Shown: positions 1 through 64,000 of the stretch, piece by piece | Position numbering within the stretch: position 1 is the first letter of the stretch | Layout of the letters: every line of letters begins with the position of its first letter | Assembly (NCBI GenBank): GCA_020353535.1 | Contig: CP070696.1 | Span: forward strand, 2,951,598 to 3,015,597 | Length of the DNA: 64,000 nt | Source: Spirochaetaceae bacterium | GTDB lineage: Bacteria > Spirochaetota > Spirochaetia > SZUA-6 > DRHE01 | Reading direction: 5' to 3' | Notes under the pieces: model-generated | Databases searched by the model: none | What the model was told of the DNA's origin: nothing | The model's input: only the letters and a program-made list of their open reading frames with translations | Program-made: the position numbers and the translations under genes

Positions 1-2
1 CT

Positions 3-686
3 GTTGGCAAAGGTGGTCAGGACATCTACGTGAACATGGCTCCATACAGGGTCCAGGCCATAGCCGAGCTGGAGAGCGCCCTGTACAACAATCCCAAGGG
101 AGGCAAGGTCATCTGGTTGGCTCCGTCTCCCAACATCACGCTGTTCAATAAGGTCAAGGAGAGTATCGACGACCTGGTCGCTACGGTTCCCAAATACCAG
201 GTGTTCGAGTTCATCGATACCCTGTACATGGAGGACGACCCTGACAAGGCCTACACCGTGACCACATCAGCCATGGAAGCGCATCCTGACTTGGCCGGTT
301 TTATTTCCAGTTCAGGGATGTCCAATCCTGCATCCAACAAAGCCATCAAGGACACCGGGCGCGCAGGCAAGGTGTATTCCACGGGAATGGCCCTTCCGTC
401 TACGATGGAAACGTTCCTGGAGGACGGCACTAGTAAGCAGTTCGCGCTCTGGTCCCCCTACTGGTTTGGCTACATGTCCGCCTATCTGGCCATCAAGATC
501 CACAGGGGCGAGATCGAGGTCAAGGACGGTAATGTCGTGAACGTTCCTAACGTCGGTGAGAGAAAGATGTACATGACCCCTGACGACGTGATGTACACCG
601 ATCTCAACATGATGCTGTTCTTCCGAAAAGGGCATGAGACATGGGAGAACGCAATCCCAATGCCGCCGGAGTTGATGGAGCAGTAG
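3..686 (+). CDS. Sugar ABC transporter substrate-binding protein (5'-truncated)
   Basis: The gene enters from the left edge; the reading frame is open from base 3 and 227 residues are visible. The fragment looks like the C-terminal part of a periplasmic-binding-protein type 1 (ribose/rhamnose/AI-2 class) receptor. Features of that fold are the run of alternating helices and strands, the segment ending in FISSSGMSNP that resembles a second-lobe ligand loop, and an ALWSPYWFGYMSAYLA stretch like those before the last helix. Its ATPase and permease are presumably upstream, outside the window. Two hairpins follow the stop codon before the next gene, so expression of the binding protein is probably partly uncoupled from downstream genes. 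The ligand cannot be read from sequence. Confidence 0.85.
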   Translation, partial: VGKGGQDIYVNMAPYRVQAIAELESALYNNPKGGKVIWLAPSPNITLFNKVKESIDDLVATVPKYQVFEFIDTLYMEDDPDKAYTVTTSAMEAHPDLAGFISSSGMSNPASNKAIKDTGRAGKVYSTGMALPSTMETFLEDGTSKQFALWSPYWFGYMSAYLAIKIHRGEIEVKDGNVVNVPNVGERKMYMTPDDVMYTDLNMMLFFRKGHETWENAIPMPPELMEQ

Positions 687-701
687 GGATACAGAAGGAA
701 T

Positions 702-722
702 CCGAAGCGAAAAGAACTTCGG
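702..722 (+). repeat. Small hairpin after the binding-protein gene
   Basis: CCGAAG (702-707) and CTTCGG (717-722) form a perfect 6-bp stem with a 9-base loop, 16 bases after the stop codon. No T-run follows, so it is more likely an mRNA 3'-stabilising or processing structure than an intrinsic terminator. Confidence 0.5.
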
Positions 723-750
723 TATACGCTGAGGAGACACAACATTGCTG

Positions 751-780
751 GGATGCGGGGATTAGAGGATCCCCGCATCC
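751..780 (+). terminator. Strong intercistronic hairpin, possible terminator/attenuator
   Basis: A perfect 12-bp GC-rich stem (751-762 with 769-780) encloses the 6-base loop TAGAGG and is followed by GCTTTATAGG. The T-run is short, so termination may be partial. It separates the binding-protein gene from the UroD-like gene (start 808). Confidence 0.6.
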
Positions 781-807
781 GCTTTATAGGATGAGGAGTT
801 TTCAACA

Positions 808-1965
808 GTGACGGTTTACGAGCAGAAGCTCGAAAGAGTGCAGAAGGCGCTGTCCTTCCAAGAGCCGGACCGTATCCCCCGTTTCGACCTTTACTGGCAG
901 GAGTTCATCGACAAATGGCTCAGGGAGAAGAAACTCCCTCCTGATACGAACATCAACGAGTACTACGACCTCGATTTCGTGCTCTGCGTGATGAACGAAG
1001 ATCCCAAGATCGACTCCTTTACCCTGATAGAGAGAGGGGCAGATTACACGATCTTCAAGAGCGGGTTCGGCTGCACCTGCAAGAAGGCCGACTACTCCCC
1101 GATGCCGGCCTATCTAGATTTCGAGGTTAAATCGGTAGACCAATACGAAGAGTTCATTCTGGAGGATCCCAACGACGAGAGGCGTTACACTCAACCGAGC
1201 GCGAACATCCTCTCCTCATCGGGAAATGTGGAAGCCCCATCGTTTGAGGATCAGATGGCCGGGATCGAGGGGAAATTTGCCCGCATGGGTCTTGTGCTGG
1301 AAGGTCAGGAGTTTATGTGGCGCATCCGTGGAATGCAGGAACTATTCATAGACCTCATGCTGGAGGAGACAAAAGTCAAGCGGATGCTGGAACGGGTGGA
1401 GGCCTTCGAGATCCAGATCGGTCTGAACCAGATCAGGATGGGGGTGGATCTGATGTTCGTGGGAGGGGATATCGCCTACGACAAGGGTATGTTCTACTCC
1501 CCGGACACTTGGAGAAATTTCTTCAAGCCCGTACTGCGTAACATGTGCCAGGCCTTCAAGGCAGCCAAGCCTGATATAAAGATCCTCTATCACGGCTGCG
1601 GCAACGCTTCGGAGGTTTTCGATGACCTGATCGAGTGCGGGATCGATGCCTACCAGGCCCTGGAGGTCAAGTCGGGTTTGGACGTTGTTGAGCTCAAGAA
1701 GAAGTACAAGAACCGTCTGGCCTTCGTCGGCAACATCGACGTGCGGGACGTTTTGACAGGTGACAAGGAACACCTGCAGGCGGATGTGCTCAGGCGGCTC
1801 AATGCGGCCAAGGGAGGCGGCTACATTCCCATGTCGGACCACAGTGTGCCCGATAATGTTCCCATCGAGAACTACGATTTCTACATGGATCTGGTCAACA
1901 AGTATGGAAAATACCCGCTGCATCTGGGTGAGCACGACATTCCCGAGCTGAGCAACCTGTATTGA
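808..1965 (+). CDS. Uroporphyrinogen decarboxylase (URO-D) family protein, probable methyltransferase-type homologue
   Basis: The 385-residue product has the length and fold signature of the URO-D superfamily. It opens with VQKALSFQEPDRIPRFD, a typical N-terminal loop of UroD-like methyltransferases. A conserved ILYHGCGN segment lies near residue 257 and LAFVGNIDVRDVL near residue 305. Family knowledge: many non-heme UroD paralogues (MtaA/MtbA/CmuA type) are methyl-corrinoid:thiol methyltransferases, and uncharacterised ones are common in sugar-uptake operons. Here it sits between two sugar transport systems and beside DUF4432, so a role in heme synthesis is unlikely. A methyl-transfer or demethylation step is only inference. 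GTG start, chosen because GAGGAG lies at 793-798. Confidence 0.85.
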   Translation: MTVYEQKLERVQKALSFQEPDRIPRFDLYWQEFIDKWLREKKLPPDTNINEYYDLDFVLCVMNEDPKIDSFTLIERGADYTIFKSGFGCTCKKADYSPMPAYLDFEVKSVDQYEEFILEDPNDERRYTQPSANILSSSGNVEAPSFEDQMAGIEGKFARMGLVLEGQEFMWRIRGMQELFIDLMLEETKVKRMLERVEAFEIQIGLNQIRMGVDLMFVGGDIAYDKGMFYSPDTWRNFFKPVLRNMCQAFKAAKPDIKILYHGCGNASEVFDDLIECGIDAYQALEVKSGLDVVELKKKYKNRLAFVGNIDVRDVLTGDKEHLQADVLRRLNAAKGGGYIPMSDHSVPDNVPIENYDFYMDLVNKYGKYPLHLGEHDIPELSNLY

Positions 1966-1973
1966 GGTGATCT

Positions 1974-3059
1974 ATGAAACTTTTCGATCGTGACATGACG
2001 AAGGTGGAACTCACGCAGAGGGTCGGGCATCTGAGTCAGGTGTTCGGCGTGCAGCGTTGCACCTTGCGGGAAGGCAGCGCCGAGGGAGTCGAGGTCCTGG
2101 AGGTAGCCACGGGCGGGGGATTACGCTTTCAAGTGCTTCCCGGTCGAGGTATGGATCTGGGCCGGTTGGAATACAGGGGCGTGCCCTTTGCCTTCATTGG
2201 GAAGGGCGGAGTAGCCCACCCCCACCTCTACGATCCCCGTGGTTGGGGGTGGTTGAAGACCTTCGGCGGCGGCTTCCTGGTGACCTGCGGACTAACCCAT
2301 GCGGGCATCCCGGAGGAGGATGAAGGGGAGGAGCTGGGGCTTCACGGGCGCGTTTCCCACCTTCAGGCTGAAGAAATCCACAGCTCCACCACATGGGAGG
2401 GCGATGAGGCAACGATCCGGGTGAGCGGAAAGGTGAGAGAGAGCAGCCTGCATCACGAAAATCTCTTGTTGACTCGCAGCATCACGGCTCAGGGTGGATC
2501 GAGGAGCTTTAAAATTATAGACATAGTTACCAACGAGGGGTTCGCACCCACGCCTCTCATGTTTCTCTATCACTTCAACCTGGGATTTCCTCTAATCAGC
2601 GGGGACAGCCGCTTCATCGCCCCGATAACTAAAACCGAGCCCTGGGAAGCCACCCCGGAAGCTGCGGGCCTGCTGGATCGCTGCTGCGACCTGCTGGACC
2701 CGATTCCAGGCAGGGAGGATGTGCTGTTTTTCCACGAGGTGGCCCTCGATAGCCGGGGAAACACCTGCATCGCTGTTGTGAACAAACGGCTCCAGCTGGG
2801 CATCCAGCTTAGCTACAGCAAGAGCGAGCTTCCGTTGCTGTCCCAGGCCAATATACTGAAATCCCAGGACTACTTTCTGGCCCTGGAGCCGGGTAACTGC
2901 ACCCCCGCGGGCAGGGTAAACCTGCGCGACAAGGGACAGTTACGGATTCTAGACCCCCAGGAAGAGGTCCGCTTTTCTATCACTATCGAAGTGCTGGACG
3001 GCGCGGAGGAGATCCAGGCTCTGGAAAGCAGGGTAGCCGCACTGTTATCGGAGCGCTGA
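1974..3059 (+). CDS. DUF4432 family protein (aldose 1-epimerase-like)
   Basis: The 361-residue protein is beta-rich and matches the galactose-mutarotase-like DUF4432 pattern. Near the N-terminus is VLPGRGMDLGRLEYRGVPF, followed by GWGWLKTFGGGFLVTCGL and HGRVSHLQAE around residues 95-130. A LEPGNCTPAGR motif near residue 305 completes the family signature. These proteins are thought to bind or epimerise sugars, but substrates are mostly unknown. It starts 8 bases after the UroD-like gene and is clearly co-transcribed. Together with the following aldo/keto reductase it suggests processing of an imported sugar or sugar derivative. Confidence 0.85.
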   Translation: MKLFDRDMTKVELTQRVGHLSQVFGVQRCTLREGSAEGVEVLEVATGGGLRFQVLPGRGMDLGRLEYRGVPFAFIGKGGVAHPHLYDPRGWGWLKTFGGGFLVTCGLTHAGIPEEDEGEELGLHGRVSHLQAEEIHSSTTWEGDEATIRVSGKVRESSLHHENLLLTRSITAQGGSRSFKIIDIVTNEGFAPTPLMFLYHFNLGFPLISGDSRFIAPITKTEPWEATPEAAGLLDRCCDLLDPIPGREDVLFFHEVALDSRGNTCIAVVNKRLQLGIQLSYSKSELPLLSQANILKSQDYFLALEPGNCTPAGRVNLRDKGQLRILDPQEEVRFSITIEVLDGAEEIQALESRVAALLSER

Positions 3060-3093
3060 TCCCATTCCGATCCGTGGCGATTAAAGTTTTCAA

Positions 3094-4077
3094 ATGGAAC
3101 TCACGCAGCTCGGGACATCAGACCTGAAGGTCTCTCGCATTGCTCTGGGAACCGATCAGTTCGGCACTCGGGTGGATCGGGCCGCTGCCAAAAAGATAAT
3201 CTTTTCTGCTCTGGACGCGGGGATCAACTTTATAGACACAGCCCATATCTACGGCGACGGCCGTTCCGAGGAACTCATCGGTGACGCGATTGCATCGGTC
3301 CGGGACAAGGTGATCCTGGCGACCAAAGGTGGACATCCTCATACCGGGGGACCTTCACCCAAGAATCTGAGGCTCGAGCTTGAAACCAGTCTTCAGCGCT
3401 TGAAAACGGATCATATCGATCTATACCAGGTGCATTTTATTATCGGGCAATACACGCCGCTGGAAGACATCCTCGAAGTACTGCGTGACATGCAGACCAG
3501 CGGCAAAGTGTGCTGCTTTGGAGCTTCGAACTTCTACACCTGGCAGCTTTACCGAGCCAACGATCTCTGTGCCCGGTCGGGGCAGGCCGGTCTGGTCAGT
3601 ATCCAGTCCCACTATAGTCTCCTGGAACGGGATATAGAGGCTGAGCTAATACCCTACTGTGAACACACGGGAGTGGGTCTGCTTCCCTTCTACCCTTTGG
3701 CCGGCGGTTTGCTCGCAAACCGCTATCGAAGGGGAATCGAACCAGGCTCAGATACCCGGGCGGGACAACTCGATTGGGCTGATCGGTTCTTCCGCTATTA
3801 CGCTACCGAGCGGAACTTCGATCTGATCGACTTGCTGAGCGCCTTTGCCCAAAAACGAGGAAGAAGCTTGGCTGAGCTTTCCCTTGCCTGGTTGTTGACA
3901 CGTCCGGCGGTGTGCTCCGTGATCGTCGGAGCCAGTAAACCCGAGCATGTGCTGGTCGACAGCCGGGCGTGTGACTGGAACATGAGTAACGAGGAGCTCG
4001 CCGAGATCGGTTCGATCCTTGGAGATAAGAACAGGTATCTTCGCTATCCCCGGCGTTTGTGGTGGGAAGTACGCTGA
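3094..4077 (+). CDS. Aldo/keto reductase
   Basis: The 327-residue TIM-barrel NAD(P)H oxidoreductase shows the AKR landmarks in order. These are the GINFIDTAHIYGDGRSEELIG motif with catalytic Asp and Tyr (about residues 43-63), VILATKGGHP carrying the catalytic Lys, DLYQVHFI with the active-site His, and the C-terminal VIVGASKPEHV coenzyme loop. It resembles YajO/Tas-like sugar-alcohol or glycoside-associated reductases. It is the last gene of the UroD-DUF4432-AKR set. No clear Shine-Dalgarno precedes the ATG. The physiological substrate is unknown. Confidence 0.9.
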   Translation: MELTQLGTSDLKVSRIALGTDQFGTRVDRAAAKKIIFSALDAGINFIDTAHIYGDGRSEELIGDAIASVRDKVILATKGGHPHTGGPSPKNLRLELETSLQRLKTDHIDLYQVHFIIGQYTPLEDILEVLRDMQTSGKVCCFGASNFYTWQLYRANDLCARSGQAGLVSIQSHYSLLERDIEAELIPYCEHTGVGLLPFYPLAGGLLANRYRRGIEPGSDTRAGQLDWADRFFRYYATERNFDLIDLLSAFAQKRGRSLAELSLAWLLTRPAVCSVIVGASKPEHVLVDSRACDWNMSNEELAEIGSILGDKNRYLRYPRRLWWEVR

Positions 4078-4153
4078 CGGCCGCACAACCTATTCGTTCT
4101 ACCCTTTCGATCTTAAAAACGTAAAATATTGAATGAATTCGTAGAAATCGTGC

Positions 4154-4206
4154 TAACAGAAGCTTTGCCTCTTAAACTATAATTAGATCAAAATAACTAA
4201 GGAGGG
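4154..4206 (+). promoter_or_regulatory. Probable promoter and RBS of the LplABC-type operon
   Basis: A perfect -10 TATAAT lies at 4178-4183 in an AT-rich 130-base gap. The -35 (TAACAG, about 4154-4159) is poor, which suggests activator dependence; the YesN-type regulator at 9974 is the obvious candidate. A strong Shine-Dalgarno AAGGAGGG (4199-4206) precedes the ATG at 4211. Confidence 0.55.
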
Positions 4207-4210
4207 CGTT

Positions 4211-5770
4211 ATGAAAAAAGCATCTCTGTTTTTGCTCGTAGGCATGATGCTCATGCCGGTGCTGTTCGCTTGGGGGAGCGGAGAGCAGGCGAAGGAGGAG
4301 GGGCCGATCCCGATCACGATCTACCGTGGCGGGATCACTGTCGATGCCGAGACAGACCCGGTCGTTCAGGAGCTTAACAAGAGGCTGAACGTGAAGATCA
4401 GCTTTGTGACGGCCCCGTGGAGTGAAAACCGGCAGAAGGTCAATCTGATCCTGAGCACCGGGGAGCCGGTGGACATCGTCACAACCGTGGACGACATCCC
4501 CAGATGGGCGGATGAGGGAGCGATCATTGCCTTGGATAGATACATCTCCGAGGATACCCACCCCTACATCTACAAGCTGGTCAACTCGGCAACCTTTTCC
4601 CCTTTGAAGATCGATGGGAAAGCCTACTCCATTCCCCAGCTTCCCCTCGGCATTCCTTGGGGTACGTTTGTGCGTAAAGACTGGTTGGACAAACTGGGTC
4701 TGAAAATGCCGACCAATGAAGAAGAGCTGTACAAGGTGGCGAAAGCCTTCAAAGATATGGACCCGGGCGGCAACATCACCGGTTTCCAGTTCGAAGGGGA
4801 TCGACAGATTCGCCGGACCACGATCCCGATCATGAGCATGTTCGGTGTACCCTCAAGCTTCTGGGATCAGCATGTAAACTGGGACATCAAGAACGGAAAG
4901 CTAACCCACATCGCCACCATGGATAACACCAAGGCGGCTCTGAAGTACATGAACCGCCTGTACAACGAGGGGCTGATCAACCACGACTTTCCCTCGATGA
5001 ACAGTTTCCCCAAGTTGACGGAAAAATACATGCACACCGGTAGCGCCGGCCTGGGTTGGGTGATCTGGCCCTTTACCGCCCAGGGACGGAGGTTGAAGGA
5101 AATCGATCCGAATGCCGAGGTTGCCGTTCTGCAGCCTTTTTCTGCAAAGGGGTACACCTTCCGCAAGGCTCAGGGTTTGATGGTCCAGATTCACGCGGTG
5201 GTCAGCTCCCAGTCGAAAAATCCGGAAAAAGCGATAGAATGTCTGGAGTTCTTCAACTCCTACGAGGGACGCCAGCTGCTGGTAGCCGGCGTGGAAGGGG
5301 AGCATTGGAGCTCATTCAACGACGACGGCACTTTTGTGCGTATTGAGGAGATTTGGGAGGGGGATTACGGGAAGGAGCAGTACCATCCTTTGAATTTCTA
5401 TCTCGGCCAAGGTAACTGCGAGGGCTATATTCCAGCAGACAAGTACGACACGTTCGAGGAAGCCTATGCCAACGCCGTTCCCTTCCTGCCCACGAGCTTG
5501 TTGAATGAGGTGAACATAACCGCGGAGTACAAGGAGGGGGCTAAATGGTGCGCCGCACCCAATCCCCTGCAGTTCGTCCAGTTCCCCGAGCACAACGATC
5601 TTAAAGTCGAGGTGGAGGAGGCCATCTACACCGGTTGGACCAAGTGCATCGCGGCCAAACCCGGTGAGTTCGAAAAGACCTGGCAGGAGCACCAGGCGGA
5701 GCTGAAGAGGGTCGGGCTGGACAGGTGGACGGCGTTGTACCAGGAGTACTACGACAAGAACCTGAAATAA
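4211..5770 (+). CDS. Extracellular solute-binding protein, LplA-type (CUT1 family)
   Basis: The 519-residue protein has an N-terminal export signal (hydrophobic LFLLVGMMLMPVLFAW) followed by a charged GEQAKEEG linker. The cleavage region lacks the lipobox Cys, so it looks periplasmic rather than lipidated. The mature part has the type 2 periplasmic-binding fold of LplA/YtcQ-like proteins, with LNVKISFVTAPW and an IPWGTFVRKDWLDKLGLKMPTN-like segment typical of this branch. Two LplB/LplC-type permeases follow directly. This transporter branch imports oligosaccharides or glycoside fragments. The gene has its own promoter region. Confidence 0.92.
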   Translation: MKKASLFLLVGMMLMPVLFAWGSGEQAKEEGPIPITIYRGGITVDAETDPVVQELNKRLNVKISFVTAPWSENRQKVNLILSTGEPVDIVTTVDDIPRWADEGAIIALDRYISEDTHPYIYKLVNSATFSPLKIDGKAYSIPQLPLGIPWGTFVRKDWLDKLGLKMPTNEEELYKVAKAFKDMDPGGNITGFQFEGDRQIRRTTIPIMSMFGVPSSFWDQHVNWDIKNGKLTHIATMDNTKAALKYMNRLYNEGLINHDFPSMNSFPKLTEKYMHTGSAGLGWVIWPFTAQGRRLKEIDPNAEVAVLQPFSAKGYTFRKAQGLMVQIHAVVSSQSKNPEKAIECLEFFNSYEGRQLLVAGVEGEHWSSFNDDGTFVRIEEIWEGDYGKEQYHPLNFYLGQGNCEGYIPADKYDTFEEAYANAVPFLPTSLLNEVNITAEYKEGAKWCAAPNPLQFVQFPEHNDLKVEVEEAIYTGWTKCIAAKPGEFEKTWQEHQAELKRVGLDRWTALYQEYYDKNLK

Positions 5771-5811
5771 GCGCGTTAGTGAGTGCACTTGATCATGGCG
5801 GGATCTCCAGA

Positions 5812-5838
5812 GGCGGCACCCCCGAAGGTGGTACTGCC
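5812..5838 (+). repeat. GC-rich hairpin between binding-protein and permease genes
   Basis: GGCGGCACCCCC (5812-5823) pairs imperfectly with GGTGGTACTGCC (5827-5838) around a GAA loop. A further GC-rich inverted segment follows (about 5842-5872). This placement is typical of structures that raise the abundance of the binding-protein message relative to permease message. Confidence 0.5.
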
Positions 5839-5893
5839 TAGCGGCATGAGCCGGAAGGCCGTACCCCGGGATCCTGCCTTTTAAAAGGACGCA

Positions 5894-6838
5894 ATGTCGG
5901 TTTTCCAGAGACAGCAAAACGTGGGAGTTCGAAGGGAGCCCCTGTTCAAGCACATCGCCAAGCACCGCTACATGTACCTCATGATCGTGCCCGCCCTGGT
6001 GTGGTTAATCATCTTCCAGTACATACCGATTTACGGCATCACCATGGCCTTTCAGCAATTCTCCCTGCGCAAGGGATTTCTTGGCAGTCCTTTTGTAGGT
6101 TTGAAGCACTTCCGTTGGCTGTTCGACAATCCCAGTTTCATGCGGGCCTTCATCAACACCTGGATCATCAATGTTGGTAAATTGGCCCTGGGTTTCAGCT
6201 CGACCATCATCCTGGCTCTGCTGATCAATGAGGTCAGGCACACGGGTTTCAAGCGTTCCGTGCAAACCGTCACCTATCTGCCCCACTTCATCTCCTGGGT
6301 AATACTGGCAGGCATTTTCAACTCCCTGTTCGCCTATGAGACCGGGGCGGTCAGCCACCTGTTCGAGGTGATCGGCATCGGCAAGTTCGACTTCCTGCAG
6401 GACAACCGCTATTTTCGGCAGTTCATCGTGGTTAGTCACGTTTGGAAGGAGGTGGGGTGGGGATCGATCATCTATCTGGCTGCTATCTCTGCCATCAATC
6501 CCGAGCTTTACGAAGCGGCCTGGGTGGATGGAGCCGGGAGATGGAAGCAAGTCCGCTTCATCACCATCCCGGGAATCTCCTCTACCATGATCATCGTCTT
6601 TATCATCAGTTTGGGGAACGTCCTCAACTGGGGCTTCGACCAATTGTACAATTTGTACAATCCGTTGGTCTTCGAGACGGGAGACATCATGCAGACCTAC
6701 ATCCTGCGCAGCCTGGAACACAATCCCAATTTCTCCAGACTTGCAGCTGTGGGATTCATCCGTTCTTTCATAGGGATGACCCTGCTGGTGGTGGCCAACA
6801 GCCTGGCCCGACGTTTCGGGCGCACATCGATCTACTAG
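5894..6838 (+). CDS. ABC transporter permease, LplB-type
   Basis: The 314-residue integral membrane protein has about six hydrophobic segments, beginning with YLMIVPALVWLIIFQYIPI. It carries the EAA loop typical of CUT1 permeases: INPELYEAAWVDGAGRWKQ near residue 205, which docks the ATPase. FQQFSLRKGFLGSPFVGLKHF matches the LplB subgroup. It pairs with the next gene to form the membrane channel. No ATPase gene lies nearby, so an MsmX/UgpC-type shared ATPase encoded elsewhere is expected. The ATG start at 5894 follows AAAAGGACGCA. Confidence 0.93.
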   Translation: MSVFQRQQNVGVRREPLFKHIAKHRYMYLMIVPALVWLIIFQYIPIYGITMAFQQFSLRKGFLGSPFVGLKHFRWLFDNPSFMRAFINTWIINVGKLALGFSSTIILALLINEVRHTGFKRSVQTVTYLPHFISWVILAGIFNSLFAYETGAVSHLFEVIGIGKFDFLQDNRYFRQFIVVSHVWKEVGWGSIIYLAAISAINPELYEAAWVDGAGRWKQVRFITIPGISSTMIIVFIISLGNVLNWGFDQLYNLYNPLVFETGDIMQTYILRSLEHNPNFSRLAAVGFIRSFIGMTLLVVANSLARRFGRTSIY

Positions 6839-6848
6839 GAGGCAGCTT

Positions 6849-7709
6849 GTGGGTATTATCAGGAAGATGCAAGCCTTCGACTACATCAACTACGCATTCC
6901 TGATACTATTCGCCCTGACTACTTTCTATCCCTTCTGGAACATTCTGGTCATCTCCGTCTCCACCGACAAAGCCTTCTTTTCCGACTGGTACCACATCAT
7001 ACCTAAGAGCTTCACTCTCCGATCCTATCTTCACAATTTCCAGGAGGTGAGGGTTCTGCGGGCACTTTCCGTGAGCGTTTTCATCACGGTTGTCGGTACC
7101 GTTTCCACGGTGACCATCACCTCAATGGCCGCCTTCTTCCTCTCCAAGCCCTACTTGAGGCTGCGAAATCTTATCTTCATTCTTTTCGTGATCACGATGT
7201 TCTTCAACGGCGGCCTAATCCCTCTCTATATCGTAGTAGCCAAGTTGAAGCTGCGTAACACGGTGTTCGCCCTCTTTTTACCTACGCTGATGAACATATT
7301 CTTTCTTATCTTGACAAAGAACTACTTCGCCGGTATGCCCGACAGCATGGAGGAGTCCGCCAAGATCGACGGGGCTAACGCCTTCACGATCCTCTTTCGC
7401 ATCATCCTGCCGTCGGCCAAGCCGATCATAGCCACGATCTCCCTGTTTTACGCAGTGCAGTTCTGGAACGACTGGTTCAACGGCCTGCTGTACCTGACCG
7501 ACCGGAAACTGTATCCCCTCTCCCTCTATCTGCGAGAAGTGATATCCGCGGCGATTACACAGGAAGTGGCCGCGGTTCTGAATATCCAGGCTCCGGCTAC
7601 AATCCGGGCTTCAGCGATCGTGATCACCATTTTCCCGATCATACTCGTCTATCCCTTTATCCAGAAACATTTCGTGAAGGGAATCCTGCTGGGATCGACA
7701 AAGGAGTGA
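6849..7709 (+). CDS. Carbohydrate ABC transporter permease, LplC-type
   Basis: The 286-residue membrane protein has six predicted helices and an EAA motif (MPDSMEESAKIDGANAFT, near residue 165) characteristic of MalG/LplC permeases. The C-terminus FIQKHFVKGILLGSTKE is a hallmark of this family. GTG start, supported by the AGGAGG sequence (6837-6842) just upstream, 10 bases after the partner permease. It works with the LplB-like permease and the LplA-like binding protein. Confidence 0.93.
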   Translation: MGIIRKMQAFDYINYAFLILFALTTFYPFWNILVISVSTDKAFFSDWYHIIPKSFTLRSYLHNFQEVRVLRALSVSVFITVVGTVSTVTITSMAAFFLSKPYLRLRNLIFILFVITMFFNGGLIPLYIVVAKLKLRNTVFALFLPTLMNIFFLILTKNYFAGMPDSMEESAKIDGANAFTILFRIILPSAKPIIATISLFYAVQFWNDWFNGLLYLTDRKLYPLSLYLREVISAAITQEVAAVLNIQAPATIRASAIVITIFPIILVYPFIQKHFVKGILLGSTKE

Positions 7710-7712
7710 TGC

Positions 7713-8924
7713 ATGTCCGCTGATGATCTCGGATTCTCTCCTAGGGATGTGTTTCGCGAGTACTGTTGGAATGGGCCATGGAGGACTGTAGATTGCCCGT
7801 ATCTGAATTGGCAGAGGGTGACCGACCCGCAAACCTCTCACGAAGGAGCACGGAAGTATCTGCCCAATCCGGTAAATACAATCCAGATCGATGATTTACA
7901 ACGTGCCGTGCGTGCGGAGTGCTGCATCGAGCAGTGGGGCGGTCATGCGGGGACCTCTGACAAGAGGATCAGGATAAACGGGCACGAGTGGATCGAGGTC
8001 CCGGAATCCTCCCTGATGGGACCAGAGCGGCCGGAGTCCTACCAATATATGCGCTATCCCACAGTGGCGATACCCCTGGAGCAGCTGCGCGAAGGGGATA
8101 ATGAGTTCGAGCTGACTTGCTCAAATCAGATCAGCCACCTGATTCACGACATCGGCTGGGGCCAGTGGGGGATCTACGCCGTGATATTCCGAATATACTA
8201 CGATGCCGACAAACTCCATCCCAGCGGCCGGGTAGCACCGCCGGTCTGGAAGGATGATCGATGCCTTTCAATCGCCCTGGAGCCGGGCCAGTCGGAAACC
8301 AGCGATTGGATCGATCGAATCGACTTTCTCGGCTTTTGTGAAGATTTTGATCACAACGGGGATGGACGGTATCGGGAGTGGCACTATCGGTACCGCTACG
8401 GCCGACTCATGAACCACCTCGGAACGGTGACTGGCATCCCCTATGAGGCATCGATCGATACTACGTGGATACCGGATCAGGCTGAGCCAATGCAGGTAAT
8501 GGTAAGGATCACTGACTATGCGGGCATGAGCTGGGTAACTCCCGTGATAGAGATAGAATGGGGCGAGCGCGAAGAAAAATGCCTGATGTACACACCTCGG
8601 GATGTTCCTGCTTGCTGGCAGAGCCGGGATGGCAACAGGCATTCCTGCACCATATATATTTCAGACGACTTGAGTCAGGCAACGGAGGCCAGGATGATTC
8701 TTACGACCTGGAACGGATACGAGGCCGATGAGATTTGTATAAATGGAGAGAAACTGCTGTCGCGGGTTGGGCGGAATCACGACTTCGCCCTCAGCGAAGT
8801 CGATGTTCCCCTGGCCATGTTGAGAAAGGGAGAAAATACGGTCTCCACCTACGGTACGACTCCCCACCACGGGATCGAAGTACTGTGGCCGGGACCTGTG
8901 ATAAAGGTGAGATACGGAATATGA
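7713..8924 (+). CDS. Unknown beta-rich protein with two galactose-binding-like segments
   Basis: I do not recognise this 403-residue protein as a named family. It has no signal peptide. Two parts resemble each other. Residues about 85-150 contain RIRINGHEW followed by LEQLREGDNEFEL. Residues about 325-395 contain EICINGEKL followed by LAMLRKGENTVST. Both look like the strand-loop-strand end of galactose-binding-like (jelly-roll) domains as found in glycosidases and carbohydrate-binding modules. A central region (about 190-300) is also strand-rich. It starts 3 bases after the permease gene and overlaps the next gene by 4 bases, so it belongs to the operon. A cytoplasmic glycan-binding or lyase-like role is inference. 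Confidence 0.75.
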   Translation: MSADDLGFSPRDVFREYCWNGPWRTVDCPYLNWQRVTDPQTSHEGARKYLPNPVNTIQIDDLQRAVRAECCIEQWGGHAGTSDKRIRINGHEWIEVPESSLMGPERPESYQYMRYPTVAIPLEQLREGDNEFELTCSNQISHLIHDIGWGQWGIYAVIFRIYYDADKLHPSGRVAPPVWKDDRCLSIALEPGQSETSDWIDRIDFLGFCEDFDHNGDGRYREWHYRYRYGRLMNHLGTVTGIPYEASIDTTWIPDQAEPMQVMVRITDYAGMSWVTPVIEIEWGEREEKCLMYTPRDVPACWQSRDGNRHSCTIYISDDLSQATEARMILTTWNGYEADEICINGEKLLSRVGRNHDFALSEVDVPLAMLRKGENTVSTYGTTPHHGIEVLWPGPVIKVRYGI

Positions 8925-9952
8925 AAGTTGCCATTGTCGGATGCGGTTGGGCCGGGATCAGGCACGCGCGGGCGTTTACCGAATGCGGGGCTGAGATAGC
9001 CTGGGCTGTGGACACGGATGAAAAGCGAGCCGAAAAAGTCCGGCGGATCCAAAACAGCGGTCGGATCGCTGCCGAATATAAAGAGGCGATCGCCGATGCG
9101 GATCTGGCCGCCGTGGATATCTGTCTTCCCCATGACCTGCACGCGCCGGTAGCGATCGATTGTCTTGGTGCCGGCAAACACGTCCTGGTGGAGAAACCGA
9201 TTGCGGCCACCCTTGAGGAGGCGGAAGCCATGATCCAGGCGGCGGCGAAGGCCGGCGTCGTGCTCATGGTGGCGGAGAACGAAGTATACAGCCCTCTGTA
9301 TCGGAGGGTTCGCGATTTGATAGCAGATGGGATCATCGGCAAGCCGGCGCTGGTTCAGATGACCCGGGGCGCCTACGCAACCGAGGACTACAAGCAGAAC
9401 AGGCCCTGGTTTCTCGACGAGAAACGAGCGGCTGGCGGGATGATGATGTCCGGTGGAATCCACGATGTGGAAAAGCTGCGTATGATCATCGGGGAGATCA
9501 GCGCCGTTCAGGCATTGCAGGCGCCCAGGCGTTGCCCGGAGATGGGGGCCGATGACACCGGCATCGCCGTGCTTCGCTTCGAAAACGGTGCAATTGGCAC
9601 GATGATACAGAGCAACAGCTACAAGAATGCGATTACCGCGGCCGGAGAGGAGATTCACCGGCTTCGAATCGACGGGCAGCTAGGGAGCATCGAAGCGATC
9701 GGTACCCATGGCGGCAGAATTTGTATCTTCTCGGAGAAAGAGGATCTCGTGTCTGAGGGCTCTTACGTGGAAACCGAGATTGTGGTGCCGGAGCAAGATA
9801 CCTTCTACCTGGAGATCGCCCATTTCCTCCATTGCCTGGAAAGAGGGGAAACGCCCATCACCGCCGGCAACAAGATGCGGCGATCCCTGGAAATCATACT
9901 GGGAGCGTACAAATCTATGGAAAACGGGGGAGCTCTCGTACCCCTTGAGTGA
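8921..9952 (+). CDS. Gfo/Idh/MocA family oxidoreductase
   Basis: The 343-residue NAD(P)-dependent sugar dehydrogenase has the Rossmann start MKVAIVGCGWAGIRHARA with a GxGxxG motif and the family EKPIAATLEEAE motif (about residues 89-100), whose Lys is catalytic. GGGMM-like and SGGIHDVEKLR segments around residue 180 match the C-terminal beta-sheet domain where Asp and His act. The ATG at 8921 overlaps the preceding stop (ATGA), which shows translational coupling. Likely acts on the sugar delivered by the LplABC-type transporter; oxidation or epimerisation at C3 is common in the family. Confidence 0.92.
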   Translation: MKVAIVGCGWAGIRHARAFTECGAEIAWAVDTDEKRAEKVRRIQNSGRIAAEYKEAIADADLAAVDICLPHDLHAPVAIDCLGAGKHVLVEKPIAATLEEAEAMIQAAAKAGVVLMVAENEVYSPLYRRVRDLIADGIIGKPALVQMTRGAYATEDYKQNRPWFLDEKRAAGGMMMSGGIHDVEKLRMIIGEISAVQALQAPRRCPEMGADDTGIAVLRFENGAIGTMIQSNSYKNAITAAGEEIHRLRIDGQLGSIEAIGTHGGRICIFSEKEDLVSEGSYVETEIVVPEQDTFYLEIAHFLHCLERGETPITAGNKMRRSLEIILGAYKSMENGGALVPLE

Positions 9953-9962
9953 TCCTCAAGGG
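9942..9962. terminator. Hairpin at a convergent junction
   Basis: CCCTTGAG (9942-9949) and CTCAAGGG (9955-9962) form a perfect 8-bp stem with a 5-base loop that overlaps the stop codon of the dehydrogenase gene. It sits between converging genes and could serve both directions, but there is no clear T-run on either strand. Confidence 0.45.
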
Positions 9963-9973
9963 TGAGGCAAGAC

Positions 9974-11533
9974 CTATTTACTACCCTTTCGATACTGGCT
10001 GGGAGTGATGCCTTCGCTCTTCTTGAAAACCTCGCTGAAGTAGCTCGGCATATCGTATCCCAGCTTGAAGGCGATTTCTGAGATCGCCAGATTCGACTGA
10101 ACCAGCAGCTTTTTAGCAGCTTCCACCCGGCAATGCGTGAGGTATTCCAGAAAACTCTTCCCGGTCTCCTGCTTGAACAGCTGGCTGAGATAGTTGGGAC
10201 TCAGACAGGTATAATGAGCAACGTCCTGCAGGGCAATGCGATTGGCGTAGTTTTCGTTGATATAGGAGATCGCTTTGCGAATAGCGATGGATGGACCGGT
10301 GTTCATGGAACGGATCAAGGCGGCAATATCCACCAAATTTCTGGTCACAAAATAGCGTACGTCTTCCGCCGAACTGAGGTTGGGGATCTCCCCGCTTTTC
10401 TCGAAGAAGCTGATTCGTTCGTTCGAAAAGACCTCGAGATCCGACAGCACCGAATAGGCCAGTTCGAGCAGGTGATAACAGAGGTGTGTCCAGGCTTCGG
10501 CGGAGGTAAGATGGCAGGCCACCGCGTCAAACATCTGCTTGACCGTTGACTTAACCTGATCGCAGTCACCGAAACGGATGGCTTTGCTGATCAAATTCTC
10601 GAGTTCTTCGGGGTATGGGGTTTTCTCTGCTGCGGATCCGGCCACTTCTGAGATGACCCGGTTGCCGCCGATCAACAACCTGGTTTTGATTTTCTCTCTG
10701 GCATCTTTATAAGATTCGTTGATAAGCGGTATAGACCGCTTGGAACCGACCGCCACGGTAAACGGGTAATCCCAGCTCACCTCTGCCAAGATCATTTCAG
10801 CGCAATTTACCGCTTCCACTTTTAGGGAAGAGAAGTACACGACCACACATTCTCCGTAGTCCAGATGCAGGACCGGGATCGGACGCGGGAGTTCCTTGTC
10901 GAGGAGTGATTTTATCCGCTGCTTCAAGTCTATACACAGGCTGCGATACTCCTCCTCTGACTTCTCAGACCGCAGACGATAGCGATCATCCAAGCTGACC
11001 AGCAGAACCGAAGCTGAAATCTCCTGGACTTTGAGGCTTTTCAGTTTCTCAGAGATCTCCGCGACCTGCAGCTCATTGCGCAGCAGGGCAATGTAGAACT
11101 GTTCGGTGATTGCCGACAATCCGTGGGACAGATGGTTCTGCGTGTCCTTGTCCTGCAGGATATGCGTCTTTGCCTTTTCCAGGGCGGCTAGCAATTCCTG
11201 GAGGTTTGTGGGTTTTAACAGATAGTCGTTGGCGCCGAACTTCAGTGCCTGTTGGGCAAATGTGAAGTCGTTGTGGCCGCTGAGGATGATCGTCTTGGAG
11301 CCGGGGCTTAATCGATTCATCTGTTTGAGTGTTTCCAGACCGTTCATTACCGGCATCTTTACATCGAGGATGATGATGTTCGGCTTGAGCTCTTGCGCCT
11401 TCTGCAGTGCTTCCTTGCCATTGGCCGCATCGGCCACGATCCTGTATTCAGGCTGATCGGCGAGCAGGTGCCGGATCCCCTTGCGGACAAGATGCTCGTC
11501 ATCCGCGACCAGAATGGAGATCGCCTTGCTCAT
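9974..11533 (-). CDS. YesN-type response regulator with AraC DNA-binding domain
   Basis: The 519-residue protein begins with a receiver domain (residues 5-125: acidic DDE, phospho-acceptor Asp in IIILDVKMPVMNG, conserved Lys in LLKPTN). A long middle region of about 250 residues follows. The last 100 residues are a two-helix-turn-helix AraC domain ending ISEIAFKLGYDMPSYFSEVFKK. It overlaps the upstream kinase gene by 4 bases (ATGA). Such YesMN pairs usually activate neighbouring LplABC-type transport operons, so it likely controls the promoter before 4211. Confidence 0.93.
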   Translation of the reverse strand: MSKAISILVADDEHLVRKGIRHLLADQPEYRIVADAANGKEALQKAQELKPNIIILDVKMPVMNGLETLKQMNRLSPGSKTIILSGHNDFTFAQQALKFGANDYLLKPTNLQELLAALEKAKTHILQDKDTQNHLSHGLSAITEQFYIALLRNELQVAEISEKLKSLKVQEISASVLLVSLDDRYRLRSEKSEEEYRSLCIDLKQRIKSLLDKELPRPIPVLHLDYGECVVVYFSSLKVEAVNCAEMILAEVSWDYPFTVAVGSKRSIPLINESYKDAREKIKTRLLIGGNRVISEVAGSAAEKTPYPEELENLISKAIRFGDCDQVKSTVKQMFDAVACHLTSAEAWTHLCYHLLELAYSVLSDLEVFSNERISFFEKSGEIPNLSSAEDVRYFVTRNLVDIAALIRSMNTGPSIAIRKAISYINENYANRIALQDVAHYTCLSPNYLSQLFKQETGKSFLEYLTHCRVEAAKKLLVQSNLAISEIAFKLGYDMPSYFSEVFKKSEGITPSQYRKGSK

Positions 11534-12831
11534 GTGGGGGCATCCTGGTTTGGAATAGGTCGAGGGATCCTGAAGTTTACGATCGTGCCACCGCTTCCGT
11601 TTCCCTCGATGCGCAGACCACAGCGCTCGCCGAAGGACTGTATCAAGCGTCTGTGGACGTTGAGCAAACCTAACCTGTGATGGCTGAGAGAATCCTGATC
11701 CAGGGTGGCTGGGGCCGAGGTCATCTGGGAGATAAGAAGGTCTTCGTGGTCGCTGTCGATTCCCACGCCGTCATCTCCGACTTCGATGACCGCTTCCTCC
11801 GGAGTACTGAGCCAACCGTTGATCCATACCTTCCCCGGAGAAGATTTGGGCTCCAGCCCGTGAAGAATGGCGTTCTCCACCAGCGGTTGCAGCACGAGCT
11901 TGGGAAGGCGAAAATCAAGTACATCCGGCTCGACATTTATAAAATAGGAGATTTTGTCGCCGTAGCGGGTTCTCTGTATCATCAGATAGCTTCTAATCTG
12001 CTCCAACTCGTCCCGAACGCTGGTAATCAGGTTTTTGCGGTCGAGGCTGTGGTGCAACACCTGACTCAAGTTTTGGATCATCCGCTGAATGTCGTCCGCT
12101 CCGTGGAGTACGGCCAACCACTGGATTGAGTCGAGGGTGTTGTAGAGAAAGTGCGGATTGATCTGCGCCTGCAGGGATTTCAGCTCCGCTTCTTTGACCT
12201 GGAGCTTGGCCGCGTGGATGTCCTTCTCCAACTGCAGGCGGGCTTTGATTTCGGAGATGAGTTTTATATTTTCGATGTTGAGGCGCTTCTCCTTGATGTT
12301 GTTGTTTATCAGGTAGACTACGTTGTTGGCTACAGCCCATAGTAATCTGGCGAATCCCCTGACTCTTTTCAGAGGAATCACCGGCACTTCCTCCAACGCC
12401 TCCATCTGGGTCTCGATGAAGCGGCTGGGAAAATCGGAGAGCTTGCGGCGGACCCGTTCCCGATATGGATCATTCAATTGCTGAAGGAGGATCTGCCCGC
12501 AGGCTACCGTACCGACGTGGTAGCCGCCGACGATAATCGGCGCAGCCACATCGATCAAACCGGCATGGCAGTGATAGATGTAAGGCCCCCCGAGCTCAAA
12601 GGCTTTCTTATCCGCCTTACTGTTGCACTGCCGGCACTTGCGATGACCCTCTTTTGAGAAGAACATGTTGCGGCAGAATTTGGTGAAGCAGTACTTCGGA
12701 ATGGAGGTGATGAGCTCCCCGTTCAAGTCGTGGATGCCGGTAGCCAGTCCCGTTGCTTCGTAGTACGCATCGGGCAGCTCCTGGAGAACACTGGTGGTGA
12801 CGATCTGGATCAGATCCAGCTCTTCGGTCAT
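11530..12831 (-). CDS. Sensor histidine kinase with PocR-like ligand-binding domain
   Basis: The 433-residue kinase has no transmembrane segment. Residues about 5-165 match the PocR ligand-binding domain. They carry a Cys cluster (CFTKFCRNMF, RKCRQC, YHCHAGLIDVAAPI) and the GGYHVGTVACGQIL segment that marks that family. A coiled-coil stretch (about 175-225) leads to a LytS/YesM-type His-kinase motif AQINPHFLYNTLDSIQWL and a C-terminal HATPase with LQPLVENAILHG and DDGVGI. It therefore senses a cytoplasmic ligand, unlike membrane YesM proteins. ATG at 12831 was preferred to the TTG 3 bases earlier. The -10 box sits only 7 bases away, so the mRNA may be leaderless. Confidence 0.93.
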   Translation of the reverse strand: MTEELDLIQIVTTSVLQELPDAYYEATGLATGIHDLNGELITSIPKYCFTKFCRNMFFSKEGHRKCRQCNSKADKKAFELGGPYIYHCHAGLIDVAAPIIVGGYHVGTVACGQILLQQLNDPYRERVRRKLSDFPSRFIETQMEALEEVPVIPLKRVRGFARLLWAVANNVVYLINNNIKEKRLNIENIKLISEIKARLQLEKDIHAAKLQVKEAELKSLQAQINPHFLYNTLDSIQWLAVLHGADDIQRMIQNLSQVLHHSLDRKNLITSVRDELEQIRSYLMIQRTRYGDKISYFINVEPDVLDFRLPKLVLQPLVENAILHGLEPKSSPGKVWINGWLSTPEEAVIEVGDDGVGIDSDHEDLLISQMTSAPATLDQDSLSHHRLGLLNVHRRLIQSFGERCGLRIEGNGSGGTIVNFRIPRPIPNQDAPT

Positions 12832-12838
12832 CAAGGGA

Positions 12839-12844
12839 ATTATA
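12839..12844 (-). promoter_or_regulatory. -10 box immediately upstream of the PocR kinase gene
   Basis: On the minus strand a perfect TATAAT reads from 12844 to 12839, ending 7 bases before the ATG at 12831. TTTATT lies 17 bases further upstream as a weak -35. There is no Shine-Dalgarno, so transcription could begin at the start codon. Confidence 0.45.
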
Positions 12845-12880
12845 GATCAGGCGGGGAGAAAAATAAACAGCGCCGAGGCT

Positions 12881-13969
12881 CTACCCGCCAAGGTACAGAT
12901 CCCGGCCTTGAACCAGGGCTGTGATCTTGCGCTCGGCCACCGAGCGGTGCAGCATCCAGAATCCGCAGTCCGGGTGCACCCAGCCGACGCGGCCCGCTCC
13001 CAGGATTTTTTCGGCCTTTTCTATGCGCCGGGCCACTTCCTCTGGGCTTTCCACCTGATTGACCTTGATGTCGATCACCCCCAGACCCAGGCTGATCCCC
13101 GGTCGCACCTGCTTCAGCGCCTCCAGATCGCTTTCCGGGCGGCGGGCCAGCTCCAGAACCAGGTGATCCACGTGCAACTCGTTGAGAAAGGCAATCAGGG
13201 CTTTCCAGGTGCCCTTCTGAATGGTCTGGCCTCCGTAGTTGCCGAAGCAGAGGTGTACCGCCCGCTTCGGGCCCTCTTCATTCGACCCGGCTGCACGCCC
13301 CACCGCGTCCAGGATCCGGTTGATGGCGCGGGCCGCCAGCGGAGCGTCCTCTGGATTGCCGGGCAGATTCGCCTCGTCGACCTGAAGGCAGGCACAACGC
13401 AGGTCTGCGACCTGGGCCGCCAGTACCTCGGCCAGGTCCATCAGCAGGGATTCGAAGTTGCCATAGTGGTTGTCCAGCAGGGTACGGGCCAGCATGTAGG
13501 GACTTGTGACGGTGAACTTGAGGTTGTTTCCGGCTACGGTGACTGACCGCTCGCAGTCCGCCGGCAGGTTCAACGATCCTTCCCCGAGGGGCGCCTCCAC
13601 CACTCCGGCGGGTTTGCGGCGAAAGCCCATGCCGTGTTTGCGCTGAAACTCAAGGGTATCGAGGCGGCCGATCGCGGTGCGTACCCCAGCCAGAGGCGTG
13701 ATAAAGTATTCGATCATCCCGTTGGTCTCGGGATGGTTCATATCGAAGCGGTACAGCTCCCCGTCGGTGGGCAGGTCGATCCCCGCCTGCCTCTGGATGT
13801 CCACCACCACCCGGGTCGCATCCATCAAGGACTGTTCGCTAGGCATGGCGGCCAGCCAGGACGGGTAGGGGAAGGAACCGACCGTTGTGGTGAGGATTCG
13901 GGGAATTGAGGTGCGGGCAGGATCGTGCCCGCTGGAGCTGCGTCCTGCGCCGGCTTTTGTCCTATTCAT
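12881..13969 (-). CDS. Cobalamin-independent methionine synthase (MetE C-terminal)-like protein
   Basis: The 362-residue protein resembles the stand-alone C-terminal barrel of MetE. It has the N-terminal LTTTVGSFPYP motif (about residue 27), the QVDEANLP segment, and the C-terminal GWVHPDCGFWML, whose Cys would be a zinc ligand together with an upstream His/Cys (HLCFGNYGG). The folate-binding N-terminal half of full MetE is absent, so the methyl donor may be a corrinoid or another small molecule. Its ATG overlaps the stop of coaX (ATGA) and it is translated from the same message. Together with the UroD-like gene it gives two methyl-transfer-type proteins within 13 kb; a link is speculative. 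Confidence 0.85.
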   Translation of the reverse strand: MNRTKAGAGRSSSGHDPARTSIPRILTTTVGSFPYPSWLAAMPSEQSLMDATRVVVDIQRQAGIDLPTDGELYRFDMNHPETNGMIEYFITPLAGVRTAIGRLDTLEFQRKHGMGFRRKPAGVVEAPLGEGSLNLPADCERSVTVAGNNLKFTVTSPYMLARTLLDNHYGNFESLLMDLAEVLAAQVADLRCACLQVDEANLPGNPEDAPLAARAINRILDAVGRAAGSNEEGPKRAVHLCFGNYGGQTIQKGTWKALIAFLNELHVDHLVLELARRPESDLEALKQVRPGISLGLGVIDIKVNQVESPEEVARRIEKAEKILGAGRVGWVHPDCGFWMLHRSVAERKITALVQGRDLYLGG

Positions 13970-14736
13970 CGAGTAGGATTCCTTTCTGAGATGAGGCAGA
14001 GACCATCCAAGTTGAGCCAGGGCTCCACCTCATCGATCCGGTCGGTGAGGGGAGCGATGATATCGGCCTGCCCCCCGGTAGCCACCACCCGCACCGTGCC
14101 GGAAAGCTCCGCCTTGATTCTTGCGACCAGAGCCTCAACCATGCCCACGTAGCCGAAGATAATCCCCGACTGGATCGAGTGGATGGTGTTCTTGCCGATG
14201 GCCGCAGGGGGTCGGCAGAGCTGGACGGTGGGAAGCTGGGCTGTGTTCTGAGACAGCGCCCGCACGGCGTACTTCAATCCGGGGGCGATGGACACCCCTT
14301 GGAGAATCCCGCCTTGATCCACTGCAGTAAAGGTGAGGGCCGTGCCGAAGTCAATGATGATGCAGCTGCCCTGATAACGCTCGTAGGCAGCAACGGCATT
14401 GGCCACCAGGTCTGATCCCACCTCGGCCGGATTATCGGTGCTGATGCGGATCCCGGTCTCCACACCTGCCGTTAAGAGCAGGGGTTCTGAGCCGAAATCG
14501 CTGCTTCCGATCTGCAGGATCATCTCCGTCACCTGGGGCACGACGCTGGCCGCGACCAGGCGGTCAATGTCGCTCGTTTCCAAGTTCAGGCGGTGCAGGA
14601 AGCGCTCGAAGAGCAGGCTGTATTCATCCGGCATGCGTTCATGCACGGTACGGATACGCCAACGGCCCAGCCAACCCTCATCCCCACAGATACCGAAGGC
14701 TGTACTGGAGTTTCCCACGTTGATGGCCAGGATCAT
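13966..14736 (-). CDS. coaX: Type III pantothenate kinase
   Basis: The 256-residue ASKHA-fold kinase phosphorylates pantothenate, the first step of CoA synthesis. It starts MILAINVGNSSTAFG (an N-terminal phosphate motif with N for the usual D). SCIIIDFGTALTFTAVD is phosphate motif 2 around residue 125, and GGILQGVSIAPGLKYAVRAL and VVATGGQAD follow. I chose the ATG at 14736 because a strong purine-rich RBS (minus strand of 14741-14750) and a good promoter lie directly upstream. A longer frame from 14799 would run through that promoter. Confidence 0.95.
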   Translation of the reverse strand: MILAINVGNSSTAFGICGDEGWLGRWRIRTVHERMPDEYSLLFERFLHRLNLETSDIDRLVAASVVPQVTEMILQIGSSDFGSEPLLLTAGVETGIRISTDNPAEVGSDLVANAVAAYERYQGSCIIIDFGTALTFTAVDQGGILQGVSIAPGLKYAVRALSQNTAQLPTVQLCRPPAAIGKNTIHSIQSGIIFGYVGMVEALVARIKAELSGTVRVVATGGQADIIAPLTDRIDEVEPWLNLDGLCLISERNPTR

Positions 14737-14770
14737 CGAACTCCCCCTTTCTTCGCGCGGAGCTACAGAA

Positions 14771-14799
14771 AATATAGGGGGAGCCAGACCCATGGTCAA
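14771..14799 (-). promoter_or_regulatory. Sigma70-type promoter of coaX and the MetE-like gene
   Basis: On the minus strand TTGACC (14799-14794) and TATATT (14776-14771) are separated by exactly 17 bases. The predicted transcript starts about 14764, leaving a leader of roughly 28 bases with a strong RBS. This fixes the coaX start at 14736. Confidence 0.7.
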
Positions 14800-14859
14800 G
14801 CAAGAACGGGAGCGAGCCCGACAGGAGGTAGATGTCAGTGCTTGAACACCCTGTACCGG

Positions 14860-14921
14860 TACCCTCAGAATTCGGGTAAAATTCGATGTTTTTCTTCGAA
14901 TTTTCCGCTTTACCCGAGGGT
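14860..14921. repeat. Twin palindrome, copy 1
   Basis: An imperfect palindrome has outer arms ACCCTC (14861-14866) and GAGGGT (14916-14921), and inner arms AAAATTCGA (14878-14886) and TCGAATTTT (14896-14904) around a 9-base loop. CGGGTAAA and TTTACCCG can pair as an alternative. Its layout is shared with copy 2, 102 bases downstream. It lies in the only gap above 300 bases (14737-15103), between the end of the VWA gene and the coaX promoter. Confidence 0.6.
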
Positions 14922-14961
14922 TTAAATCCCTCTCCTGAAAAGCGAGCGGTGATCCCTACGT

Positions 14962-15023
14962 TACCCTCAGAAAAACAGGAAAATCTGAAGTTTTACCTCA
15001 GATTTTCCCCTCTACCACAGGGT
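14962..15023. repeat. Twin palindrome, copy 2; possible terminator of the leftward phospho-signalling operon
   Basis: Outer arms ACCCT (14963-14967) and AGGGT (15019-15023) flank a perfect 11-bp inner stem, GGAAAATCTGA (14978-14988) with TCAGATTTTCC (14998-15008). On the minus strand the stem is followed by TGTTTTTCTG, which makes a reasonable intrinsic terminator for the VWA-gene operon that ends at 15104. Confidence 0.6.
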
Positions 15024-15103
15024 TGCGGGGGGGGCAAAACGGAATGGGTAAAAATGCCCACTTGGATCATTCTGACCCGTCAGCACCCGATGACAGGGTT
15101 TCT

Positions 15104-16525
15104 TTATACCTCTCCGTCGTCGAAAACGATGGTAGCCCCGCCCACGTCGATCACGTCGCCGGGCTCGAGCACCTTGGTCTTCACCGGCTGGTTGTTGACG
15201 GTCAGGTCACCGGAACCCACGACCGTGTAGGCCTTGCTCTTGGCATCGTAGATCACGGTGGCGTGCTGTTCCTTGACGCTCGGATTACCCACGATGGTCA
15301 GGTCCGCATTGCGGCTGCCCCCGATCACGGTCTTGGCCGAGCTCAGAGGCATCACCCGGGTTTGAGCCCTGCCCACCCGCGTCTTCAGGACCTCGAGGGT
15401 CGCCGGGCCCCTCTTCTTCTCGAACTTCAGCAGAGAGATCAGCCACAACAGCACAAAGGCCAGCACGAAGGGGATGATCAGTAGCACACCGATCTTGGCC
15501 ATGGGAAGCCCGAAGACCGTGCTGGAAAAGTAGAAGCGGGTGGCCTGCTGGGACTGACCGCTTTGCTCAACCTGTACCCGCACAAACTTCTTCTCCGCGG
15601 GGGCCATAGTGGCTCGGTAGCCGATCAGGTATTCTCCGGCCACCTGTTCGTGGATGCGCTGATATACCCGGGCCAGCTCCTCCTGACTGCGAGCATCGAA
15701 CACGGTTCCGCCGGTTTCCACGGCTATCGCCTCCAGGTTGGGATCCTTCTGGTCGGCGAAGTTCACGGCGTACACCGAGATCCCCACCTCCTGACAGGCC
15801 TGGATCGGCTCGGTGTATCGATAGATCTTATCGCCGAACTCGGGATGGGGATTTCCCGCGTGCTGGAGGTACGGATAGTTCTCCCCGTCGGAGAGGATCA
15901 CTATGGCTCTACGGCCTCCGATGCCCTCGAAATCCTCGACCGCCAGGGTAAGGGAGGCGTACAGTTCGGTATAGGCCTGCTCCGAATCCGGCCGTTCGAT
16001 TCCCTCGAGAAAGCCCACGACCAGGCTCTTGTCACCGGAGGGTTCGGCCAGGAGAGTGTAGGAGGTGTTGTAGGAGCCCAGGCCGACGGTGTCCTTGGGT
16101 TGGGTCATGCTGCCTAGAAAGGTGCGGACCGCGTTTTTGGCATGGGTGATGCGCATGCGGCTGGTATCTTCGGTGGTGCGTCCCGCCATGGTATCGTACA
16201 TGCTCCCCGAGTTGTCCAGGAGCAGGAGAAAGGTGATCCCCTCGGCCGAAGCTGCCCGGGGCTTGAACTCGCTCAGACCTTCGATCCTTTCGAATTCTTT
16301 CCCATCTGGAGATTCGAAGATGGTAAAGCTGTCCGTTCCCAATCCCTGCACCGGTATCCCCAGATCATCGGTCACGCTCACGTACAGACGGACGGTTTGG
16401 CTGAGAAGCAGCCGGGAGGCGTCGATCTGGGATAGCCTCACGTTGTAGCCGAAGGCGGCGGCGGTCACGAACGACAAAACAAACAGCAACGCCGGCATAG
16501 ATATGATCCTTGTCTTCATCTTCAC
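15104..16525 (-). CDS. VWA-transmembrane-FHA protein
   Basis: The 473-residue protein has an N-terminal signal or anchor (ISMPALLFVLSFVTAAAFGY). A von Willebrand A domain with a complete MIDAS motif follows (LLLLDNSGSMYD near residue 100, then the Thr and Asp loops ending AIVILSDGENYP). A transmembrane helix (about 340-365, GVLLIIPFVLAFVLLWLISL) leads to a C-terminal FHA domain (about 378-470; GGSRNADLTI and PSVKEQHATV). The VWA part would be periplasmic and the phosphothreonine-binding FHA part cytoplasmic, giving a signal-coupled adhesion or scaffold module. Last gene of the leftward kinase operon, 7 bases after the membrane FHA gene. Confidence 0.9.
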   Translation of the reverse strand: MKMKTRIISMPALLFVLSFVTAAAFGYNVRLSQIDASRLLLSQTVRLYVSVTDDLGIPVQGLGTDSFTIFESPDGKEFERIEGLSEFKPRAASAEGITFLLLLDNSGSMYDTMAGRTTEDTSRMRITHAKNAVRTFLGSMTQPKDTVGLGSYNTSYTLLAEPSGDKSLVVGFLEGIERPDSEQAYTELYASLTLAVEDFEGIGGRRAIVILSDGENYPYLQHAGNPHPEFGDKIYRYTEPIQACQEVGISVYAVNFADQKDPNLEAIAVETGGTVFDARSQEELARVYQRIHEQVAGEYLIGYRATMAPAEKKFVRVQVEQSGQSQQATRFYFSSTVFGLPMAKIGVLLIIPFVLAFVLLWLISLLKFEKKRGPATLEVLKTRVGRAQTRVMPLSSAKTVIGGSRNADLTIVGNPSVKEQHATVIYDAKSKAYTVVGSGDLTVNNQPVKTKVLEPGDVIDVGGATIVFDDGEV

Positions 16526-16532
16526 TTCCCCC

Positions 16533-17429
16533 CTACTCGTAGCTGTAGAACAGCTTGGCCGAACCGATCTTCAGGACATCCTCGTACTTGAGACGGTGCT
16601 CCTTGACCGGTCTGTCGTTTACCAGGACCGGGTATTTCGGTTCCAGATTGGTCAGCAGCGCTTCGCCCTTGCGGAAGCGAATTTGCACCTGGCGATCCGC
16701 CAGCTTCTCGTACGGCTCCAGGGTGATTTGGTTGCGCCTGGCCCGGCCTATGCGTATGCGAGCCTCGTTGAGGATGAACTCCTTGCCCTTCAAGCGGCCG
16801 TTCAGCACCCTTAGGGTGCCGAAGGCCATGCTGCGCTCGATGATCCCGTAGAACAGGCCAATTGCCAGACCCAGAACGACCAGACCTATAAGCCGGAATG
16901 GAAGGAATTCAGGCAGATACAGCCGGGAGTACTCCAGAGCGAAGCCCCCGATCAGTCCTCCGATCAGCCCTCCGATCAGGCCGATGCCCAGCTTCTTTGC
17001 GGATGCGGCCCGGATGCCTTCGGCCGCCCCAACGAAGATCCCCAGAAAAGCCCAGCCTATGGCTCGGGCGATGGGCAGCCCAACGGTCTGGAAACTACGG
17101 TAGGAGTTCAGGAAAAGTCCGCCAATCAGGAACAGCACCGCCTGTCCGACCAGAAGACCGATGATTCCCCCGATTAGGCCGACGAGCGCTCCGACGACCA
17201 TGCCTACCAGGATCCTGCTCCCGACCCGGGCGAAGATCCCCGCTGCGGAACCGAAGAAGGCGCCCATAAGCAGGCCCACCGCCGCGCCCAGGACCGCAAC
17301 AAAGATCAGATAGGAGGGAAAGCGGGCTTGAATCCCTACGATCAGCTCGGTCAGCGGCCAGGCCGCCAATCCGCCCAATATTCCAAGACACAGCAGGATC
17401 ACTCTTCGTAGTCCTGTAGTCATAGGCAC
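16533..17429 (-). CDS. Glycine-rich polytopic membrane protein with C-terminal FHA domain
   Basis: Of the 298 residues, the first about 205 form several glycine-rich hydrophobic segments. They include repeated GLIGG units (IGLIGGLIGGLIGG near residue 150) and AVGLLMGAFFGSAAG, a glycine-zipper-like pattern. The C-terminal about 90 residues form an FHA domain (RIRIGRARRNQITLE near 225, DRQVQIRF, LVNDRPVKEHRLKYEDVLKIG). The usual FHA SxxH motif is replaced by ADRQV, so phosphothreonine binding is uncertain. It lies between the kinase and the VWA-FHA gene. Function unknown; a membrane scaffold controlled by the kinase is a plausible inference. Confidence 0.85.
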   Translation of the reverse strand: MPMTTGLRRVILLCLGILGGLAAWPLTELIVGIQARFPSYLIFVAVLGAAVGLLMGAFFGSAAGIFARVGSRILVGMVVGALVGLIGGIIGLLVGQAVLFLIGGLFLNSYRSFQTVGLPIARAIGWAFLGIFVGAAEGIRAASAKKLGIGLIGGLIGGLIGGFALEYSRLYLPEFLPFRLIGLVVLGLAIGLFYGIIERSMAFGTLRVLNGRLKGKEFILNEARIRIGRARRNQITLEPYEKLADRQVQIRFRKGEALLTNLEPKYPVLVNDRPVKEHRLKYEDVLKIGSAKLFYSYE

Positions 17430-17444
17430 CTCCCGTTTTTTGAT

Positions 17445-19338
<1,894 letters not shown>

Positions 19339-19346
<8 letters not shown>

Positions 19347-20265
19347 CGATCAGCTCTCGAAATGCCTCCCTGTCCAACTCCCGAATATCCCGATCCAGAT
19401 CGATCTGTCCCCCCGCCGGCAGTACGGCCACCACATAACGATCCGGATCGTGAATCTGTACGTAGCGCTCGTCGGAGCGAAGGTTGTAGCTTCCGTGGAC
19501 CGGGCGGTGTCCGCCGAAATGGTAGGCGGCCATGGCAGCCTCCGGGCCCAGGTAGTGCTCCAGCATCTGCTGAACGCTTCCCGGCTCCGCTTCGCCGTTG
19601 TCCGTCCAGGTCAGGCCGTACACCACCTGCGGCAGCCGGCGGTATTCTATGAGCTCATGCTTGGGGATGAACCAGGCCGGCTCGGCGTGGGAAGCCAAAA
19701 AGTTACCGCCCACGGCCAGAATGGGGAAGCTCTTCTCGAATTCGGCGTAGCTGTTGAGGATCTCCTCCCCGTAGAAGTGCTCCATGTAGATCCGCACCAT
19801 GAGCCCTTCGTTGGCGAATTTGAGGAAGGGATAGTTGCCTCCGCCCTGTTCGTTGGCGATGTTTTCGTGGTTGCCCTTGAGGAAGTGGAAGTGGTTCGGG
19901 AACTGCCTTTTGAGGGCCATTACCATCTCCATCACTCCGAGGCTCTCCCTCATCTCCTCATCCATGTGAATGTGTTTCCGATATCCGCCCTTGAACTCCT
20001 CCAAGGCCGCCTGCCAGCGCACAGCAGCCCTGCCTTCCGCGTGAAATCCGTCGCCCAGGCAGAGAAGCTGCAGCCTGCCGGCTGCCAATCGATCCACGGC
20101 GGCGACGCCCTGCTCGTCCTTGGAGGAGAGTACCGCCAAAACGAGCTCCATGCGAGCATGCAGATCCGGCACCACCACGGTCGGGATTTCCGGATCCAGG
20201 TACAACAGGCCACCGGGACGATCCTCCCTGTCCCGGGGCCGGATCTCCTCCGCTTCGCTGTCCAA
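19339..20265 (-). CDS. Metallophosphatase-like protein (PPP-type, degenerate motifs)
   Basis: The 308 residues given show a calcineurin-like phosphoesterase pattern with variant motifs. TVVVPDLHARME replaces GDxHG, LCLGDGFHAEGR replaces GDxxDRG, and FLKGNHENIAN keeps GNHE; ASHAEPAWF and FGGHRPVHGSY supply later His ligands. By position it should reverse the adjacent kinase. The start is uncertain. TTG at 20265 is the first ordinary start codon, but coding-like sequence continues upstream in frame to about 20379-20409 with no ATG, GTG or TTG. A CTG at 20379, 10 bases after GGAG, would give 346 residues. Confidence 0.75.
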
Positions 20266-20386
20266 GACCTGGACGGCAGCCAGGATTTCCTCCTGAAGCT
20301 CCGTGGATTCCGGAGGTCCAGTGCGGCCGTAGATTCGCCTCAGCTTGCTGATAAGGTCGGTTGTTGTTGAGGGTTCCAGTTTTAGT

Positions 20387-20917
20387 TTACTCCAAATCGA
20401 GGTCCTTGTTCACCTCGACGAATCCTTCCGCCAGGATCATGGTCGCCTTGGTGATCTGTTCCTCCTGCTCCTCCGGCTCCAGGTCCCCCGTGGTTACGGC
20501 GATCTTGAAAATCGGGGAGGAGCTCTGGATGGGTCCGGGAGAGAAGCGCACGGGCTCGCCCACCTGTACGTCGCTCGCCAGCTGGGAGTTCTCCTTGCTG
20601 GCCGTTTCCGGCACATCCTGGCGCAGACCGATGCTGGCGTACTGGACTGTGCGTCCCTCCTCTATGACGGGGCCGATGTTCAGCAGTGACCCTGAGTAGG
20701 TCATTGCCAGGCAGCCTTGCTCGTCATCCTGATCGAGCTCCTCGACCTCGGCCATGTTCATCTCGGCCAGCTGGTTTTCGAACAGCTCCTTCTTGTCCAG
20801 CCAGCCTCTGGCAATCATCTCCACAGATTCCTCGTTGTCCGGCAAGCCTGAGGACTTGGTGATCTGTCGAATATGATCCTGTACTTCCGCGGGAATTTGA
20901 TCCAGGTACTCGCCCAT
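20387..20917 (-). CDS. Conserved unknown protein, paralogue of the HU-fused protein at 21389
   Basis: The 176-residue product aligns along its whole length with residues 1-175 of the protein at 21389-22243. Shared blocks are ITxSSGLPDxEES, TYSGSLLNIG versus SYSGSLISLG, QYASIGLRxDVP and EEQxxxIxxATxxLxxGFV. No enzymatic motif is visible and it has no membrane segment. It is first in the leftward phosphatase-kinase-FHA operon. I chose ATG at 20917 because GAGGAGGAA precedes it directly; a longer frame begins at 20968. A -10 box TATACT reads on the minus strand at about 20956-20951. Function unknown. Confidence 0.85.
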   Translation of the reverse strand: MGEYLDQIPAEVQDHIRQITKSSGLPDNEESVEMIARGWLDKKELFENQLAEMNMAEVEELDQDDEQGCLAMTYSGSLLNIGPVIEEGRTVQYASIGLRQDVPETASKENSQLASDVQVGEPVRFSPGPIQSSSPIFKIAVTTGDLEPEEQEEQITKATMILAEGFVEVNKDLDLE

Positions 20918-21024
20918 GGGTTCCTCCTCGTGCTCTAGTGTTGCTAATAGTATAACCCACCTTTTCAAGTTTTTCCCTTGTTTCTTTGCCGGGATTGAGT
21001 AGACTTATATCAGGAGGATGAACT

Positions 21025-21396
21025 ATGGAGCCGGATAATCTTCCGCCGGAGGTGTATCTGGAAATCCTGAATGGTGATCGGGAGGGGGAAATGTTTCCCA
21101 TCACCCGCAAGACCGTCACCATCGGACGGGACGCCCAATGCGACCTCCATCTTGCCGATCCCTACGTTTCCCGAAAGCACTCCCAGATCGTGTTCCGGGG
21201 TGATCACTTCACCATGATGGATCTGGGCAGCCTGAACAAAACCCGGGTCAAGGAGAAGGAGTACATTCAGAAGAACCTCAAGGATGGCTATCTGATCACC
21301 CTGGGAAAGACGCAGCTGCGTTTCCTCTGGCCGAACGCCAAGGCCTGGCTGGCGGAGCACGGAATCGAGGAGGAACAGGAGGCTGCTGATGAGTGA
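21025..21396 (+). CDS. FHA domain protein
   Basis: The 123-residue protein is almost entirely one forkhead-associated domain. All canonical residues are present: TIGRDAQCDLHL, YVSRKHSQIVF and DLGSLNKTRVKEK. It should bind phosphothreonine peptides in the cytoplasm. It begins 107 bases from the oppositely oriented conserved-protein gene, has a strong RBS (AGGAGG at 21012-21017), and overlaps the HU-fusion gene by 8 bases, which indicates coupled translation. A natural substrate or partner of the kinase at 17445-19346. Confidence 0.93.
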   Translation: MEPDNLPPEVYLEILNGDREGEMFPITRKTVTIGRDAQCDLHLADPYVSRKHSQIVFRGDHFTMMDLGSLNKTRVKEKEYIQKNLKDGYLITLGKTQLRFLWPNAKAWLAEHGIEEEQEAADE

Positions 21397-22243
21397 TGAG
21401 ATTCGAGAGCTCTCGGCCACGGTCCGCTCCCACCTCAAGAAGATCACCCGCAGCTCGGGCCTTCCCGATACCGAGGAGTCCTTCCAAAAGATGGTTGCGG
21501 TCTGGTTGGAGAAGAAGAAGATGTTCGAGGGGCAGATCCGGGCTCTGGACATGGAGGAAGTAGATTCCTTTTCCAAGGACGATCCGCGAGGAGCGCTGCT
21601 TCTGTCCTACTCAGGTTCGCTGATCAGCCTGGGAACCCTTTCTCCCGGTGGTAGACGGGTGGAGTACGCCAGCATCTCTCTGCGTGCCGATGTGCCCCAC
21701 CTGGCGGTCACGGAGGGAAGCGCATTGGCTGCGGACATACGCATCGACAGTGAGGCAGAGTTCTCAAGCGGAAAGGTACGCAGCACCTCCAGCCTTCTGA
21801 AGATCGCCGTCTGCGGGACTGAGGTGAGCCCGGAGGAGCAGGAGAAGCGCATCCGGGAAGCTACGATCTTTCTGACCAACGGCTTCGTCAAGATCAACAG
21901 GACCGTTCTCTCTACGGGGGCGGATCTGCCCGATCAGTTCACCAGCCAGGCGATCATCGCCTACCTGGCCAGGAAAAATGGGCTGACTCAGAAACAGGCC
22001 CGCCAGATCACCAGCGACTATCTGACCATGATCGAATCGGGCATGATCCTGGGGGAGCGGGTGCCGCTGGGAAAGATCGGTCGTTTGTTTCTCAAGAAGC
22101 GCCCCCCCCGCAAAGCTCGGGTGGTGGTCAATCCGGCCACGGGTAAGGAGATCACCGTTCCCGCCCGTCCGGAGGAGGCGGTTCCCAAGATCTCCTTCAG
22201 CCGTTCCATGAAAGAGCGAGCTCGCCAGGTCGAGATGGGATAG
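21389..22243 (+). CDS. Conserved unknown domain fused to an HU/IHF-like DNA-binding domain
   Basis: Of 284 residues, the first about 175 are paralogous to the protein at 20387-20917. The C-terminal about 95 residues resemble HU: a two-helix start (AIIAYLARKNGLTQKQARQI), GERVPLGKIGRLFLKKRP in the place of HU's GFGTF segment, and NPATGKEITVPARPEEAVP matching the HU arm and Pro loop. DNA binding is therefore likely. Overlap with the FHA gene suggests that a phospho-reader and a nucleoid-type protein are made together. This combination, next to a kinase and phosphatase, suggests phosphorylation-linked control of chromosome structure or transcription; that is inference. Confidence 0.88.
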   Translation: MSDEIRELSATVRSHLKKITRSSGLPDTEESFQKMVAVWLEKKKMFEGQIRALDMEEVDSFSKDDPRGALLLSYSGSLISLGTLSPGGRRVEYASISLRADVPHLAVTEGSALAADIRIDSEAEFSSGKVRSTSSLLKIAVCGTEVSPEEQEKRIREATIFLTNGFVKINRTVLSTGADLPDQFTSQAIIAYLARKNGLTQKQARQITSDYLTMIESGMILGERVPLGKIGRLFLKKRPPRKARVVVNPATGKEITVPARPEEAVPKISFSRSMKERARQVEMG

Positions 22244-22274
22244 ACGCTCTGTTTTTCTTTCTCGTGATATCGCT

Positions 22275-22280
22275 TACACT
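22275..22280 (+). promoter_or_regulatory. -10-like box just upstream of the MscS gene
   Basis: TACACT (22275-22280) ends 6 bases before the ATG at 22287. No Shine-Dalgarno is present. The -35 region (TTTTTC, 17 bases upstream) is weak. Confidence 0.35.
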
Positions 22281-22286
22281 GTACTC

Positions 22287-23366
22287 ATGAATTGGCAAAT
22301 CCTTGTGGAAAATTGGCGGGAATTTCTGTTCGGTGGAGGGCTCCTGGCTGGCGCAGTTCTGGTCGGCATCCTCCTGCACCTCCTCCTTTCTCTGATTGCT
22401 GGAATCGTACTGCGACGGAGCGAGGAGCGAAATCAAATTGTCCTTCCCTCGGTCATCCGCCACGCACGAGGTCCCCTGCGATTGGGGCTTCCCCTGCTTG
22501 CGTTGGTAATCGTGCTTCCCTTTGTCTCCCTCCCGGATCATCTGCAAAATTTGCTGAGGCACGGGATCAGCATTCTCACGATCGTAACAGTCGCCTGGAT
22601 GGTAGCCCGCTCCGGCTCCGTTTTGGAGGATTACCTGTTCGAGAAATACAGACTCGACGCCGAGGATAATCTCAAAGCCCGCAAAATCCACACTCAAACA
22701 CGGTATATGAAACGGGTATTCGCCGTTATCGTCGCTGTGATAGCCCTGGCCCTGATCCTGATGAACTTCGATAGGGTCAGACAGCTGGGTACGACCATCC
22801 TGGCCTCAGCGGGTATTGTGGGCATCGTACTCGGATTCGCCTCCCAGCGTTCGATCGCCCTGCTGTTCGCCGGATTCCAGGTGGCCTTGACCCAGCCGAT
22901 CCGTATCGACGATGTAGTGATCGTCGAGAACGAGTGGGGGCGAATCGAGGAGATCACCCTCACCTACGTTGTGGTTCGTATCTGGGACAAGCGCAGACTC
23001 GTCGTACCCATCTCCTATTTTATTGAAAAACCCTTCCAGAATTGGACCCGGGTCTCCGCCGATCTGCTTGGTACTGTATATCTGTACTGCGACTACACCG
23101 TTCCCGTGCAGTCTATCCGCGATGAGCTGCAAGGCATTCTCGAGCAAAGCGAGGATTGGGACGGGGAGGTCTGTGGGATCCAGGTGACCGATACCAGCGA
23201 ACATACGATGTCGGTGCGTGCTCTGGTGAGTGCAAGCGATGCCTCCCGTCTTTGGAATCTGCGCTGTCAGGTGCGGGAGCGTTTGATCGATTTCATCCGG
23301 AGGGAATTCCCGGAAAGCCTGCCCCGCTTCCGGGCGGAGCTCGGTCAACAGGCGGATACGTCCTGA
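22287..23366 (+). CDS. Mechanosensitive ion channel family protein (MscS)
   Basis: The 359-residue protein has three to four N-terminal transmembrane helices. A pore-lining TM3 follows (TTILASAGIVGIVLGFASQRSIALLFAG, Gly/Ala-packed, about residues 170-195) and then the beta domain signature QPIRIDDVVIVENEWGRIEEITLTYVVVRIWDKR. The C-terminal alpha/beta region ends FPESLPRFRAEL. It is larger than E. coli MscS (286) because of extra N-terminal helices. It releases solutes on hypo-osmotic shock. Single-gene unit lying between the HU-fusion gene and the kor operon. Confidence 0.93.
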   Translation: MNWQILVENWREFLFGGGLLAGAVLVGILLHLLLSLIAGIVLRRSEERNQIVLPSVIRHARGPLRLGLPLLALVIVLPFVSLPDHLQNLLRHGISILTIVTVAWMVARSGSVLEDYLFEKYRLDAEDNLKARKIHTQTRYMKRVFAVIVAVIALALILMNFDRVRQLGTTILASAGIVGIVLGFASQRSIALLFAGFQVALTQPIRIDDVVIVENEWGRIEEITLTYVVVRIWDKRRLVVPISYFIEKPFQNWTRVSADLLGTVYLYCDYTVPVQSIRDELQGILEQSEDWDGEVCGIQVTDTSEHTMSVRALVSASDASRLWNLRCQVRERLIDFIRREFPESLPRFRAELGQQADTS

Positions 23367-23460
23367 TCCTATATTTCCTGCAACCTTTCGCTTTTTTTCC
23401 CTGTCGATTTAGTCGAAAACGGGGAGTTTATCCAATTCACCAATCGGGGGGAGCATCGTC

Positions 23461-23685
23461 GTGGCCAGAGGAAAGCCGGAAATCGATTCGGAACGCTGCA
23501 AGGGATGCGGTCTTTGTGTGAAGGCCTGTCCCGAAGCCATTCTTGAACTGGCGGACGCCTTCAACAACAAGGGTCACCACTACGCCGTCTGCGCGAGTCC
23601 CGAACGCTGCACCGCCTGCATGTTCTGCGCCATCATCTGTCCCGATACTGCCATCGAAATCTGGCGCTTCGCCAAGGCCGGTTGA
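23461..23685 (+). CDS. korD: 2-oxoacid:ferredoxin oxidoreductase, ferredoxin-like delta subunit
   Basis: The 74-residue 2[4Fe-4S] ferredoxin has both clusters intact: CKGCGLCVKACP and CTACMFCAIICP. It relays electrons from the catalytic alpha-beta subunits to ferredoxin. GTG start at 23461, preceded by the purine-rich GGGGGGAG. First of four linked genes in the order delta-alpha-beta-gamma, typical of KorDABC/VorDABC complexes. The gene symbol is by family; the oxoacid is not certain. Confidence 0.9.
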   Translation: MARGKPEIDSERCKGCGLCVKACPEAILELADAFNNKGHHYAVCASPERCTACMFCAIICPDTAIEIWRFAKAG

Positions 23686-23696
23686 AGGAGGATCGT

Positions 23697-24752
23697 GTGG
23701 CCGACGCCTTATTGATGCGTGGAAACGAGGCGGTAGCAGAAGCTGCAATCATCGCCGGCTGCCGCTACTACTTCGCCTACCCCATCACTCCCCAGAACGA
23801 AATCGCAGCCTATATGGCCATGCGCATGCCGGAGGTCGGCGGGACATTCCTGCAGGCGGAGAGCGAGATCGCTTCGATCAACATGGTTTTGGGCGCGGCC
23901 GCGGCCGGGGGCAGGACGATGACCTCCTCCAGCTCTCCGGGAATCAGCCTCAAGCAGGAGGGCTTGTCCTATCTTGCGGGGACGGAGCTGCCCGCTGTGG
24001 TGGTGAACATGATGAGGGGCGGACCGGGTCTGGGCAACATAGCCGGGGCTCAAGGTGATTATTTCCAGGCCACCAAGGGAGGCGGCCACGGCGACTATCG
24101 CATGATCGTCCTGGCCCCCGCCTCTGTACAGGAACTGGCAGATCTGACTGTCACCGCCTTTGACCTCTCCGACCGGTACCGTATCGTCACCATGATATTG
24201 GGGGATGGCTATCTGGGTCAAATGTCCGAATCCCTCGTACTGCCCGAGCCTTCTAAGAAAAAATTCGATAAATCCTCCTGGATTCTCGACGGGGCGAAGG
24301 GCAGAAAATCCCGCATGATCGCCTCGCTTCGACTCAGCCCGGAGGACGGGGTGGAGCAAATCAACCTCCGGCTTCAGGACAAGTATCGTAAGATCGAAGC
24401 CTCTGAGATCCGCTTCGAGTGCTTCCAATGCCAGGATGCCGAGTTCCTCCTTGTAGCCTTCGGGCTGGCCGCCCGGGTGTGCAAGGCCGCGGTCAATCAG
24501 CTGCGAGCCGAAGGCTTGAGGGTGGGCCTGTTTCGCCCGATCACGCTGTGGCCCTTTCCCTCAGGGCAGCTGCTGCAACAGGCGGGCCGGACGAAGAAGG
24601 TGCTGGTCGTTGAGATGAATGCCGGCCAGATGCTGGAGGATGTCCGCCTGGCCCTGGGGGACAAGGTTCCGATCGAGTTCTACGGACGTATGGGAGCGAT
24701 GCTCGTAGAGGTGGAAGAGATTGTCAGAAGGATAAAGAGCCATGAGAAGTGA
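23697..24752 (+). CDS. korA: 2-oxoacid:ferredoxin oxidoreductase, alpha subunit
   Basis: The 351-residue subunit contains the pyrimidine-binding fold of TPP enzymes ([51 protein letters not shown]) and the conserved [25 protein letters not shown]-type block. The length fits KorA/VorB, not the longer fused PorA. GTG at 23697 was chosen because AAGGAGG (23685-23691) sits 5 bases before it; a TTG at 23682 is possible. It converts 2-oxoglutarate or branched 2-oxoacids to acyl-CoA together with KorB. Confidence 0.92.
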
Positions 24753-25497
24753 TGTAGCGGAAGCCAAACGGGTGTTCTCTAAACCCGAATCTCTAGCCGA
24801 TGTTCCTACCCACTACTGTCCGGGCTGCGGGCACGGGATCATCCACAGGCTTATGGCCCAGATCATCGATGAGCTGGGCATCCGGGAACGGACGATCGTG
24901 ATAGCGCCGGTGGGATGCGCGGTTCTGATCTACAACTATTTCAAAACCGACAGTCTGGAAGCCGCCCACGGCCGTGCTCCCGCCGTTGCTACCGGGATAA
25001 AACGGGTTCTTCCCGATCGAGTGGTGATCTCCTACCAGGGAGACGGGGACCTGCTGGCCATCGGCACCGCCGAGACGGTGCATACGGCCAACCGGGGAGA
25101 GAACATCACCATCCTGTTCGTCAACAACGCCATCTACGGCATGACCGGAGGGCAGATGGCCCCGACCTCGCTGGCGGGACAGAAGACGAAGACCTCTCCC
25201 TACGGCCGCAATCCGGCGGATGCGGGAATGCCGATTCGGGCCTGCGAGCTCCTCAACACACTGGAGGCGCCCGTGTTCATCGAACGCTGCTCGGTGCACG
25301 ACGTGCCCCACATCCTCAAGGCCAAAAGAGCCACGAAGAAGGCGATCGAGAATCAGGTGAAGGGACGGGGCTTCTCCTTCGTCGAGTTTCTCTCCATGTG
25401 TCCGACGAACTGGGGCATGAGCTCCCAGGCGGCGGCGGACTGGGTCGGCAGTGAGATGGTAGCCTATTATCCCCTTGGAAATTTCCGGGACAGGTAG
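24742..25497 (+). CDS. korB: 2-oxoacid:ferredoxin oxidoreductase, beta subunit
   Basis: The 251-residue subunit binds TPP and Mg: [13 protein letters not shown] at residues 22-34 and the [17 protein letters not shown] motif, with GDGD followed by [17 protein letters not shown]. It overlaps the alpha gene by 11 bases. TPP, metal and substrate contacts are all present, so the enzyme should be active. Length and the GGQMAPTS motif match KorB-type subunits. Confidence 0.93.
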
Positions 25498-25512
25498 AAG
25501 GAGAGTCGAGCG

Positions 25513-26061
25513 ATGCGGGAAGAGATCATCTTCGCCGGTTTCGGCGGTCAGGGCATCATCCTCTCCGGCACGATCGTCTGCCTGGCGGCTATGAAGGAGG
25601 GGAAAAAGGTCACCCACATTCCCTCCTACGGTGCTGAGATGCGCGGCGGTACGGCCAATTGCTCCGTGGTCATCAGCGACAAGGAGATCGCCTCCCCCCT
25701 GGTAGCGCACCCTTCGGTATGCGTGGTAATGAACAAGCCCTCCCTGATCAAGTTCGAAGCGAAGGTCAAGGCTGAGGGAATCCTGCTTTACAATAGCTCC
25801 CTGATCGACATCGAGCCCTCCCGCGGGGATATCCGCTGCATCCCGGTGCCGGCCAACGAGATCGCCGAACAGGAGGGCAGTGCCCGTTCGGCCAACATGG
25901 TCATGCTCGGTCTGCTGGCCAAGCTAAAGCCCGAGGTCGCGGCTCTGGATTCCATCCAGGCGAGTCTGGATGAGGCCGTCTCTGCCCGGCACAGGAGCCT
26001 CAATGAGATCAATAAGCGCTGCCTGGATCGGGGATTTGCCCTCAACGGCGAGGCGAACTAG
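25513..26061 (+). CDS. korC: 2-oxoacid:ferredoxin oxidoreductase, gamma subunit
   Basis: The 182-residue gamma domain starts EEIIFAGFGGQGIILSG, the usual KorC/PorC opening, and keeps THIPSYGAEMRGGTANCSVVISD, a family signature near residue 35. It completes the four-subunit complex. The gene ends only 12 bases before the convergent isomerase gene, so termination must occur within or beyond that gene. Confidence 0.93.
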   Translation: MREEIIFAGFGGQGIILSGTIVCLAAMKEGKKVTHIPSYGAEMRGGTANCSVVISDKEIASPLVAHPSVCVVMNKPSLIKFEAKVKAEGILLYNSSLIDIEPSRGDIRCIPVPANEIAEQEGSARSANMVMLGLLAKLKPEVAALDSIQASLDEAVSARHRSLNEINKRCLDRGFALNGEAN

Positions 26062-26073
26062 CTGTTCGTATTG

Positions 26074-26928
26074 CTACCCCGCTTGCCCCGCCAGTTCCGC
26101 CAGCATGGCGTTGGTGCGGCGTCCGTACTCCAGGTAGATCTCCTCCGCCTCCCGGCCGCTGGAGGAGGTGCCCAGATGGATCTGAGCTGTGATGTGGGGC
26201 TCTATGGAAAATGCCCCCGTGTAGCCGAGGTCCAGGATGGACTTTAGTATGCGCCGCACCATGCTCTGACCCTCTCCGGGATAGGTGTACTCGATCTCAC
26301 CCTTCTGGTTTTTCCTGCAGTCCTTGATATGGACGTGTTTGATGAAGGGAAGCGCGGTTTGGTAGAAATCCCAGGTTTCCTCCGGCGGATGTCCTTCGCC
26401 AACGGGATTGCCCGTGTCGAAGACGATCTGCAGGTTGGGGCTGTGAACCTCCTCCAGCAAGATCTTCTGGTTCTCCGCACTCATGCCCCCCCAGCCGGAG
26501 CAGTTTTCATGAACGAGCACCACCTCCCCATCCGCGGCTATGCGGGCCAGCTCCTTCATGCGCCGGATCGCCTCCTTGCGCCATTGCTCCTCGGGCAAAC
26601 CGTCGTTGGGGTAGGACATGACCCGAATGAAGCGGGTGCCGAGGCGCCGCATACGGGGAATGGCCGTATTGAGCTCCTCCACATCCACCTGGAAATCCGA
26701 GGTGATGGGCCGGGCCCAGTTGGCGATGGCGGAGGCGAAGCAGATCACCTCCATCTGTTCCTCCTGCAGCGTGCGATAGACCAGGTCGAAGGCACCGTCG
26801 TCGATGGCGCAGACGTTGCTCTTGCCGATCAGGCGCAGCTCGAGGGTATTCCACCCCAAGGTCCTGTGGATACGGATCTGCTCCGTCAGCTCCGGGGAGC
26901 CTTCGTCGGCGATACCGGTAATGGTCAT
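26074..26928 (-). CDS. Sugar phosphate isomerase/epimerase-like TIM barrel protein
   Basis: The 284-residue xylose-isomerase-like barrel (AP-endonuclease 2 superfamily) has the divalent-metal ligands in order. They are Glu in VVLVHENCSGWGG (about residue 140), Asp in IVFDTGNPVGEGH, His in KHVHIKDC and Glu in FSIEPHI. Such proteins isomerise or epimerise sugars or inositols. It is translationally coupled (ATGA) to the upstream GNAT-like gene, though no functional link is obvious. Substrate unknown. Confidence 0.88.
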   Translation of the reverse strand: MTITGIADEGSPELTEQIRIHRTLGWNTLELRLIGKSNVCAIDDGAFDLVYRTLQEEQMEVICFASAIANWARPITSDFQVDVEELNTAIPRMRRLGTRFIRVMSYPNDGLPEEQWRKEAIRRMKELARIAADGEVVLVHENCSGWGGMSAENQKILLEEVHSPNLQIVFDTGNPVGEGHPPEETWDFYQTALPFIKHVHIKDCRKNQKGEIEYTYPGEGQSMVRRILKSILDLGYTGAFSIEPHITAQIHLGTSSSGREAEEIYLEYGRRTNAMLAELAGQAG

Positions 26929-28046
26929 GGCTTGCTTCCTTTCTCGTACACCCGATAGGTTTTTGTTTTTTTCAATCCTAGTTTCAATACCGCGTTGATC
27001 ATGTTCAGGTTATCCTCGAGGATATAGCTCGCCTCTACCCGTACGCCCCTGGGAGCGAGGGCTTCGAACAGGCTCATGTACAGCAGTACATCGAGTCCCT
27101 GCCCGTGGTACTCCGGCAGCACGGCCAGCCCGAAGAGGCGGAAATCCTGAAGGTTTCTTCGTCTCCGCAACAGGGTGATGAAGCCGAAGGGAAAGAGCCT
27201 GCCTCGGATCTGCCTGAGGATGATGTTGATGTCGGGAAAGCCCAGACAGTGTCCAACGGGCTGTCCTGCATCTTCCAAGATCCAGATGGCGTCCGGATCG
27301 GCGATGGGTCCTAGCTTCTTCAAGGTCGACTGCAACTCTTCCTTGTCGTAAGGCACCCAACCCCAGTTGTCGCGGATCGCCTGATTGGAGATGGTCCAGA
27401 TCGCCTCGGCGTCCCTGATCAGGTGCTTCATGTCGATGCGGCGGATGCGGATGTCCGGCCTGCGAGTCAGCAACTTTTTCCGAAAGCGGATGAAGCGCTC
27501 GGGGATTTGGTAGCCCTGGCGTGCATCCCCCTCGAAGGCCAGCAGGTCCTTGACCTTCCGATATCCCAGATCCTGCAAATACTCGTTGTAGTAGGGGGGA
27601 TTGTAGGGAGTCATGAAAGTCGCCGGTGAGTCAAAACCTTCGTACAGGGATCCCCAGCATTCGGCTACCGGATTGAGGGGTCCCCGAATCGTATCCATGC
27701 CACGCGCGATCAGCCACCCTTCGCTCTCGGCGAACAGCGCCTTCGCTACCTCAGGCCTGCGGACGGATTCGAAGGAGCCGAACATGCCGATATTTGAATT
27801 GTAGAAGTCGTTAAATTTATGGTCCACGTAGGCCAGAAGCCTGCCCGCGATCTCTCCCTCAGAGCGGGCCAGGAAGAGGGCGAAGTCCGAGTGGGCCAGG
27901 AGCGGATTATTTACGGAGAAGGTTTCCCGTTCCTCCATCCAGATCGGCGGAGACCACAGTGGATCCTGCCGGTAGAGTTTCTCCGGAAAGCGGATGAACT
28001 CCCGCAATGCTCTGTTGCTTTCGACTTTCTCGATCGTTACAGCCAT
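26925..28046 (-). CDS. GNAT-like N-acetyltransferase domain protein
   Basis: The 373-residue protein has a conserved N-terminal part (REFIRFPEKLYRQDPLWSPP; FGSFESV near residue 90; GPLNPVAECWGSLYEGF). A C-terminal GNAT-like part contains FGLAVLPEYHGQGLDVLLYMSLFE with the Q/RxxGxG/A-like acetyl-CoA loop in degenerate form. Proteins with this organisation are widespread and listed as N-acetyltransferase or unknown; the substrate is not established. A promoter on the minus strand is described at 28103-28131. Confidence 0.75.
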   Translation of the reverse strand: MAVTIEKVESNRALREFIRFPEKLYRQDPLWSPPIWMEERETFSVNNPLLAHSDFALFLARSEGEIAGRLLAYVDHKFNDFYNSNIGMFGSFESVRRPEVAKALFAESEGWLIARGMDTIRGPLNPVAECWGSLYEGFDSPATFMTPYNPPYYNEYLQDLGYRKVKDLLAFEGDARQGYQIPERFIRFRKKLLTRRPDIRIRRIDMKHLIRDAEAIWTISNQAIRDNWGWVPYDKEELQSTLKKLGPIADPDAIWILEDAGQPVGHCLGFPDINIILRQIRGRLFPFGFITLLRRRRNLQDFRLFGLAVLPEYHGQGLDVLLYMSLFEALAPRGVRVEASYILEDNLNMINAVLKLGLKKTKTYRVYEKGSKP

Positions 28047-28102
28047 ATTCAGCCGGCAGTATCTGCGTTCTCCTCAGGGCTCATGTTACCGGGCAGGATT
28101 TT

Positions 28103-28131
28103 ATTCTACCGGGTTGCGGCGTTTTTGCCAA
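28103..28131 (-). promoter_or_regulatory. Promoter for the GNAT-like/isomerase operon
   Basis: On the minus strand TTGGCA (28131-28126) and TAGAAT (28108-28103) are 17 bases apart. The left arm of a 12-bp inverted repeat (28110-28121) lies inside the spacer, so a protein bound to the repeat would block this promoter. Confidence 0.55.
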
Positions 28132-28158
28132 TCAATAGAGCCCTCCCGCCGCAACCCG
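28110..28158. promoter_or_regulatory. Perfect 12-bp inverted repeat in a divergent intergenic region
   Basis: CGGGTTGCGGCG (28110-28121) and CGCCGCAACCCG (28147-28158) are exact reverse complements separated by 25 bases. The element lies between the GNAT-like gene (-) and the methyltransferase gene (+). It could be a DNA operator with half-sites two to three turns apart, or an RNA stem in a long leader. Confidence 0.55.
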
Positions 28159-28184
28159 TATTTCATTGAATGCTCGGAGTGGGT

Positions 28185-28190
28185 TATACT
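28185..28190 (+). promoter_or_regulatory. -10 box upstream of the exported PIMT gene
   Basis: TATACT (28185-28190) lies 18 bases before the ATG at 28209, with GTGAGGAG as RBS between them. No convincing -35 is visible at normal spacing. Confidence 0.4.
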
Positions 28191-28208
28191 AGCGGTGAGG
28201 AGTCAGTC

Positions 28209-28943
28209 ATGAAACACAAAGGAACGATTTTTATTGTGTGTGCCGGTCTGTTGTTCGTCGCCTCTGTGTCCCGCGTGGGTGGCTGGGATGAACCCAGGGC
28301 GATGCGGCAGCGGCGTCTGGACATGGTGAGCCGTCAGATCGCCGCCCGCGGGGTCAAAGATAGGGCTGTTCTGGAGGCCATGCGCTCTGTTCCCCGCCAC
28401 CTATTCGTACCCGAGTCGATCCGAGAGCGGGCCTACGACGACTCTCCCCTGCCGATCGGTGAAGGGCAGACCATCTCGCAGCCCTACATCGTGGCTCTGA
28501 TGACCGAACTTCTCGAGGTAGAACCGGATCATCGGATATTGGAAATCGGTACCGGCTCCGGATATCAGGCGGCGGTGCTCTCCGCTTTGGTCGACCAGGT
28601 GTTTTCCATAGAGATCAAGGAGCTCCTGCATCGGCGGGCCAGCCAGGTTCTCGAGCAGCTGGAATACGGCAATGTCCGAACCCGTTACGGGGACGGCTAC
28701 TACGGCTGGGAGGAGGAGGCTCCTTTCGACGGAATCATGATCACCGCGGCGGTGGATCATGTGCCTCCACCGCTTCTCAGACAGCTGGTCGATGGCGGTA
28801 AGCTCGTGCTCCCCCTTGGTCACCCCTTCAGCTATCAGAATCTGGTCGTGGTAACCCGAGAGGGTGAGGACTTTCGGCTTCGCCAGATCATCGGGGTCCT
28901 GTTCGTACCGATGACGGGTAAGGCTTTGGAGAAGTACGACTGA
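28209..28943 (+). CDS. pcm: Protein-L-isoaspartate O-methyltransferase, probably exported
   Basis: The 244-residue enzyme repairs isoaspartyl residues using SAM. Visible motifs are GEGQTISQPYIVALMTELL (substrate loop), the SAM motif ILEIGTGSGYQAAVLSAL, and MITAAVDHVPPPLLRQL with GGKLVLPLG. Unlike most homologues it begins with a signal-peptide-like segment (KHKGTIFIVCAGLLFVASVSRVGG), pointing to a periplasmic or membrane-anchored enzyme; where SAM would come from there is unclear. ATG at 28209 was chosen over an upstream frame start at 28170 because GAGGAG precedes it. Confidence 0.9.
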   Translation: MKHKGTIFIVCAGLLFVASVSRVGGWDEPRAMRQRRLDMVSRQIAARGVKDRAVLEAMRSVPRHLFVPESIRERAYDDSPLPIGEGQTISQPYIVALMTELLEVEPDHRILEIGTGSGYQAAVLSALVDQVFSIEIKELLHRRASQVLEQLEYGNVRTRYGDGYYGWEEEAPFDGIMITAAVDHVPPPLLRQLVDGGKLVLPLGHPFSYQNLVVVTREGEDFRLRQIIGVLFVPMTGKALEKYD

Positions 28944-28959
28944 TGGGCTGCCGACCGGC

Positions 28960-31395
28960 ATGATATTCCCGGCGGTATTCGCGGTTTCTCTGACCTCCCT
29001 CTGCTACGAAGTTCTGCTCACCCGCTTCTTCTCCTTCTCCCAGTGGAACCATCTCTCCTTCATGGTCATCAGCATCGTCCTGTTCGGCTTTGGAGCCAGC
29101 GGAAGCGTGCTCAGCCTGATGGAACGGCGCATTCCCGGCCTATCTGCCCGCATCCTCGACTCGCATCGCTTTGTGCTGCTACTCCTGCTCTGTTCGTTGA
29201 CCATCAGCGGATCATTCCTGGCAGTGAAAAACATCCCCCTGGATTACTTCCGGATGGCGCTGGAGTGGCGCCAGGGAGCCTACCTTCTGATCACCTTTCT
29301 GCTCCTGCTGGTTCCCTTTTTCTGCGCAGGAAGCGTGATGTCCCTGGCCTTCGCCGGTATGCCGGCTCAGTCCGGATGGATCTATTTTGCCAGTATGCTC
29401 GGTTCCGCCGTGGGCGCTCTGCTTCCCGCAGCGCTTCTCCCCTTTCTCGGGGAGGGCAGGATCGTATTGTGCTGCGCCCTGCTTCTGCTACTGCTGATCC
29501 CGCTTCGCTGGCAGTCAATCCGGATCCGAGTGCAGCGATGGATCCTGCCGCTCACAGCGGCGCTGTTCCTGCTCACCGGAGCCTTGCTGCTGTATAGGGG
29601 AGGCGCGCTGCTCGAAATCCAGCCCTCTCCGTACAAGCTGCTGCCTCAAGTGCTGCAATTTCCCGACACCTCGGTCGGCTCGCGGAGCAACACCATCCGG
29701 GGACGCCTGGACATGCTGGAAAGCCCGTATATCCGCTTCGCTCCCGGCCTGAGCCTGAAGTATACCGGAGCTCTTCCCCCGGCCACCTTTCTGGTTCAGG
29801 ATGGTGACGCCCTGTTCGTGCTCTACGATGTGACCGATGACCGATCCGTGGAGTTCAGTCGCTACCTTCACTCCTATGCAGGCTACGCCCTCCGTTCCCA
29901 GCCAAGCCCGAACAAGGTGCTGATCTTTCAGGCAGGTGGGGGCTTGAGCCTGCCCAGCGCCGTGTCCGCCGGCGCCAGGGAAATCACCCTGCTGGTGGAA
30001 CATCCTGTGGCAGCGAACCTGTACCGGGGCCGGAGTCCCGGAGCCCAACTGCAGTCGAGCCTCAAGGTCGTTGCCGGCAATCCGCGCCGCTATTTGGCCA
30101 GGGATGGGCAGCTGTACGATCGCATCCAAGTGGAAGCCTGGGGCCCCTCGGTCCCGGGGATGGCCAGTCTAAATCAGGAGCATCTGCTGACCATGGAAGC
30201 GTTCCGCGCCTACCTGGAGCACCTGAAACCCGATGGGATTCTGATCCTGTCCCGGAAACTGCTCCTGCCGCCTTCGGATTCCCTGAAAGTTTTTGCCACT
30301 GCTCTCGCCGGCCTCGATGCTCTGGGGATCGAAGAACCGGGTCGGCACATCCTGCTGATCCGCGGCTGGGACAGCTATACTCTGCTGTGTTCCCCCACGC
30401 CGGTCGGGCAAGCGGAGGTAGCGGACCTGCGGGAGTTTTGCCGGGCTCTCAACTTCGACCTGGTGTTCTACGAAGGCATACAGCCGGGGGAGGCGAACAG
30501 GTTCAACAGCTTCGCCGAACCTTTCCATTTCCGGGAGATCCAAATCCTCTACCGGGCGTTTCAAGAACAAAGGGGAGGGGAATATTTCCGCGACTATTAT
30601 TTGGACATCAGCCCGGCTCGGGATGACCGGCCCTTCCACAGCCGTTTCACCCGCTGGTCGAAACTGGGTGCTCTGTTCCGCAGCACCGGAAGCCGTTTCT
30701 ACACGCTGTTTCTGTCCGGGGAAACGGTTGTTCTCGTGGTTCTGGGCATCGCCGGACTGCTCGGAGCGCTGCTGCTGCTCCTGCCCCGGCTGTTTTCAGC
30801 TCATCCCGAGCTGCCTCCGGCGGGGGGAGAGGGCGGAATCCGTCCGGCGAGGGCCGTAACCTACTTCCTTGCCGCGGGAGCCGGATTTATGTTCGTGGAG
30901 ATGGCCTTTCTTCAGAGCTACACATTCGTATTCGGCAATCCGGTGATCGCCTTCACCATTGTATTGGCGGAGCTGCTGGTCCTATCGGGTATCGGCGGGG
31001 CTCTATCGGCACGCTGGGTCCTGCGAACCCTGCCGCCCTTGCTGATCGTTTTGCTCGTCTGCGGTCTCGGCCTCCTTGCCTTTTCAGGGCCGTTGATGCA
31101 GCTGCTTCTCCGGGCATCCGGACCCGGACAGGCGTTGGGTTCCTTCCTCCTGCTGGCCCCGGTCGCTCTGCTCATGGGCGTGCCCTTCCCGGTCGGTCTG
31201 CGTTTGCTGGTTCCCTCCCCCCGCTTCCGTGCCTTCGGCTGGGCGGCGAACGGGGTGGCTTCGGTGCTGGCTTCGATCCTGGCCGTACCTCTGGCCATGA
31301 CCTGGGGGATCAGCCGCCTGCTTCTATTGGCCGCCTTCAGCTACGCCCTGATGCTCGGAATGTTGCTTCGCCGGAGAACTTTCCCTCTTCCATGA
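28960..31395 (+). CDS. Polytopic membrane protein with spermidine-synthase-like domain
   Basis: The 811-residue protein has about seven N-terminal transmembrane helices (residues 1-210). A soluble middle part (about 230-600) follows, and a second group of helices fills about 590-810. The middle part resembles spermidine/spermine synthase-like Rossmann domains: VLIFQAGGGLSLPSAVSAG stands where the SAM/dcSAM loop lies, LLVEHP carries the acidic residue, and YLEHLKPDGILILSRK is the later strand. It sits 16 bases after pcm. Membrane proteins of this type are common but uncharacterised; polyamine synthesis is not implied. Its 3' end overlaps the convergent aminopeptidase gene by 59 bases. Confidence 0.8.
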   Translation: MIFPAVFAVSLTSLCYEVLLTRFFSFSQWNHLSFMVISIVLFGFGASGSVLSLMERRIPGLSARILDSHRFVLLLLLCSLTISGSFLAVKNIPLDYFRMALEWRQGAYLLITFLLLLVPFFCAGSVMSLAFAGMPAQSGWIYFASMLGSAVGALLPAALLPFLGEGRIVLCCALLLLLLIPLRWQSIRIRVQRWILPLTAALFLLTGALLLYRGGALLEIQPSPYKLLPQVLQFPDTSVGSRSNTIRGRLDMLESPYIRFAPGLSLKYTGALPPATFLVQDGDALFVLYDVTDDRSVEFSRYLHSYAGYALRSQPSPNKVLIFQAGGGLSLPSAVSAGAREITLLVEHPVAANLYRGRSPGAQLQSSLKVVAGNPRRYLARDGQLYDRIQVEAWGPSVPGMASLNQEHLLTMEAFRAYLEHLKPDGILILSRKLLLPPSDSLKVFATALAGLDALGIEEPGRHILLIRGWDSYTLLCSPTPVGQAEVADLREFCRALNFDLVFYEGIQPGEANRFNSFAEPFHFREIQILYRAFQEQRGGEYFRDYYLDISPARDDRPFHSRFTRWSKLGALFRSTGSRFYTLFLSGETVVLVVLGIAGLLGALLLLLPRLFSAHPELPPAGGEGGIRPARAVTYFLAAGAGFMFVEMAFLQSYTFVFGNPVIAFTIVLAELLVLSGIGGALSARWVLRTLPPLLIVLLVCGLGLLAFSGPLMQLLLRASGPGQALGSFLLLAPVALLMGVPFPVGLRLLVPSPRFRAFGWAANGVASVLASILAVPLAMTWGISRLLLLAAFSYALMLGMLLRRRTFPLP

Positions 31396-32485
31396 TCACC
31401 TGCCTTCTGCCCCCCGGAAGGATTATGGTGAGGGTCGGTGCCTTGATCAGCCCGTCCAGATGGATCAGGGCCGGGGCGTCCTCGTCGTAGTTGTAGCCGA
31501 TGGCCAGATGGCAGGTCCCGCGGACTTTCTCGTCGCAGAGCATGTTCCCCAGAATCGTGGCGGCCGGATTCAGCCCGATGCCCAGTTCCCCCAGATGGCG
31601 GGTGTTGCGGGCATACACCTCGCCCTGACCTTGTGGCAGGGAGCCCTCAGCTTCCATGGTGCGGCACTGCTCCTCCGCACGGGTGATGCTGGCCAGCAGA
31701 GTCTCTGCCTCTCGTCCACCACGCACCTCTTTGACGAACCCCTTTTTTACCTCCGCCTCGATCACATTTCGCACCAGCATCACCCCATCGGCGGAGGCGA
31801 CGCTGCCGTCGAACACGATCCTCCCCTCCGCCGTACCTACGGCCGGAGAAATGAACACTTCCCCGGCGGGCAGGTTTCCGCCCAGTCCGGGACGGCTGAA
31901 ATCACCATCGTCTGCCTTAGCTTTCCGCCCCGCAAGCCCGACGAACAGCTCGGTACCCCGCGGGCTGCGGATTTCGATACCGTCGGCCTCATCCAGGAGA
32001 GGCAGCAGCAACCGGCAGTGGCGACGGAGCCTGCCGTAGTCAATAGGTACGGTGGTTTTAAAAATCTCCCGAGTCACCCTGGGTGACCAGAAAGCTCGGA
32101 TGGATTTCTTTCCATACAACAGATAGTGGAAAACCGAATCGTAGGACCGAACTCCATGGGCGTAGGGAGATTGGACACCCCGGCGATCCTTGCCCAGCTT
32201 TTCCTCGCTGATGGAGATGACCACCTCGGGGTTGGCAGCAATGGCCGCGTAGACGCTCTGCTCGGCGAACTCGAGTTGGCTTTTGCGGGGCTGAACGACC
32301 ATCGTGGGTCGGGCTTCCGCCTCGGCAGCGGCGTTGTACAGAGCTCGGGAAATCACATTCACTTCCTGGGAGCAATTGGTTATGATCAGCACCGTTTCTT
32401 GCGGCTGTATACCCAGGCACTCCTTGATGGCGACTTCAGCAGCCCTGTTCAACGCCGAATCGGAGATTGAATAGCGACCCTGCAT
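31337..32485 (-). CDS. M29 family metallo-aminopeptidase
   Basis: The 382-residue protein matches the thermophilic aminopeptidase (AmpS/PepS, M29) family. It has metal-ligand candidates in order: Glu in LPAGEVFISP (about 205), Glu in HLGELGIGLNP (about 300), His in TCHLAIGYN (about 330) and His-x-Asp in IHLDGLI. It would remove N-terminal residues from peptides in the cytoplasm. It lies 6 bases after the TRAP permease gene and so forms the last gene of the tatT-tatP-tatQM operon, hinting that the transporter may deliver peptides or amino acid derivatives. Confidence 0.85.
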   Translation of the reverse strand: MQGRYSISDSALNRAAEVAIKECLGIQPQETVLIITNCSQEVNVISRALYNAAAEAEARPTMVVQPRKSQLEFAEQSVYAAIAANPEVVISISEEKLGKDRRGVQSPYAHGVRSYDSVFHYLLYGKKSIRAFWSPRVTREIFKTTVPIDYGRLRRHCRLLLPLLDEADGIEIRSPRGTELFVGLAGRKAKADDGDFSRPGLGGNLPAGEVFISPAVGTAEGRIVFDGSVASADGVMLVRNVIEAEVKKGFVKEVRGGREAETLLASITRAEEQCRTMEAEGSLPQGQGEVYARNTRHLGELGIGLNPAATILGNMLCDEKVRGTCHLAIGYNYDEDAPALIHLDGLIKAPTLTIILPGGRRQVIMEEGKFSGEATFRASGRS

Positions 32486-32491
32486 CGATTG

Positions 32492-34414
32492 TCAGAGATT
32501 GAACAGCCGGATCAGGAACTCCCACCGCAGCAGACCCGTGGAAAACCAGGGCACGTAGGTGATCAGCAGGACAACTGCCAGCAAGGCCAGGAAGAAGGGA
32601 ATGACGTTTCTATAAATGCGAACCAGCGGCTGGTTGAATCGGTAGGCAGCCAGAAACAGGTTCAGTCCCACCGGGGGAGTCAGATAACCCACACCCAGGT
32701 TGGCCAGGAAGATCACCCCCAGATGAACTGGCTCGATGCCGAACGCCGCTCCCATGGGGATTATCAGGGGAACCACCACCAGGATGGCGGAGAAAATGTC
32801 CATGAGACAGCCGGTGATGAGGAGGGCCAGGTTCAGCAGGATGAGAAAGACGTACTTCGAGCTGATGTTCGCCTGCACCCAGGCGCTCAGGCGCATCGGC
32901 ACTTCCGCGTCTACCAGGTAGTAGGACAACCCCTTGGCCGCCGCCAGAATGATCAGTACGCCGCCGACTATGGGGATGCATTTGAGCATGACCCGAGGCA
33001 GGTCTTTAAAGGAAAGATCCCGGTGGATCCCAACCTCGATGATCAGTGCGTAGATCACGGCCACCGCGCCGGTTTCCACCAGAGTGAAAAGGCCGCCGAA
33101 GTAGCCGAGCAGAATGATCACTGGAAGCAGAATCTCCCAGAAGGAGTCCTTGATGGCCAGGGCGGCTTCTTTAATCTGAAAGGGAACGGGCTTGACCTTG
33201 TGGGTCACGGCGGTGAATACTCCGATCCCGCAGATGGTGAGCACCATGAGCAGGCCGGGAATAATCCCTCCTACGAACATGTGCTTGATGTTGATCTGGG
33301 CGATCACTCCATAGAGGATGATCGGCAAGCTGGGTGGGAACAGCAGCCCGATACTCCCCGATCCGGTGATCAGGCCGTTGGCAAAATCCGTAGAATAGCG
33401 GCCGCTTTCCACCAGGACGTATGCCAGCAGGGCTCCGAGGGCCAGGATGGTGACCCCTGTTGCGCCGGTGAAGGTGGTGAAAAAGGTACAGACCAGGACG
33501 GCCATGATGATCAGCCCGCCGGGAAGCCAGCCCAGCCAGGCCCGGAACAATCGCACCAGCCGTTCCCCGGCTTTGCTCTCCGAGAGGATAAAGCCGGCAA
33601 AGGTGAACAGCGGTATGGCGGGGATGCTGTAGCCCGTAAGCATCGAGTAGGCTTCGCTGGGAATCACTTCCAGAGCACCGAAGGAACGCACGAACAGCAG
33701 GTAGGCTACGCCGCCCAGCACGATGAAAATCGGTGTACCGAAGAAGATGGAGAGGATCACGATGCCCACACCCGCCAGGACGATCCGCTCAGCGATGCGG
33801 AAAAAAAGCTCCTGGAGGCTATCCAGCACCATCGGCACCTCGGGCAGAATGGTGTAGAGAATGTTCATTACCGAGCCGAAAGCGATGATCGTTCCCAGGA
33901 TGCAGCCCAGAGCGGCCAGCACCCGCTGCAGCCCGCGGATCGGGGCGCGGGATACAAAGCGGATGGTGATGAGCAGGTAGCCCAGAGGAATGACGGCAAC
34001 CGCGATCTGAATGGGTATGAAGGCGATTGTTTTAGTCGGATCGAATCCAATGAGCACGAGAGAGAGCGCGCTCCAGGCCATTGCCGAGGAGATGGTGGTG
34101 GAGATAAAGACTGTCACCGTAACGATCCAACTGCGCAGCGATCGGCCTATCAAATCCAGACCGGCGGATAGTGTGATGTGCTTGCCCTCCCGGGAGGTGA
34201 TGGCCCCGCCCAGGCAGGTCAGCCAGAGCACCAGGTGGTGGGTTAGATCTGCGGAGCTGTGAATGCCGGTTTTGAAGAACAGCCTGGCGACGATCTCCAT
34301 GGCCGGCAGGACGGCGATCAACAGCAGAACGATGCTGCTGACTCCGTTTTCGAAGTGGAATATCCTCCGCAGGGTTTTATTTTTCGGCAGGATTTGGGAG
34401 TCGGCTGAAGCCAT
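32492..34414 (-). CDS. tatQM: TRAP transporter fused small-large permease (DctQM type)
   Basis: The 640-residue protein fuses the four-helix DctQ part (about 15-190: LLLIAVLPAMEIVARLFFKTG; LVLWLTCLGGAITSREGKHI) to the 12-helix DctM part (from about 230). DctM signatures include IPAIPLFTFAGFILSES and GLLFPPSLPIILYGV. Transport is Na+ or H+ driven. The arrangement matches T. pallidum TatQ-M. ATG at 34414 was chosen because the longer frame from 34492 runs into the upstream gene; AGAGGTAAGG precedes it. Confidence 0.93.
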   Translation of the reverse strand: MASADSQILPKNKTLRRIFHFENGVSSIVLLLIAVLPAMEIVARLFFKTGIHSSADLTHHLVLWLTCLGGAITSREGKHITLSAGLDLIGRSLRSWIVTVTVFISTTISSAMAWSALSLVLIGFDPTKTIAFIPIQIAVAVIPLGYLLITIRFVSRAPIRGLQRVLAALGCILGTIIAFGSVMNILYTILPEVPMVLDSLQELFFRIAERIVLAGVGIVILSIFFGTPIFIVLGGVAYLLFVRSFGALEVIPSEAYSMLTGYSIPAIPLFTFAGFILSESKAGERLVRLFRAWLGWLPGGLIIMAVLVCTFFTTFTGATGVTILALGALLAYVLVESGRYSTDFANGLITGSGSIGLLFPPSLPIILYGVIAQINIKHMFVGGIIPGLLMVLTICGIGVFTAVTHKVKPVPFQIKEAALAIKDSFWEILLPVIILLGYFGGLFTLVETGAVAVIYALIIEVGIHRDLSFKDLPRVMLKCIPIVGGVLIILAAAKGLSYYLVDAEVPMRLSAWVQANISSKYVFLILLNLALLITGCLMDIFSAILVVVPLIIPMGAAFGIEPVHLGVIFLANLGVGYLTPPVGLNLFLAAYRFNQPLVRIYRNVIPFFLALLAVVLLITYVPWFSTGLLRWEFLIRLFNL

Positions 34415-34427
34415 ACCTGAGAACGCC

Positions 34428-35441
34428 TTACCTCTGCCTGTACTCCGCGACGATCTGCCTGGCTTCCTCGTACAGATCGCGGGAAATGACATCGCCGATT
34501 AAAATATCGAAACCGGTCTCCACCAGCTCTTCCCACTGTTTCTGGGCTGCAGGGGGCACTTCGTGGACGACCAGGCCGTTTTCCTTCATGATTTCCATAG
34601 CCTGGTCCTCGACCGCCATGATCTCCGCCTCCAGATCGGCCAAGGCCCGCTGGGTAGCCTCGATGAGTTTCGGGCGGAGGTTCGCCGGAATCCGCCGCCA
34701 GCTCTGGTTGGAGATGATCAGACCGGCGGTTAGGGGCGACCAGTTGATATCGGTCATATGGGGGGCCAGGGCGAACCATTGCATGGCTGCCGCGGTCAGG
34801 GGAGAGGCGGAGAAGACCTCCACCATGCCGCTCTGCAGAGCCGCGAAGGCGTCGTTGGGCGGCAGAGGAACAATGTGAAATCCCATGGATTTCCAGGCCT
34901 GGTCAATCTCAGGGCTGCCCTCCATCACGAAAAACTTCAACTTCTGGAAATCTGCCGGGGTGATCACCTCTTCCTTGGCGAAGAAGCGCAGCCATCCGGA
35001 CTTGATGATGGCCAGGAAGGTGAATCCCTTGGCTTCCAGCCGCGCCTCCAGCTCCGGACGGAGCTTTTCGAACAGATAGTCCAGCTCCTCGTCGTTCTGG
35101 GTCAAAAAGGGCAGTTGATAGACAAGCCAGTCCGGATCGATCTTTCCCAAGCCGGAGCCGGTCATGGCCGCTGCCTGGATCTGGTTGATCCTCATCTTGC
35201 GGATCATGTCCGGCTCGTCGCCGGCGATGCCTCCGCCGTAGATCTTCATGGTCACCCTGCCCCCGGAAATTCTCTGCCAATCCAGCGCGATGCGCTTCAG
35301 CGCCTTATCCCAGGGTGAACCTTCAGGGGCCACGCTGCCCACCTTTATGACCTGAGCGCCGGCCTGCAAAGCGCAGAACAGGAATCCCACCAGCAGAATC
35401 AGCAGAAGTCTAGACACCGACCTTGTTCGAGAGTTCACCAT
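34428..35441 (-). CDS. tatP: TRAP transporter substrate-binding protein (DctP family)
   Basis: The 337-residue receptor has a signal peptide (LLLILLVGFLFCALQAGAQ) and then the DctP opening VIKVGSVAPEGSPWDKAL. GLGKIDPDWLVYQLPFL and LRFFAKEEVITPADFQKLKF are typical, and the latter contains the Arg that grips carboxylates in the family. KSMGFHIVPLPPNDAFAALQSGMVEVF completes the signature. It overlaps tatT by 7 bases. In T. pallidum the TatP protein docks on trimeric TatT. Confidence 0.93.
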   Translation of the reverse strand: MVNSRTRSVSRLLLILLVGFLFCALQAGAQVIKVGSVAPEGSPWDKALKRIALDWQRISGGRVTMKIYGGGIAGDEPDMIRKMRINQIQAAAMTGSGLGKIDPDWLVYQLPFLTQNDEELDYLFEKLRPELEARLEAKGFTFLAIIKSGWLRFFAKEEVITPADFQKLKFFVMEGSPEIDQAWKSMGFHIVPLPPNDAFAALQSGMVEVFSASPLTAAAMQWFALAPHMTDINWSPLTAGLIISNQSWRRIPANLRPKLIEATQRALADLEAEIMAVEDQAMEIMKENGLVVHEVPPAAQKQWEELVETGFDILIGDVISRDLYEEARQIVAEYRQR

Positions 35442-36391
35442 TCATCCCCCTCCTCGAATGCCTCCTCCCCCGGATCGAGGAGAAAGAAATCCTCGATGTG
35501 GTCGAGCAGCCAGCGAGCCTTCTCCTGAGCGAGCAAGATCTGGAGGCGATTGTCCGGATTGGTCTCCGGATCGATGGCGATTGCTTGATTGAGCAGCTTG
35601 CGAAACTCATCCACATTTTGATTGGCTACGGACACGGTGCTGGCCAGAGCGACGTACGGGGAGGGGGAGAGCCCCCCCGAGTATTCGACCGCTTTCTCGA
35701 AATGGTAGCGGGCCTTGTCCTGACTGCCGCCCATGGCTTCGGGCAGGGACCCGTAGATCGAAATCAGGGTGTCGTGGATCATGCCGTTGGAGTACGAATC
35801 ATCCAGCTCGAGCGCTCTGTTCAACAGGGCGATCGGTTTGGGAAGGCCGAGCAGCAGCTCCATATCAAAGGTGTCCGTGGAGAAAGCCCCCAGCCAGGAA
35901 GCGGAGGTCCAGAAAAGAAAGGGGACATCATCGACAACTGTGGGCGCCAGGGCTTGTTCCAGCTCATTGTTTTTCAAGCGCTCTCCGAACCCGGGATAGC
36001 GCAGTTCCATGGCCCGCAACAGATACGCTCGACCCCTGAGATACAACTTTTTGGCTCGCATCAGCATCAGCTGCTGCTGTTCGTACTCGCTTTCCGGCAG
36101 CATCCCCGCCGGGGTTTGTACAAAGGCGTTGGCGTACATGGTGAATATGCTGCCTGTGGTCAGAAGAAGATCCTCGTTCTCCGGTGTCTGTTCGAGCAGC
36201 GACTCGTAGAGTTTCATGGCAAAGGGCAGGGCATCGGCGACCAGCTGCGGATCTTCTTCACCAGTAAAAACCGTACCGTCCCCTGAGGAGAGGGTTTTGG
36301 CTACCATGTTCACAGCCAGCTTATTGATCGAACAGGAGGTCAGGAACACTGCGACTATGGACAGCAGCACCGTCACACCGCGTTTGTGCAT
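35435..36391 (-). CDS. tatT: TRAP-associated lipoprotein, TatT component
   Basis: The 318-residue lipoprotein has lipobox LTSC at residue 20. Helical TPR-like repeats follow, among them AKKLYLRGRAYLLRAMELRYPGF and DKARYHFEKAVEYSGG, as in T. pallidum Tp0956 (TatT). Family knowledge: TatT forms a trimer with a ligand channel through each subunit and couples to TatP. The gene order tatT-tatP-tatQM is that of the TPR-associated TRAP transporters (TPATs). It is first in the operon, and no Shine-Dalgarno is visible before the ATG. Confidence 0.9.
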   Translation of the reverse strand: MHKRGVTVLLSIVAVFLTSCSINKLAVNMVAKTLSSGDGTVFTGEEDPQLVADALPFAMKLYESLLEQTPENEDLLLTTGSIFTMYANAFVQTPAGMLPESEYEQQQLMLMRAKKLYLRGRAYLLRAMELRYPGFGERLKNNELEQALAPTVVDDVPFLFWTSASWLGAFSTDTFDMELLLGLPKPIALLNRALELDDSYSNGMIHDTLISIYGSLPEAMGGSQDKARYHFEKAVEYSGGLSPSPYVALASTVSVANQNVDEFRKLLNQAIAIDPETNPDNRLQILLAQEKARWLLDHIEDFFLLDPGEEAFEEGDEW

Positions 36392-36419
36392 ATTCGAGAT
36401 TGTGCCATGAACGCTAGAG

Positions 36420-36431
36420 CTATTGCAATAG
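36420..36431. promoter_or_regulatory. 12-base perfect palindrome in a divergent gap
   Basis: CTATTGCAATAG (36420-36431) is a perfect palindrome between tatT (-) and the hybrid kinase gene (+). On the minus strand its TTGCAA could form a -35 (18 bases before CACAAT), so it might be an operator for the TRAP operon. Short palindromes also occur by chance. Confidence 0.35.
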
Positions 36432-36464
36432 ATTTTTCACTGTATCACAATCAGATAAACTTTA

Positions 36465-36494
36465 TTGACGCGTCCGGCGCGAGGGGATTAGGAT
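36465..36494 (+). promoter_or_regulatory. Promoter of the hybrid histidine kinase gene
   Basis: TTGACG (36465-36470) and TAGGAT (36489-36494) are 18 bases apart; the -10 ends 6 bases before the GTG start at 36501. The predicted transcription start falls on or next to the start codon. Confidence 0.45.
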
Positions 36495-36500
36495 AATCGA

Positions 36501-39242
36501 GTGCAGATCTTGCTGGTAGGAATTGACAGAGATACCGCCCAAATTCAGGCGGGAGAGGCGGATCAATTCCTGTTTGCCGAGAATGTCCAGGAGGCGGTCA
36601 ATTTACTCCTTCACATCGATGTGGATGTCGTGGTCCTTGACTGCAGCAGGCGTCCGGACGGAGAACTCGAGCATAGAGTCCGCAGGCTCAAAGCTAAGAC
36701 GGACCAGCCGATCGTCGCTCTGGTGGGGGACGCGGCAGGCGGATCCCGTGCACTCTCGGCGGGGGCTCAGGATTTCCTGATCCCGGAGCTGATCAGCGGG
36801 GACCTGTTGCAGCGCGTCGCGCGCTATGCATTTCAGCTGCATTCGACCTCCCGGTCGTTGGCGATCCTTTCGCAGGAGATCGAACGGCTGAAGAGCGGCG
36901 AGAATCCCTTTTTCTCCTTTTTTATGCACTCCCCTGTAGGTATGCTTCTCATGGACCTGGAGGGGTGCTGTATACGCAGCAATACCGCGCTGCAAACAAT
37001 ACTCGGGCACTCGGCCGAAGAGCTGCAGGGTATGAAACTCTCGCTATTCGTCCACGTCGACGACGCACCGAAGTACGTTGCGAATTTTAAGGATCTCCAG
37101 GACGGCAGGGTCGGTTTTTTTGAGACGGAGACCCGTTTCCAGCGCAGCGATGGAAAGACGTCCTGGTGGCGCCTGACCCTGTCCGTGCTTCGTTCTCGAT
37201 CCGGCGAGGTTCAGTTCCTCTTCGGACTGGTCAAGGACATCAGTCAATGGAAGAGAAGTGAAGTTGATCTGCAGAAGGCAAAAGAGCTTGCCGAAGCCAT
37301 GGCCCGTACCAAGGGCGAGTTTTTGGCGAACATGAGTCACGAGATCCGCACGCCGATTCATACCATAACCGGAATGACCGAGCTTCTGCTGGACACGGAT
37401 CTGGATATGGAGCAGAGCGAATACGCCGAACAGGTCCGCTTCTCCGCGGATGTGCTTCTCAGTTTGGTCAACGACATTCTTGACTATTCCAAGATCGAGG
37501 CGGGCAAACTCACCCTGGAAGAAATAGATTTCGATCTCTACGAGATGCTCGAGAAGGCCGTGGATCTGGTGATCCTCGAGGCTCACAAGAAGAACCTGGA
37601 GGTGATTCTCAAAGTTACCCCCGGGGTTCCGCACCGCCTGCGGGGCGACCCGGCCCGGCTGCGTCAAATCGTGGTCAACCTGTTCAACAATGCCGTAAAG
37701 TTTACCAGGGCGGGAGAGATAGAGATCTCAGTGGAGGAGATCGAGAGCGAGGCTTCACAATACACTCTGAAATTCCTGGTCCGGGACACCGGGCTGGGCA
37801 TCAGCAAAGATAGGATGACCCGCTTGTTCCAGTCCTTCTCCCAGGCCGATTCCTCCACAACCAGGAAATTCGGCGGCACCGGACTCGGACTCTCCATTTC
37901 CAAGAGTCTGGCGGAAATGATGAACGGCTCCATCGGTGTTGAAAGCGAAGAGGGCGTCGGCTCGACTTTCTGGTTCACCGTGCCGTTGAAAACCCAGGAA
38001 CGGGCGGATCAGTTCGCCTATCTGCCTCCCGATTTTTTTTCAGGTTTACGGATGCTCGTGGTCGATGATAACGCGTCGGCCCGGGAGGTCTTGAGAAGCT
38101 ATCTGGAGCAATGGGGCTGCCGCATCGACCAGGCCGAACGGGGCGAAGAGGCTCTGGCCATGATGCGCCGTTCCGTCGGAAGCGGGGAGGATCCGTACGG
38201 CCTGGTTTTGGTGGATCGGCGCATGCCCGGAATCGACGGCTGGCAGATGGCCAGCGAGGCAACCTCCGACCCGCTGCTTGCAGGGATGAAGCTGATTCTG
38301 CTTACTCCTGAAGGATTGGGAAGCGGGGAGGCCAAGATGAAACTTCTCAAATGGTTCCACGGCTATCTGGGCAAACCCGTGAAGCGGGGAGCCCTGCTGG
38401 CGGAGGTATTCAGGGTTCTGACCCTCGAGTATGAACCGGAACTGGCGGAGTTGGAGCCGGTGGAAGAGCTGGAGCCGGCGGAAGGGCTTGCGCTGATCCC
38501 TGAGCGAGACCTTGCGAGAGAAGAGCATCGGGGAGCTCGTGTGCTGGTGGTAGAGGACCATGAGGTCAATCAGCAGCTGTTTAGGACGATTCTCGAAAAG
38601 CTGGGCCATCAGGTATTTTTGGCCGGGGATGGTATTCAAGCCGTTGAGGCGGCCGAGAAGGGGAGCTTCGACCTGATCTTCATGGATATTCAGATGCCGA
38701 ATATGAATGGCTATGACGCCGCCAGAAAGCTGCGGGAGATGGGTGTGAAGGTTCCGATCATAGCGGTTACGGCCAGCGCGCTGCGGGAGGAGCAGAGCAA
38801 AGCCATCGCCGCCGGCATGAACCACTGTCTGACCAAACCTTTCAAGAAGCGGGATCTGGTTCCTGTTCTCGAGCAATGGTTGCCGACCACGCCTCGGTTT
38901 GAGGGAGCGGATATTCTCGATTTTCAGAAAGCAGCAGAGGCGTTCATGGGCAGGGTTGACGTGGTTCGTGATACCCTGGCTTCGTTTTTAAGGACTGTAG
39001 AAGATCAGATCAGCGGCATCGCGGCTGCACTGAAGGCGGGAGAACTCAAGGTGGTGCAGCGGGAAGCTCACTCGATGAGAGGAGGAGCCTTGAACCTGAC
39101 CGCCGCTGCTCTGGGGCAGGCTGCCCATAAGCTGGAGGATACGGCCGGGGCCGGAGACGGCGACGCAGCTATGGCGGCTTTTACGACCGTGCGGGAGGAG
39201 TTCGAAAGACTAAAGACCGTAGCCGCCTCCTACCTTTCCTGA
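36501..39242 (+). CDS. Hybrid sensor histidine kinase with REC, PAS, HisKA, HATPase, REC, REC and HPt domains
   Basis: The 913-residue soluble protein starts with a receiver-like domain (1-118) whose acceptor could be Asp in VVVLDCSR, but the Lys position is lost (FLIP). A PAS domain follows (about 135-250). HisKA has the phospho-His in NMSHEIRTPIHTITGM (about 280) and HATPase has DTGLGIS and GGTGLGLSISKSL. Two receivers follow: the first with VLVDRRMPGIDGW (about 575), the second complete with FMDIQMPNMNGYD and TKPF (about 680-800). An HPt domain at the end has the active His in REAHSMRGGALNL. No membrane segment, so it senses something internal. No output gene is adjacent. Confidence 0.93.
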   Translation: MQILLVGIDRDTAQIQAGEADQFLFAENVQEAVNLLLHIDVDVVVLDCSRRPDGELEHRVRRLKAKTDQPIVALVGDAAGGSRALSAGAQDFLIPELISGDLLQRVARYAFQLHSTSRSLAILSQEIERLKSGENPFFSFFMHSPVGMLLMDLEGCCIRSNTALQTILGHSAEELQGMKLSLFVHVDDAPKYVANFKDLQDGRVGFFETETRFQRSDGKTSWWRLTLSVLRSRSGEVQFLFGLVKDISQWKRSEVDLQKAKELAEAMARTKGEFLANMSHEIRTPIHTITGMTELLLDTDLDMEQSEYAEQVRFSADVLLSLVNDILDYSKIEAGKLTLEEIDFDLYEMLEKAVDLVILEAHKKNLEVILKVTPGVPHRLRGDPARLRQIVVNLFNNAVKFTRAGEIEISVEEIESEASQYTLKFLVRDTGLGISKDRMTRLFQSFSQADSSTTRKFGGTGLGLSISKSLAEMMNGSIGVESEEGVGSTFWFTVPLKTQERADQFAYLPPDFFSGLRMLVVDDNASAREVLRSYLEQWGCRIDQAERGEEALAMMRRSVGSGEDPYGLVLVDRRMPGIDGWQMASEATSDPLLAGMKLILLTPEGLGSGEAKMKLLKWFHGYLGKPVKRGALLAEVFRVLTLEYEPELAELEPVEELEPAEGLALIPERDLAREEHRGARVLVVEDHEVNQQLFRTILEKLGHQVFLAGDGIQAVEAAEKGSFDLIFMDIQMPNMNGYDAARKLREMGVKVPIIAVTASALREEQSKAIAAGMNHCLTKPFKKRDLVPVLEQWLPTTPRFEGADILDFQKAAEAFMGRVDVVRDTLASFLRTVEDQISGIAAALKAGELKVVQREAHSMRGGALNLTAAALGQAAHKLEDTAGAGDGDAAMAAFTTVREEFERLKTVAASYLS

Positions 39243-39272
39243 ACCGGCGCGTGCGGCCTCGGAGAACCCCGG

Positions 39273-40049
39273 TCAGGCGGGATCGTGTAGGCTCGCCGCT
39301 GTCAGGATAATGCCGACGGGACAATGATCTGAGCCCATGATCCGGGGCAGGATGAAGGCGCTCTCCAAAGCTGGACGCAAACGTTTGGAAATGCAGAAGT
39401 AATCGATCCGCCATCCGACGTTCCTTTCCCTCGCCCGGGTTGCCATGCTCCACCAGGTGTAGTGTCCACCTTCCTTGCAGAACTCCCGAAAGGTATCGAT
39501 GAATCCGGCCGCCAGATGTTCGCCGAATCCACGGCGTTCCTCGTCGGTGAATCCAGCGTTCAGCCTGTTGGCTTTGGGATGGGTCAGGTCGATCTCTTGA
39601 TGGGCCACGTTCAGATCCCCGCAGAATACCACGGGTTTGCTCTGCTCCAGATGCAGGAGATAGGCCCGGAAGTCCCGATCCCACTGCTGCCGGTATGGCA
39701 ATCGCAGGAGCCCCCGCTGGGCGTTCGGCGTATATACGTTGACAAGGTGAAAATCTGGAAATGTGAGGGTGAGCAGGCGGCCCTCCCCATCGTGTTCGTT
39801 TTTTCCCATGCCCAGGCGTACCTGATGGGCCTCGACTTTCGAGAAGCAGACGGTGCCGGAGTAGCCGGCTCTGTCCGCGGGATTCCAATACTGGAAGGAA
39901 AACTGTGGCAGAATCGGGCCGACTTGTTCGGGCCGAGCCCGAGTTTCCTGCAGACAGAGAATATCCGGGCGTTCATCCGCCAGGAAGGTGAAACCGTCCT
40001 TTCGCAGCAGCGCCCGCAGGCCGTTGACGTTCCATGACAGCAGCTTCAT
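39273..40049 (-). CDS. xth: Exodeoxyribonuclease III
   Basis: The 258-residue enzyme of the EEP nuclease family degrades DNA 3' ends and cleaves abasic sites. Landmarks are KLLSWNVNGLRALL (residues 2-15), DILCLQETRA with the metal-binding Glu, VFCGDLNVAHQEID with catalytic Asp and Asn, WRIDYFCIS, and the C-terminal IMGSDHCPVGI with catalytic Asp-His. All catalytic residues are present. It converges with the hybrid kinase gene, 30 bases apart. Confidence 0.95.
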   Translation of the reverse strand: MKLLSWNVNGLRALLRKDGFTFLADERPDILCLQETRARPEQVGPILPQFSFQYWNPADRAGYSGTVCFSKVEAHQVRLGMGKNEHDGEGRLLTLTFPDFHLVNVYTPNAQRGLLRLPYRQQWDRDFRAYLLHLEQSKPVVFCGDLNVAHQEIDLTHPKANRLNAGFTDEERRGFGEHLAAGFIDTFREFCKEGGHYTWWSMATRARERNVGWRIDYFCISKRLRPALESAFILPRIMGSDHCPVGIILTAASLHDPA

Positions 40050-40091
40050 CGTAGGTTTTTTGCTACTCCCCTCTTGTATATCAAAAATATA

Positions 40092-40120
40092 TTGACAATC
40101 ATATATAGTAATTCTATAAT
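40092..40120 (+). promoter_or_regulatory. Perfect consensus sigma70 promoter
   Basis: TTGACA (40092-40097) and TATAAT (40115-40120) are both exact consensus boxes with the ideal 17-base spacer in very AT-rich DNA. It drives the 61-residue membrane protein gene, whose ATG (40131) is 10 bases after the -10. Confidence 0.8.
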
Positions 40121-40130
40121 AATTTGTGGC

Positions 40131-40316
40131 ATGAGAAAAAGAATGATCTTAACCTACATAATCGGTGCCGCGATTGGCGCCCTGGCCGGTTTTCTGTACT
40201 ACCGATTCATAGGCTGCAGAACCGGAACCTGTCCGCTCACCTCCACACTGTACGGCTCCGTCCTCTATGGGATGGTCTTAGGATCGCTGCTCGGCGGATT
40301 GGTGTTGGCTCGCTGA
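40131..40316 (+). CDS. Small membrane protein (DUF6132-like)
   Basis: The 61-residue protein has two hydrophobic segments, ILTYIIGAAIGALAGFLYY (about 6-24) and SVLYGMVLGSLLGGLVLA (about 43-60). They flank a loop with two cysteines in GCRTGTCPLTS, a pattern I associate with the DUF6132 family of tiny membrane proteins of unknown role. The cysteine loop could bind metal or form a disulfide; that is inference. It is an isolated unit between a consensus promoter and a hairpin terminator. There is no Shine-Dalgarno. Confidence 0.8.
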   Translation: MRKRMILTYIIGAAIGALAGFLYYRFIGCRTGTCPLTSTLYGSVLYGMVLGSLLGGLVLAR

Positions 40317-40337
40317 GCTCGGGACCAGCTCTTTTTT
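40315..40337 (+). terminator. Intrinsic terminator
   Basis: GAGCT (40315-40319) and AGCTC (40327-40331) form a short stem with a 7-base loop, followed immediately by six T residues (40332-40337). The stem begins inside the stop codon of the small membrane protein gene. Confidence 0.65.
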
Positions 40338-40430
40338 GAGACTGTACACCGTACCCGGAATCCTGTCGATGAAAATAAATTTTTGCGCTTTTTCTCTGAA
40401 TCTTGTATCATTAGGTCGAGGAGGAGAGAT

Positions 40431-40898
40431 ATGCCGGTCACCCAGTTAAAAGAGTTTCTCGACAAGAACAAGGTCAAGTACGTATCGATTCGTCATTCCA
40501 CCGCCTACACGGCCCAGGAGATCGCTGCCTCGGCCCATGTGAAGGGAAGGAGCATGGCCAAGACCGTGATCGTGAAGATCGACGGGAAGATTGCTATGGC
40601 GGTGCTGCCCGCCAAGTACCAGATCGATCTGGACAGCTTGAAGAAATCCTGCAAAGCCGCTGCCGTGGAATTGGCAAGGGAGGAGGAGTTCTCTCACCTG
40701 TTTCAGGGTTGTGAGACCGGTGCCATGCCGCCCTTCGGAAATATCTACGGCTTTCCCGTGTACGCGGATGAAACTCTGAAAAAGGATGAGGAAATCGCCT
40801 TTAACGCCTGCTCCCACACCGAGCTGATACAGATTCCCTACAAGGATTTCGAGCGACTGGCCAAGCCGAAGTTCTGCAAATTCTCAGTGCTTTTGTAA
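40431..40898 (+). CDS. YbaK/ProX-type aminoacyl-tRNA deacylase domain protein
   Basis: The 155-residue stand-alone editing domain hydrolyses mischarged aminoacyl-tRNA. It contains TAYTAQEIAASAHVKGRSMAKTVIVKIDGK with the catalytic Lys region (about residues 22-50). Near residues 97-107 is GAMPPFGNIYG, the GxxPPFG motif of the YbaK fold, followed by FNACSHTELIQI. ATG at 40431 follows GAGGAGGAGAG, a strong RBS, so the frame's earlier start is rejected. The amino acid specificity is not clear. Confidence 0.9.
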   Translation: MPVTQLKEFLDKNKVKYVSIRHSTAYTAQEIAASAHVKGRSMAKTVIVKIDGKIAMAVLPAKYQIDLDSLKKSCKAAAVELAREEEFSHLFQGCETGAMPPFGNIYGFPVYADETLKKDEEIAFNACSHTELIQIPYKDFERLAKPKFCKFSVLL

Positions 40899-40964
40899 AA
40901 GCAGCTGCCGTTTCCGTACGAAATCTATCCTCAGCGGGCAATAGCCGCACCTTTGAATCTTCGC

Positions 40965-40970
40965 TATACT
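40965..40970 (+). promoter_or_regulatory. -10 box just upstream of the cupin gene
   Basis: TATACT (40965-40970) ends 8 bases before the ATG at 40979, and no Shine-Dalgarno is present. TTGAAT at 40953-40958 is too close to act as its -35. Confidence 0.4.
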
Positions 40971-40978
40971 CCTGAAGC

Positions 40979-41332
40979 ATGAGAGAGAACAAAGCGCAGC
41001 GTAAGAATGCGGAACTGCAAAATCTCACAAGCGTGGAGAAACCCGCTGGGATTTTCCGCACCACCCTATCCTTCAATGAGCAGAGCATGCTCTGCCATTT
41101 CAAATTGACCCGGGGTTCGGCGATCCCACTCCACAACCACGAAGCCGTTCAGCACGGATATGTACTTTCCGGTAAGCTCCGTTTCCTCCTGCACGAAGGC
41201 GAGAGCTTCGTCGCCACTGCCGGTATGAGCTACGCCTTCGATCCCTGGGAGCACCACGGGGCTGAGGTGTTGGAGGACAGCGAGGTGTTGGAGTTCTTCA
41301 CTCCGATGCGGCCCGAATATGCGGACAATTGA
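40979..41332 (+). CDS. Cupin domain protein (KdgF-like)
   Basis: The 117-residue single-domain cupin has metal-binding His and Glu residues in IPLHNHEAVQHGYVLSG (motif 1, about residues 44-60) and in YAFDPWEHHGAEV (motif 2). It resembles KdgF-type cupins, which open or linearise sugar rings in pectin and alginate catabolism, but the resemblance is general. Followed closely by RpiB-like and phosphoribosyltransferase genes. The -10 box is 8 bases from the start, so it may be leaderless. Confidence 0.8.
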   Translation: MRENKAQRKNAELQNLTSVEKPAGIFRTTLSFNEQSMLCHFKLTRGSAIPLHNHEAVQHGYVLSGKLRFLLHEGESFVATAGMSYAFDPWEHHGAEVLEDSEVLEFFTPMRPEYADN

Positions 41333-41359
41333 CGCGTGCGGGTGACCTGAGGCACAGCA

Positions 41360-41824
41360 ATGAAGAAGGTTGCCATAGGCTGTGATCCCAACGCAGCTGC
41401 GTTGAAGCAGATCATCTGTCAGCATCTCCAGGAGCTCGGCTACGAATATGAAGACTACGGCAGTGAGGACACAGTGTACGCCAATGTGGCGATCCAAGTT
41501 GCCGAAGCGGTAGCCCGCGGGGATCACGACCGCGGCATCCTGATCTGCGGAACCGGGATCGGAGTGTGCATCGCCGCCAACAAGGTGCCCGGCGCCTATG
41601 CCGCACTGTGCAGCGATGCTTATTCGGCCGAGAGGGCCCGGAAGAGCAACAACGCCAATATCATGACCATGGGCTCTCAGGTGATCGGGCCGGAGCTGGC
41701 CAAGACTCTGGTGACCATCTGGATGCGATCGGAGTACACTCCCGGCGGCCGCTCCGAACCCAAGGTGCGCCGGATCGTCGACTACGACAAAGCCCGCGGC
41801 CGGGAAAGCGCCCGGGATGAATAA
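41360..41824 (+). CDS. rpiB: RpiB/LacAB family sugar-phosphate isomerase
   Basis: The 154-residue isomerase starts MKKVAIGCDPNAAALKQ, with Asn replacing the usual His of the DHAG-type motif. It has the active-site Cys in RGILICGTGIGVCIAANK (about residue 65) and the anion-hole YSAERARKSNNANIMTMG. It interconverts ribose 5-phosphate and ribulose 5-phosphate or acts on a related sugar phosphate. It overlaps the next gene by 8 bases. The altered DPNA motif might mean a different sugar specificity. Confidence 0.9.
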   Translation: MKKVAIGCDPNAAALKQIICQHLQELGYEYEDYGSEDTVYANVAIQVAEAVARGDHDRGILICGTGIGVCIAANKVPGAYAALCSDAYSAERARKSNNANIMTMGSQVIGPELAKTLVTIWMRSEYTPGGRSEPKVRRIVDYDKARGRESARDE

Positions 41825-42392
41825 AAACCGGGCAGCCCGCGTCCAAAGTCCCGAAGCCGTCGGTATGGAACGCCAAGACAGGTACTTCCTGAGTTACCGG
41901 CAGATCCACGAAACCGTACAACAGCTGGCCCGGCGGATCGAGGCCACGGGCTTTGATCCGGATGTGATCGTCGCCATCGGTACGGGGGGCTTCATCCCTG
42001 CTCGGATACTCAAGACCTTCATCAATCGACCCATCTATACCGTGGGCATCTCCTACTACGGGCTGGACAATGTTCCCAAGGCGACTCCCCAGACCATTCA
42101 GTGGATCGACGAGGTGGAGAGGAAGCTGGCGGGCAAGCGGGTACTCCTGGTCGACGAGGTTGATGATTCCCGGGTGACCCTCGAGTACTGCCTGAAGGAG
42201 CTTCTCAGCCACGGACCGACGGAGATTGCGGTCATGGTTTTGCACAACAAGAACAAGGAAAAACGGGGAAAACTACCGCCGGAGATACGACACTACTTCG
42301 CCGGCCGGGAGATGGAGGACCGCTGGATCTGCTATCCCTGGGATGCCGAGGATATCCTATTTCACGAAGACCGGGCCAGGGCAATGGAGTGA
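41817..42392 (+). CDS. Phosphoribosyltransferase family protein
   Basis: The 191-residue type I PRTase has the PRPP-binding signature KRVLLVDEVDDSRVTLEY (about residues 108-125; two acidic residues then small residues) and an IGTGGFIPARILKTFI loop. The hood is short. It resembles xanthine-guanine PRTases but the base specificity is not clear. ATG at 41817 overlaps the rpiB stop; a second ATG at 41862 is possible. Its 3' end overlaps the convergent DUF123 gene by 31 bases. Confidence 0.88.
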   Translation: MNKNRAARVQSPEAVGMERQDRYFLSYRQIHETVQQLARRIEATGFDPDVIVAIGTGGFIPARILKTFINRPIYTVGISYYGLDNVPKATPQTIQWIDEVERKLAGKRVLLVDEVDDSRVTLEYCLKELLSHGPTEIAVMVLHNKNKEKRGKLPPEIRHYFAGREMEDRWICYPWDAEDILFHEDRARAME

Positions 42393-42892
42393 CGGTGGTG
42401 CAGAAGAAGGTCAAGGAAAGGCCGGCTCTGCAAGGGATTGACGTCGAAGCGCAGGAGGTGGGACGTACAGCTGCAGTCCGAACAGCCGAAACGGGGCGTA
42501 TGCCCGGCGGCAAGCCGGCTGACATCCCGGGCCAGGGAGCATTCCAGGTTTTGCCGGCAGCGGATGGGCAGGCTGGTGATATCCCCTGTTTCGGCCCCGT
42601 CGAGCAGATAGTCGATATGCCAATGCAGTTTTTTCCTTTTGCGGTGATGACGCGCGATCCGGGCGCTCAAGTTTAGCATCCCGGAACCGACATACACGTA
42701 CCAACCGGACTCGAACTGGATTTCTCCCAGCGATCCCACCCGTAGGGTCGATCGCCGCTTCACCTCAATGACCAGCAGATACGCACCTCTGTCTTCATGC
42801 GCTGCGTAAACCGCTTCCAGGTCAAGGGGAACTTCGGACCTCTTGACCCCGGCAGAGCCACCCTTCGCGGTTCGAATGGATACCACTCCCAT
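42362..42892 (-). CDS. DUF123 GIY-YIG-like nuclease family protein
   Basis: The 176-residue protein has the DUF123 core: GAYLLVIEVKRRSTLRVGSLG, WYVYVGSGMLNLSARIARHHR, and KLHWHIDYLL near residue 90. The C-terminal GCSDCSCTSHLLRF, with clustered Cys and His, may bind metal. The GIY-like YVYVG signature is present, but nuclease activity for this family is not well established. ATG at 42892 directly follows an in-frame TGA that ends a 48-codon open frame, so the true N-terminus is somewhat uncertain. Confidence 0.82.
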   Translation of the reverse strand: MGVVSIRTAKGGSAGVKRSEVPLDLEAVYAAHEDRGAYLLVIEVKRRSTLRVGSLGEIQFESGWYVYVGSGMLNLSARIARHHRKRKKLHWHIDYLLDGAETGDITSLPIRCRQNLECSLARDVSRLAAGHTPRFGCSDCSCTSHLLRFDVNPLQSRPFLDLLLHHRHSIALARSS

Positions 42893-43039
42893 TCAGATCC
42901 CGCCTTTGAGATCGATGAGCTTGCTAACAACGGCTGGATCGGTATGCAGGTTGGGCACGAAGCGGTTCGGACGGCTCGGAATGAAAGCTGGCTGAAGACC
43001 GCGGGAACGATCGAACAGCTTGAGGCTTGGAGCTGTCAA
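42893..43039 (-). CDS. Possible small ORF, 48 codons, in frame before the DUF123 gene
   Basis: The 143-base gap between the sugar kinase and the DUF123 gene is exactly filled by an open frame. It begins with TTG (43039) overlapping the kinase stop and ends with TGA immediately before the DUF123 ATG. The translation ends NRFVPNLHTDPAVVSKLIDL and looks protein-like, but I know no match and there is no good RBS. It could be a real small gene, a lost N-terminal part of the DUF123 protein behind a stop codon, or chance. Confidence 0.3.
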   Translation of the reverse strand: MTAPSLKLFDRSRGLQPAFIPSRPNRFVPNLHTDPAVVSKLIDLKGGI

Positions 43040-44184
43040 CGGGTGGCTTTAACTCCGCCCCCGGCCCCGGCTCTCTTCACCTCCGCCTCAACGGCAGCCT
43101 GGTTGACCATGGTGATGTCACCGGGAATCTCCTGAACCAGCATTCCGTGAGCCGCACCCCAGTTGACCGCGGTCTCCAGATCCTTTCCCTTCAGGATAGC
43201 CGCAAGCACACCGGAGGCGAAGGAATCCCCCCCGCCGGTGCGATCCCGAATCGGCACATTCTCCCGAACCGGTGCCGTGTACCAGGTATCCGACTTCGTG
43301 TCGTAGAGCACCGCGGCCCAGCTGATCAGGTCGGCGTTATGGGCACCCCGCCATTGGGTGCCGATCAAGCTGAGATTGGGGAAATCCTTTGCCACCCTTT
43401 TAATCGTCTCCTGATATGCGGGAAGCCAGTCATCGAAGCCGGCTCCCTTTTTCGATTTTGTATCGTAACCCAGGGCATCGGAGAGATCCGAGTCGTTTCC
43501 CACCAGGAAACCGAGGTAGGGGGCGAGTTGCTGATTGATGGCTCGGGCCTTGCCCTTGTCAGGCTCTACCTTGGAGCGGTAGTTCAAGTCCGCCGCAACG
43601 AAGGTGCCGTGTTCGGCAGCTTTACGTGCCGCTTCGATGGCCAGCTCCGCTGTCCGCGCTCCGATCAGCGTGAAGATGCCGCCAGTGTTGAATACCCGCA
43701 CGCCCTGTTCGCCGAACAATTCGTCGAAGTCGAAATCGCCGGGCTCGAGCTGCGTGGCCGGGCTGTGAGCCCGGTAGTAGGTTGTGTTGGAGGGGATGAC
43801 CCCTGCACCGTTGTAGGTGAAGTTTATCCCGTTGTGCAAGCCCCCCTTCTGGTTCGTGGAGTAGCGGCTGCCGTCGTTCTTCGTATTCCACCAGAGAATC
43901 CTGCTTACATCCACTCCCGCCTCCCGCATCTGGTTGCGGATATTTTCGCCGATCGGATCGTCAACCAGGGCGGTGAGCACGGCGCTGCGGAGCCCGAAGG
44001 TGTAGGCCAGACCGCAGGCTACGTTGGTTTCCCCCCCGCCTTGGAACACCCGAATGCTGTCCCGCATCCGTGCGGTAGGTACGTCCCGAGGATCGATGCG
44101 CAGCATCACCTCCCCAATGGAAATCCCGTCGTACCGGCACCTGTCTTGAGATTTGATCTCCTGATAGCTTATTATTTTCGCCAT
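43036..44184 (-). CDS. PfkB family sugar kinase (2-keto-3-deoxygluconate kinase-like)
   Basis: The 382-residue ribokinase-fold enzyme has GGGETNVACGLAYTFG (about residue 50), the PfkB substrate loop, and VPIRDRTGGGDSFASGVLAAIL (about 318-338), with catalytic Asp and the anion hole. The end GAGGGVKATR resembles KDG kinases. It would phosphorylate a keto-sugar acid or related sugar. At 382 residues it is longer than the usual 310-340. With the KdgF-like cupin and RpiB-like genes 2-3 kb away, a sugar-acid pathway is possible. Confidence 0.88.
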   Translation of the reverse strand: MAKIISYQEIKSQDRCRYDGISIGEVMLRIDPRDVPTARMRDSIRVFQGGGETNVACGLAYTFGLRSAVLTALVDDPIGENIRNQMREAGVDVSRILWWNTKNDGSRYSTNQKGGLHNGINFTYNGAGVIPSNTTYYRAHSPATQLEPGDFDFDELFGEQGVRVFNTGGIFTLIGARTAELAIEAARKAAEHGTFVAADLNYRSKVEPDKGKARAINQQLAPYLGFLVGNDSDLSDALGYDTKSKKGAGFDDWLPAYQETIKRVAKDFPNLSLIGTQWRGAHNADLISWAAVLYDTKSDTWYTAPVRENVPIRDRTGGGDSFASGVLAAILKGKDLETAVNWGAAHGMLVQEIPGDITMVNQAAVEAEVKRAGAGGGVKATR

Positions 44185-44256
44185 ATCACCGTCTCCCTCC
44201 TGCTTGTTGTCTTTACATTATTGGAATTGGACCGGGTTATCAAGGTTTGATTTTTA

Positions 44257-44285
44257 TTGACGATTCCACAAAACATTCATATGTT
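44257..44285 (+). promoter_or_regulatory. Promoter of the TetR-RND efflux operon
   Basis: TTGACG (44257-44262) and TATGTT (44280-44285) are 17 bases apart. The TetR-type operator begins one base after the -10 box. A second -10-like TAGGAT (44311-44316) lies just before the start codon. Confidence 0.55.
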
Positions 44286-44286
44286 T

Positions 44287-44306
44287 ATGACTGACCGTTC
44301 AGTCAT
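44287..44306. promoter_or_regulatory. TetR/AcrR-type operator
   Basis: ATGACTGA (44287-44294) and TCAGTCAT (44299-44306) form a perfect 8-bp inverted repeat with a 4-base centre. TGACTGA-type half-sites are classic for TetR/AcrR repressors of efflux genes. Its position between the -10 box and the repressor's own start codon indicates autorepression of the whole operon. Confidence 0.75.
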
Positions 44307-44323
44307 TTTATAGGATGCCGTAA

Positions 44324-44995
44324 ATGGATCGGACAGCCATGCCCGAAGTTCAGGATCTCAAGAAAGAAAAAAAGCGGAAAGCCATCATCCGGGCATCTCT
44401 GCGGGTGTTTTCCCGTAAAGGCTATGAAACCTCGGCTCTGGAGGAAGTAGCCCGAGAAGCCAGTTTGGCAAAAGGTACTCTCTACCTGTACTTCAAGGAC
44501 AAAGAGGATCTGTACTTTCAGGTGATGCTCAACGTTTTAGAGCGTCTGGAGTCCTACGTAGCCAGACAAATCCTTCAAGTGGAAGATCCACTTGAAAAAA
44601 TGAAGGCGGTGGCCCGGGCTCAGATCAATTTTCTCGCCAACAATCCGAACTATTTTCGCCTGTTTCAGGTAGCCTTCACGCCGGAGATGGCTACCATTCA
44701 CAAGCAGCTTCTCGAACCCCTCTTCGAAAAACGCCGGCGCCTCAGTGAGTTTCTTCATGGTCTGGTGGAGGAGGGAAAGCGACAAAAAAAGATCCGGGGT
44801 GACATAGATACCCGTGACGTAGTGTTGAGTTATATGGGAATGGTCAATCAGGCAGTGCAGTCAGCCTGTCTGGCCCGGATGGGCAAAATTCCCCCGGAAG
44901 AGCGAAGAGTCTCACCCGCGCAGAAGGCCGAGGCCATCATGAAGATTCTGGTTCAGGGAATTGCGGCCGGATCGGAAGGAGGAAGCAGCAAATGA
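44324..44995 (+). CDS. TetR/AcrR family transcriptional repressor
   Basis: The 223-residue regulator has the N-terminal helix-turn-helix IIRASLRVFSRKGYETSALEEVAREASLAKGTLYLYFKDKEDL (read in parts over residues 18-62), typical of AcrR/TetR proteins. A helical ligand-binding domain follows (NNPNYFRLFQVAFTPEM). It overlaps the tolC-like gene by 4 bases, so it is the first gene of the efflux operon it probably represses. A matching operator lies in its leader. Start ATG 44324; 44339 is an alternative. Confidence 0.93.
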   Translation: MDRTAMPEVQDLKKEKKRKAIIRASLRVFSRKGYETSALEEVAREASLAKGTLYLYFKDKEDLYFQVMLNVLERLESYVARQILQVEDPLEKMKAVARAQINFLANNPNYFRLFQVAFTPEMATIHKQLLEPLFEKRRRLSEFLHGLVEEGKRQKKIRGDIDTRDVVLSYMGMVNQAVQSACLARMGKIPPEERRVSPAQKAEAIMKILVQGIAAGSEGGSSK

Positions 44996-46308
44996 GACAA
45001 CTGGCAGCGGTGGTTGTACTGCTCTTGATGATGATTGGCACGGCCGGGGGTGAGAGCTATCGTTTCACTCTGGAGGAGGCAATCGCCTACGGCCTGGCCA
45101 AAAGCACCACGATTCAGTCGAAGAAGCTGGCAGTGGCTGTCGCCCAAACCGATCTGGCAGCCGCCAAGGCGGGGTATTATCCGTCCCTGTCCGCCGGGGC
45201 GGGCTGGACCCACCTGTTCGAGCAGTCCGGGCCTCCCTATTTTTCCGGCAGTGATACGGTGGGAGTCAGTCTTGAAGTGGGCCAAAGTGTGTACACCTTC
45301 GGGAAGCTCAAAAACGGAGTCAAGCTGGCCGAGGAGGGACTGGCCCAAGCCGTGCTGGACCTGGAGGAGGAAGCTCGCAAAACGATCGTCCTGATCAAAA
45401 ACGCCTTCTACGCATACCTGCTGGCCCTTGACGTGCAGGCGATCAACCAGGGGACTCTGGAGAGCAAGGAAGAGGCTCTGGAGGTGGCCCGCCAGCGCTA
45501 CGACGCCGGATTGGTGGCGGACTTCGAGGTGCTGAAGGCCGAGTCGGATCTGGAGAGCTTCAAGGCCACGGTTATTTCGGCGGACAACGGAGTGGCGATC
45601 GCCCTGCTCAACGTGAAGAACGTCCTGGGGATCGAAGAGGAAGGGTTCGAGTTCGAGCTTGTTGGCGGGCTGGAACCAATCGCTGTACAGATCGATCGGG
45701 AGGCTCTGATCCAGAAGGCTCTGAGCGGCAAGTACGATCTGCAGAGCTTCCGAAAGCGTATGGATATAACCGCTGCCCAGGAGAAACTCAACCGCAGCTT
45801 TCGATTGCCCACGCTGGTGGGATGGGCGCGCTTCAGCGTGCAGAGCGGATTTGACGCTATTACAGGAGAGAACGATTACAGCTTCGATGCCTGGGGATTT
45901 GGTCCTGAGGCCTTCAGCATGGGCCTGAACCTGAGCGTGCCCATTTCTGGATTTTTCCCATGGAGCGGGGAGAACGCTGCCGTCAAGAAATCCCAGATCC
46001 AGAGTGAGGACTTGCGGCTGCAATACGACGCTCTGCAGGCGAGCATCCGCATCGCCGTGGAAAGCAGCATCTTGAAGATCGCCGAGGAGAGGGCCAAGAT
46101 AGCTTCGGGTAGGAAGAGCGTGGAGCTGGCCCAAAAGCTCTACGATTCCGCCGTGGAGCAGTACGAGGGCGGCTATATCTCCAGCGTCGAATTGAAGGAC
46201 GCCCAACTGGGATTGAATGCCGCCAGACTGGCCCAGTCCCAGGCGATCTATAACTACAACCGCAATATCCTCGACCTCATGGAGGTGGTCGGGGTAGCGG
46301 ATTTCTAA
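44992..46308 (+). CDS. TolC-family outer membrane efflux protein
   Basis: The 438-residue protein has a signal peptide (LAAVVVLLLMMIGTAGG). Two copies of the helical/strand TolC repeat follow, beginning FTLEEAIAYGLAKSTTIQSKKLAVAVAQ and, in the second half, AQEKLNRSFRLPTL. The closing helices YEGGYISSVELKDAQLGLNAA and YNYNRNILDLMEVVG are typical of the family. It forms the outer membrane duct of the pump. There is no lipobox Cys. Shares the operon with the adaptor and the RND transporter. Confidence 0.92.
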   Translation: MRQLAAVVVLLLMMIGTAGGESYRFTLEEAIAYGLAKSTTIQSKKLAVAVAQTDLAAAKAGYYPSLSAGAGWTHLFEQSGPPYFSGSDTVGVSLEVGQSVYTFGKLKNGVKLAEEGLAQAVLDLEEEARKTIVLIKNAFYAYLLALDVQAINQGTLESKEEALEVARQRYDAGLVADFEVLKAESDLESFKATVISADNGVAIALLNVKNVLGIEEEGFEFELVGGLEPIAVQIDREALIQKALSGKYDLQSFRKRMDITAAQEKLNRSFRLPTLVGWARFSVQSGFDAITGENDYSFDAWGFGPEAFSMGLNLSVPISGFFPWSGENAAVKKSQIQSEDLRLQYDALQASIRIAVESSILKIAEERAKIASGRKSVELAQKLYDSAVEQYEGGYISSVELKDAQLGLNAARLAQSQAIYNYNRNILDLMEVVGVADF

Positions 46309-46332
46309 TTCGATCATTCGGGGGAAGGGAAT

Positions 46333-47328
46333 ATGAAAAAGGGAGTTCGCATAACTATAATCCTCGTCGTGGTGGCGGCAATCGTGGTCGTGGGCGGATA
46401 TCTGGGCTACACCCGCTTCACGGGTCAGGGGGATGAGGGCCCCGGAGCGGGTTTCCTTTTCTTCAGACCGGGTTCCGGCGGCCGGCGTCCCGGCGGCCGG
46501 GATCCAGGCGGAGCTGAAGGCAATCCGGAGGAAACATTTTCGGTGCCCGTGGCCGTCACAACGGCCAGGCGGGAGAACGCACGGGAAACCCTCACCCTGT
46601 ATGGATCCGTATTTGCCGAAAAGGAAGTCGGCATTCTGACCACGGTGACCGGAAAGATCACTGCGATCCAGGTGGAAGAGGGGGATATCGTCCAAAAGGA
46701 CCAGGTCCTGGCCGTGATCGACAGGGATCAGGCGGGCTTGAAGTTCGCCCCTGTTGAGGTGAAATCCACGATCGCCGGAGTTGTCAAGTCCGTTCTCACC
46801 CAGGAGGGGGCGACCGCCAATCCGGGGGTACCCCTTTTTCAGGTTGTGGTCATGGACGTGGTCGACGTGGTTGTCGATGTGCCGGAAAAGAGGATCGGCC
46901 AGGTGCGGGTAGGGCTGCCCGTGGAGATCTCGGTAATCTCCTATCCGGACCGATTGTTTTATGGAACCATCGACAGACTAAAGCCCGTGGTGGATCCCGA
47001 TTCGCGATCCCTGGAGACCCGGATCCGGGTGACCAACCGCGGCTATCAGCTGAAGCCGGGTATGTTCGCCGAAGCGAGCATCATCCTGCGTCAGCGGGAG
47101 AATGCTGTAACCGTGCCACTGGCAGCGCTGGTGAACAAGGATGGGCAGCGAGTCGCCTTCATCATCGAGCAGGATGTGGCCAGGGAGGTCAAGCCGGAGA
47201 TCTCCTTTGTGGAGGGTGAGCGGGCGGTCGTCGACTCAGGCATCGCCGAGGGCGATCTGGTGGTGGTGATCGGTCAGCAGAGTTTGAGCGGCGGGGATGC
47301 GGTCACCGTGGTGGAGGTAAAGGAATGA
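46333..47328 (+). CDS. RND efflux periplasmic adaptor, hairpin-less
   Basis: The 331-residue adaptor has an N-terminal membrane anchor (ITIILVVVAAIVVVGGYLGY). A Gly/Pro/Arg-rich linker (GSGGRRPGGRDPGG) and lipoyl, beta-barrel and membrane-proximal domains follow. The two lipoyl halves are contiguous: ITAIQVEEGDIVQKDQVLAV is followed within about 20 residues by STIAGVVKSVLTQEGATA. There is therefore no alpha-helical hairpin to reach TolC. Borrelia BesA is a known hairpin-less adaptor. It overlaps the transporter gene by 4 bases. Confidence 0.9.
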   Translation: MKKGVRITIILVVVAAIVVVGGYLGYTRFTGQGDEGPGAGFLFFRPGSGGRRPGGRDPGGAEGNPEETFSVPVAVTTARRENARETLTLYGSVFAEKEVGILTTVTGKITAIQVEEGDIVQKDQVLAVIDRDQAGLKFAPVEVKSTIAGVVKSVLTQEGATANPGVPLFQVVVMDVVDVVVDVPEKRIGQVRVGLPVEISVISYPDRLFYGTIDRLKPVVDPDSRSLETRIRVTNRGYQLKPGMFAEASIILRQRENAVTVPLAALVNKDGQRVAFIIEQDVAREVKPEISFVEGERAVVDSGIAEGDLVVVIGQQSLSGGDAVTVVEVKE

Positions 47329-50300
47329 AAATAACCGATCTTTCGGTCAAACGTCCGGTCACTGCCACGGTATTCTACCTGGCGCTGATCGTGCTGGGAG
47401 TGTTCTCTTTGGGCAGGCTGGCCATCGATCTGATACCGGATATCTCCTTTCCCGTCATCGTCATCTATTCCACTTATCCGGGGGTATCCCCCGAGGAGGT
47501 AGAGGAAAACCTCACGAAGGTGATCGAGAACACAGCCTCCTCTGCCAGCCGTATAGAGAAGGTGAGCAGCACTTCCCGGGAGGGTACCTCGGTCGTTGTT
47601 GTGGAGTATCAGTGGGGGACTGATCTGGCCGAGGCATCCAACGATCTGCGGGAGCGTCTGGATCTCATTCGGGATTTCATTCCCGAGGATGCCTCCCAGC
47701 CCGTTCTGTTCAAGTTCGATCCCTCGATGACGCCGATCATGGTGCTGTCCCTCGAGGGACGCCGAGACCTGGAAAGTCTTCGTTTCATAGCGGAAAACAC
47801 GATTCAGACCTCTTTGGAACAGATCGACGGCGTGGCCAGTGTTTCCGTGGAAGGTGGCCTGCAGAAGCAGATCCACATCGATCTGGACAGGACGCTGTTG
47901 GCCTCCTACGGCCTGTCCATCGACCGGATCGTCAACGCGGTTCGGGGGGAAAATCTGAATGTCACGGGCGGTGCGGTGACCGAGGGCGCACGGAAGTACT
48001 CCCTGCGAACCATTGGACGCCTGGACGATCTCGTCGAGATCCGTTCGATTATAGTCGGGAACAAGAACGGCAAACCCGTGTATCTGGAGAATGTGGCTGC
48101 TGTGTACAGCGGTTATGTTGATGACGAGATGGATGTGAAGGTGGATCGCAATGAGGCTATCATCCTGCACGTCCAGAAGCAGTCCGGCACCAATACGGTG
48201 CTCATCTCCAACCGTGTTCAGGAGAGGATCGACACGATCAAGCGTTCGCTCCCGGAGGATGTCAGACTGGTGGAGTTGTTCGTCTCCGCCGAATTCATCA
48301 ACAACGCGATCACCAACGTATGGCGGGTCGCCCTGCTGGGCGGGGCTCTAGCGATTTTCATACTCCTCATATTCCTGCGCAACCTGCCCACCACCCTGAT
48401 CGTAGCCGTCTCCATCCCCCTGTCTATCATCATCACGATTATCGCCATGTACTTCTTCAACCTGACCCTGAACATGCTCTCCCTTGGAGGCCTGGCCTTG
48501 GGAATCGGAATGCTGGTGGATAACTCCATCGTCATTATAGAAAACATCTTCCGCTACAGGGAGAGCGGAGCCAAAGCAGGAGAGGCAGCCCGGCACGGAT
48601 CTCAGGAGATGGCCAATGCCATCATCGCCTCCACGCTGACAACGGTGGCGGTGTTCCTGCCTCTTGTGCTGTTCATCCGCGGCTTGGCCAGGGAGCTGTT
48701 CCGCGACCTGGCTTTTACCGTGACCTTCTCCCTGCTCGCCTCCCTGCTGGTGGCCTTGACCGTGATTCCCATGCTCTCCAGCAGGATTCGCAAAGTGGCG
48801 ATCAAGAAGAAGTCCAACACTCTCCTGGACGTGGAGGAAGAGCTAAAAGGCCGTGGATCGGCCCTTCGTCTCCTGGACCGGATCTACGGGGCATCCTTGA
48901 GCTGGGCTTTGCGGCACAAGGCTCTGGTTCTGATCGTGATTGTCCTCCTGTTCGCAGGCAGTCTGGCCATGATACCCCGGGTCGGAGTGGAGCTGTTCCC
49001 CGAATCGGACCAGGGCATGATCATGATGGATATCGAAACCGCGGTAGGTTCGGATATCGACACGACCCGGGAAGCGGTGGAAAAGATCTACGGTCTTGTG
49101 GAAGAAAACGTCCCGGAGAGGAAAGTTTCGGTGGTCCTGTCTGGTGTTTCCGGCGGATTCTTCTCCACCACTGCATCCAACCGAGGTTCCATCCAGATCG
49201 CCCTCGAGGAACTGGAGGACCGGGATCGGTCGGACCGGGAAATCATCGACAGCTTACGTCCGCTGGTCGCCCAGGTTCCCGGAGCCGAGGTACGCTTCTC
49301 CTCTGGATTCGGACCTGGAGGCGGAGGCGGGATGTCCGGAGGTTTGACGGTTTCTATCCGGGGGAATGATCTGGAGAAGGGCAAGGGGCTGGCGCTCAGG
49401 ATCGAAGATATCATGAACAGTGTGGAAGCGATCCAGGACGCCCAGGTTTCCAGAGAGGAGGGATTACCCGAGTACCGCATCCGGGTGGATCGAAACCGGG
49501 TCGCCCAGTATGGATTGACCACGGCTCAGGTGGGTACCACCATCAAGAGGGCCTTTGCCGGGGAGACGGTGGCCACGGTTCTGTACGAAGGCGATGAGGT
49601 GGACGTGCGGGTGCGCTTCCGACCGGAGGATCGGGTTTCGGTCGGGGACATCGATCAGATCTCCGTGAGCTCTCCTTTGGGCTTCTCCGTTCCCCTTGCC
49701 AACCTGGTGGAGGTGGAAAAGGCCTACGGACCTGTGAGCATAGCCCGGGAGAACCAACAAAGGGTGATCGATATCAATGCCCGGGTTACGGGGGATGTCC
49801 GCACGGCGGTGAACACCCTTAAAGAGCAGGTGGATCAGCTCGCCATCCCGGCGGGATTTTCCGTAGTCTACGGCGGGTCCTGGGAGGACATCCAGGCGGT
49901 AATCAAGGATCTGGTCCTGGTCCTGATCCTCTCCGTTGCCCTGATCTACTTCATCATGGCGGCCCAGTTCGAGAGCTTCCGGGATCCCTTCATCATCATG
50001 TTCACCCTGCCCATGACCTTCGTGGGGGTGATCTGGATCCACCTGCTGACCGGGACGATTTTCAGTGCCTTTTCCGGAATCGGCCTTTTAATGCTGGTGG
50101 GAATCGTGGTGAACAACGGTATCATCCTGGTGGACTACACGAACCTGCTGCGCAAGCGGGATTACGACCTGACCCGGGCCGTTGTGGCCGCTGGAAGGAT
50201 CCGTCTGCGGCCGATTCTGATGACCATGTTGACCACCGTTCTGGCGCTGATGCCCATGGCCTTCTTCGGCGGTTCCGGCTCGGAACTGCGCAAGCCCATG

Positions 50301-50498
50301 GCCCTGACCGTGACAGGAGGATTGCTGGTATCCACGGTGTTCACCTTGATCCTTATTCCCGTTCTCTACCATCTGTTCGAAGGAAGCCGGGAAAAACGCC
50401 GCCTGCGCCGGTTGGCTGAAGGCGGGGACCAGACGCAGTTGGTTGCCATAGCGCAAACAGCCGAACAGCCCGCTGAGAGGGAGGCGATCCGTGGATAA
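47325..50498 (+). CDS. RND family efflux transporter permease
   Basis: The 1057-residue inner-membrane pump has the AcrB-like layout. TM1 starts RPVTATVFYLALIVLGVFSLG and a large periplasmic loop follows. TM4 carries the proton-relay Asp in LALGIGMLVDNSIVIIENIF (about 400). A second half repeats the pattern with a TM10 motif LLMLVGIVVNNGIILVDYTNL (about 920). It exports hydrophobic or amphiphilic compounds using proton flow. A Gly-rich loop (GFGPGGGGGMSGG, about 665) is unusual. The end overlaps the small PII-like gene by 8 bases. Confidence 0.95.
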   Translation: MKITDLSVKRPVTATVFYLALIVLGVFSLGRLAIDLIPDISFPVIVIYSTYPGVSPEEVEENLTKVIENTASSASRIEKVSSTSREGTSVVVVEYQWGTDLAEASNDLRERLDLIRDFIPEDASQPVLFKFDPSMTPIMVLSLEGRRDLESLRFIAENTIQTSLEQIDGVASVSVEGGLQKQIHIDLDRTLLASYGLSIDRIVNAVRGENLNVTGGAVTEGARKYSLRTIGRLDDLVEIRSIIVGNKNGKPVYLENVAAVYSGYVDDEMDVKVDRNEAIILHVQKQSGTNTVLISNRVQERIDTIKRSLPEDVRLVELFVSAEFINNAITNVWRVALLGGALAIFILLIFLRNLPTTLIVAVSIPLSIIITIIAMYFFNLTLNMLSLGGLALGIGMLVDNSIVIIENIFRYRESGAKAGEAARHGSQEMANAIIASTLTTVAVFLPLVLFIRGLARELFRDLAFTVTFSLLASLLVALTVIPMLSSRIRKVAIKKKSNTLLDVEEELKGRGSALRLLDRIYGASLSWALRHKALVLIVIVLLFAGSLAMIPRVGVELFPESDQGMIMMDIETAVGSDIDTTREAVEKIYGLVEENVPERKVSVVLSGVSGGFFSTTASNRGSIQIALEELEDRDRSDREIIDSLRPLVAQVPGAEVRFSSGFGPGGGGGMSGGLTVSIRGNDLEKGKGLALRIEDIMNSVEAIQDAQVSREEGLPEYRIRVDRNRVAQYGLTTAQVGTTIKRAFAGETVATVLYEGDEVDVRVRFRPEDRVSVGDIDQISVSSPLGFSVPLANLVEVEKAYGPVSIARENQQRVIDINARVTGDVRTAVNTLKEQVDQLAIPAGFSVVYGGSWEDIQAVIKDLVLVLILSVALIYFIMAAQFESFRDPFIIMFTLPMTFVGVIWIHLLTGTIFSAFSGIGLLMLVGIVVNNGIILVDYTNLLRKRDYDLTRAVVAAGRIRLRPILMTMLTTVLALMPMAFFGGSGSELRKPMALTVTGGLLVSTVFTLILIPVLYHLFEGSREKRRLRRLAEGGDQTQLVAIAQTAEQPAEREAIRG

Positions 50499-50784
50499 GG
50501 TGGCAGTATATATCTTCTACGACCGGGCAATCGACGAAGAGGTGCTCGATGTACTGACCTCCTGCTGTGTGGAAAACTACACCCGCTGGCACGACGTCAG
50601 CGGGGTAGGCACTACCGGTCCCCACCTGGGGGATCACGTCTGGCCCGCGCTGAACAACGTGATGATGGCTGTAGTCCCTTCCGAACGAATGCCTGAGATT
50701 TTGGACAGAGTCCGGGAGCTCCAGGAGGATTTCCCCTTTACCGGTCTTCGTGCCGTGGTGCTTCCGGTTCTCGACATGGTGTAG
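50491..50784 (+). CDS. Small PII-like transporter-associated protein (PG0541 family-like)
   Basis: The 97-residue protein fits the ferredoxin-like PII fold. It starts VAVYIFYDRAIDEEVLDVLTS, has a central loop TGPHLGDHVWP and ends FTGLRAVVLPVLDMV. This pattern matches the PG0541-type transporter-associated family, which is often encoded directly after RND pumps. It is translationally coupled to the pump (8-base overlap, GTG start). It may regulate the pump or sense a ligand or metal; CCVE and the His residues could bind metal. Confidence 0.78.
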   Translation: MDKVAVYIFYDRAIDEEVLDVLTSCCVENYTRWHDVSGVGTTGPHLGDHVWPALNNVMMAVVPSERMPEILDRVRELQEDFPFTGLRAVVLPVLDMV

Positions 50785-50808
50785 AACAGCCGAAGCCTTG
50801 ACTTCCGG

Positions 50809-50821
50809 CCGCCCTGGGCGG
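50809..50821 (+). repeat. Short hairpin after the efflux operon
   Basis: CCGCC (50809-50813) and GGCGG (50817-50821) with a 3-base loop lie 25 bases after the last efflux gene. There is no T-run, so a terminator role is doubtful. Confidence 0.3.
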
Positions 50822-50865
50822 TAAGCTTGTCAGCCAATACCCGGAAATCGACAGAAGTAATCACA

Positions 50866-50871
50866 TATACT
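50866..50871 (+). promoter_or_regulatory. -10 box upstream of the PEPCK gene
   Basis: TATACT (50866-50871) lies 31 bases before the chosen GTG start, with AGGAGG (50890-50895) as RBS. No good -35 is visible at 16-18 bases. Confidence 0.4.
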
Positions 50872-50902
50872 TTTCATGGAACCGAAGTGAGGAGGAGTGC
50901 AG

Positions 50903-52771
50903 GTGGACATTAGCAGCGATATGCTGAACAGTGAAAATCGAAAGAAGTTGGAAGCCCTCGAGAATCCGGCGATCCTCGAGATTACCGAGAAGTACCTCAA
51001 AATACTCAAACCAGAAAAAGTCACGGTGATCAGTGACGATCCCGAGGATATCCGCTACGTCCGCAGACTTGCTCTTCAAAACCGGGAAGAGGAGAAGCTG
51101 GCCATGGAAGGGCACACCATTCACTACGACGGCTACCACGACCAGGCCAGGGACAAGCAGAATACCCGCGTGCTGGTAACACCGGGGATGACGATGAGTA
51201 AAGTCATCAACACCGTCCCGAGGGAGCAGGGACTGGAGGAGGTGCTGGAGATCATGGACGGGGCCATGGCCGGCAAAGAAGCGCTGGTGCGGTTTTTCTC
51301 TCTCGGCCCCCTCGACTCCCGTTTCACCATTCTGGCCTTCCAGATCACAGATTCCGCCTACGTTGCCCACAGCGAGGATATCCTCTACCGCGCAGGCTAC
51401 GAGCAGTTCAAACAACGCAAGGGCTCGCCGGATTTTTTCACCTTCATTCATTCGGCGGGTGCGGTGGATGATCGTAACAATACGAAGAACGTAGACCAAC
51501 GCAGGATCTACATCGATGTGGTCGGCAATCAGGTGTTGACAGTCAACAACCAGTACGCCGGCAACAGCCTGGGTCTGAAGAAACTGGCTCTCCGGCTGGC
51601 CGTCTACAAAGCCAACCACGAAGACTGGCTGGCGGAACATATGTTCCTCCTGGCGGCCAAACCGGAGGGCAAGAACCGACTCACCTATTTTGCCGGGGCC
51701 TTTCCGAGCGCCTGCGGCAAGACCTCTACGGCGATGATGCCCGGTCAGCTGATCCTCGGCGATGACATCGCCTATATCCGCTCCGGTTCCGACGGCCGGG
51801 CTTACGGCGTCAATATAGAGCAGGGAATTTTCGGGATCATCATGGACGTCAATCCGGTGGACGATCCGGTGATCTACGATGCTCTCACCACGCCCCGGGA
51901 GCTGATCTTCTCCAATGTGCTTATTCACGAAGGGAGGGCTTACTGGCTGAACATGGGGCAGGATCTTCCCAGCCAAGGGCGCAATCACTACAGCGATCAT
52001 TGGAAGCTGGGAGTCAAAGATGAGGCCGGCAACGTGGTTGACCACTGCCACAAGAACGCCCGCTACACGATCCGTATCTCCGAGCTTGCCAATGCCGACC
52101 CCAAGCTTCACGATCCGGAAGGAGTGCCCATTGAAGGAGTGATCTACGGCGGCCGGGATTCCGATACCTCCGTTCCCGTGTATCAGAGTCTGGACTGGGT
52201 GCACGGGGTGGTGATCGGTGCCACGTTGGAATCGGAGACCACTTTCGCCACCCTGGGCAAGGGAGGCGTGCGGGCTTTCAGCCCGATGGCCAATCTCGAC
52301 TTCCTGGTCGTCCCCCTGGGCCGCTACATCCGGAATCATATTGACTTCGGCCGCAGGCTGAGCAAGACGCCGCTGGTTTTTGCTACCAACTATTTCCTGA
52401 AGAAGGATGGCAACTTTCTCAACGAAAAGGTCGACAAGAAGGTCTGGCTGCTCTGGATGGAGGGCAGGGTGCACGGCGAATACGATGCTATAGAAACCCC
52501 GATCGGCTACATTCCCAAGTACCAGGACCTGCGATCCCTGTTCGGGCAGGTTTTCAAGCGCGATTACACAACTCAGGAGTACGAGGATCAGTTTTCGATT
52601 CGCATCGACAAATTCCTCGAGAAGATCGAACGGATGGAGAAAATCTACGCGGAGGAACAGGAAGTACCGGGGGATTTCAGCGGCTACCTGGAGACGCTCA
52701 AGAATCGATTGACCGAGGCCAGGAAGCGCTACGACTCCGGGGTTGTTGCCCCCGCCTCTTTCGCCGGCTGA
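50903..52771 (+). CDS. pckG: Phosphoenolpyruvate carboxykinase (GTP)
   Basis: The 622-residue enzyme interconverts oxaloacetate and PEP using GTP/GDP. The kinase-1 loop is FPSACGKTSTAMM (about residue 275), the GTP-type signature, followed by LGDDIAYIR and NIEQGIFGIIMDVNP. The GTP-type C-terminal half includes GGRDSDTSVPVYQSLDWVHGV. ATP-type enzymes lack these. GTG at 50903 was chosen because AGGAGG ends 7 bases upstream; GTG at 50897 is too close to it. In fermenters it may run in the carboxylating direction. Confidence 0.95.
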   Translation: MDISSDMLNSENRKKLEALENPAILEITEKYLKILKPEKVTVISDDPEDIRYVRRLALQNREEEKLAMEGHTIHYDGYHDQARDKQNTRVLVTPGMTMSKVINTVPREQGLEEVLEIMDGAMAGKEALVRFFSLGPLDSRFTILAFQITDSAYVAHSEDILYRAGYEQFKQRKGSPDFFTFIHSAGAVDDRNNTKNVDQRRIYIDVVGNQVLTVNNQYAGNSLGLKKLALRLAVYKANHEDWLAEHMFLLAAKPEGKNRLTYFAGAFPSACGKTSTAMMPGQLILGDDIAYIRSGSDGRAYGVNIEQGIFGIIMDVNPVDDPVIYDALTTPRELIFSNVLIHEGRAYWLNMGQDLPSQGRNHYSDHWKLGVKDEAGNVVDHCHKNARYTIRISELANADPKLHDPEGVPIEGVIYGGRDSDTSVPVYQSLDWVHGVVIGATLESETTFATLGKGGVRAFSPMANLDFLVVPLGRYIRNHIDFGRRLSKTPLVFATNYFLKKDGNFLNEKVDKKVWLLWMEGRVHGEYDAIETPIGYIPKYQDLRSLFGQVFKRDYTTQEYEDQFSIRIDKFLEKIERMEKIYAEEQEVPGDFSGYLETLKNRLTEARKRYDSGVVAPASFAG

Positions 52772-52787
52772 CCGCGGCAACAGTAAT

Positions 52788-54476
52788 CTATCGGTTGATC
52801 TCCAGTTCCCGGATGAGTTTGAGCAGCATCGCAGCCCGATCGGACTGCTCCATTGCTGTACGCCAGGCCTTGCGAAGTTCGCTGTTCTCCCGTCCGCCGA
52901 TCTTGGCCAGATTCACCAGGGTGTCGTAGCGATCACCGGGTTGGCCTTTCAGAATTCCGTACAGCAGGGCTTTGAGATTCTCGAGTTGCTCCACAAAGGC
53001 ATCAGCCAGAGTTCTGGCCTGGCTGTCCGCCCGGGCCAGTATATCCGAGATCCGTTTTTGTCGGAGTCTTGCCCCCAGCACCTGACCCTTGACCTCTTGA
53101 ATTGCCGCGCGTAACTCCCCCTGGGGACCCAGAGTCGATTCGAGCTCGGCAATTTTTCTGTCCCCTTCGCTGAGAAAGAGAAAGGCATCGGTATAGGCGT
53201 GGCGGTTCTCCTCTTTGAAGAACTCTCCGTTCAGGTAGATTAGCTTCAGAGACCTGGAGAGGGGAGTGAAGATAATCTTCAGGAAACCCTTAACGAGTGA
53301 AAGGGAAAGCTCGTGCCGAACCGGCGTATCGGGGCCAAATTTGTCCGCCCGGTAGTTCTCCAAACCGGGCAGCGATTTTACCCCCAGAAAGTGCAGGCTC
53401 TGGGACAACAGAGCACTGCGTTTGCGGATCAGATAAAAATCCAGATAACGGTGGTGCACCCACTGACGCCAGAAGTCTTTGTAAAAAGAGTACCAATCCG
53501 CAATCGATGATCGGGGTGACGGATAGTACTCCGGATCCCCGGAAAGCAGGCGCAGTAGGCCGTGCAGGGGAACCCGATCGTGGAACCTGCGAATTCCGGA
53601 CAGGGCGGAATGCATCCCGGACATATCCTCCGTCAGCTGATTTTCCAGGTCGAACTCCTGATCCTCCAGACGCTCTTGATGAAGAAAGAGAAAAAGATCG
53701 TAGAGGGCTTGGGCCGAGGGGGGGATGCGCAGCGGTTCGAGGCATTCGGCAAGTTCTTTAAGCGGTTTCATCAGATCCGGGAACTCCGCCGTGGGTAGCT
53801 CGCCTTCCTGAAAGGCAGACAGCAGATCATCGAAGGGATGGCAGCTGAAGGCGTGGAGACAGAAAAAAGCTCCGGCATCACGGTCGATTTGCTGCCTGCT
53901 GGCCTGTGGGATCGTGTGGATCAGCTCATCAAAGCGCTGGAGCATGAGGGTTCGGACCTGTTTCTCCTCGCTAAAACTGCCACTCTCCCAGATGGCCTGA
54001 GGATCGGATTCCTCTATCAACCGCTCCTGGAAATCCCTCAGATCGTTGCGAGCCAGAAAAGCGACGAACTCTCTGCGGCGCTGACTCATAACTTCCTGCA
54101 GCGGCCTGTACATTCTGCGGGCGTGGGATTTTAGCAGCCGTAGTTCGTTGTACATCCCTTCCTGGAATCGGCCCGAGGAAATCAGGCCGGGATTGCTGTT
54201 CTCGATCTCGGAACTGAGGCGTTTCAGAAAACGTTCGCGAAGCAGGACTCCCCGGTCCTTTCTAGAGAACAGGGATCGGAAAAAGAAGATGATCCGTTCC
54301 AGCAGATTCAGACTGGCCAGTTCCTCCTCGGGAATAAAAAATGATTGCCGGTCCTCCTGCGATTGCAGCGGCTCCGAGTAGACCGGCACAACGCTCTGAA
54401 TGCGTACCAGAAGGGCTCGGCGTTCCTGGTCGTCGAGCTCGCGTACCAAATGTTCAAACACGGCCGGATCATCCAT
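52788..54476 (-). CDS. Large spirochaete-type protein of unknown function (DUF5312-like)
   Basis: The 562-residue, highly charged, mainly helical protein resembles proteins annotated DUF5312 in Treponema, though I am not certain of that match. Visible blocks are LNLLERIIFFFRSLFSRKDRGV near residue 55, SRKRSALLSQSL-like helical stretches, and a charged region ending in a coiled-coil-like segment (ARLRQKRISDILARADSQARTLADAFVEQLENLK, about 470-505). There is no signal peptide. It converges with the PEPCK gene, 16 bases apart. Role unknown. Confidence 0.75.
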   Translation of the reverse strand: MDDPAVFEHLVRELDDQERRALLVRIQSVVPVYSEPLQSQEDRQSFFIPEEELASLNLLERIIFFFRSLFSRKDRGVLLRERFLKRLSSEIENSNPGLISSGRFQEGMYNELRLLKSHARRMYRPLQEVMSQRRREFVAFLARNDLRDFQERLIEESDPQAIWESGSFSEEKQVRTLMLQRFDELIHTIPQASRQQIDRDAGAFFCLHAFSCHPFDDLLSAFQEGELPTAEFPDLMKPLKELAECLEPLRIPPSAQALYDLFLFLHQERLEDQEFDLENQLTEDMSGMHSALSGIRRFHDRVPLHGLLRLLSGDPEYYPSPRSSIADWYSFYKDFWRQWVHHRYLDFYLIRKRSALLSQSLHFLGVKSLPGLENYRADKFGPDTPVRHELSLSLVKGFLKIIFTPLSRSLKLIYLNGEFFKEENRHAYTDAFLFLSEGDRKIAELESTLGPQGELRAAIQEVKGQVLGARLRQKRISDILARADSQARTLADAFVEQLENLKALLYGILKGQPGDRYDTLVNLAKIGGRENSELRKAWRTAMEQSDRAAMLLKLIRELEINR

Positions 54477-54642
54477 CGTACTGGTTGCATGTTAGTCGCA
54501 CAGTGCCGACGGGTCAATCCACAGATATCGAACGACGCGATTTACTGCGAAATCGCCTGCCCTTTTTGTTGGCGGGTAGAAAGTTGGAGGTATTGACGAA
54601 TGGAACTTAGATGGGGGTATCATTATCCCGAACAGGTTGCAT

Positions 54643-55044
54643 ATGCGATATCACAAAGTCGAGCAGTGGGAGAGCAAGCTCAAACGGGTGTTTGACCGTG
54701 TCGATGACTACCTGGAGGAGAAATATGGCCGCAAATACCCCCTGCACCCCGCGCGCCCGTCGCGTGGAGCGACCTCCAGCAAATCCCACGACGGGCTGTT
54801 CAATATCGGCGCCAGTTTTTCGGCCGGATTCGGCTCCAAGCGTGGGCCCGGCTACGTTGTAGAGGTCCGCATGGTCACCCTGACCCGGGTACCTCAGTTC
54901 ATCCGCGACCAGATCGAGCAGGAGGCTGTGGAGCGGCTGCGGGAGGAGCTGCCCAAGGAGTTCCCGGATCGGGAGTTGAAAGTAGAGAGGGACGGACCGG
55001 TGTACAAGATCTACGGTGATCTGCGCTTCGAGACCAGGTCTTGA
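54643..55044 (+). CDS. Small protein of unknown function
   Basis: The 133-residue protein has a charged helical start (RYHKVEQWESKLKRVFDRV) and a Ser/Gly-rich middle. The last 65 residues are conserved-looking (GYVVEVRMVTLTRVPQFIRDQIEQ; ERLREELPKEFPDRELKVE). No known motif. ATG at 54643 was preferred to TTG at 54637; both lack a clear RBS. A TTGACG (54593-54598) with TATCAT (54618-54623, 19-base spacer) may be its promoter. The promoter of the next operon overlaps its stop codon. Confidence 0.7.
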   Translation: MRYHKVEQWESKLKRVFDRVDDYLEEKYGRKYPLHPARPSRGATSSKSHDGLFNIGASFSAGFGSKRGPGYVVEVRMVTLTRVPQFIRDQIEQEAVERLREELPKEFPDRELKVERDGPVYKIYGDLRFETRS

Positions 55045-55069
55045 AATAAACAAACCCTTTCTCTAATAT
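55041..55069 (+). promoter_or_regulatory. Promoter of the acyl-CoA dehydrogenase-EtfBA operon
   Basis: TTGAAA (55041-55046) and TAATAT (55064-55069) are 17 bases apart, overlapping the stop codon of the preceding gene. The transcript would have a leader of about 75 bases, in which CCCCCC (from 55085) could pair with GGGGG (near 55123), and an RBS GGAGGAA before the GTG. Confidence 0.6.
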
Positions 55070-55149
55070 AGGTGAATCTCACCGCCCCCCTGTAACCGCG
55101 TGCGCCCGGTGTTTGACGGGGGTATCAAAGCACAAGCGGAGGAAAACAA

Positions 55150-56310
55150 GTGAACTATTTTCTGACAGAAGAACAACAGATGATCAAAGAGCTGGCCGCC
55201 AAGATTGCCAAAGAAAAAGTGGAGCCCATCGCATTGGAGTACGATGAAAACGGTACCTTCCCCTGGGATATCGTGGAACTCCTCGCCAAAGCCGACCTGT
55301 TCAGGGTGTTTATCCCGGAGGAGTACGAAGGTTTGGGCGGCGGTATCATGGAGATGAGCCTGGTTGTGGAGGAGCTGTCCAAAGCCTGCGGAGGGATCGC
55401 CCTGGCCTACGCAGCCTCCGGTCTGGGTACCATCCCGATCATCCTCTTCGGAACCGAGGAACAGAAGAAGAAATACCTGCCCCGCCTGGCCGGCGGCGAG
55501 ATTTTGGCAGCCTTCGCCCTCACCGAGCCGGATGCGGGAAGTGATGCCGCGGCGGTGAAGACCAAGGCGGTGCCTGAGGGAGACAACTACGTGCTCAACG
55601 GCACCAAGCAGTGGATAACGAACGGAGGGGAGGCGTTCATCTACACGGTGATCGCCCTTACCGATCCGACCCGAGGTCCCAGAGGCGCCTCCGCAGTCCT
55701 GGTGGAGAAAGATACTCCGGGATTCGAGTTCGGAAAGAAAGAGGATAAGATGGGGATCCGGGCCTCCGCCACCCGGGAGCTGATCTTCAGTGACTGCAAG
55801 GTCCCGAAGACGAATCTACTCGGCCGGGAAGGGGCCGGTTTTCTGGTGGCTATGAAAACCTTCGATCAATCCCGGCCCGGAGTCGCCGCCCAGGCCGTGG
55901 GCATCGCCCAGGGAGCCCTGGACCATGCGGTGGCCTATTCTCAGGAACGGAAGCAGTTCGGCAAGCCCGTGTCCGCCTTCCAGGGGGTGCAGTTCATGCT
56001 GGCCGACATGGCCACCCAGGTGGAGGCGGCCCGTGCCCTTACCTACGCCGCGGCCCGAACCATAGACGCGGGAGCGAGAAACGTCTCCCGGATTTCCGCC
56101 ATGGCCAAGGTGTTCGCCTCGGACACGGCCATGAAGGTCACCACCGACGCGGTGCAGGTCTACGGAGGCTACGGGTATATGAAGGAGTACCCTGTGGAGA
56201 AGATGATGCGGGACGCAAAGATCACTCAGATCTACGAGGGTACGAATCAGATTCAAAGAGAGGTCATTGCACTTCAGCTGATCAAAGAAAGTCTGCAAAA
56301 GAAGGAGTAG
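55150..56310 (+). CDS. Acyl-CoA dehydrogenase
   Basis: The 386-residue FAD enzyme has the N-terminal helical domain, the middle FAD/substrate block FALTEPDAGSDAAAVKT (about 122-138) and W-ITNGGEA. The C-terminal domain carries the catalytic Glu in IYEGTNQIQREVIALQL (about 365). It matches short-chain (butyryl/glutaryl/isovaleryl-type) dehydrogenases. It is followed by etfB and a ferredoxin-fused etfA in one operon, as in anaerobic complexes that couple crotonyl-CoA-type reduction to ferredoxin. Exact acyl substrate unknown. GTG start with GGAGGAA RBS. Confidence 0.93.
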   Translation: MNYFLTEEQQMIKELAAKIAKEKVEPIALEYDENGTFPWDIVELLAKADLFRVFIPEEYEGLGGGIMEMSLVVEELSKACGGIALAYAASGLGTIPIILFGTEEQKKKYLPRLAGGEILAAFALTEPDAGSDAAAVKTKAVPEGDNYVLNGTKQWITNGGEAFIYTVIALTDPTRGPRGASAVLVEKDTPGFEFGKKEDKMGIRASATRELIFSDCKVPKTNLLGREGAGFLVAMKTFDQSRPGVAAQAVGIAQGALDHAVAYSQERKQFGKPVSAFQGVQFMLADMATQVEAARALTYAAARTIDAGARNVSRISAMAKVFASDTAMKVTTDAVQVYGGYGYMKEYPVEKMMRDAKITQIYEGTNQIQREVIALQLIKESLQKKE

Positions 56311-56319
56311 GTTTACGTT

Positions 56320-57132
56320 TTGAAGATTGTCGTCTGTATTAAACAGGTACCGGATACGACCAACGTACGTATCAATCCGGAGACCAACACCCTGATGAGG
56401 GAGGGCGTGGAGTCCATCATCAATCCCTTCGACATGTACGCCCTGGAGGAGGGGATTCGGCTGAAAGAGAAGCACGGTGGCAGCGTTATTGCCCTATCCA
56501 TGGGACCCCCGCAGGTGGAAAGTGCCCTGCGGGAAGCCATCAGCCTGGGCGTGGACGAGGCAATTCTTCTGTCCGATCGCGCCTTTGCCGGGGCGGATAC
56601 CCTGGCCACGGCCTATACCCTGGCCCGGGGAATCAAGAAAATCGGCAAGGTGGATGTGATCCTGATGGGCCGTCAGGCCATAGACGGGGACACCGGGCAG
56701 GTCGGGCCGGGCGTGGCCGAGAACCTGGGACTGCCCCACGTAACCGAGATCCGGAAGATCGAGCAGATCGATGAAGACAGAACCATTGTGGTCGAGCGTC
56801 TGCTGGAGGATGGCTATGTCCGTTTGAAGTCGAAACTGCCCATCCTGTTGACGGTGGTGAAGGAGATCAACGAGCCTCGCCTGCCCTCCCTGAAGGGGAA
56901 GATGGCCGCCAAGAAGGCGGAGATCCGGAGCTGGACCCACGAGGACATCGATTTGGATCCACAACGGATCGGACTGACCGGCTCACCAACCCAGGTCATG
57001 AAGATCTTTACGCCGCCGAAACCGGCGGGCGGAAAGATCTTCGAAGGGGATGTGCAGCAAGCCGTCACCAATCTGTTGGCGGAGCTCCGCGCCGCCGGAA
57101 TACCGATCGGGCAGCAGAAAGGGGAAGGATAG
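56320..57132 (+). CDS. etfB: Electron transfer flavoprotein, beta subunit
   Basis: The 270-residue subunit starts KIVVCIKQVPDTTNVRINPE and has the GVDEAILLSDRAFAGADTLATAYTLA-type nucleotide-binding block. The GRQAIDGDTGQVGPGVAENLGLPHVT motif and the family signature near LPILLTVVKEINEPRLPSL follow. TTG start at 56320; GAAGGAG lies a few bases upstream. Works with the next gene. In bifurcating Etfs this subunit holds an extra FAD that receives NADH electrons; whether that applies here needs structure-based comparison. Confidence 0.93.
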   Translation: MKIVVCIKQVPDTTNVRINPETNTLMREGVESIINPFDMYALEEGIRLKEKHGGSVIALSMGPPQVESALREAISLGVDEAILLSDRAFAGADTLATAYTLARGIKKIGKVDVILMGRQAIDGDTGQVGPGVAENLGLPHVTEIRKIEQIDEDRTIVVERLLEDGYVRLKSKLPILLTVVKEINEPRLPSLKGKMAAKKAEIRSWTHEDIDLDPQRIGLTGSPTQVMKIFTPPKPAGGKIFEGDVQQAVTNLLAELRAAGIPIGQQKGEG

Positions 57133-57136
57133 AGGC

Positions 57137-58318
57137 ATGGCTGAACCGATACAGATAATCCTTGACAAGTGCGTGGGCTGCGGCTTGTGCGTCAAGGTCT
57201 GCGCCTACGATGCGGTAGCAATGGTAGAAAAAAAGGCGGTGCTGAACGAACGCTGCACCGTGTGCGGTGCCTGTGTCAGCGCGTGCAAGTATGACGCCAT
57301 CGTCATCGAAAGGCGGCCCTTCAAGGGTCAGGACATCGAGAACTACGCGGGTATCTGCCTGTTCGCCGAACACCGCCACGGCGAGCTATCCTCCGTGGTC
57401 TACGAGATCATCGGAGCGGCCCGGGAGCTTAAATCAAGCCTGGACAAGAAAATCAGCGCCATCGTTCTCGGAGACAAGGTACGGGGCATGGCGGAGGAGC
57501 TCGTCTCCTACGGCGTGGATGAGGTCTGGATGATGGAAGATCCGGCCATAGGGGATTTCAACGAGGAGATACAGGCCGACCTGGTAGCCAAGATCCTGCT
57601 CGACAAGAAGCCGGAGATATTCTTGGGCGGTGGTACGATCATCGGCCGTTCCCTGCTGCCCCGGGTGGCGGCCCGGATATTAACGGGATTGACCGCCGAT
57701 TGCACCGAACTGTCCATCGACGGGGAGAACAAACTGCTCAAACAGACCAGGCCTGCCTTCGGCGGCAACATTATGGCTACGATTCTCTGCAACAGCCATA
57801 GGCCCCAGATGGCTACGGTCCGACACAAGGTGATGAAAGCAGCCGAGGCGCTTCAGGCCCACGAGGGACAGATTCTGGAATTGAGCTACCCCATACTCAA
57901 ACCCAGGGTAGAGGTGCTGGAGTTCGTTCCGGAAGAGATGGATACGGTCAACCTGGCCGACGCCGATTTCATCGTTTCCGGCGGTCGGGGTTTGAAGGAT
58001 CCCAAGAACTTCGCGCTCATCGAAGAGTTGGCAAAAGCGATAGGTGGGGCGGTCGGCGCCTCCCGCGCCGCTGTGGATGCCGGCTGGATCCCCTATTCCC
58101 ATCAGGTCGGACAGACGGGAAAAACGGTGAATCCGACGATTTACGTGGCCTGCGGAATCAGCGGTGCCATCCAGCACCTGGCCGGCATGAAGGGCTCGGA
58201 TATCATTGTGGCCATCAACAACGATGCCAGCGCTCCCATCTTCAATGTAGCCCACTATGGGATCGTGGGCAGTCTTTTCGAGGTGGTGCCGGAGCTGGTC
58301 AAACAGATCAAGGATTAG
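57137..58318 (+). CDS. etfA: Electron transfer flavoprotein, alpha subunit with N-terminal ferredoxin domain
   Basis: The 393-residue protein begins with a 2[4Fe-4S] domain ([15 protein letters not shown] at about 15-29; [15 protein letters not shown] at about 44-58). The EtfA Rossmann and FAD domains follow, with [18 protein letters not shown] and [38 protein letters not shown] near the C-terminus. Ferredoxin-fused EtfA is known from caffeyl-CoA reductase (CarE) and lactate dehydrogenase-Etf complexes of anaerobes. ATG 57137 was selected; the longer frame enters etfB. Confidence 0.95.
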
Positions 58319-58325
58319 AGCGTTA

Positions 58326-58826
58326 CTAGATCAACAGGCGGCCGAGCTCTTTGAGCTCGGGCATCCTCTCGTAGACCGGGCGAACGTCCGCATGGTCCTT
58401 TTTATCCTCTTCCACGGCCTTCACGTACAGAGCGTTTATCAGATCCGAGAAAACGCCTAGATTGGCGGGGAAGTTGTTGATCGCCATGTCGAGGAGGATC
58501 TTGTCTTCCCCGGGTTTCCCGCGGCTGAACATCGTATCGGTGCCGCCGGCCAGAAGCTCCCGCAGACGGGGCATGACCTCCACCTTGGCATGGTGCACGA
58601 AGGTGGCCGCCGCATGGATCTGTTCGTACAGCTCCTTGTACGGATACCCCTGAATCTTGTAGAAGTCGGTTTTCTCGGTAAGCCGAGCCAGGGCGTCCCA
58701 GGTACCTCTGGGTACTTTCATGAGCAGCAGGGGCTTGCGCATGTAGCGGTTGTTCAGATTTTGGTGGTAGTGATCGCGTATCTTATCGACGATCTTGAAG
58801 ATCTCTTCGTTGCGTACTGAAGACAT
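58326..58826 (-). CDS. Conserved-looking protein of unknown function
   Basis: The 166-residue soluble protein has no family I can name. It is helical, with RDHYHQNLNNRYMRKPLLLMKVPRGTWDAL near the start and MFSRGKPGEDKILLDMAINNFPANLGVFSDLINALYVKAV in the second half. Strong RBS GGGAGGTTGCC before the ATG. It converges with etfA, 8 bases apart. A hairpin (CCGAGCTC 58342-58349, GAGCTCGG 58353-58360) lies in its last codons and might end the etf transcript. Confidence 0.7.
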   Translation of the reverse strand: MSSVRNEEIFKIVDKIRDHYHQNLNNRYMRKPLLLMKVPRGTWDALARLTEKTDFYKIQGYPYKELYEQIHAAATFVHHAKVEVMPRLRELLAGGTDTMFSRGKPGEDKILLDMAINNFPANLGVFSDLINALYVKAVEEDKKDHADVRPVYERMPELKELGRLLI

Positions 58827-58913
58827 GGCAACCTCCCGACAGACGAATCATGCTATTACACAGTCGGATAGCAGGTCAAGCTCCTTTCGGGATATCTGCA
58901 GACCCCCTCCTCC

Positions 58914-58943
58914 TTGACAGGTCTGCCGCCGTTGTGGTATCGC
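58914..58943 (+). promoter_or_regulatory. Possible promoter of the DMT exporter-cob operon
   Basis: TTGACA (58914-58919) is a perfect -35; TATCGC (58938-58943, 18-base spacer) is a weak -10. GGAG (58946-58949) serves as RBS for the ATG at 58959. Confidence 0.4.
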
Positions 58944-58958
58944 TTGGAGCTACGCACC

Positions 58959-59870
58959 ATGGACTCCGAGCAGAAAACTTCCGGCCAACTGCTTCCCGTT
59001 CTCGCCGCTCTGGGGGCCATGCTGTTCTGGGGGTTATCCTTCGTCAGCTCCAAGGCGATCCTCAACACGGGATATCCTCCCATGACCATGGTGTTCCTGA
59101 GGTTTCTAATCGCCTCCCTCGTCTTGATTCCACTGCAGCGCCGCCTCGATCCGGAGTTCAGACTGCAGAAGCAGGATCGCCTGTTCCTGCTGCTCAGCGC
59201 ACTGTTCGGAATTTTCTTCTATTTTCTCTGCGAGTCTAGGGGCATCAAATACACTTCCGCCTCCAACGCCGCTCTGATCACGGCGATCATTCCGGCGCTG
59301 ACCGTGGCGGCGGAGTACCTTCTGTTCAGGAACTCGATCCGCTGGTTTCAGGGCACCGGCATCGCGCTGTCGATCGTGGGAGTATACTTCGTGGTACAGA
59401 GAACACCGGGGCACTACGACAGCGCATTGCTCGGCAATCTGCTCATGTTCGGCGCCTGCCTTTCCTGGGTTGCCTACAACATGTTCAGCAAGAACCTGCA
59501 CAAGGGCTTGCGGGGAATCAATCTTATTACCTTTCAATCCGTGATCGGTATGATTCTCCTTCTACCGGTCGCCCTCAGCGAGGCTCGAAGCTGGAGCTTC
59601 GGCAGCCTAACGGTATGGTTGAACCTCGTCTATCTGGGAGTGATCTGTACGGCTTTGAGTTTTTTCCTCTACCTCTACGCCCTGGCCAAACTCGGTCCGG
59701 TACGAGTTACCTCCTTCATCAATCTTCTGCCGGTGGTCAGTGTGGTGGGAGGGATGGCGATCCTGGGGGAGAGGCTGCTTCTCGCCCAGATGATAGGCGG
59801 TGGGGTGATCATCTTCGGTGTTTTTCTGGTCAACAGGCCGGGCAGAGCCAGAGTCCCCGCAAGGGGATAG
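58959..59870 (+). CDS. DMT superfamily (EamA) exporter
   Basis: The 303-residue protein has ten predicted transmembrane helices in two EamA repeats. The first begins LLPVLAALGAMLFWGLSFVSSKAIL, and the second follows a pause around residue 150. LLFRNSIRWFQGTGIALSIVGVYFVV and LPVVSVVGGMAILGERLLLAQMIGGGVIIFGVFLV are typical EamA ends. Substrate unknown, usually metabolites or amino acids. ATG at 58959 has an upstream GGAG; an earlier frame start is rejected. The cobU gene follows 16 bases later. Confidence 0.9.
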   Translation: MDSEQKTSGQLLPVLAALGAMLFWGLSFVSSKAILNTGYPPMTMVFLRFLIASLVLIPLQRRLDPEFRLQKQDRLFLLLSALFGIFFYFLCESRGIKYTSASNAALITAIIPALTVAAEYLLFRNSIRWFQGTGIALSIVGVYFVVQRTPGHYDSALLGNLLMFGACLSWVAYNMFSKNLHKGLRGINLITFQSVIGMILLLPVALSEARSWSFGSLTVWLNLVYLGVICTALSFFLYLYALAKLGPVRVTSFINLLPVVSVVGGMAILGERLLLAQMIGGGVIIFGVFLVNRPGRARVPARG

Positions 59871-59886
59871 GGGAGTTAATTCAGGT

Positions 59887-60501
59887 ATGGGTAGAATCAT
59901 CCTCATTCTTGGAGGCGCCCGCAGCGGCAAGAGCGGATTCGCACAAACCATGGCCTCCCGGCTGTGCACCATCGACTCGGCCTCCCCCGCAACTGACGAC
60001 ACCGCGCTCACCTCCGGCGAACGAGCCGGAGGCGAGCGCGTGACCTACCTGGCAACGGCCACTGTAAAAGATGAGGAAATGGAGCTCCGTATCGCCCGCC
60101 ACCGACAGAGCCGTCCGGCGGATTGGCGAACAGTGGAGGAGCCGCATAGGGTCGCCCGCGCCCTGTCCCGGGAAACCTCAGCGGTGGTGGTCGTCGATTG
60201 TCTGACCCTGCTGATCAGCAACCTCCTGCTGGAGCAGGGAGCGGATCAGCCCGACCGTCTGCCCCAACTGGACAAGCTGGAGGCGGTGGTGATGCGGGAG
60301 ATCGAGGACATCCTCCGGCAGGCCCGCCGTATCCGGGCCCGGGTTCTGCTGATCTCCAACGAAGTTGGGTTGTCCGTCGTGCCCCCCACCCCGCTTGGTC
60401 GTGCCTTCAGGGACATCGCCGGGCGGGTCAATCAGCGTGTGGCTGCGGAAGCCGAGGAGGTATACTTCCTCCTGGCCGGGTTGGCTCAAAAATTGAAGTG
60501 A
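59887..60501 (+). CDS. cobU: Adenosylcobinamide kinase/guanylyltransferase
   Basis: The 204-residue enzyme phosphorylates adenosylcobinamide and transfers GMP to it. The P-loop LGGARSGKSGFA (residues 7-18), VVVVDCLTLLISNLL and NEVGLSVVPPTPLGRAFRDIAGRVNQRVA are all family signatures. A stretch of about 20 residues after the first helix (TIDSASPATDDTALTSGE) looks like an insertion relative to most CobU proteins. Part of a cobamide salvage cluster with cobS and a CbiR-like gene. Confidence 0.93.
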   Translation: MGRIILILGGARSGKSGFAQTMASRLCTIDSASPATDDTALTSGERAGGERVTYLATATVKDEEMELRIARHRQSRPADWRTVEEPHRVARALSRETSAVVVVDCLTLLISNLLLEQGADQPDRLPQLDKLEAVVMREIEDILRQARRIRARVLLISNEVGLSVVPPTPLGRAFRDIAGRVNQRVAAEAEEVYFLLAGLAQKLK

Positions 60502-60508
60502 GGCAGGA

Positions 60509-61282
60509 ATGGACTTTTTACTTGCCCTGCGTTTTCTGTCGATTCTGCCCGTCCCCGGCAGGGTCGAGGCAACGGACCGGCGGCTGGGGCGTTCCACGGC
60601 CTGGTATCCGCTGGTCGGGGTGCTCCTCGGCACCCTCCTGTTCGGCTGTGCCTATCTGTGCACCCGGCTGTGGTCCGTTCTACCGGCCGCCTTCCTCTGT
60701 CTGGCTGTCTGGACGCTTTTCACAAGGGGGCTGCACCTGGACGGTCTGGCCGACACCTTCGACGGTCTAGGGGGAGGCGCGAATCCGGACAGTCGACTTG
60801 CCATCATGAAGGACAGCCGAGTCGGGGTGTTCGGAGTCGTAGCCCTGATCATCGTCCTGATAGGGAAATTCGCCCTGCTCAGCGAGTTGATCGGCGTGTA
60901 CCGGATCCGAGGGTTGATTTTGATACCCGTTTTGGGACGCTGGGCCATGCTGCTGCTCATCTTCACTTTTCCCGCCGCCAGCAAGAGCGGACTCGGCCAT
61001 GGTGTCAAGCGGCACTGTCGCCTGCCTCAGTTCATCCTGGGTACCGTTGTTGCTGTGGCTTGCGCCTGGCTGCTCCTGGGCCTTTGGGGCCTGGTCGCTC
61101 TGGCCGTCGTGGCCGGGATCGGTGCCGCCTTTGGCCTGCTGTTCGTCACAAAGCTGGGCGGCTGCACCGGGGACAGCTACGGAGCGGTTTGTGAAATCTC
61201 CGAGGTTGTTTCTCTGGCCGCTGTAGCGATTCTGATACACCTGCGGATGCCATCATGGTCCTTTCCGTACCTTCCTACGTGA
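60509..61282 (+). CDS. cobS: Adenosylcobinamide-GDP ribazoletransferase
   Basis: The 257-residue integral membrane enzyme joins adenosylcobinamide-GDP to the lower-ligand riboside. It starts FLLALRFLSILPVPG and has the family motif GLHLDGLADTFDGLGGGANPD (about residues 73-93), whose acidic residues bind Mg. A later GCTGDSYGAVCEISEV motif follows and several hydrophobic helices separate them. It begins 7 bases after cobU and overlaps the next gene by 28 bases. No cobT lies in this cluster. Confidence 0.95.
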   Translation: MDFLLALRFLSILPVPGRVEATDRRLGRSTAWYPLVGVLLGTLLFGCAYLCTRLWSVLPAAFLCLAVWTLFTRGLHLDGLADTFDGLGGGANPDSRLAIMKDSRVGVFGVVALIIVLIGKFALLSELIGVYRIRGLILIPVLGRWAMLLLIFTFPAASKSGLGHGVKRHCRLPQFILGTVVAVACAWLLLGLWGLVALAVVAGIGAAFGLLFVTKLGGCTGDSYGAVCEISEVVSLAAVAILIHLRMPSWSFPYLPT

Positions 61283-61938
61283 TCCCGGGAACCTATGGGG
61301 AAAACGTCGTCTTCCTGGCCGGCCGCTCCGAAATACAGGCGATAGAGTTTCTGTTCTACACCTTCGACGCTGAGAGCCGGGACCTGTTCACCCGGGAGAA
61401 ACCACTGATCGCCTCCTACTGGCAACGGTTCAGTTATGCCGTACACATGCCCGATCGCCTGCTGCCTGAGCATGAACTGTTGATCGAGCTCACACGGGAT
61501 CTGTGCGACCGTTACATACTCCATCCTCCGCCGGGCGACCTGGACGGATTTCAGCGTCTACTGACGGATTGGCAGAGTCGCTACGGCCGGGTGTTTTTGA
61601 TCGAGAATCTCATTGCCGGAGATTTTGCCCTCGCAGCCGAACTGATGGCCGGGTTTCCCCTGTGCTGTGATACGGGACACCTGCTGAAAAACGGAAGCGC
61701 TGTGTCAGGATTTCTCCGCAGGTTCGGCCCGCGCATCGAGGAGATCCATCTGCACGGCGTGGTAGCCGGGATGGACCATCGCGCCTTTGCCGCCAGGGAA
61801 TCCTGGTTTCAAAGGATCCTGCCCTTCCTGAAGACCTTCGCGGGCGTCCTGAATCTCGAAGTTTTTTCCATAGAAGAGGTAAACGAACTGATCGCTGCCC
61901 TGGGCGAGGCCGGAGTACTGCCGCAGAGGAGGAACTGA
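61255..61938 (+). CDS. cbiR: Probable cobamide-remodelling phosphodiesterase
   Basis: The 227-residue TIM-barrel protein has the ligand order of the xylose-isomerase/AP-endonuclease 2 superfamily: Glu in VFLIENLIAGD, Asp and His in CCDTGHLL, His in EEIHLHGVVAGMDH, Glu in LNLEVFSIEE. I link it to CbiR, described in Akkermansia as removing the nucleotide loop of cobamides so that they can be rebuilt. It sits directly after cobU and cobS, whose products would do the rebuilding. The fold call is firm; CbiR is an inference from context and general likeness. Confidence 0.68.
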   Translation: MVLSVPSYVIPGTYGENVVFLAGRSEIQAIEFLFYTFDAESRDLFTREKPLIASYWQRFSYAVHMPDRLLPEHELLIELTRDLCDRYILHPPPGDLDGFQRLLTDWQSRYGRVFLIENLIAGDFALAAELMAGFPLCCDTGHLLKNGSAVSGFLRRFGPRIEEIHLHGVVAGMDHRAFAARESWFQRILPFLKTFAGVLNLEVFSIEEVNELIAALGEAGVLPQRRN

Positions 61939-61939
61939 C

Positions 61940-62677
61940 ATGGATTTCTACGAAAGTATCAGCGCCTACTACGATCTGATTTTCCCCGTGGACCCGCAAA
62001 CCACCGCTTTTCTATCTTCCAGAGTCCGGCCGCACTCCCTCATTCTGGACATTGCCTGCGGTACCGGCGGCTATTCGATAGCCCTGGCCGAACAGGGGCA
62101 CAGGGTGACTGGAGTCGATCTTGATCGGGCCATGATCGATGCTGCCCGCGGTAAGCTCCTGGAGCGCGAACTGGAGGTGGAATTCCGGGTCTTGGACATG
62201 CTGGCCATGACAGCATCCCTCTCTGCGGGCTTCGATCTGGCCTTCTGCATCGGCAACTCTCTCGTGCACCTGGAATCGGAGGAACAGATCCGGCAGCTGC
62301 TCGGCGACTGCCGCTTTCTGCTCCGGCCGGGGGGCACGCTCATCGTGCAGATCATCAACTACGACCGGATCCTGGCAGAAGGTCTGACCAGCCTGCCTAC
62401 CCTGCACGATGAGGCTGCCGGCCTGGAGTTCCTGCGCAGCTACGACCTGGATCCGAAGGGGGGTGTGGTGATTTTTAGTACCGAGTTGCGGATCGGCACG
62501 GGGGCGAAGCGGCGGGTGATCCACAACCGCATTCCACTCCGGATTCTTACAAGAGATCGGCTGCTGGAGCTCGCCGGGGCTGCCGGTTTTCAGGATTTCG
62601 AGCTGTTCGGGAGCTTCGGCGCTCAGCCTCTGAGCCTCCAATCACTGCCCCTCATCCTCTGCGCCCGCAGCGGCTGA
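61940..62677 (+). CDS. Class I SAM-dependent methyltransferase
   Basis: The 245-residue methyltransferase has motif I LILDIACGTGGYSIALAEQG (about residues 33-52), motif II VTGVDLDRAMIDAAR and later FDLAFCIGNSLVHLESEEQIRQLL. A C-terminal part is typical of small-molecule methyltransferases. It starts one base after the CbiR-like gene and precedes the MATE gene by 3 bases, so all are co-transcribed. Substrate unknown; a role with cobamides or precursors is not shown by the sequence. Confidence 0.88.
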   Translation: MDFYESISAYYDLIFPVDPQTTAFLSSRVRPHSLILDIACGTGGYSIALAEQGHRVTGVDLDRAMIDAARGKLLERELEVEFRVLDMLAMTASLSAGFDLAFCIGNSLVHLESEEQIRQLLGDCRFLLRPGGTLIVQIINYDRILAEGLTSLPTLHDEAAGLEFLRSYDLDPKGGVVIFSTELRIGTGAKRRVIHNRIPLRILTRDRLLELAGAAGFQDFELFGSFGAQPLSLQSLPLILCARSG

Positions 62678-62680
62678 CTC

Positions 62681-64000
62681 ATGACTTTTTACTCGCGCTG
62701 GAACGACAGGGGCGGCTTTGCCGAGGTACTTCGGCTGGCTGCGCCGCTTATCTTGAGCACCGGTTCCCTGGCGGTCCAGGAGTTTATCGACCGTATGTTT
62801 CTGAGCTGGTACTCTCCGCAGGCCATCGCCGCCTCGATGCCCTCCGGGATACTGTACTTCACCATCCTCAGCCTTTTCCTGGGGACGGCCAGCTACGTGA
62901 ATACCTTTGTGGCCCAGTACCATGGAGCGGCTCAACCCGGGCGGATCGGTCCCGCTCTCTGGCAGGGCTTCTACGTATCACTGGCCGGAGGCCTGCTGAT
63001 TGTCCTGCTCGCGCCCCTCTCTACGCCGCTGTTCAACTGGATCGGCCATCCCCCGGAGGTTCGTCTGCTCGAAGCCCGCTACTTCCGGGTTCTCTGCTAC
63101 GGATCGATCTTCCCGATCGCCAATTCCGCGGTGTCCTCCTTTTTCACCGGGCGGGGAAAACCCTGGCCGGTAATGTGGGTGCACATGCTGGCCACTGCCC
63201 TGAACATCGTCTTGAACTACCTCCTGATCTTCGGCAGATACGGTTTTCCCGAATTGGGCATTACCGGTGCCGCAATATCCACGGTGCTTTCCGGAGTCGT
63301 ATCCTTCCTGGTTTTCTGCGTGCTGATCTTGAGGCGGAAGCACAACCAGTTATACGCCACCGCTTCCGGTTGGCGGCCGAATCCCGAGCTGATGGCTCGC
63401 ATCCTGCGCTTCGGAATACCAAGCGGTGTGCAGTTCTTTATCGACATTTTCGGCTTTACCGTGTTCATCCTGTTGATCGGACGCATTGGCATGGTGGAGC
63501 TGGCCGCCACCAATATCGCCTTCAACATAAATTCCCTGGCCTTCATGCCGATGATCGGTCTGGGCATGGCCGTCTCCATCCTGGTCGGCCAGTACGTCGG
63601 GGAGGGGCGGGTGGAGCTGGCCAGCCGCAGCACCTACTCCGGATTCGCCATCTGCATCATCTACATGGGAATCATCGCCCTGAGCTACCTGCTGGTTCCT
63701 GATTTTTATATCGGGTTCTTCGCCGCCAAATCGGCCCCGGGAACCTTTGAGGATATTCGCCGGACTGCCGTGGTGCTGCTGCGCTTCGTGGCGGTGTACT
63801 CGATTTTCGACACGATGAATATCGTGTTCGCTTCGGGGATCAAGGGTGCGGGGGACACCCGCTTCGTGATGATCATGATCCTGATCATGTCCACTGGGAT
63901 CCTCGTGGTGCCCACCTTCCTCTCCCTGATCGTCTTCCGGGCCGGAATCTACACGGCCTGGATCTTTGTCACCGCCTACGTAATCGTTCTCGGTTTCGGT
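62681..64000 (+). CDS. MATE family efflux transporter (3'-truncated)
   Basis: The open frame begins with ATG at 62681 and is still open at the right edge; 440 residues are visible. It starts FYSRWNDRGGFAEVLRLAAPLILSTGS and has many hydrophobic helices. MATE-like features are FLGTASYVNTFVAQYHGA near residue 75, GKPWPVMWVHMLATALNIVLNYLLIFG near 165 and GLGMAVSILVGQYVGEGR near 295. It would export drugs or metabolites using Na+ or H+. Likely the last gene of the cob-associated operon, though its end is not seen. Confidence 0.9.
   Translation, partial: MTFYSRWNDRGGFAEVLRLAAPLILSTGSLAVQEFIDRMFLSWYSPQAIAASMPSGILYFTILSLFLGTASYVNTFVAQYHGAAQPGRIGPALWQGFYVSLAGGLLIVLLAPLSTPLFNWIGHPPEVRLLEARYFRVLCYGSIFPIANSAVSSFFTGRGKPWPVMWVHMLATALNIVLNYLLIFGRYGFPELGITGAAISTVLSGVVSFLVFCVLILRRKHNQLYATASGWRPNPELMARILRFGIPSGVQFFIDIFGFTVFILLIGRIGMVELAATNIAFNINSLAFMPMIGLGMAVSILVGQYVGEGRVELASRSTYSGFAICIIYMGIIALSYLLVPDFYIGFFAAKSAPGTFEDIRRTAVVLLRFVAVYSIFDTMNIVFASGIKGAGDTRFVMIMILIMSTGILVVPTFLSLIVFRAGIYTAWIFVTAYVIVLGFG

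What the first reader, a model, noticed from the sequence alone, without database searches (positions are those of the whole stretch)
15104..22243. Ser/Thr kinase-phosphatase-FHA-VWA-HU island, a possible undescribed phospho-signalling system
Seven consecutive genes on two facing-away operons combine a transmembrane kinase with a PEGA-like tail, a phosphatase-like protein, three FHA proteins (one soluble, one on a glycine-rich membrane protein, one on a VWA surface protein) and two copies of an unknown domain, one fused to an HU-like DNA binder. All share tight spacing. The set could carry a cell-surface signal through phosphothreonine readers to DNA. I know of no described system with this composition.
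Basis: partly seen in the sequence, partly recalled or inferred. Interest (0 to 1): 0.78.

Follow-up and report, generated by a model that had tools for sequence, protein, structure and literature searches.

The report
Spirochaete kinase-phosphatase membrane signalling operon
A set of genes that many spirochaetes have kept together in the same order looks like a complete protein-phosphorylation signalling unit, reaching from the cell envelope to a possible DNA-binding protein; searches of open papers turned up no description of it.

Summary
Five minus-strand genes (unknown domain U, PPP-type phosphatase P, transmembrane Ser/Thr kinase K, glycine-rich membrane FHA protein G, VWA-FHA protein V) face two plus-strand genes (soluble FHA; U-domain fused to HU). 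The order U-P-K-G-V is whole in 33 of the 40 sampled genomes with G (17 families, 27 genera); 6 more agree but are cut by contig ends; 1 departs. No other flanking family is shared by over 5 of 59 loci.

Corrections: only soluble FHA proteins keep the phosphothreonine-binding residues (16 of 16); the membrane FHA domains never have both (0 of 33, 0 of 34). No PEGA domain was found. The core is older: 5 genomes have P-K without G/V, and in another family a small FHA gene adjoins P in 48 of 49 P genomes, with K next in 11 of 11 loci read.

Best reading: envelope-sensing kinase/phosphatase switch with FHA readers and a probable UD-HU DNA output; targets unknown. Analogues: Sulfolobus Arn, T6SS PpkA/PppA, OdhI/GarA. 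New variant of a known kind.

The parts
15104..16525 (-). V: hydrophobic N-terminus, predicted extracytoplasmic VWA with MIDAS motif, membrane segment about 339-370, cytosolic FHA-fold domain that lacks the pThr-binding residues
   Evidence: Pfam VWA_2 and FHA over cut-off; MIDAS D, S, S, T, D in 33-34 of 34 orthologues; FHA R+S in 0 of 34; hydropathy
16533..17429 (-). G: glycine-rich multi-pass membrane protein with a C-terminal FHA-fold domain that lacks the pThr-binding residues
   Evidence: Pfam Yop-YscD_cpl and FHA over cut-off; FHA R+S in 0 of 33; orthologues in 40 of 392 genomes; fused to V in 4 loci
17445..19346 (-). K: Ser/Thr kinase, one membrane segment (304-330), extracytoplasmic tail of about 300 residues that is poorly conserved
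   Evidence: Pfam Pkinase E 7.6e-55; catalytic residues in 39-40 of 40 and activation-loop Thr169 in 40 of 40; only Pkinase match in the genome at E 0.001
19339..20379 (-). P: PPP-type metallophosphatase with intact catalytic residues; probable CTG start at 20379 (first ATG/GTG/TTG start at 20265)
   Evidence: Pfam Metallophos 23.3 bits, cut-off 21.5; nine motif residues invariant in 38 of 38; start inferred
20387..20917 (-). U: short copy of the undescribed domain UD (ATG start at 20917 inferred; the listed ORF starts at 20968)
   Evidence: UD in 47 of 392 genomes by profile; no consistent Pfam, PHROG or PDB sequence relative; start conserved in L004 and L005
20918..21024 (.). divergent intergenic region between the two transcription units
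   Evidence: sequence and 3-way alignment
21025..21396 (+). soluble FHA protein with all pThr-binding residues
   Evidence: Pfam FHA 56 bits; R, S, H in 16 of 16 soluble FHA proteins found in the loci
21389..22243 (+). UD-HU: UD fused to an HU/IHF DNA-binding domain; overlaps the FHA gene by 8 bp
   Evidence: Pfam Bac_DNA_binding E 2.2e-13; in 35 long UD proteins, core Gly 32 of 35, arm Pro 24 of 35
14977..15009 (-). terminator-like stem-loop (15 pairs) with a T run after V, before the pantothenate kinase gene
   Evidence: pattern scan; consensus match only, and the scan found fewer such sites (4) than shuffles give on average (6.9)

Best explanation
This is a dedicated reversible phosphorylation module. 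SHOWN from sequence: an intact kinase with a membrane segment and a long tail, an intact PPP-type phosphatase beside it, a membrane VWA protein with an intact metal-binding MIDAS motif and an FHA fold, a glycine-rich membrane protein with an FHA fold, a canonical soluble FHA protein, and two UD proteins, one carrying HU; the order of five of them is conserved over many families. INFERRED: V and G form a membrane complex with K that senses an envelope ligand, metal or mechanical state through VWA and the kinase tail; their degenerate FHA folds are docking parts, not phosphate readers. K, switched on through its activation-loop Thr, phosphorylates cytosolic clients, P reverses this, and canonical soluble FHA proteins (the one in this locus, and the conserved 'DTI-FHA' family found elsewhere in this genome) read or carry the mark. 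U and UD-HU are the clients or outputs: U competes with or regulates UD-HU, whose HU arm binds DNA and changes expression or chromosome architecture.
For: Order U-P-K-G-V whole in 33 of 40 genomes, 17 families, 27 genera, and 6 more cut by contig ends. No other flanking family in more than 5 of 59 loci. All 40 genomes with G have UD. Catalytic residues: P 38 of 38, K 39-40 of 40, MIDAS 33-34 of 34. K is the only Pkinase match in this genome. In 5 genomes with UD and P but no G, P and K are still adjacent, 5 of 5. In family f3, an FHA gene lies within 800 bp of P in 48 of 49 P genomes, with K next to P in 11 of 11 f3 loci read. UD-HU lies divergently beside U in 17 of the 33 whole loci (in the window with the FHA gene between). 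Pairwise distances of P, K, V, U and UD-HU correlate at r 0.72-0.90, not corrected for shared ancestry and without a control gene.
Against: No substrate, ligand or DNA target is shown. UD-HU faces V in 2 of the 33 whole loci and is unlinked, cut off or not found in 14. UD occurs in 7 genomes without G, UD-HU in at least two of them, so UD does not need the full complex. 53 of 96 genomes with P have no UD match, 49 of them in family f3. Five of 16 phosphatase loci read away from the operon have no kinase beside P. The HU arm Pro is missing in 11 of 35 UD-HU proteins. The UD fold is unsolved (pLDDT 45 and 55).
Confidence: 0.5

Rival explanations
1. The module is a post-translational envelope regulator (wall growth, motility or outer-membrane homeostasis). 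UD-HU is only a local autoregulator or an accessory protein, not the main output.
For: UD-HU is not divergently beside U in 16 of 33 whole loci, and eleven of the 40 G genomes gave only one UD place. V, G and K put much of the conserved system in the membrane. In two divergent P-K loci (L135, L138) a RodA/FtsW gene lies within about 4 kb.
Against: The two UD proteins are clear paralogues and both occur in most operon genomes. All 35 long copies keep an HU-length tail and 32 of 35 its core Gly.
Confidence: 0.25
2. The ancestral and main function is an OdhI/GarA-like switch: K phosphorylates the N-terminal Thr of the DTI-FHA protein, P reverses it, and the FHA protein binds target enzymes. U, G and V are sensors or adaptors added later.
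For: DTI-FHA has an invariant N-terminal Thr in 13 of 13 aligned members, 78 of its 82 genomes have P, and it adjoins P in 48 of 49 P genomes of family f3. OdhI/GarA carry an N-terminal phosphorylatable ETTS motif and an FHA domain that docks on the kinase (PMC8546545, passages).
Against: 18 of 96 phosphatase genomes have no DTI-FHA match at E 1e-18. The motif is not ETTS. It does not explain UD-HU.
Confidence: 0.15
3. It controls assembly of a secretion or surface machine, as the T6SS threonine-phosphorylation pathway does.
For: Kinase, phosphatase, FHA and VWA are the ingredients of PpkA/PppA/Fha (PpkA/PppA from the abstract of PMC3224232; Fha recalled). G matches the SctD cytoplasmic-domain model over cut-off, though V does not and the soluble FHA matches it best.
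Against: The families shared by 4-5 loci look, by my reading of their sequences, like a response regulator, an aminotransferase, an ABC transporter and an RND pump. The phosphatase matches Metallophos, not PP2C. TagH and SctD full-length models score far below cut-off. No secretion model was run on the flanks.
Confidence: 0.07
4. The seven genes are a chance neighbourhood.
For: None found.
Against: Conserved order over 17 families.
Confidence: 0.01

Closest known systems
Sulfolobus archaellum regulatory network (ArnA FHA, ArnB vWA, kinases ArnC/ArnD, phosphatase PP2A)
   Same: Ser/Thr kinase, PP2A phosphatase (PPP class by recall), FHA protein and vWA protein act together, with output on DNA/transcription (PMC6509490 abstract and introduction; PMC7472852 and PMC10470591 abstracts; ArnC/ArnD from a search listing of PMC5300886)
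   Different: Archaeal. Here VWA is predicted extracytoplasmic and fused to a degenerate FHA fold, a glycine-rich membrane FHA protein and UD/UD-HU are present, and the genes form a conserved operon
T6SS threonine phosphorylation pathway (PpkA, PppA, Fha1)
   Same: Kinase, phosphatase, FHA and VWA ingredients; [quoted passage not shown] VWA in PpkA from PMC1262709 passages; Fha1 recalled)
   Different: PP2C phosphatase there (recalled) and VWA within the kinase; here a PPP-type phosphatase and a separate VWA-FHA protein
Mycobacterial PknA/PknB-PstP-FhaA/FhaB cluster (recalled; clustering noted in PMC1262709 passages)
   Same: Kinase, phosphatase and FHA genes in one cluster; K scores 284 bits with the PASTA kinase model over its kinase domain. 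A RodA/FtsW gene lies near P-K in two divergent loci (L135, L138)
   Different: No PASTA domain found and below that model's cut-off of 450; different phosphatase class; no such neighbour shared by more than 5 of 59 operon loci
OdhI/GarA FHA switch
   Same: Small FHA protein linked to a Ser/Thr kinase; DTI-FHA has a conserved N-terminal Thr
   Different: Window FHA scores 52 against a cut-off of 200 and lacks the N-terminal motif, which is in DTI-FHA in another form
HU/IHF nucleoid proteins
   Same: C-terminal part of UD-HU matches Bac_DNA_binding over cut-off
   Different: Fused to UD; the genome has one other HU match

Membership tests
PPP / calcineurin-like metallophosphatases | Metal-ligand and catalytic motifs D-x-H, GD, GNH(E), H, H | tested here: met
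   D34, H36, D72, R79, N132, H133, H193, H253, R254 invariant in 38 of 38; Pfam Metallophos just over cut-off; nearest solved structures only weak, E 0.045
Hanks-type Ser/Thr kinases | Lys, Glu, HRD, Asn, DFG and activation-loop Thr | tested here: met
   39-40 of 40 for K, E, HRD, N and D; Thr169 40 of 40
Phosphothreonine-binding FHA: soluble FHA protein | GR, SxxH and N motifs | tested here: met
   R, S, H in 16 of 16
Phosphothreonine-binding FHA: G and V membrane proteins | GR and SxxH motifs | tested here: not met
   R and S together in 0 of 33 (G) and 0 of 34 (V); the SxxH His alone is kept in 26 of 33 and 20 of 34; FHA fold still matched by Pfam
MIDAS-type VWA | DxSxS, T, D | tested here: met
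   33-34 of 34
PEGA-tail kinases | PEGA domain in the extracytoplasmic tail | tested here: not met
   No PEGA match at E 0.01 in any of 31 kinase tails; a diverged PEGA-like fold is not excluded
PASTA (PknB-type) kinases | PASTA repeats outside | tested here: not met
   No PASTA match in Pfam; NF033483 284 bits, cut-off 450
T6SS PpkA/PppA/Fha pathway | PP2C phosphatase (recalled) | tested here: not met
   The phosphatase matches Metallophos only
T6SS PpkA/PppA/Fha pathway | Location in a T6SS cluster | tested here: inconclusive
   No flanking family shared by more than 5 of 59 loci, but no T6SS model was run on the flanks or the genome
Arn network | Kinase phosphorylates FHA and vWA proteins; phosphatase dissociates the complex | not testable with these tools
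   Needs biochemistry
OdhI/GarA switch | N-terminal phosphorylatable ETTS before the FHA domain | tested here: not met
   Window FHA has no such motif; DTI-FHA has DxTI instead
HU/IHF DNA-binding fold (UD-HU) | HU domain with GxxG core and NP-TG arm | tested here: met
   Pfam over cut-off; core G 32 of 35, arm R 31, N 22, P 24, T 30, G 32 of 35
HU-like origin of UD | Profile similarity of UD to HU | tested here: inconclusive
   hhalign probability 0.2%; lack of similarity does not exclude a shared fold
Anti-phage kinase systems (PADLOC) | Specific partner genes besides the kinase | tested here: not met
   Only K hits, with many kinase models (PD-T4-6, mad6 and others); the other 6 of 7 proteins have no match
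TerY-P triad (recalled) | TerY-type VWA, PP2C phosphatase and kinase | not tested
   Recalled only; the phosphatase class already differs

The most novel reading that the evidence does not exclude
A spirochaete signalling pathway in which an envelope complex with metal-binding VWA and non-reading FHA scaffolds drives a kinase/PPP-phosphatase switch onto a new domain (UD) whose HU-fused form acts directly on the chromosome: a Ser/Thr-kinase-to-nucleoid-protein pathway with a purpose-built antagonist pair (U and UD-HU).
Probability: 0.3. Interest if true: 0.8.

Novelty: new variant of a known kind. Interest (0 to 1): 0.6.

Why it matters
I found little on Ser/Thr kinase signalling in spirochaetes in the searches made; a 2005 survey found no such kinases in Treponema pallidum and Borrelia burgdorferi (PMC1262709, passage). 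Here is a compact, widely conserved module that in this genome holds the only Pkinase match, with its own phosphatase, a canonical reader and a protein family (UD) that Pfam does not cover. It makes testable how a bacterial kinase might act on a nucleoid-type protein, and what FHA folds do once they can no longer read phosphothreonine.

Tried and rejected
Rejected: chance neighbourhood; PEGA tail; three phosphothreonine readers; anti-phage system (kinase models only); UD as a recognisable HU.

Led nowhere: UD structure. Foldseek had no match at E 0.001 or better, and VIA-align Z was at most 3.7, with EGO/MglB/Ragulator and GAF chains recurring at Z 2.3-3.4; I draw nothing from it. Family libraries: of 42 UD members, Pfam gave 30 stray families, each in at most 2 members (best E 6e-4), none for the window's copy; PHROGs 8, each in at most 2; the PDB profile search found 8 sequences, best E 0.18. 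UD, G, P and V were not found on plasmids, nor UD in viral contigs. Other phyla could not be sampled (one search failed; the single genome-contig scan, used the full UD-HU protein and found 2 close relatives). No sigma-70-like promoter was found in the divergent region. My first register of the G FHA motif was off by one; one search corrects it.

Literature: nine searches ran, eight of them for this gene set and one for OdhI/GarA. None of the eight listed a description of it, judged from titles and abstract starts; the library holds open-licence papers only.

Rows dropped: orthologue matches under 200 bits for P, K, G and V were left out of the motif counts and the order table; one visible effect is that V of L049 is split into two reading frames and is counted as present. 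The four G-V fusions are counted under V, not G, in the motif counts. In the co-occurrence tables 7 weak phosphatase genomes (best E 5e-15 to 1e-5) were left out, 96 of 103 kept. Alignment A3 used 42 of 47 short UD copies and A4 33 of 35 long ones; the tree used 81 of 82. Flank clustering used naive ORFs and, for the window, only ORFs starting between 5,000 and 33,000. The co-occurrence tests ignore phylogeny.

One search was this report in a wrong format.


Full report
WHAT IS THERE. On the minus strand, in order of transcription: U (20917-20387), P (about 20379-19339), K (19346-17445), G (17429-16533), V (16525-15104). On the plus strand: a soluble FHA protein (21025-21396) and UD-HU (21389-22243). 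P and K overlap by 8 bp, and so do FHA and UD-HU. A 15-pair stem-loop with a T run at 15009-14977 lies after V, before a type III pantothenate kinase gene; this is weak evidence, as the scan found no excess over shuffles. Pfam assigns Pkinase, Metallophos, VWA, FHA (three proteins) and Bac_DNA_binding over cut-off, and nothing to U or to the first 175 or so residues of UD-HU.

CONSERVATION. The unknown domain, UD, was found in 45 of 392 sampled genomes of the phylum with the window sequence and in 47 of 392 with a profile. G was found in 40 of 392 at E 1e-10, all of them UD carriers. I took up to 20 kb around the matches and mapped orthologues. The order U-P-K-G-V on one strand is whole in 33 of the 40 G genomes (17 families, 27 genera); in four of these loci G and V are fused (L048, L052, L057, L085), and in L049 V is split into two frames. 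In 6 more (G016, G044, G074, G166, G320, G344) the pieces read are in this order and contig ends cut the rest. One genome departs (G023: U-K, a gap of 1.5 kb, G; no P found). The two named relatives agree: L005 whole, L004 cut by its contig end. Median pairwise identities are 34-45%, so this is not only close relatives. Among 59 loci (58 plus the window), no family other than those of the island occurs in more than 5. UD-HU stands divergently beside U in 17 of the 33 whole loci, faces V in 2, and is elsewhere, cut off or not found in 14; a soluble FHA gene was recognised in 11 of the 33.

WHICH PARTS WORK. Nine phosphatase motif residues are invariant in 38 of 38; kinase catalytic residues are kept in 39-40 of 40, with activation-loop Thr169 in 40 of 40; the MIDAS residues of V in 33-34 of 34. 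Soluble FHA proteins of the loci keep R, S and H in 16 of 16. G and V never have the R and S of the phosphothreonine pocket together (0 of 33 and 0 of 34), though the His is kept in 26 of 33 and 20 of 34 and the later Asn in 31 and 33. So two of the three FHA domains probably dock rather than read. Hydropathy gives one membrane segment in K, one plus a signal-like N-terminus in V, many in G, and none in P, U, FHA and UD-HU. The kinase tail has no PEGA match in any of 31.

UD. It has no consistent relative in Pfam, PHROGs or PDB sequences. Short copies and HU-fused copies are old paralogues: 32 of 35 long rows form one well-supported clade (100/100); the other 3 fall outside it with weak support, so one or two fusions are possible. 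HU features are mostly kept (core Gly 32 of 35, arm Pro 24 of 35). The fold could not be predicted with confidence.

THE OLDER CORE. Seven UD genomes lack G; 5 of them have the phosphatase, and in all 5 it sits next to a kinase, without U, G or V recognised beside it (L135, L137, L138, L140, L143). The phosphatase family is in 103 of 392 genomes, 96 after dropping 7 weak ones. Of 16 phosphatase loci read away from the operon, 11 (all in family f3) run FHA-P-K, and 5 have P without K. That small FHA protein ('DTI-FHA', my label) has the N-terminal pattern DxTI..S..G..L; T, I, S, G and L are invariant in 13 of 13 aligned members. It is in 82 of 392 genomes at E 1e-18; 78 of the 82 have the phosphatase, while 18 of 96 phosphatase genomes lack it. 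In family f3 it lies within 800 bp of P in 48 of the 49 P genomes; the 49th (G259) has P split into two frames and no DTI-FHA match. In the window's own genome DTI-FHA lies about 1.7 Mb away (L001). So the window's island looks like one elaboration of an older phosphatase-kinase core with FHA partners.

THE GENOME. The kinase is the only Pkinase match in this genome at E 0.001, and 5 of 10 other operon genomes tested also have one only. There is one other HU match besides UD-HU. The whole-genome Pfam FHA search reported three places: DTI-FHA, the soluble FHA and V.

MECHANISM. Shown: the parts, the intactness of their motifs and their linkage. Inferred: envelope sensing by V and the kinase tail, complex formation of K, G and V, client phosphorylation and FHA reading, and U/UD-HU as clients or outputs. 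The strongest argument for a DNA output is the HU fusion beside U; the strongest against is that UD-HU is often unlinked and that UD and UD-HU survive without G. Two divergent P-K loci have a RodA/FtsW gene within about 4 kb (L135, L138), and in four others related kinases are followed directly by a MutS2-like gene, three of them checked in Pfam; these hint at wall or DNA-linked settings but prove nothing.

COMPARISON. The Sulfolobus Arn network is the nearest functional analogue: FHA ArnA, vWA ArnB, kinase ArnC and PP2A govern complex assembly, archaellum genes and the DNA damage response (PMC6509490 abstract and introduction; PMC7472852 and PMC10470591 abstracts). The T6SS PpkA/PppA pair (PMC3224232 abstract) and OdhI/GarA (PMC8546545 passages) share ingredients. 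In what I read of them none has UD, the glycine-rich membrane FHA protein or this gene order, and several defining features tested were not met (Membership tests). Eight literature searches listed no description of this set. The verdict is a new variant of a known kind, with an undescribed protein family inside it.

Noticed in passing
L001:1360-1731 (own genome C1:1307568-1307903): An unlinked small FHA protein in the window's genome, 41-49% identical to 12 aligned members of the DTI-FHA family, which adjoins phosphatase and kinase in other spirochaetes; 78 of the 82 genomes with the family have the phosphatase.
   Followed up: yes
L146, L147, L148, L149, L154, L155, L156, L157, L158, L160, L161: FHA-phosphatase-kinase trio without UD, G or V in 11 of 11 family-f3 loci read, a minimal version of the system.
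   Followed up: partly
window 20265-20379: The phosphatase reading frame runs upstream of its first ATG/GTG/TTG start; a CTG at 20379 behind a GGAG is a likely start.
   Followed up: partly
L059, L064, L065, L066, L121-L125: Lone, divergent UD proteins in families f23 and f36 without the operon around them.
   Followed up: partly
L041:8807-10009: A genome with three UD copies has one beside a divergently placed 182-residue FHA gene.
   Followed up: no
L087:8814: A second kinase-like ORF (405 aa) follows the VWA-FHA gene directly.
   Followed up: no
L134, L136, L141, L142: In families f23 and f36 related kinases are followed directly by a MutS2-like gene; MutS_V and Smr domains confirmed in L134, L136 and L141, L142 by sequence resemblance only.
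   Followed up: partly
L135:7175-8503 and L138:3150-4478: RodA/FtsW genes lie near divergent phosphatase-kinase pairs (Pfam FTSW_RODA_SPOVE).
   Followed up: partly
window 22287-23366: MscS-type channel gene 43 bp after UD-HU; among the loci mapped its match was found only in L004.
   Followed up: no

Follow-up and report, generated by a model that had tools for sequence, protein, structure and literature searches.

The window, by which we mean the whole 64,000-nucleotide stretch of Spirochaetaceae bacterium contig CP070696.1 that was analysed, carries an ancient protein domain of about 175 amino acids in two forms: a stand-alone acidic protein (the short paralog) and a protein in which the same domain is fused to HU (the long paralog). 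The surroundings of this pair are more informative than the pair alone. Since the linkage of the short gene to a Ser/Thr kinase operon is invariant, the phospho-signalling context is at least as important as the pairing itself. The reading that we favour, with a probability of roughly 0.5, is that a kinase/phosphatase system has the long protein as its DNA-bound target or output, with the short protein as the soluble, acidic counterpart of the long one, the whole representing a spirochaete-specific form of Ser/Thr phospho-signalling.

The first-pass annotation had placed the two open reading frames at 20387-20917 on the reverse strand and 21389-22243 on the forward strand, and both are present there. 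The former encodes a protein of 176 amino acids (pI 4.1) that consists of the shared N domain only and is gene 1 of the kinase operon; the latter encodes 284 amino acids, comprising the shared N domain (residues 1 to about 175) and an HU/IHF domain (residues 185-277). The proposed alignment over about 175 residues was reproduced as a gapless match of 173 residues, with 43% identity, 69% similarity and E=9e-56. Likewise, the HU-like part had been assigned to the second protein only, and PF00216 is indeed found in the long protein while the short one is without any Pfam match. Apart from these two, no third paralog of the shared domain was found in the same genome. The ATG of the short gene at 20917 is preceded by a good Shine-Dalgarno sequence (GAGGAGG) and was therefore preferred over an upstream TTG at 20968.

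The two genes do belong to different, divergent operons, as had been claimed, but they do not directly flank the divergent promoter: in this genus a gene for a soluble FHA protein (21025-21396 in the window, forward strand) intervenes. The divergent gap (20918-21024) therefore separates the short gene from an FHA-long operon. It contains -10-like elements on both strands that are conserved within the genus; a sigma-70 scan and an inverted-repeat search of the gap were both without a match. In relatives, direct divergence of the short and long genes is the usual state (40 loci, median ORF gap 125 bp).

The C-terminal region of the long protein is a true HU/IHF domain (21941-22219, forward strand), predicted from its sequence to bind DNA. 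The profile search that had been suggested as a check gave a clear HU match (PF00216 on residues 185-277, E=2.2e-13, 50.7 bits against a cut-off of 22.4), and the same answer came from a phmmer search of the PDB, in which the matches were HU/IHF chains, and from Foldseek with the AF2 model of the long protein (pLDDT 87.8), which returned HU/IHF/Hbb structures with E down to 1.7e-5 and target-normalised TM of 0.7-0.8, the top matches all being HU/IHF. These C-terminal 93 residues thus share with the HU/IHF family its sequence profile, its fold and its NPxTG arm motif, which is kept in the window protein and well conserved among 70 long forms (N248 77%, P249 81%, T251 97%, G252 96%). The long protein differs from the family in its extra 175-aa N-terminal domain, in a beta-arm that has about three extra residues on each strand (as aligned by phmmer with S. 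aureus HU in the PDB) and in having IG at the body turn where FG is usual. Embedding of HU within a larger protein is also seen in the HU-CCDC81 and HU-HIG clades (PF18175, PF18291), from which the long protein differs in its partner domain. Membership of HU-CCDC81 was considered and rejected (PF18175 E=0.22, 11.9 bits, far under the cut-off of 35). The host genome has one further HU gene, which is stand-alone. At L117, L118, L119, L120 and L121 the HU gene stands alone and is of the subtype seen in the HU part of the long protein; some of these genes encode a Lys/Ala-rich N-terminal tail, and three of the genomes concerned (G018, G008 and G013) gave no N-domain match.

The shared domain had no relative in the libraries that we searched. 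It had no Pfam or NCBIfam match in either form, and a profile built from 22 sequences gave only a chance match to the PDB (E 0.23). The AF2 model of the short protein is confident (pLDDT 88.2, pTM 0.84) and has seven or eight strands, around which lie helices 10-22, 29-52 and 148-172. Foldseek searches with the N domain against PDB and viral libraries gave nothing below E=0.001 (best E 0.21 and 0.034, respectively) and a query-normalised TM of at most 0.30, so that the modelled domain is possibly a new fold, as judged against PDB and viral structures. Invariant or nearly invariant residues are W39, K42, S75, S77, R89, Y93, R99, D101, V102, P103, S134 and N170, with the SGS segment (75-77) and the RxDVP loop (99-103) among the conserved segments. 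In the model of the long protein, residues 99-102 are the sole segment under pLDDT 50. A loop that is conserved yet poorly placed in the model is what might be expected of a partner- or ligand-binding element.

The domain also occurs in a third architecture, in which it is followed by a helical C-terminal part of about 115 aa that ends in YKWYESEKKNFDIGLMKALEEIP and belongs to no Pfam family. These proteins form one clade (L113:1886-2791, L114:1332-2240, L126:1693-2592, L109, L110, L111 and L112). At L128 a gene of this architecture lies divergent from another Ser/Thr kinase gene. Fusion to a different helical part, together with the strong conservation of polar residues in both the short and long forms, would suit a domain that binds a small ligand or second messenger in a pocket formed by W39, K42, SGS 75-77, R89, Y93, RxDVP 99-103, S134 and N170, with the kinase linkage being secondary. 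However, neither the PDB profile search nor Foldseek revealed a structural or sequence relative among ligand-binding domains, and we regard this explanation as quite improbable.

We return to the kinase system, which we take to be the more informative context. Clustering of the neighbouring genes, together with inspection of every locus, gave a conserved operon order of short gene, calcineurin-like phosphatase, Ser/Thr kinase, membrane-FHA and VWA-FHA, and in the window all five genes lie on the reverse strand. The second (19339-20376) encodes a calcineurin-like (PPP-type) phosphoesterase (Metallophos PF00149, E=1.4e-4) with D-x-H, GD and GNHE motifs, and is conserved in relatives. Its start codon is uncertain: the frame is open upstream of the first TTG (window 20265-20379) and the upstream part is conserved in a same-genus relative, so a CTG start near 20379 is possible and automatic annotation may truncate the gene. 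The third (17445-19346) encodes a membrane Ser/Thr protein kinase (Pkinase E=7.6e-55) with HRDMKPGN and DFG intact, one transmembrane segment at 305-330 and an extracytoplasmic C-terminal part. The fourth (16533-17429) specifies a polytopic membrane protein with a C-terminal FHA domain, the window copy of which is without the usual phospho-binding Ser/His, and the fifth (15104-16525) a protein with a signal-like segment, an extracytoplasmic VWA domain, a transmembrane segment and a cytoplasmic FHA domain. Physical association of the last two is supported by their fusion at L136 (11655-14129) into one 824-aa protein. On the other side of the gap, the soluble FHA protein has an intact GR/SxxH/N-T phosphothreonine-binding pattern, and the last 8 bp of its gene are shared with the beginning of the long gene. 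Neither the short nor the long protein has transmembrane segments. Motifs for a kinase (HRD/DFG), a phosphatase (GNHE) and an FHA reader (GR/SxxH) are therefore present alongside the pair in conserved linkage, and the corresponding activities are predicted.

Two other assignments of the locus were tried and rejected. PADLOC gave only generic kinase matches for the Ser/Thr kinase and nothing for the other genes, which lends no support to a defence system, and plasmid and phage searches with the locus proteins gave no match, hence no sign of a mobile element. Elsewhere in the window, a set of genes resembling a 2-oxoacid:ferredoxin oxidoreductase (ferredoxin, alpha, beta and gamma; 23461-26061, judged from ORF translations) lies downstream of a mechanosensitive channel gene.

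We scanned 84,980 species genomes for motifs taken from long forms only, a search that distant relatives in other phyla may escape, and obtained 73 loci, all of them labelled as spirochaete and including Alkalispirochaeta alkalica, Breznakiella homolactica and Candidatus Marispirochaeta associata. Whole-genome searches gave matches in 64 of 148 relatives, some through HU only, and the N domain was found in 34 of 296 genomes of the phylum, families outside the class included. It was not found in the small genomes searched that we labelled, by inference, Treponema-like and Borrelia-like. The kinase gene lies downstream of the short gene at all 39 short loci for which the downstream sequence reaches 2.5 kb or more, and the phosphatase gene at 32 of these 39. 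Where 5.5 kb or more is available (31 loci), the membrane-FHA and VWA genes follow in every case. Because relatedness makes the genomes non-independent, these and the following counts of linkage and co-occurrence should not be read as probabilities. Short and long forms are kept together across Spirochaetia: the short form is present in 48 of 48 relatives carrying the long one, and is found without it in six genomes (the long form is thus missing in 6 of 54). At L135, L136 and L138, from three of these six genomes, the long gene is absent and the short gene still has its complete kinase operon. L138 (7193-8326), from genome G003 of the same family, retains the short operon and the divergent FHA gene as in the window with no adjoining long gene, and the long form seems to have been lost from this relative. 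The short gene is present in 50 of the 51 genomes that carry membrane-FHA; in the remaining one (G004) the contig breaks off within the phosphatase gene. A solitary short gene, without the operon beside it, was seen at L134 (genome G086).

In roughly a third of loci the long gene lies apart from the kinase operon; unlinked copies nevertheless remain co-resident with the short operon, as at L046/L106 and L047/L105 (long/short, same isolates). In one group of spirochaete MAGs (L046-L050) the long gene is followed, in the same direction, by genes for a LysM protein and a sigma-factor-like protein, and in L086-L101 it lies near c16/c10 genes. Such other contexts would be in keeping with an ordinary architectural HU variant, with an N domain added for structure or localisation and a kinase linkage left over from the duplication without functional coupling. 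Against this, the divergent position is preserved in many families and every genome that carries the long form retains the short one, and we consider the explanation improbable, if less so than a ligand-binding domain.

A maximum-likelihood tree of 130 N domains placed all 71 long forms in one clade (support 100/99) with the short forms outside, and the internal branching order is parallel in the two groups (e.g. L100+L107, L108, L092 and L058/L063). The simplest reading of these sequences is that the HU fusion arose once, early, and was then inherited jointly with the short form. The two forms have diverged markedly in charge. Short forms are strongly acidic (median pI 4.4, net -21), whereas long N domains are less so (pI 5.3, net -5) and the HU parts of long forms are mostly basic (pI 9.8, net +7). 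The positions that best separate the two forms are concentrated in the last helix (148-172), where long forms have R154, R156, F161, N164 and K168 and short forms T/S156, Q160, E/D164, D/E165 and E168; the mean charge of this helix is +0.9 in long forms (neutral to slightly basic) and -5.6 in short forms (acidic). This could reflect a heterotypic contact, mimicry of DNA by the short form, or no more than a difference in partners.

The first of these possibilities bears on the suggestion of the first-pass annotation that the short form modulates the DNA-bound form. In a fuller version of that scheme the two proteins would hetero-oligomerise through the shared domain, and the short one would titrate or remodel the HU-bound long protein, possibly at the divergent promoter of the pair itself. 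The unbroken co-occurrence of short with long, the 40 divergent loci and the acidic residues that mark the last helix of the short but not the long form are all compatible with it, as is the RxDVP loop, which is invariant and yet modelled with the lowest confidence in the long protein, a combination that might be expected of an interface segment. However, the promoter is without an inverted repeat, the short form is kept without the long one in six genomes, and the kinase is present at every one of the 39 short loci with sufficient sequence. In addition, over 26 complete loci, the evolutionary distances of the long and short proteins covary beyond the rest of the operon with a partial r of only about 0.1, which, because the trees are small, is weak evidence against exclusive long-short pairing. 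In the same comparison the long N domain covaries with the phosphatase (0.56) and the kinase (0.40), and the short protein with membrane-FHA (0.5-0.6). Overall, we consider the hetero-oligomer scheme rather unlikely, although it is the strongest of the three alternatives.

The reading in which the kinase system signals to the long protein draws on the paralogy, the HU domain, the invariant short-kinase linkage, the 40 divergent pairs, the co-occurrence of the two forms, the well-supported long clade with its parallel branching order, the intact kinase motifs and the coupling of the FHA gene to the long gene. Against it, conserved linkage indicates a shared pathway and not a direct kinase-substrate relation, the long gene is often distant from the kinase operon and is missing from six genomes, the covariation from 26 loci is weak evidence, no invariant FHA-type phosphothreonine site was identified, and the membrane-FHA protein of the window departs from the usual phospho-binding residues. 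If correct, the kinase and VWA proteins would sense envelope or extracellular conditions, and the kinase and phosphatase would determine whether the shared domain, or a protein bound to it, is phosphorylated, the phosphothreonine being read by FHA domains. The phosphorylation state might then alter DNA binding or clustering of the HU dimer of the long protein on the chromosome, and so change nucleoid structure or transcription. The short protein would be an adaptor or antagonist on the membrane side that either pairs with the long protein or competes with it for a common partner.

There is a partial precedent in M. tuberculosis, where phosphorylation of HupB by a Ser/Thr protein kinase lowers DNA binding, according to the account of Gupta et al. 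(2014) given in PMC4754617. In the system proposed here, Ser/Thr kinase signalling would likewise act on an HU-type chromosome protein. To our knowledge, HupB of mycobacteria lacks an N domain of this kind, and its gene is not adjoined by a dedicated kinase/phosphatase/FHA/VWA operon. TerY-P triads consist of a VWA protein, a PP2C phosphatase and a Ser/Thr kinase, and the operon resembles them in combining VWA, phosphatase and kinase genes. It differs in having a calcineurin-like phosphatase, a VWA protein that is anchored in the membrane and carries an FHA domain, and a unique short protein encoded by its first gene; assignment to the TerY-P triads was rejected, the phosphatase gene matching Metallophos (PF00149) and not PP2C.

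We found no description of the locus, the domain or the kinase linkage in the searchable literature, a scope outside which most subscription papers lie, and within it the shared domain and its fixed kinase linkage appear to be undescribed. HU is usually viewed as a passive, abundant architectural protein. More tentatively than the main reading, and with the odds somewhat against it, we suggest that a domain of possibly new fold, seen so far only in Spirochaetota, may serve as a membrane-to-chromosome relay, such that the kinase acts on both its free and HU-fused forms and envelope signals directly remodel the nucleoid. The domain is conserved, occurs in numerous spirochaete genomes and has no name in current annotation pipelines. 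A dedicated HU fusion retained beside a kinase/phosphatase/FHA/VWA operon across a bacterial class offers a direct case in which signalling to chromosome structure can be tested.
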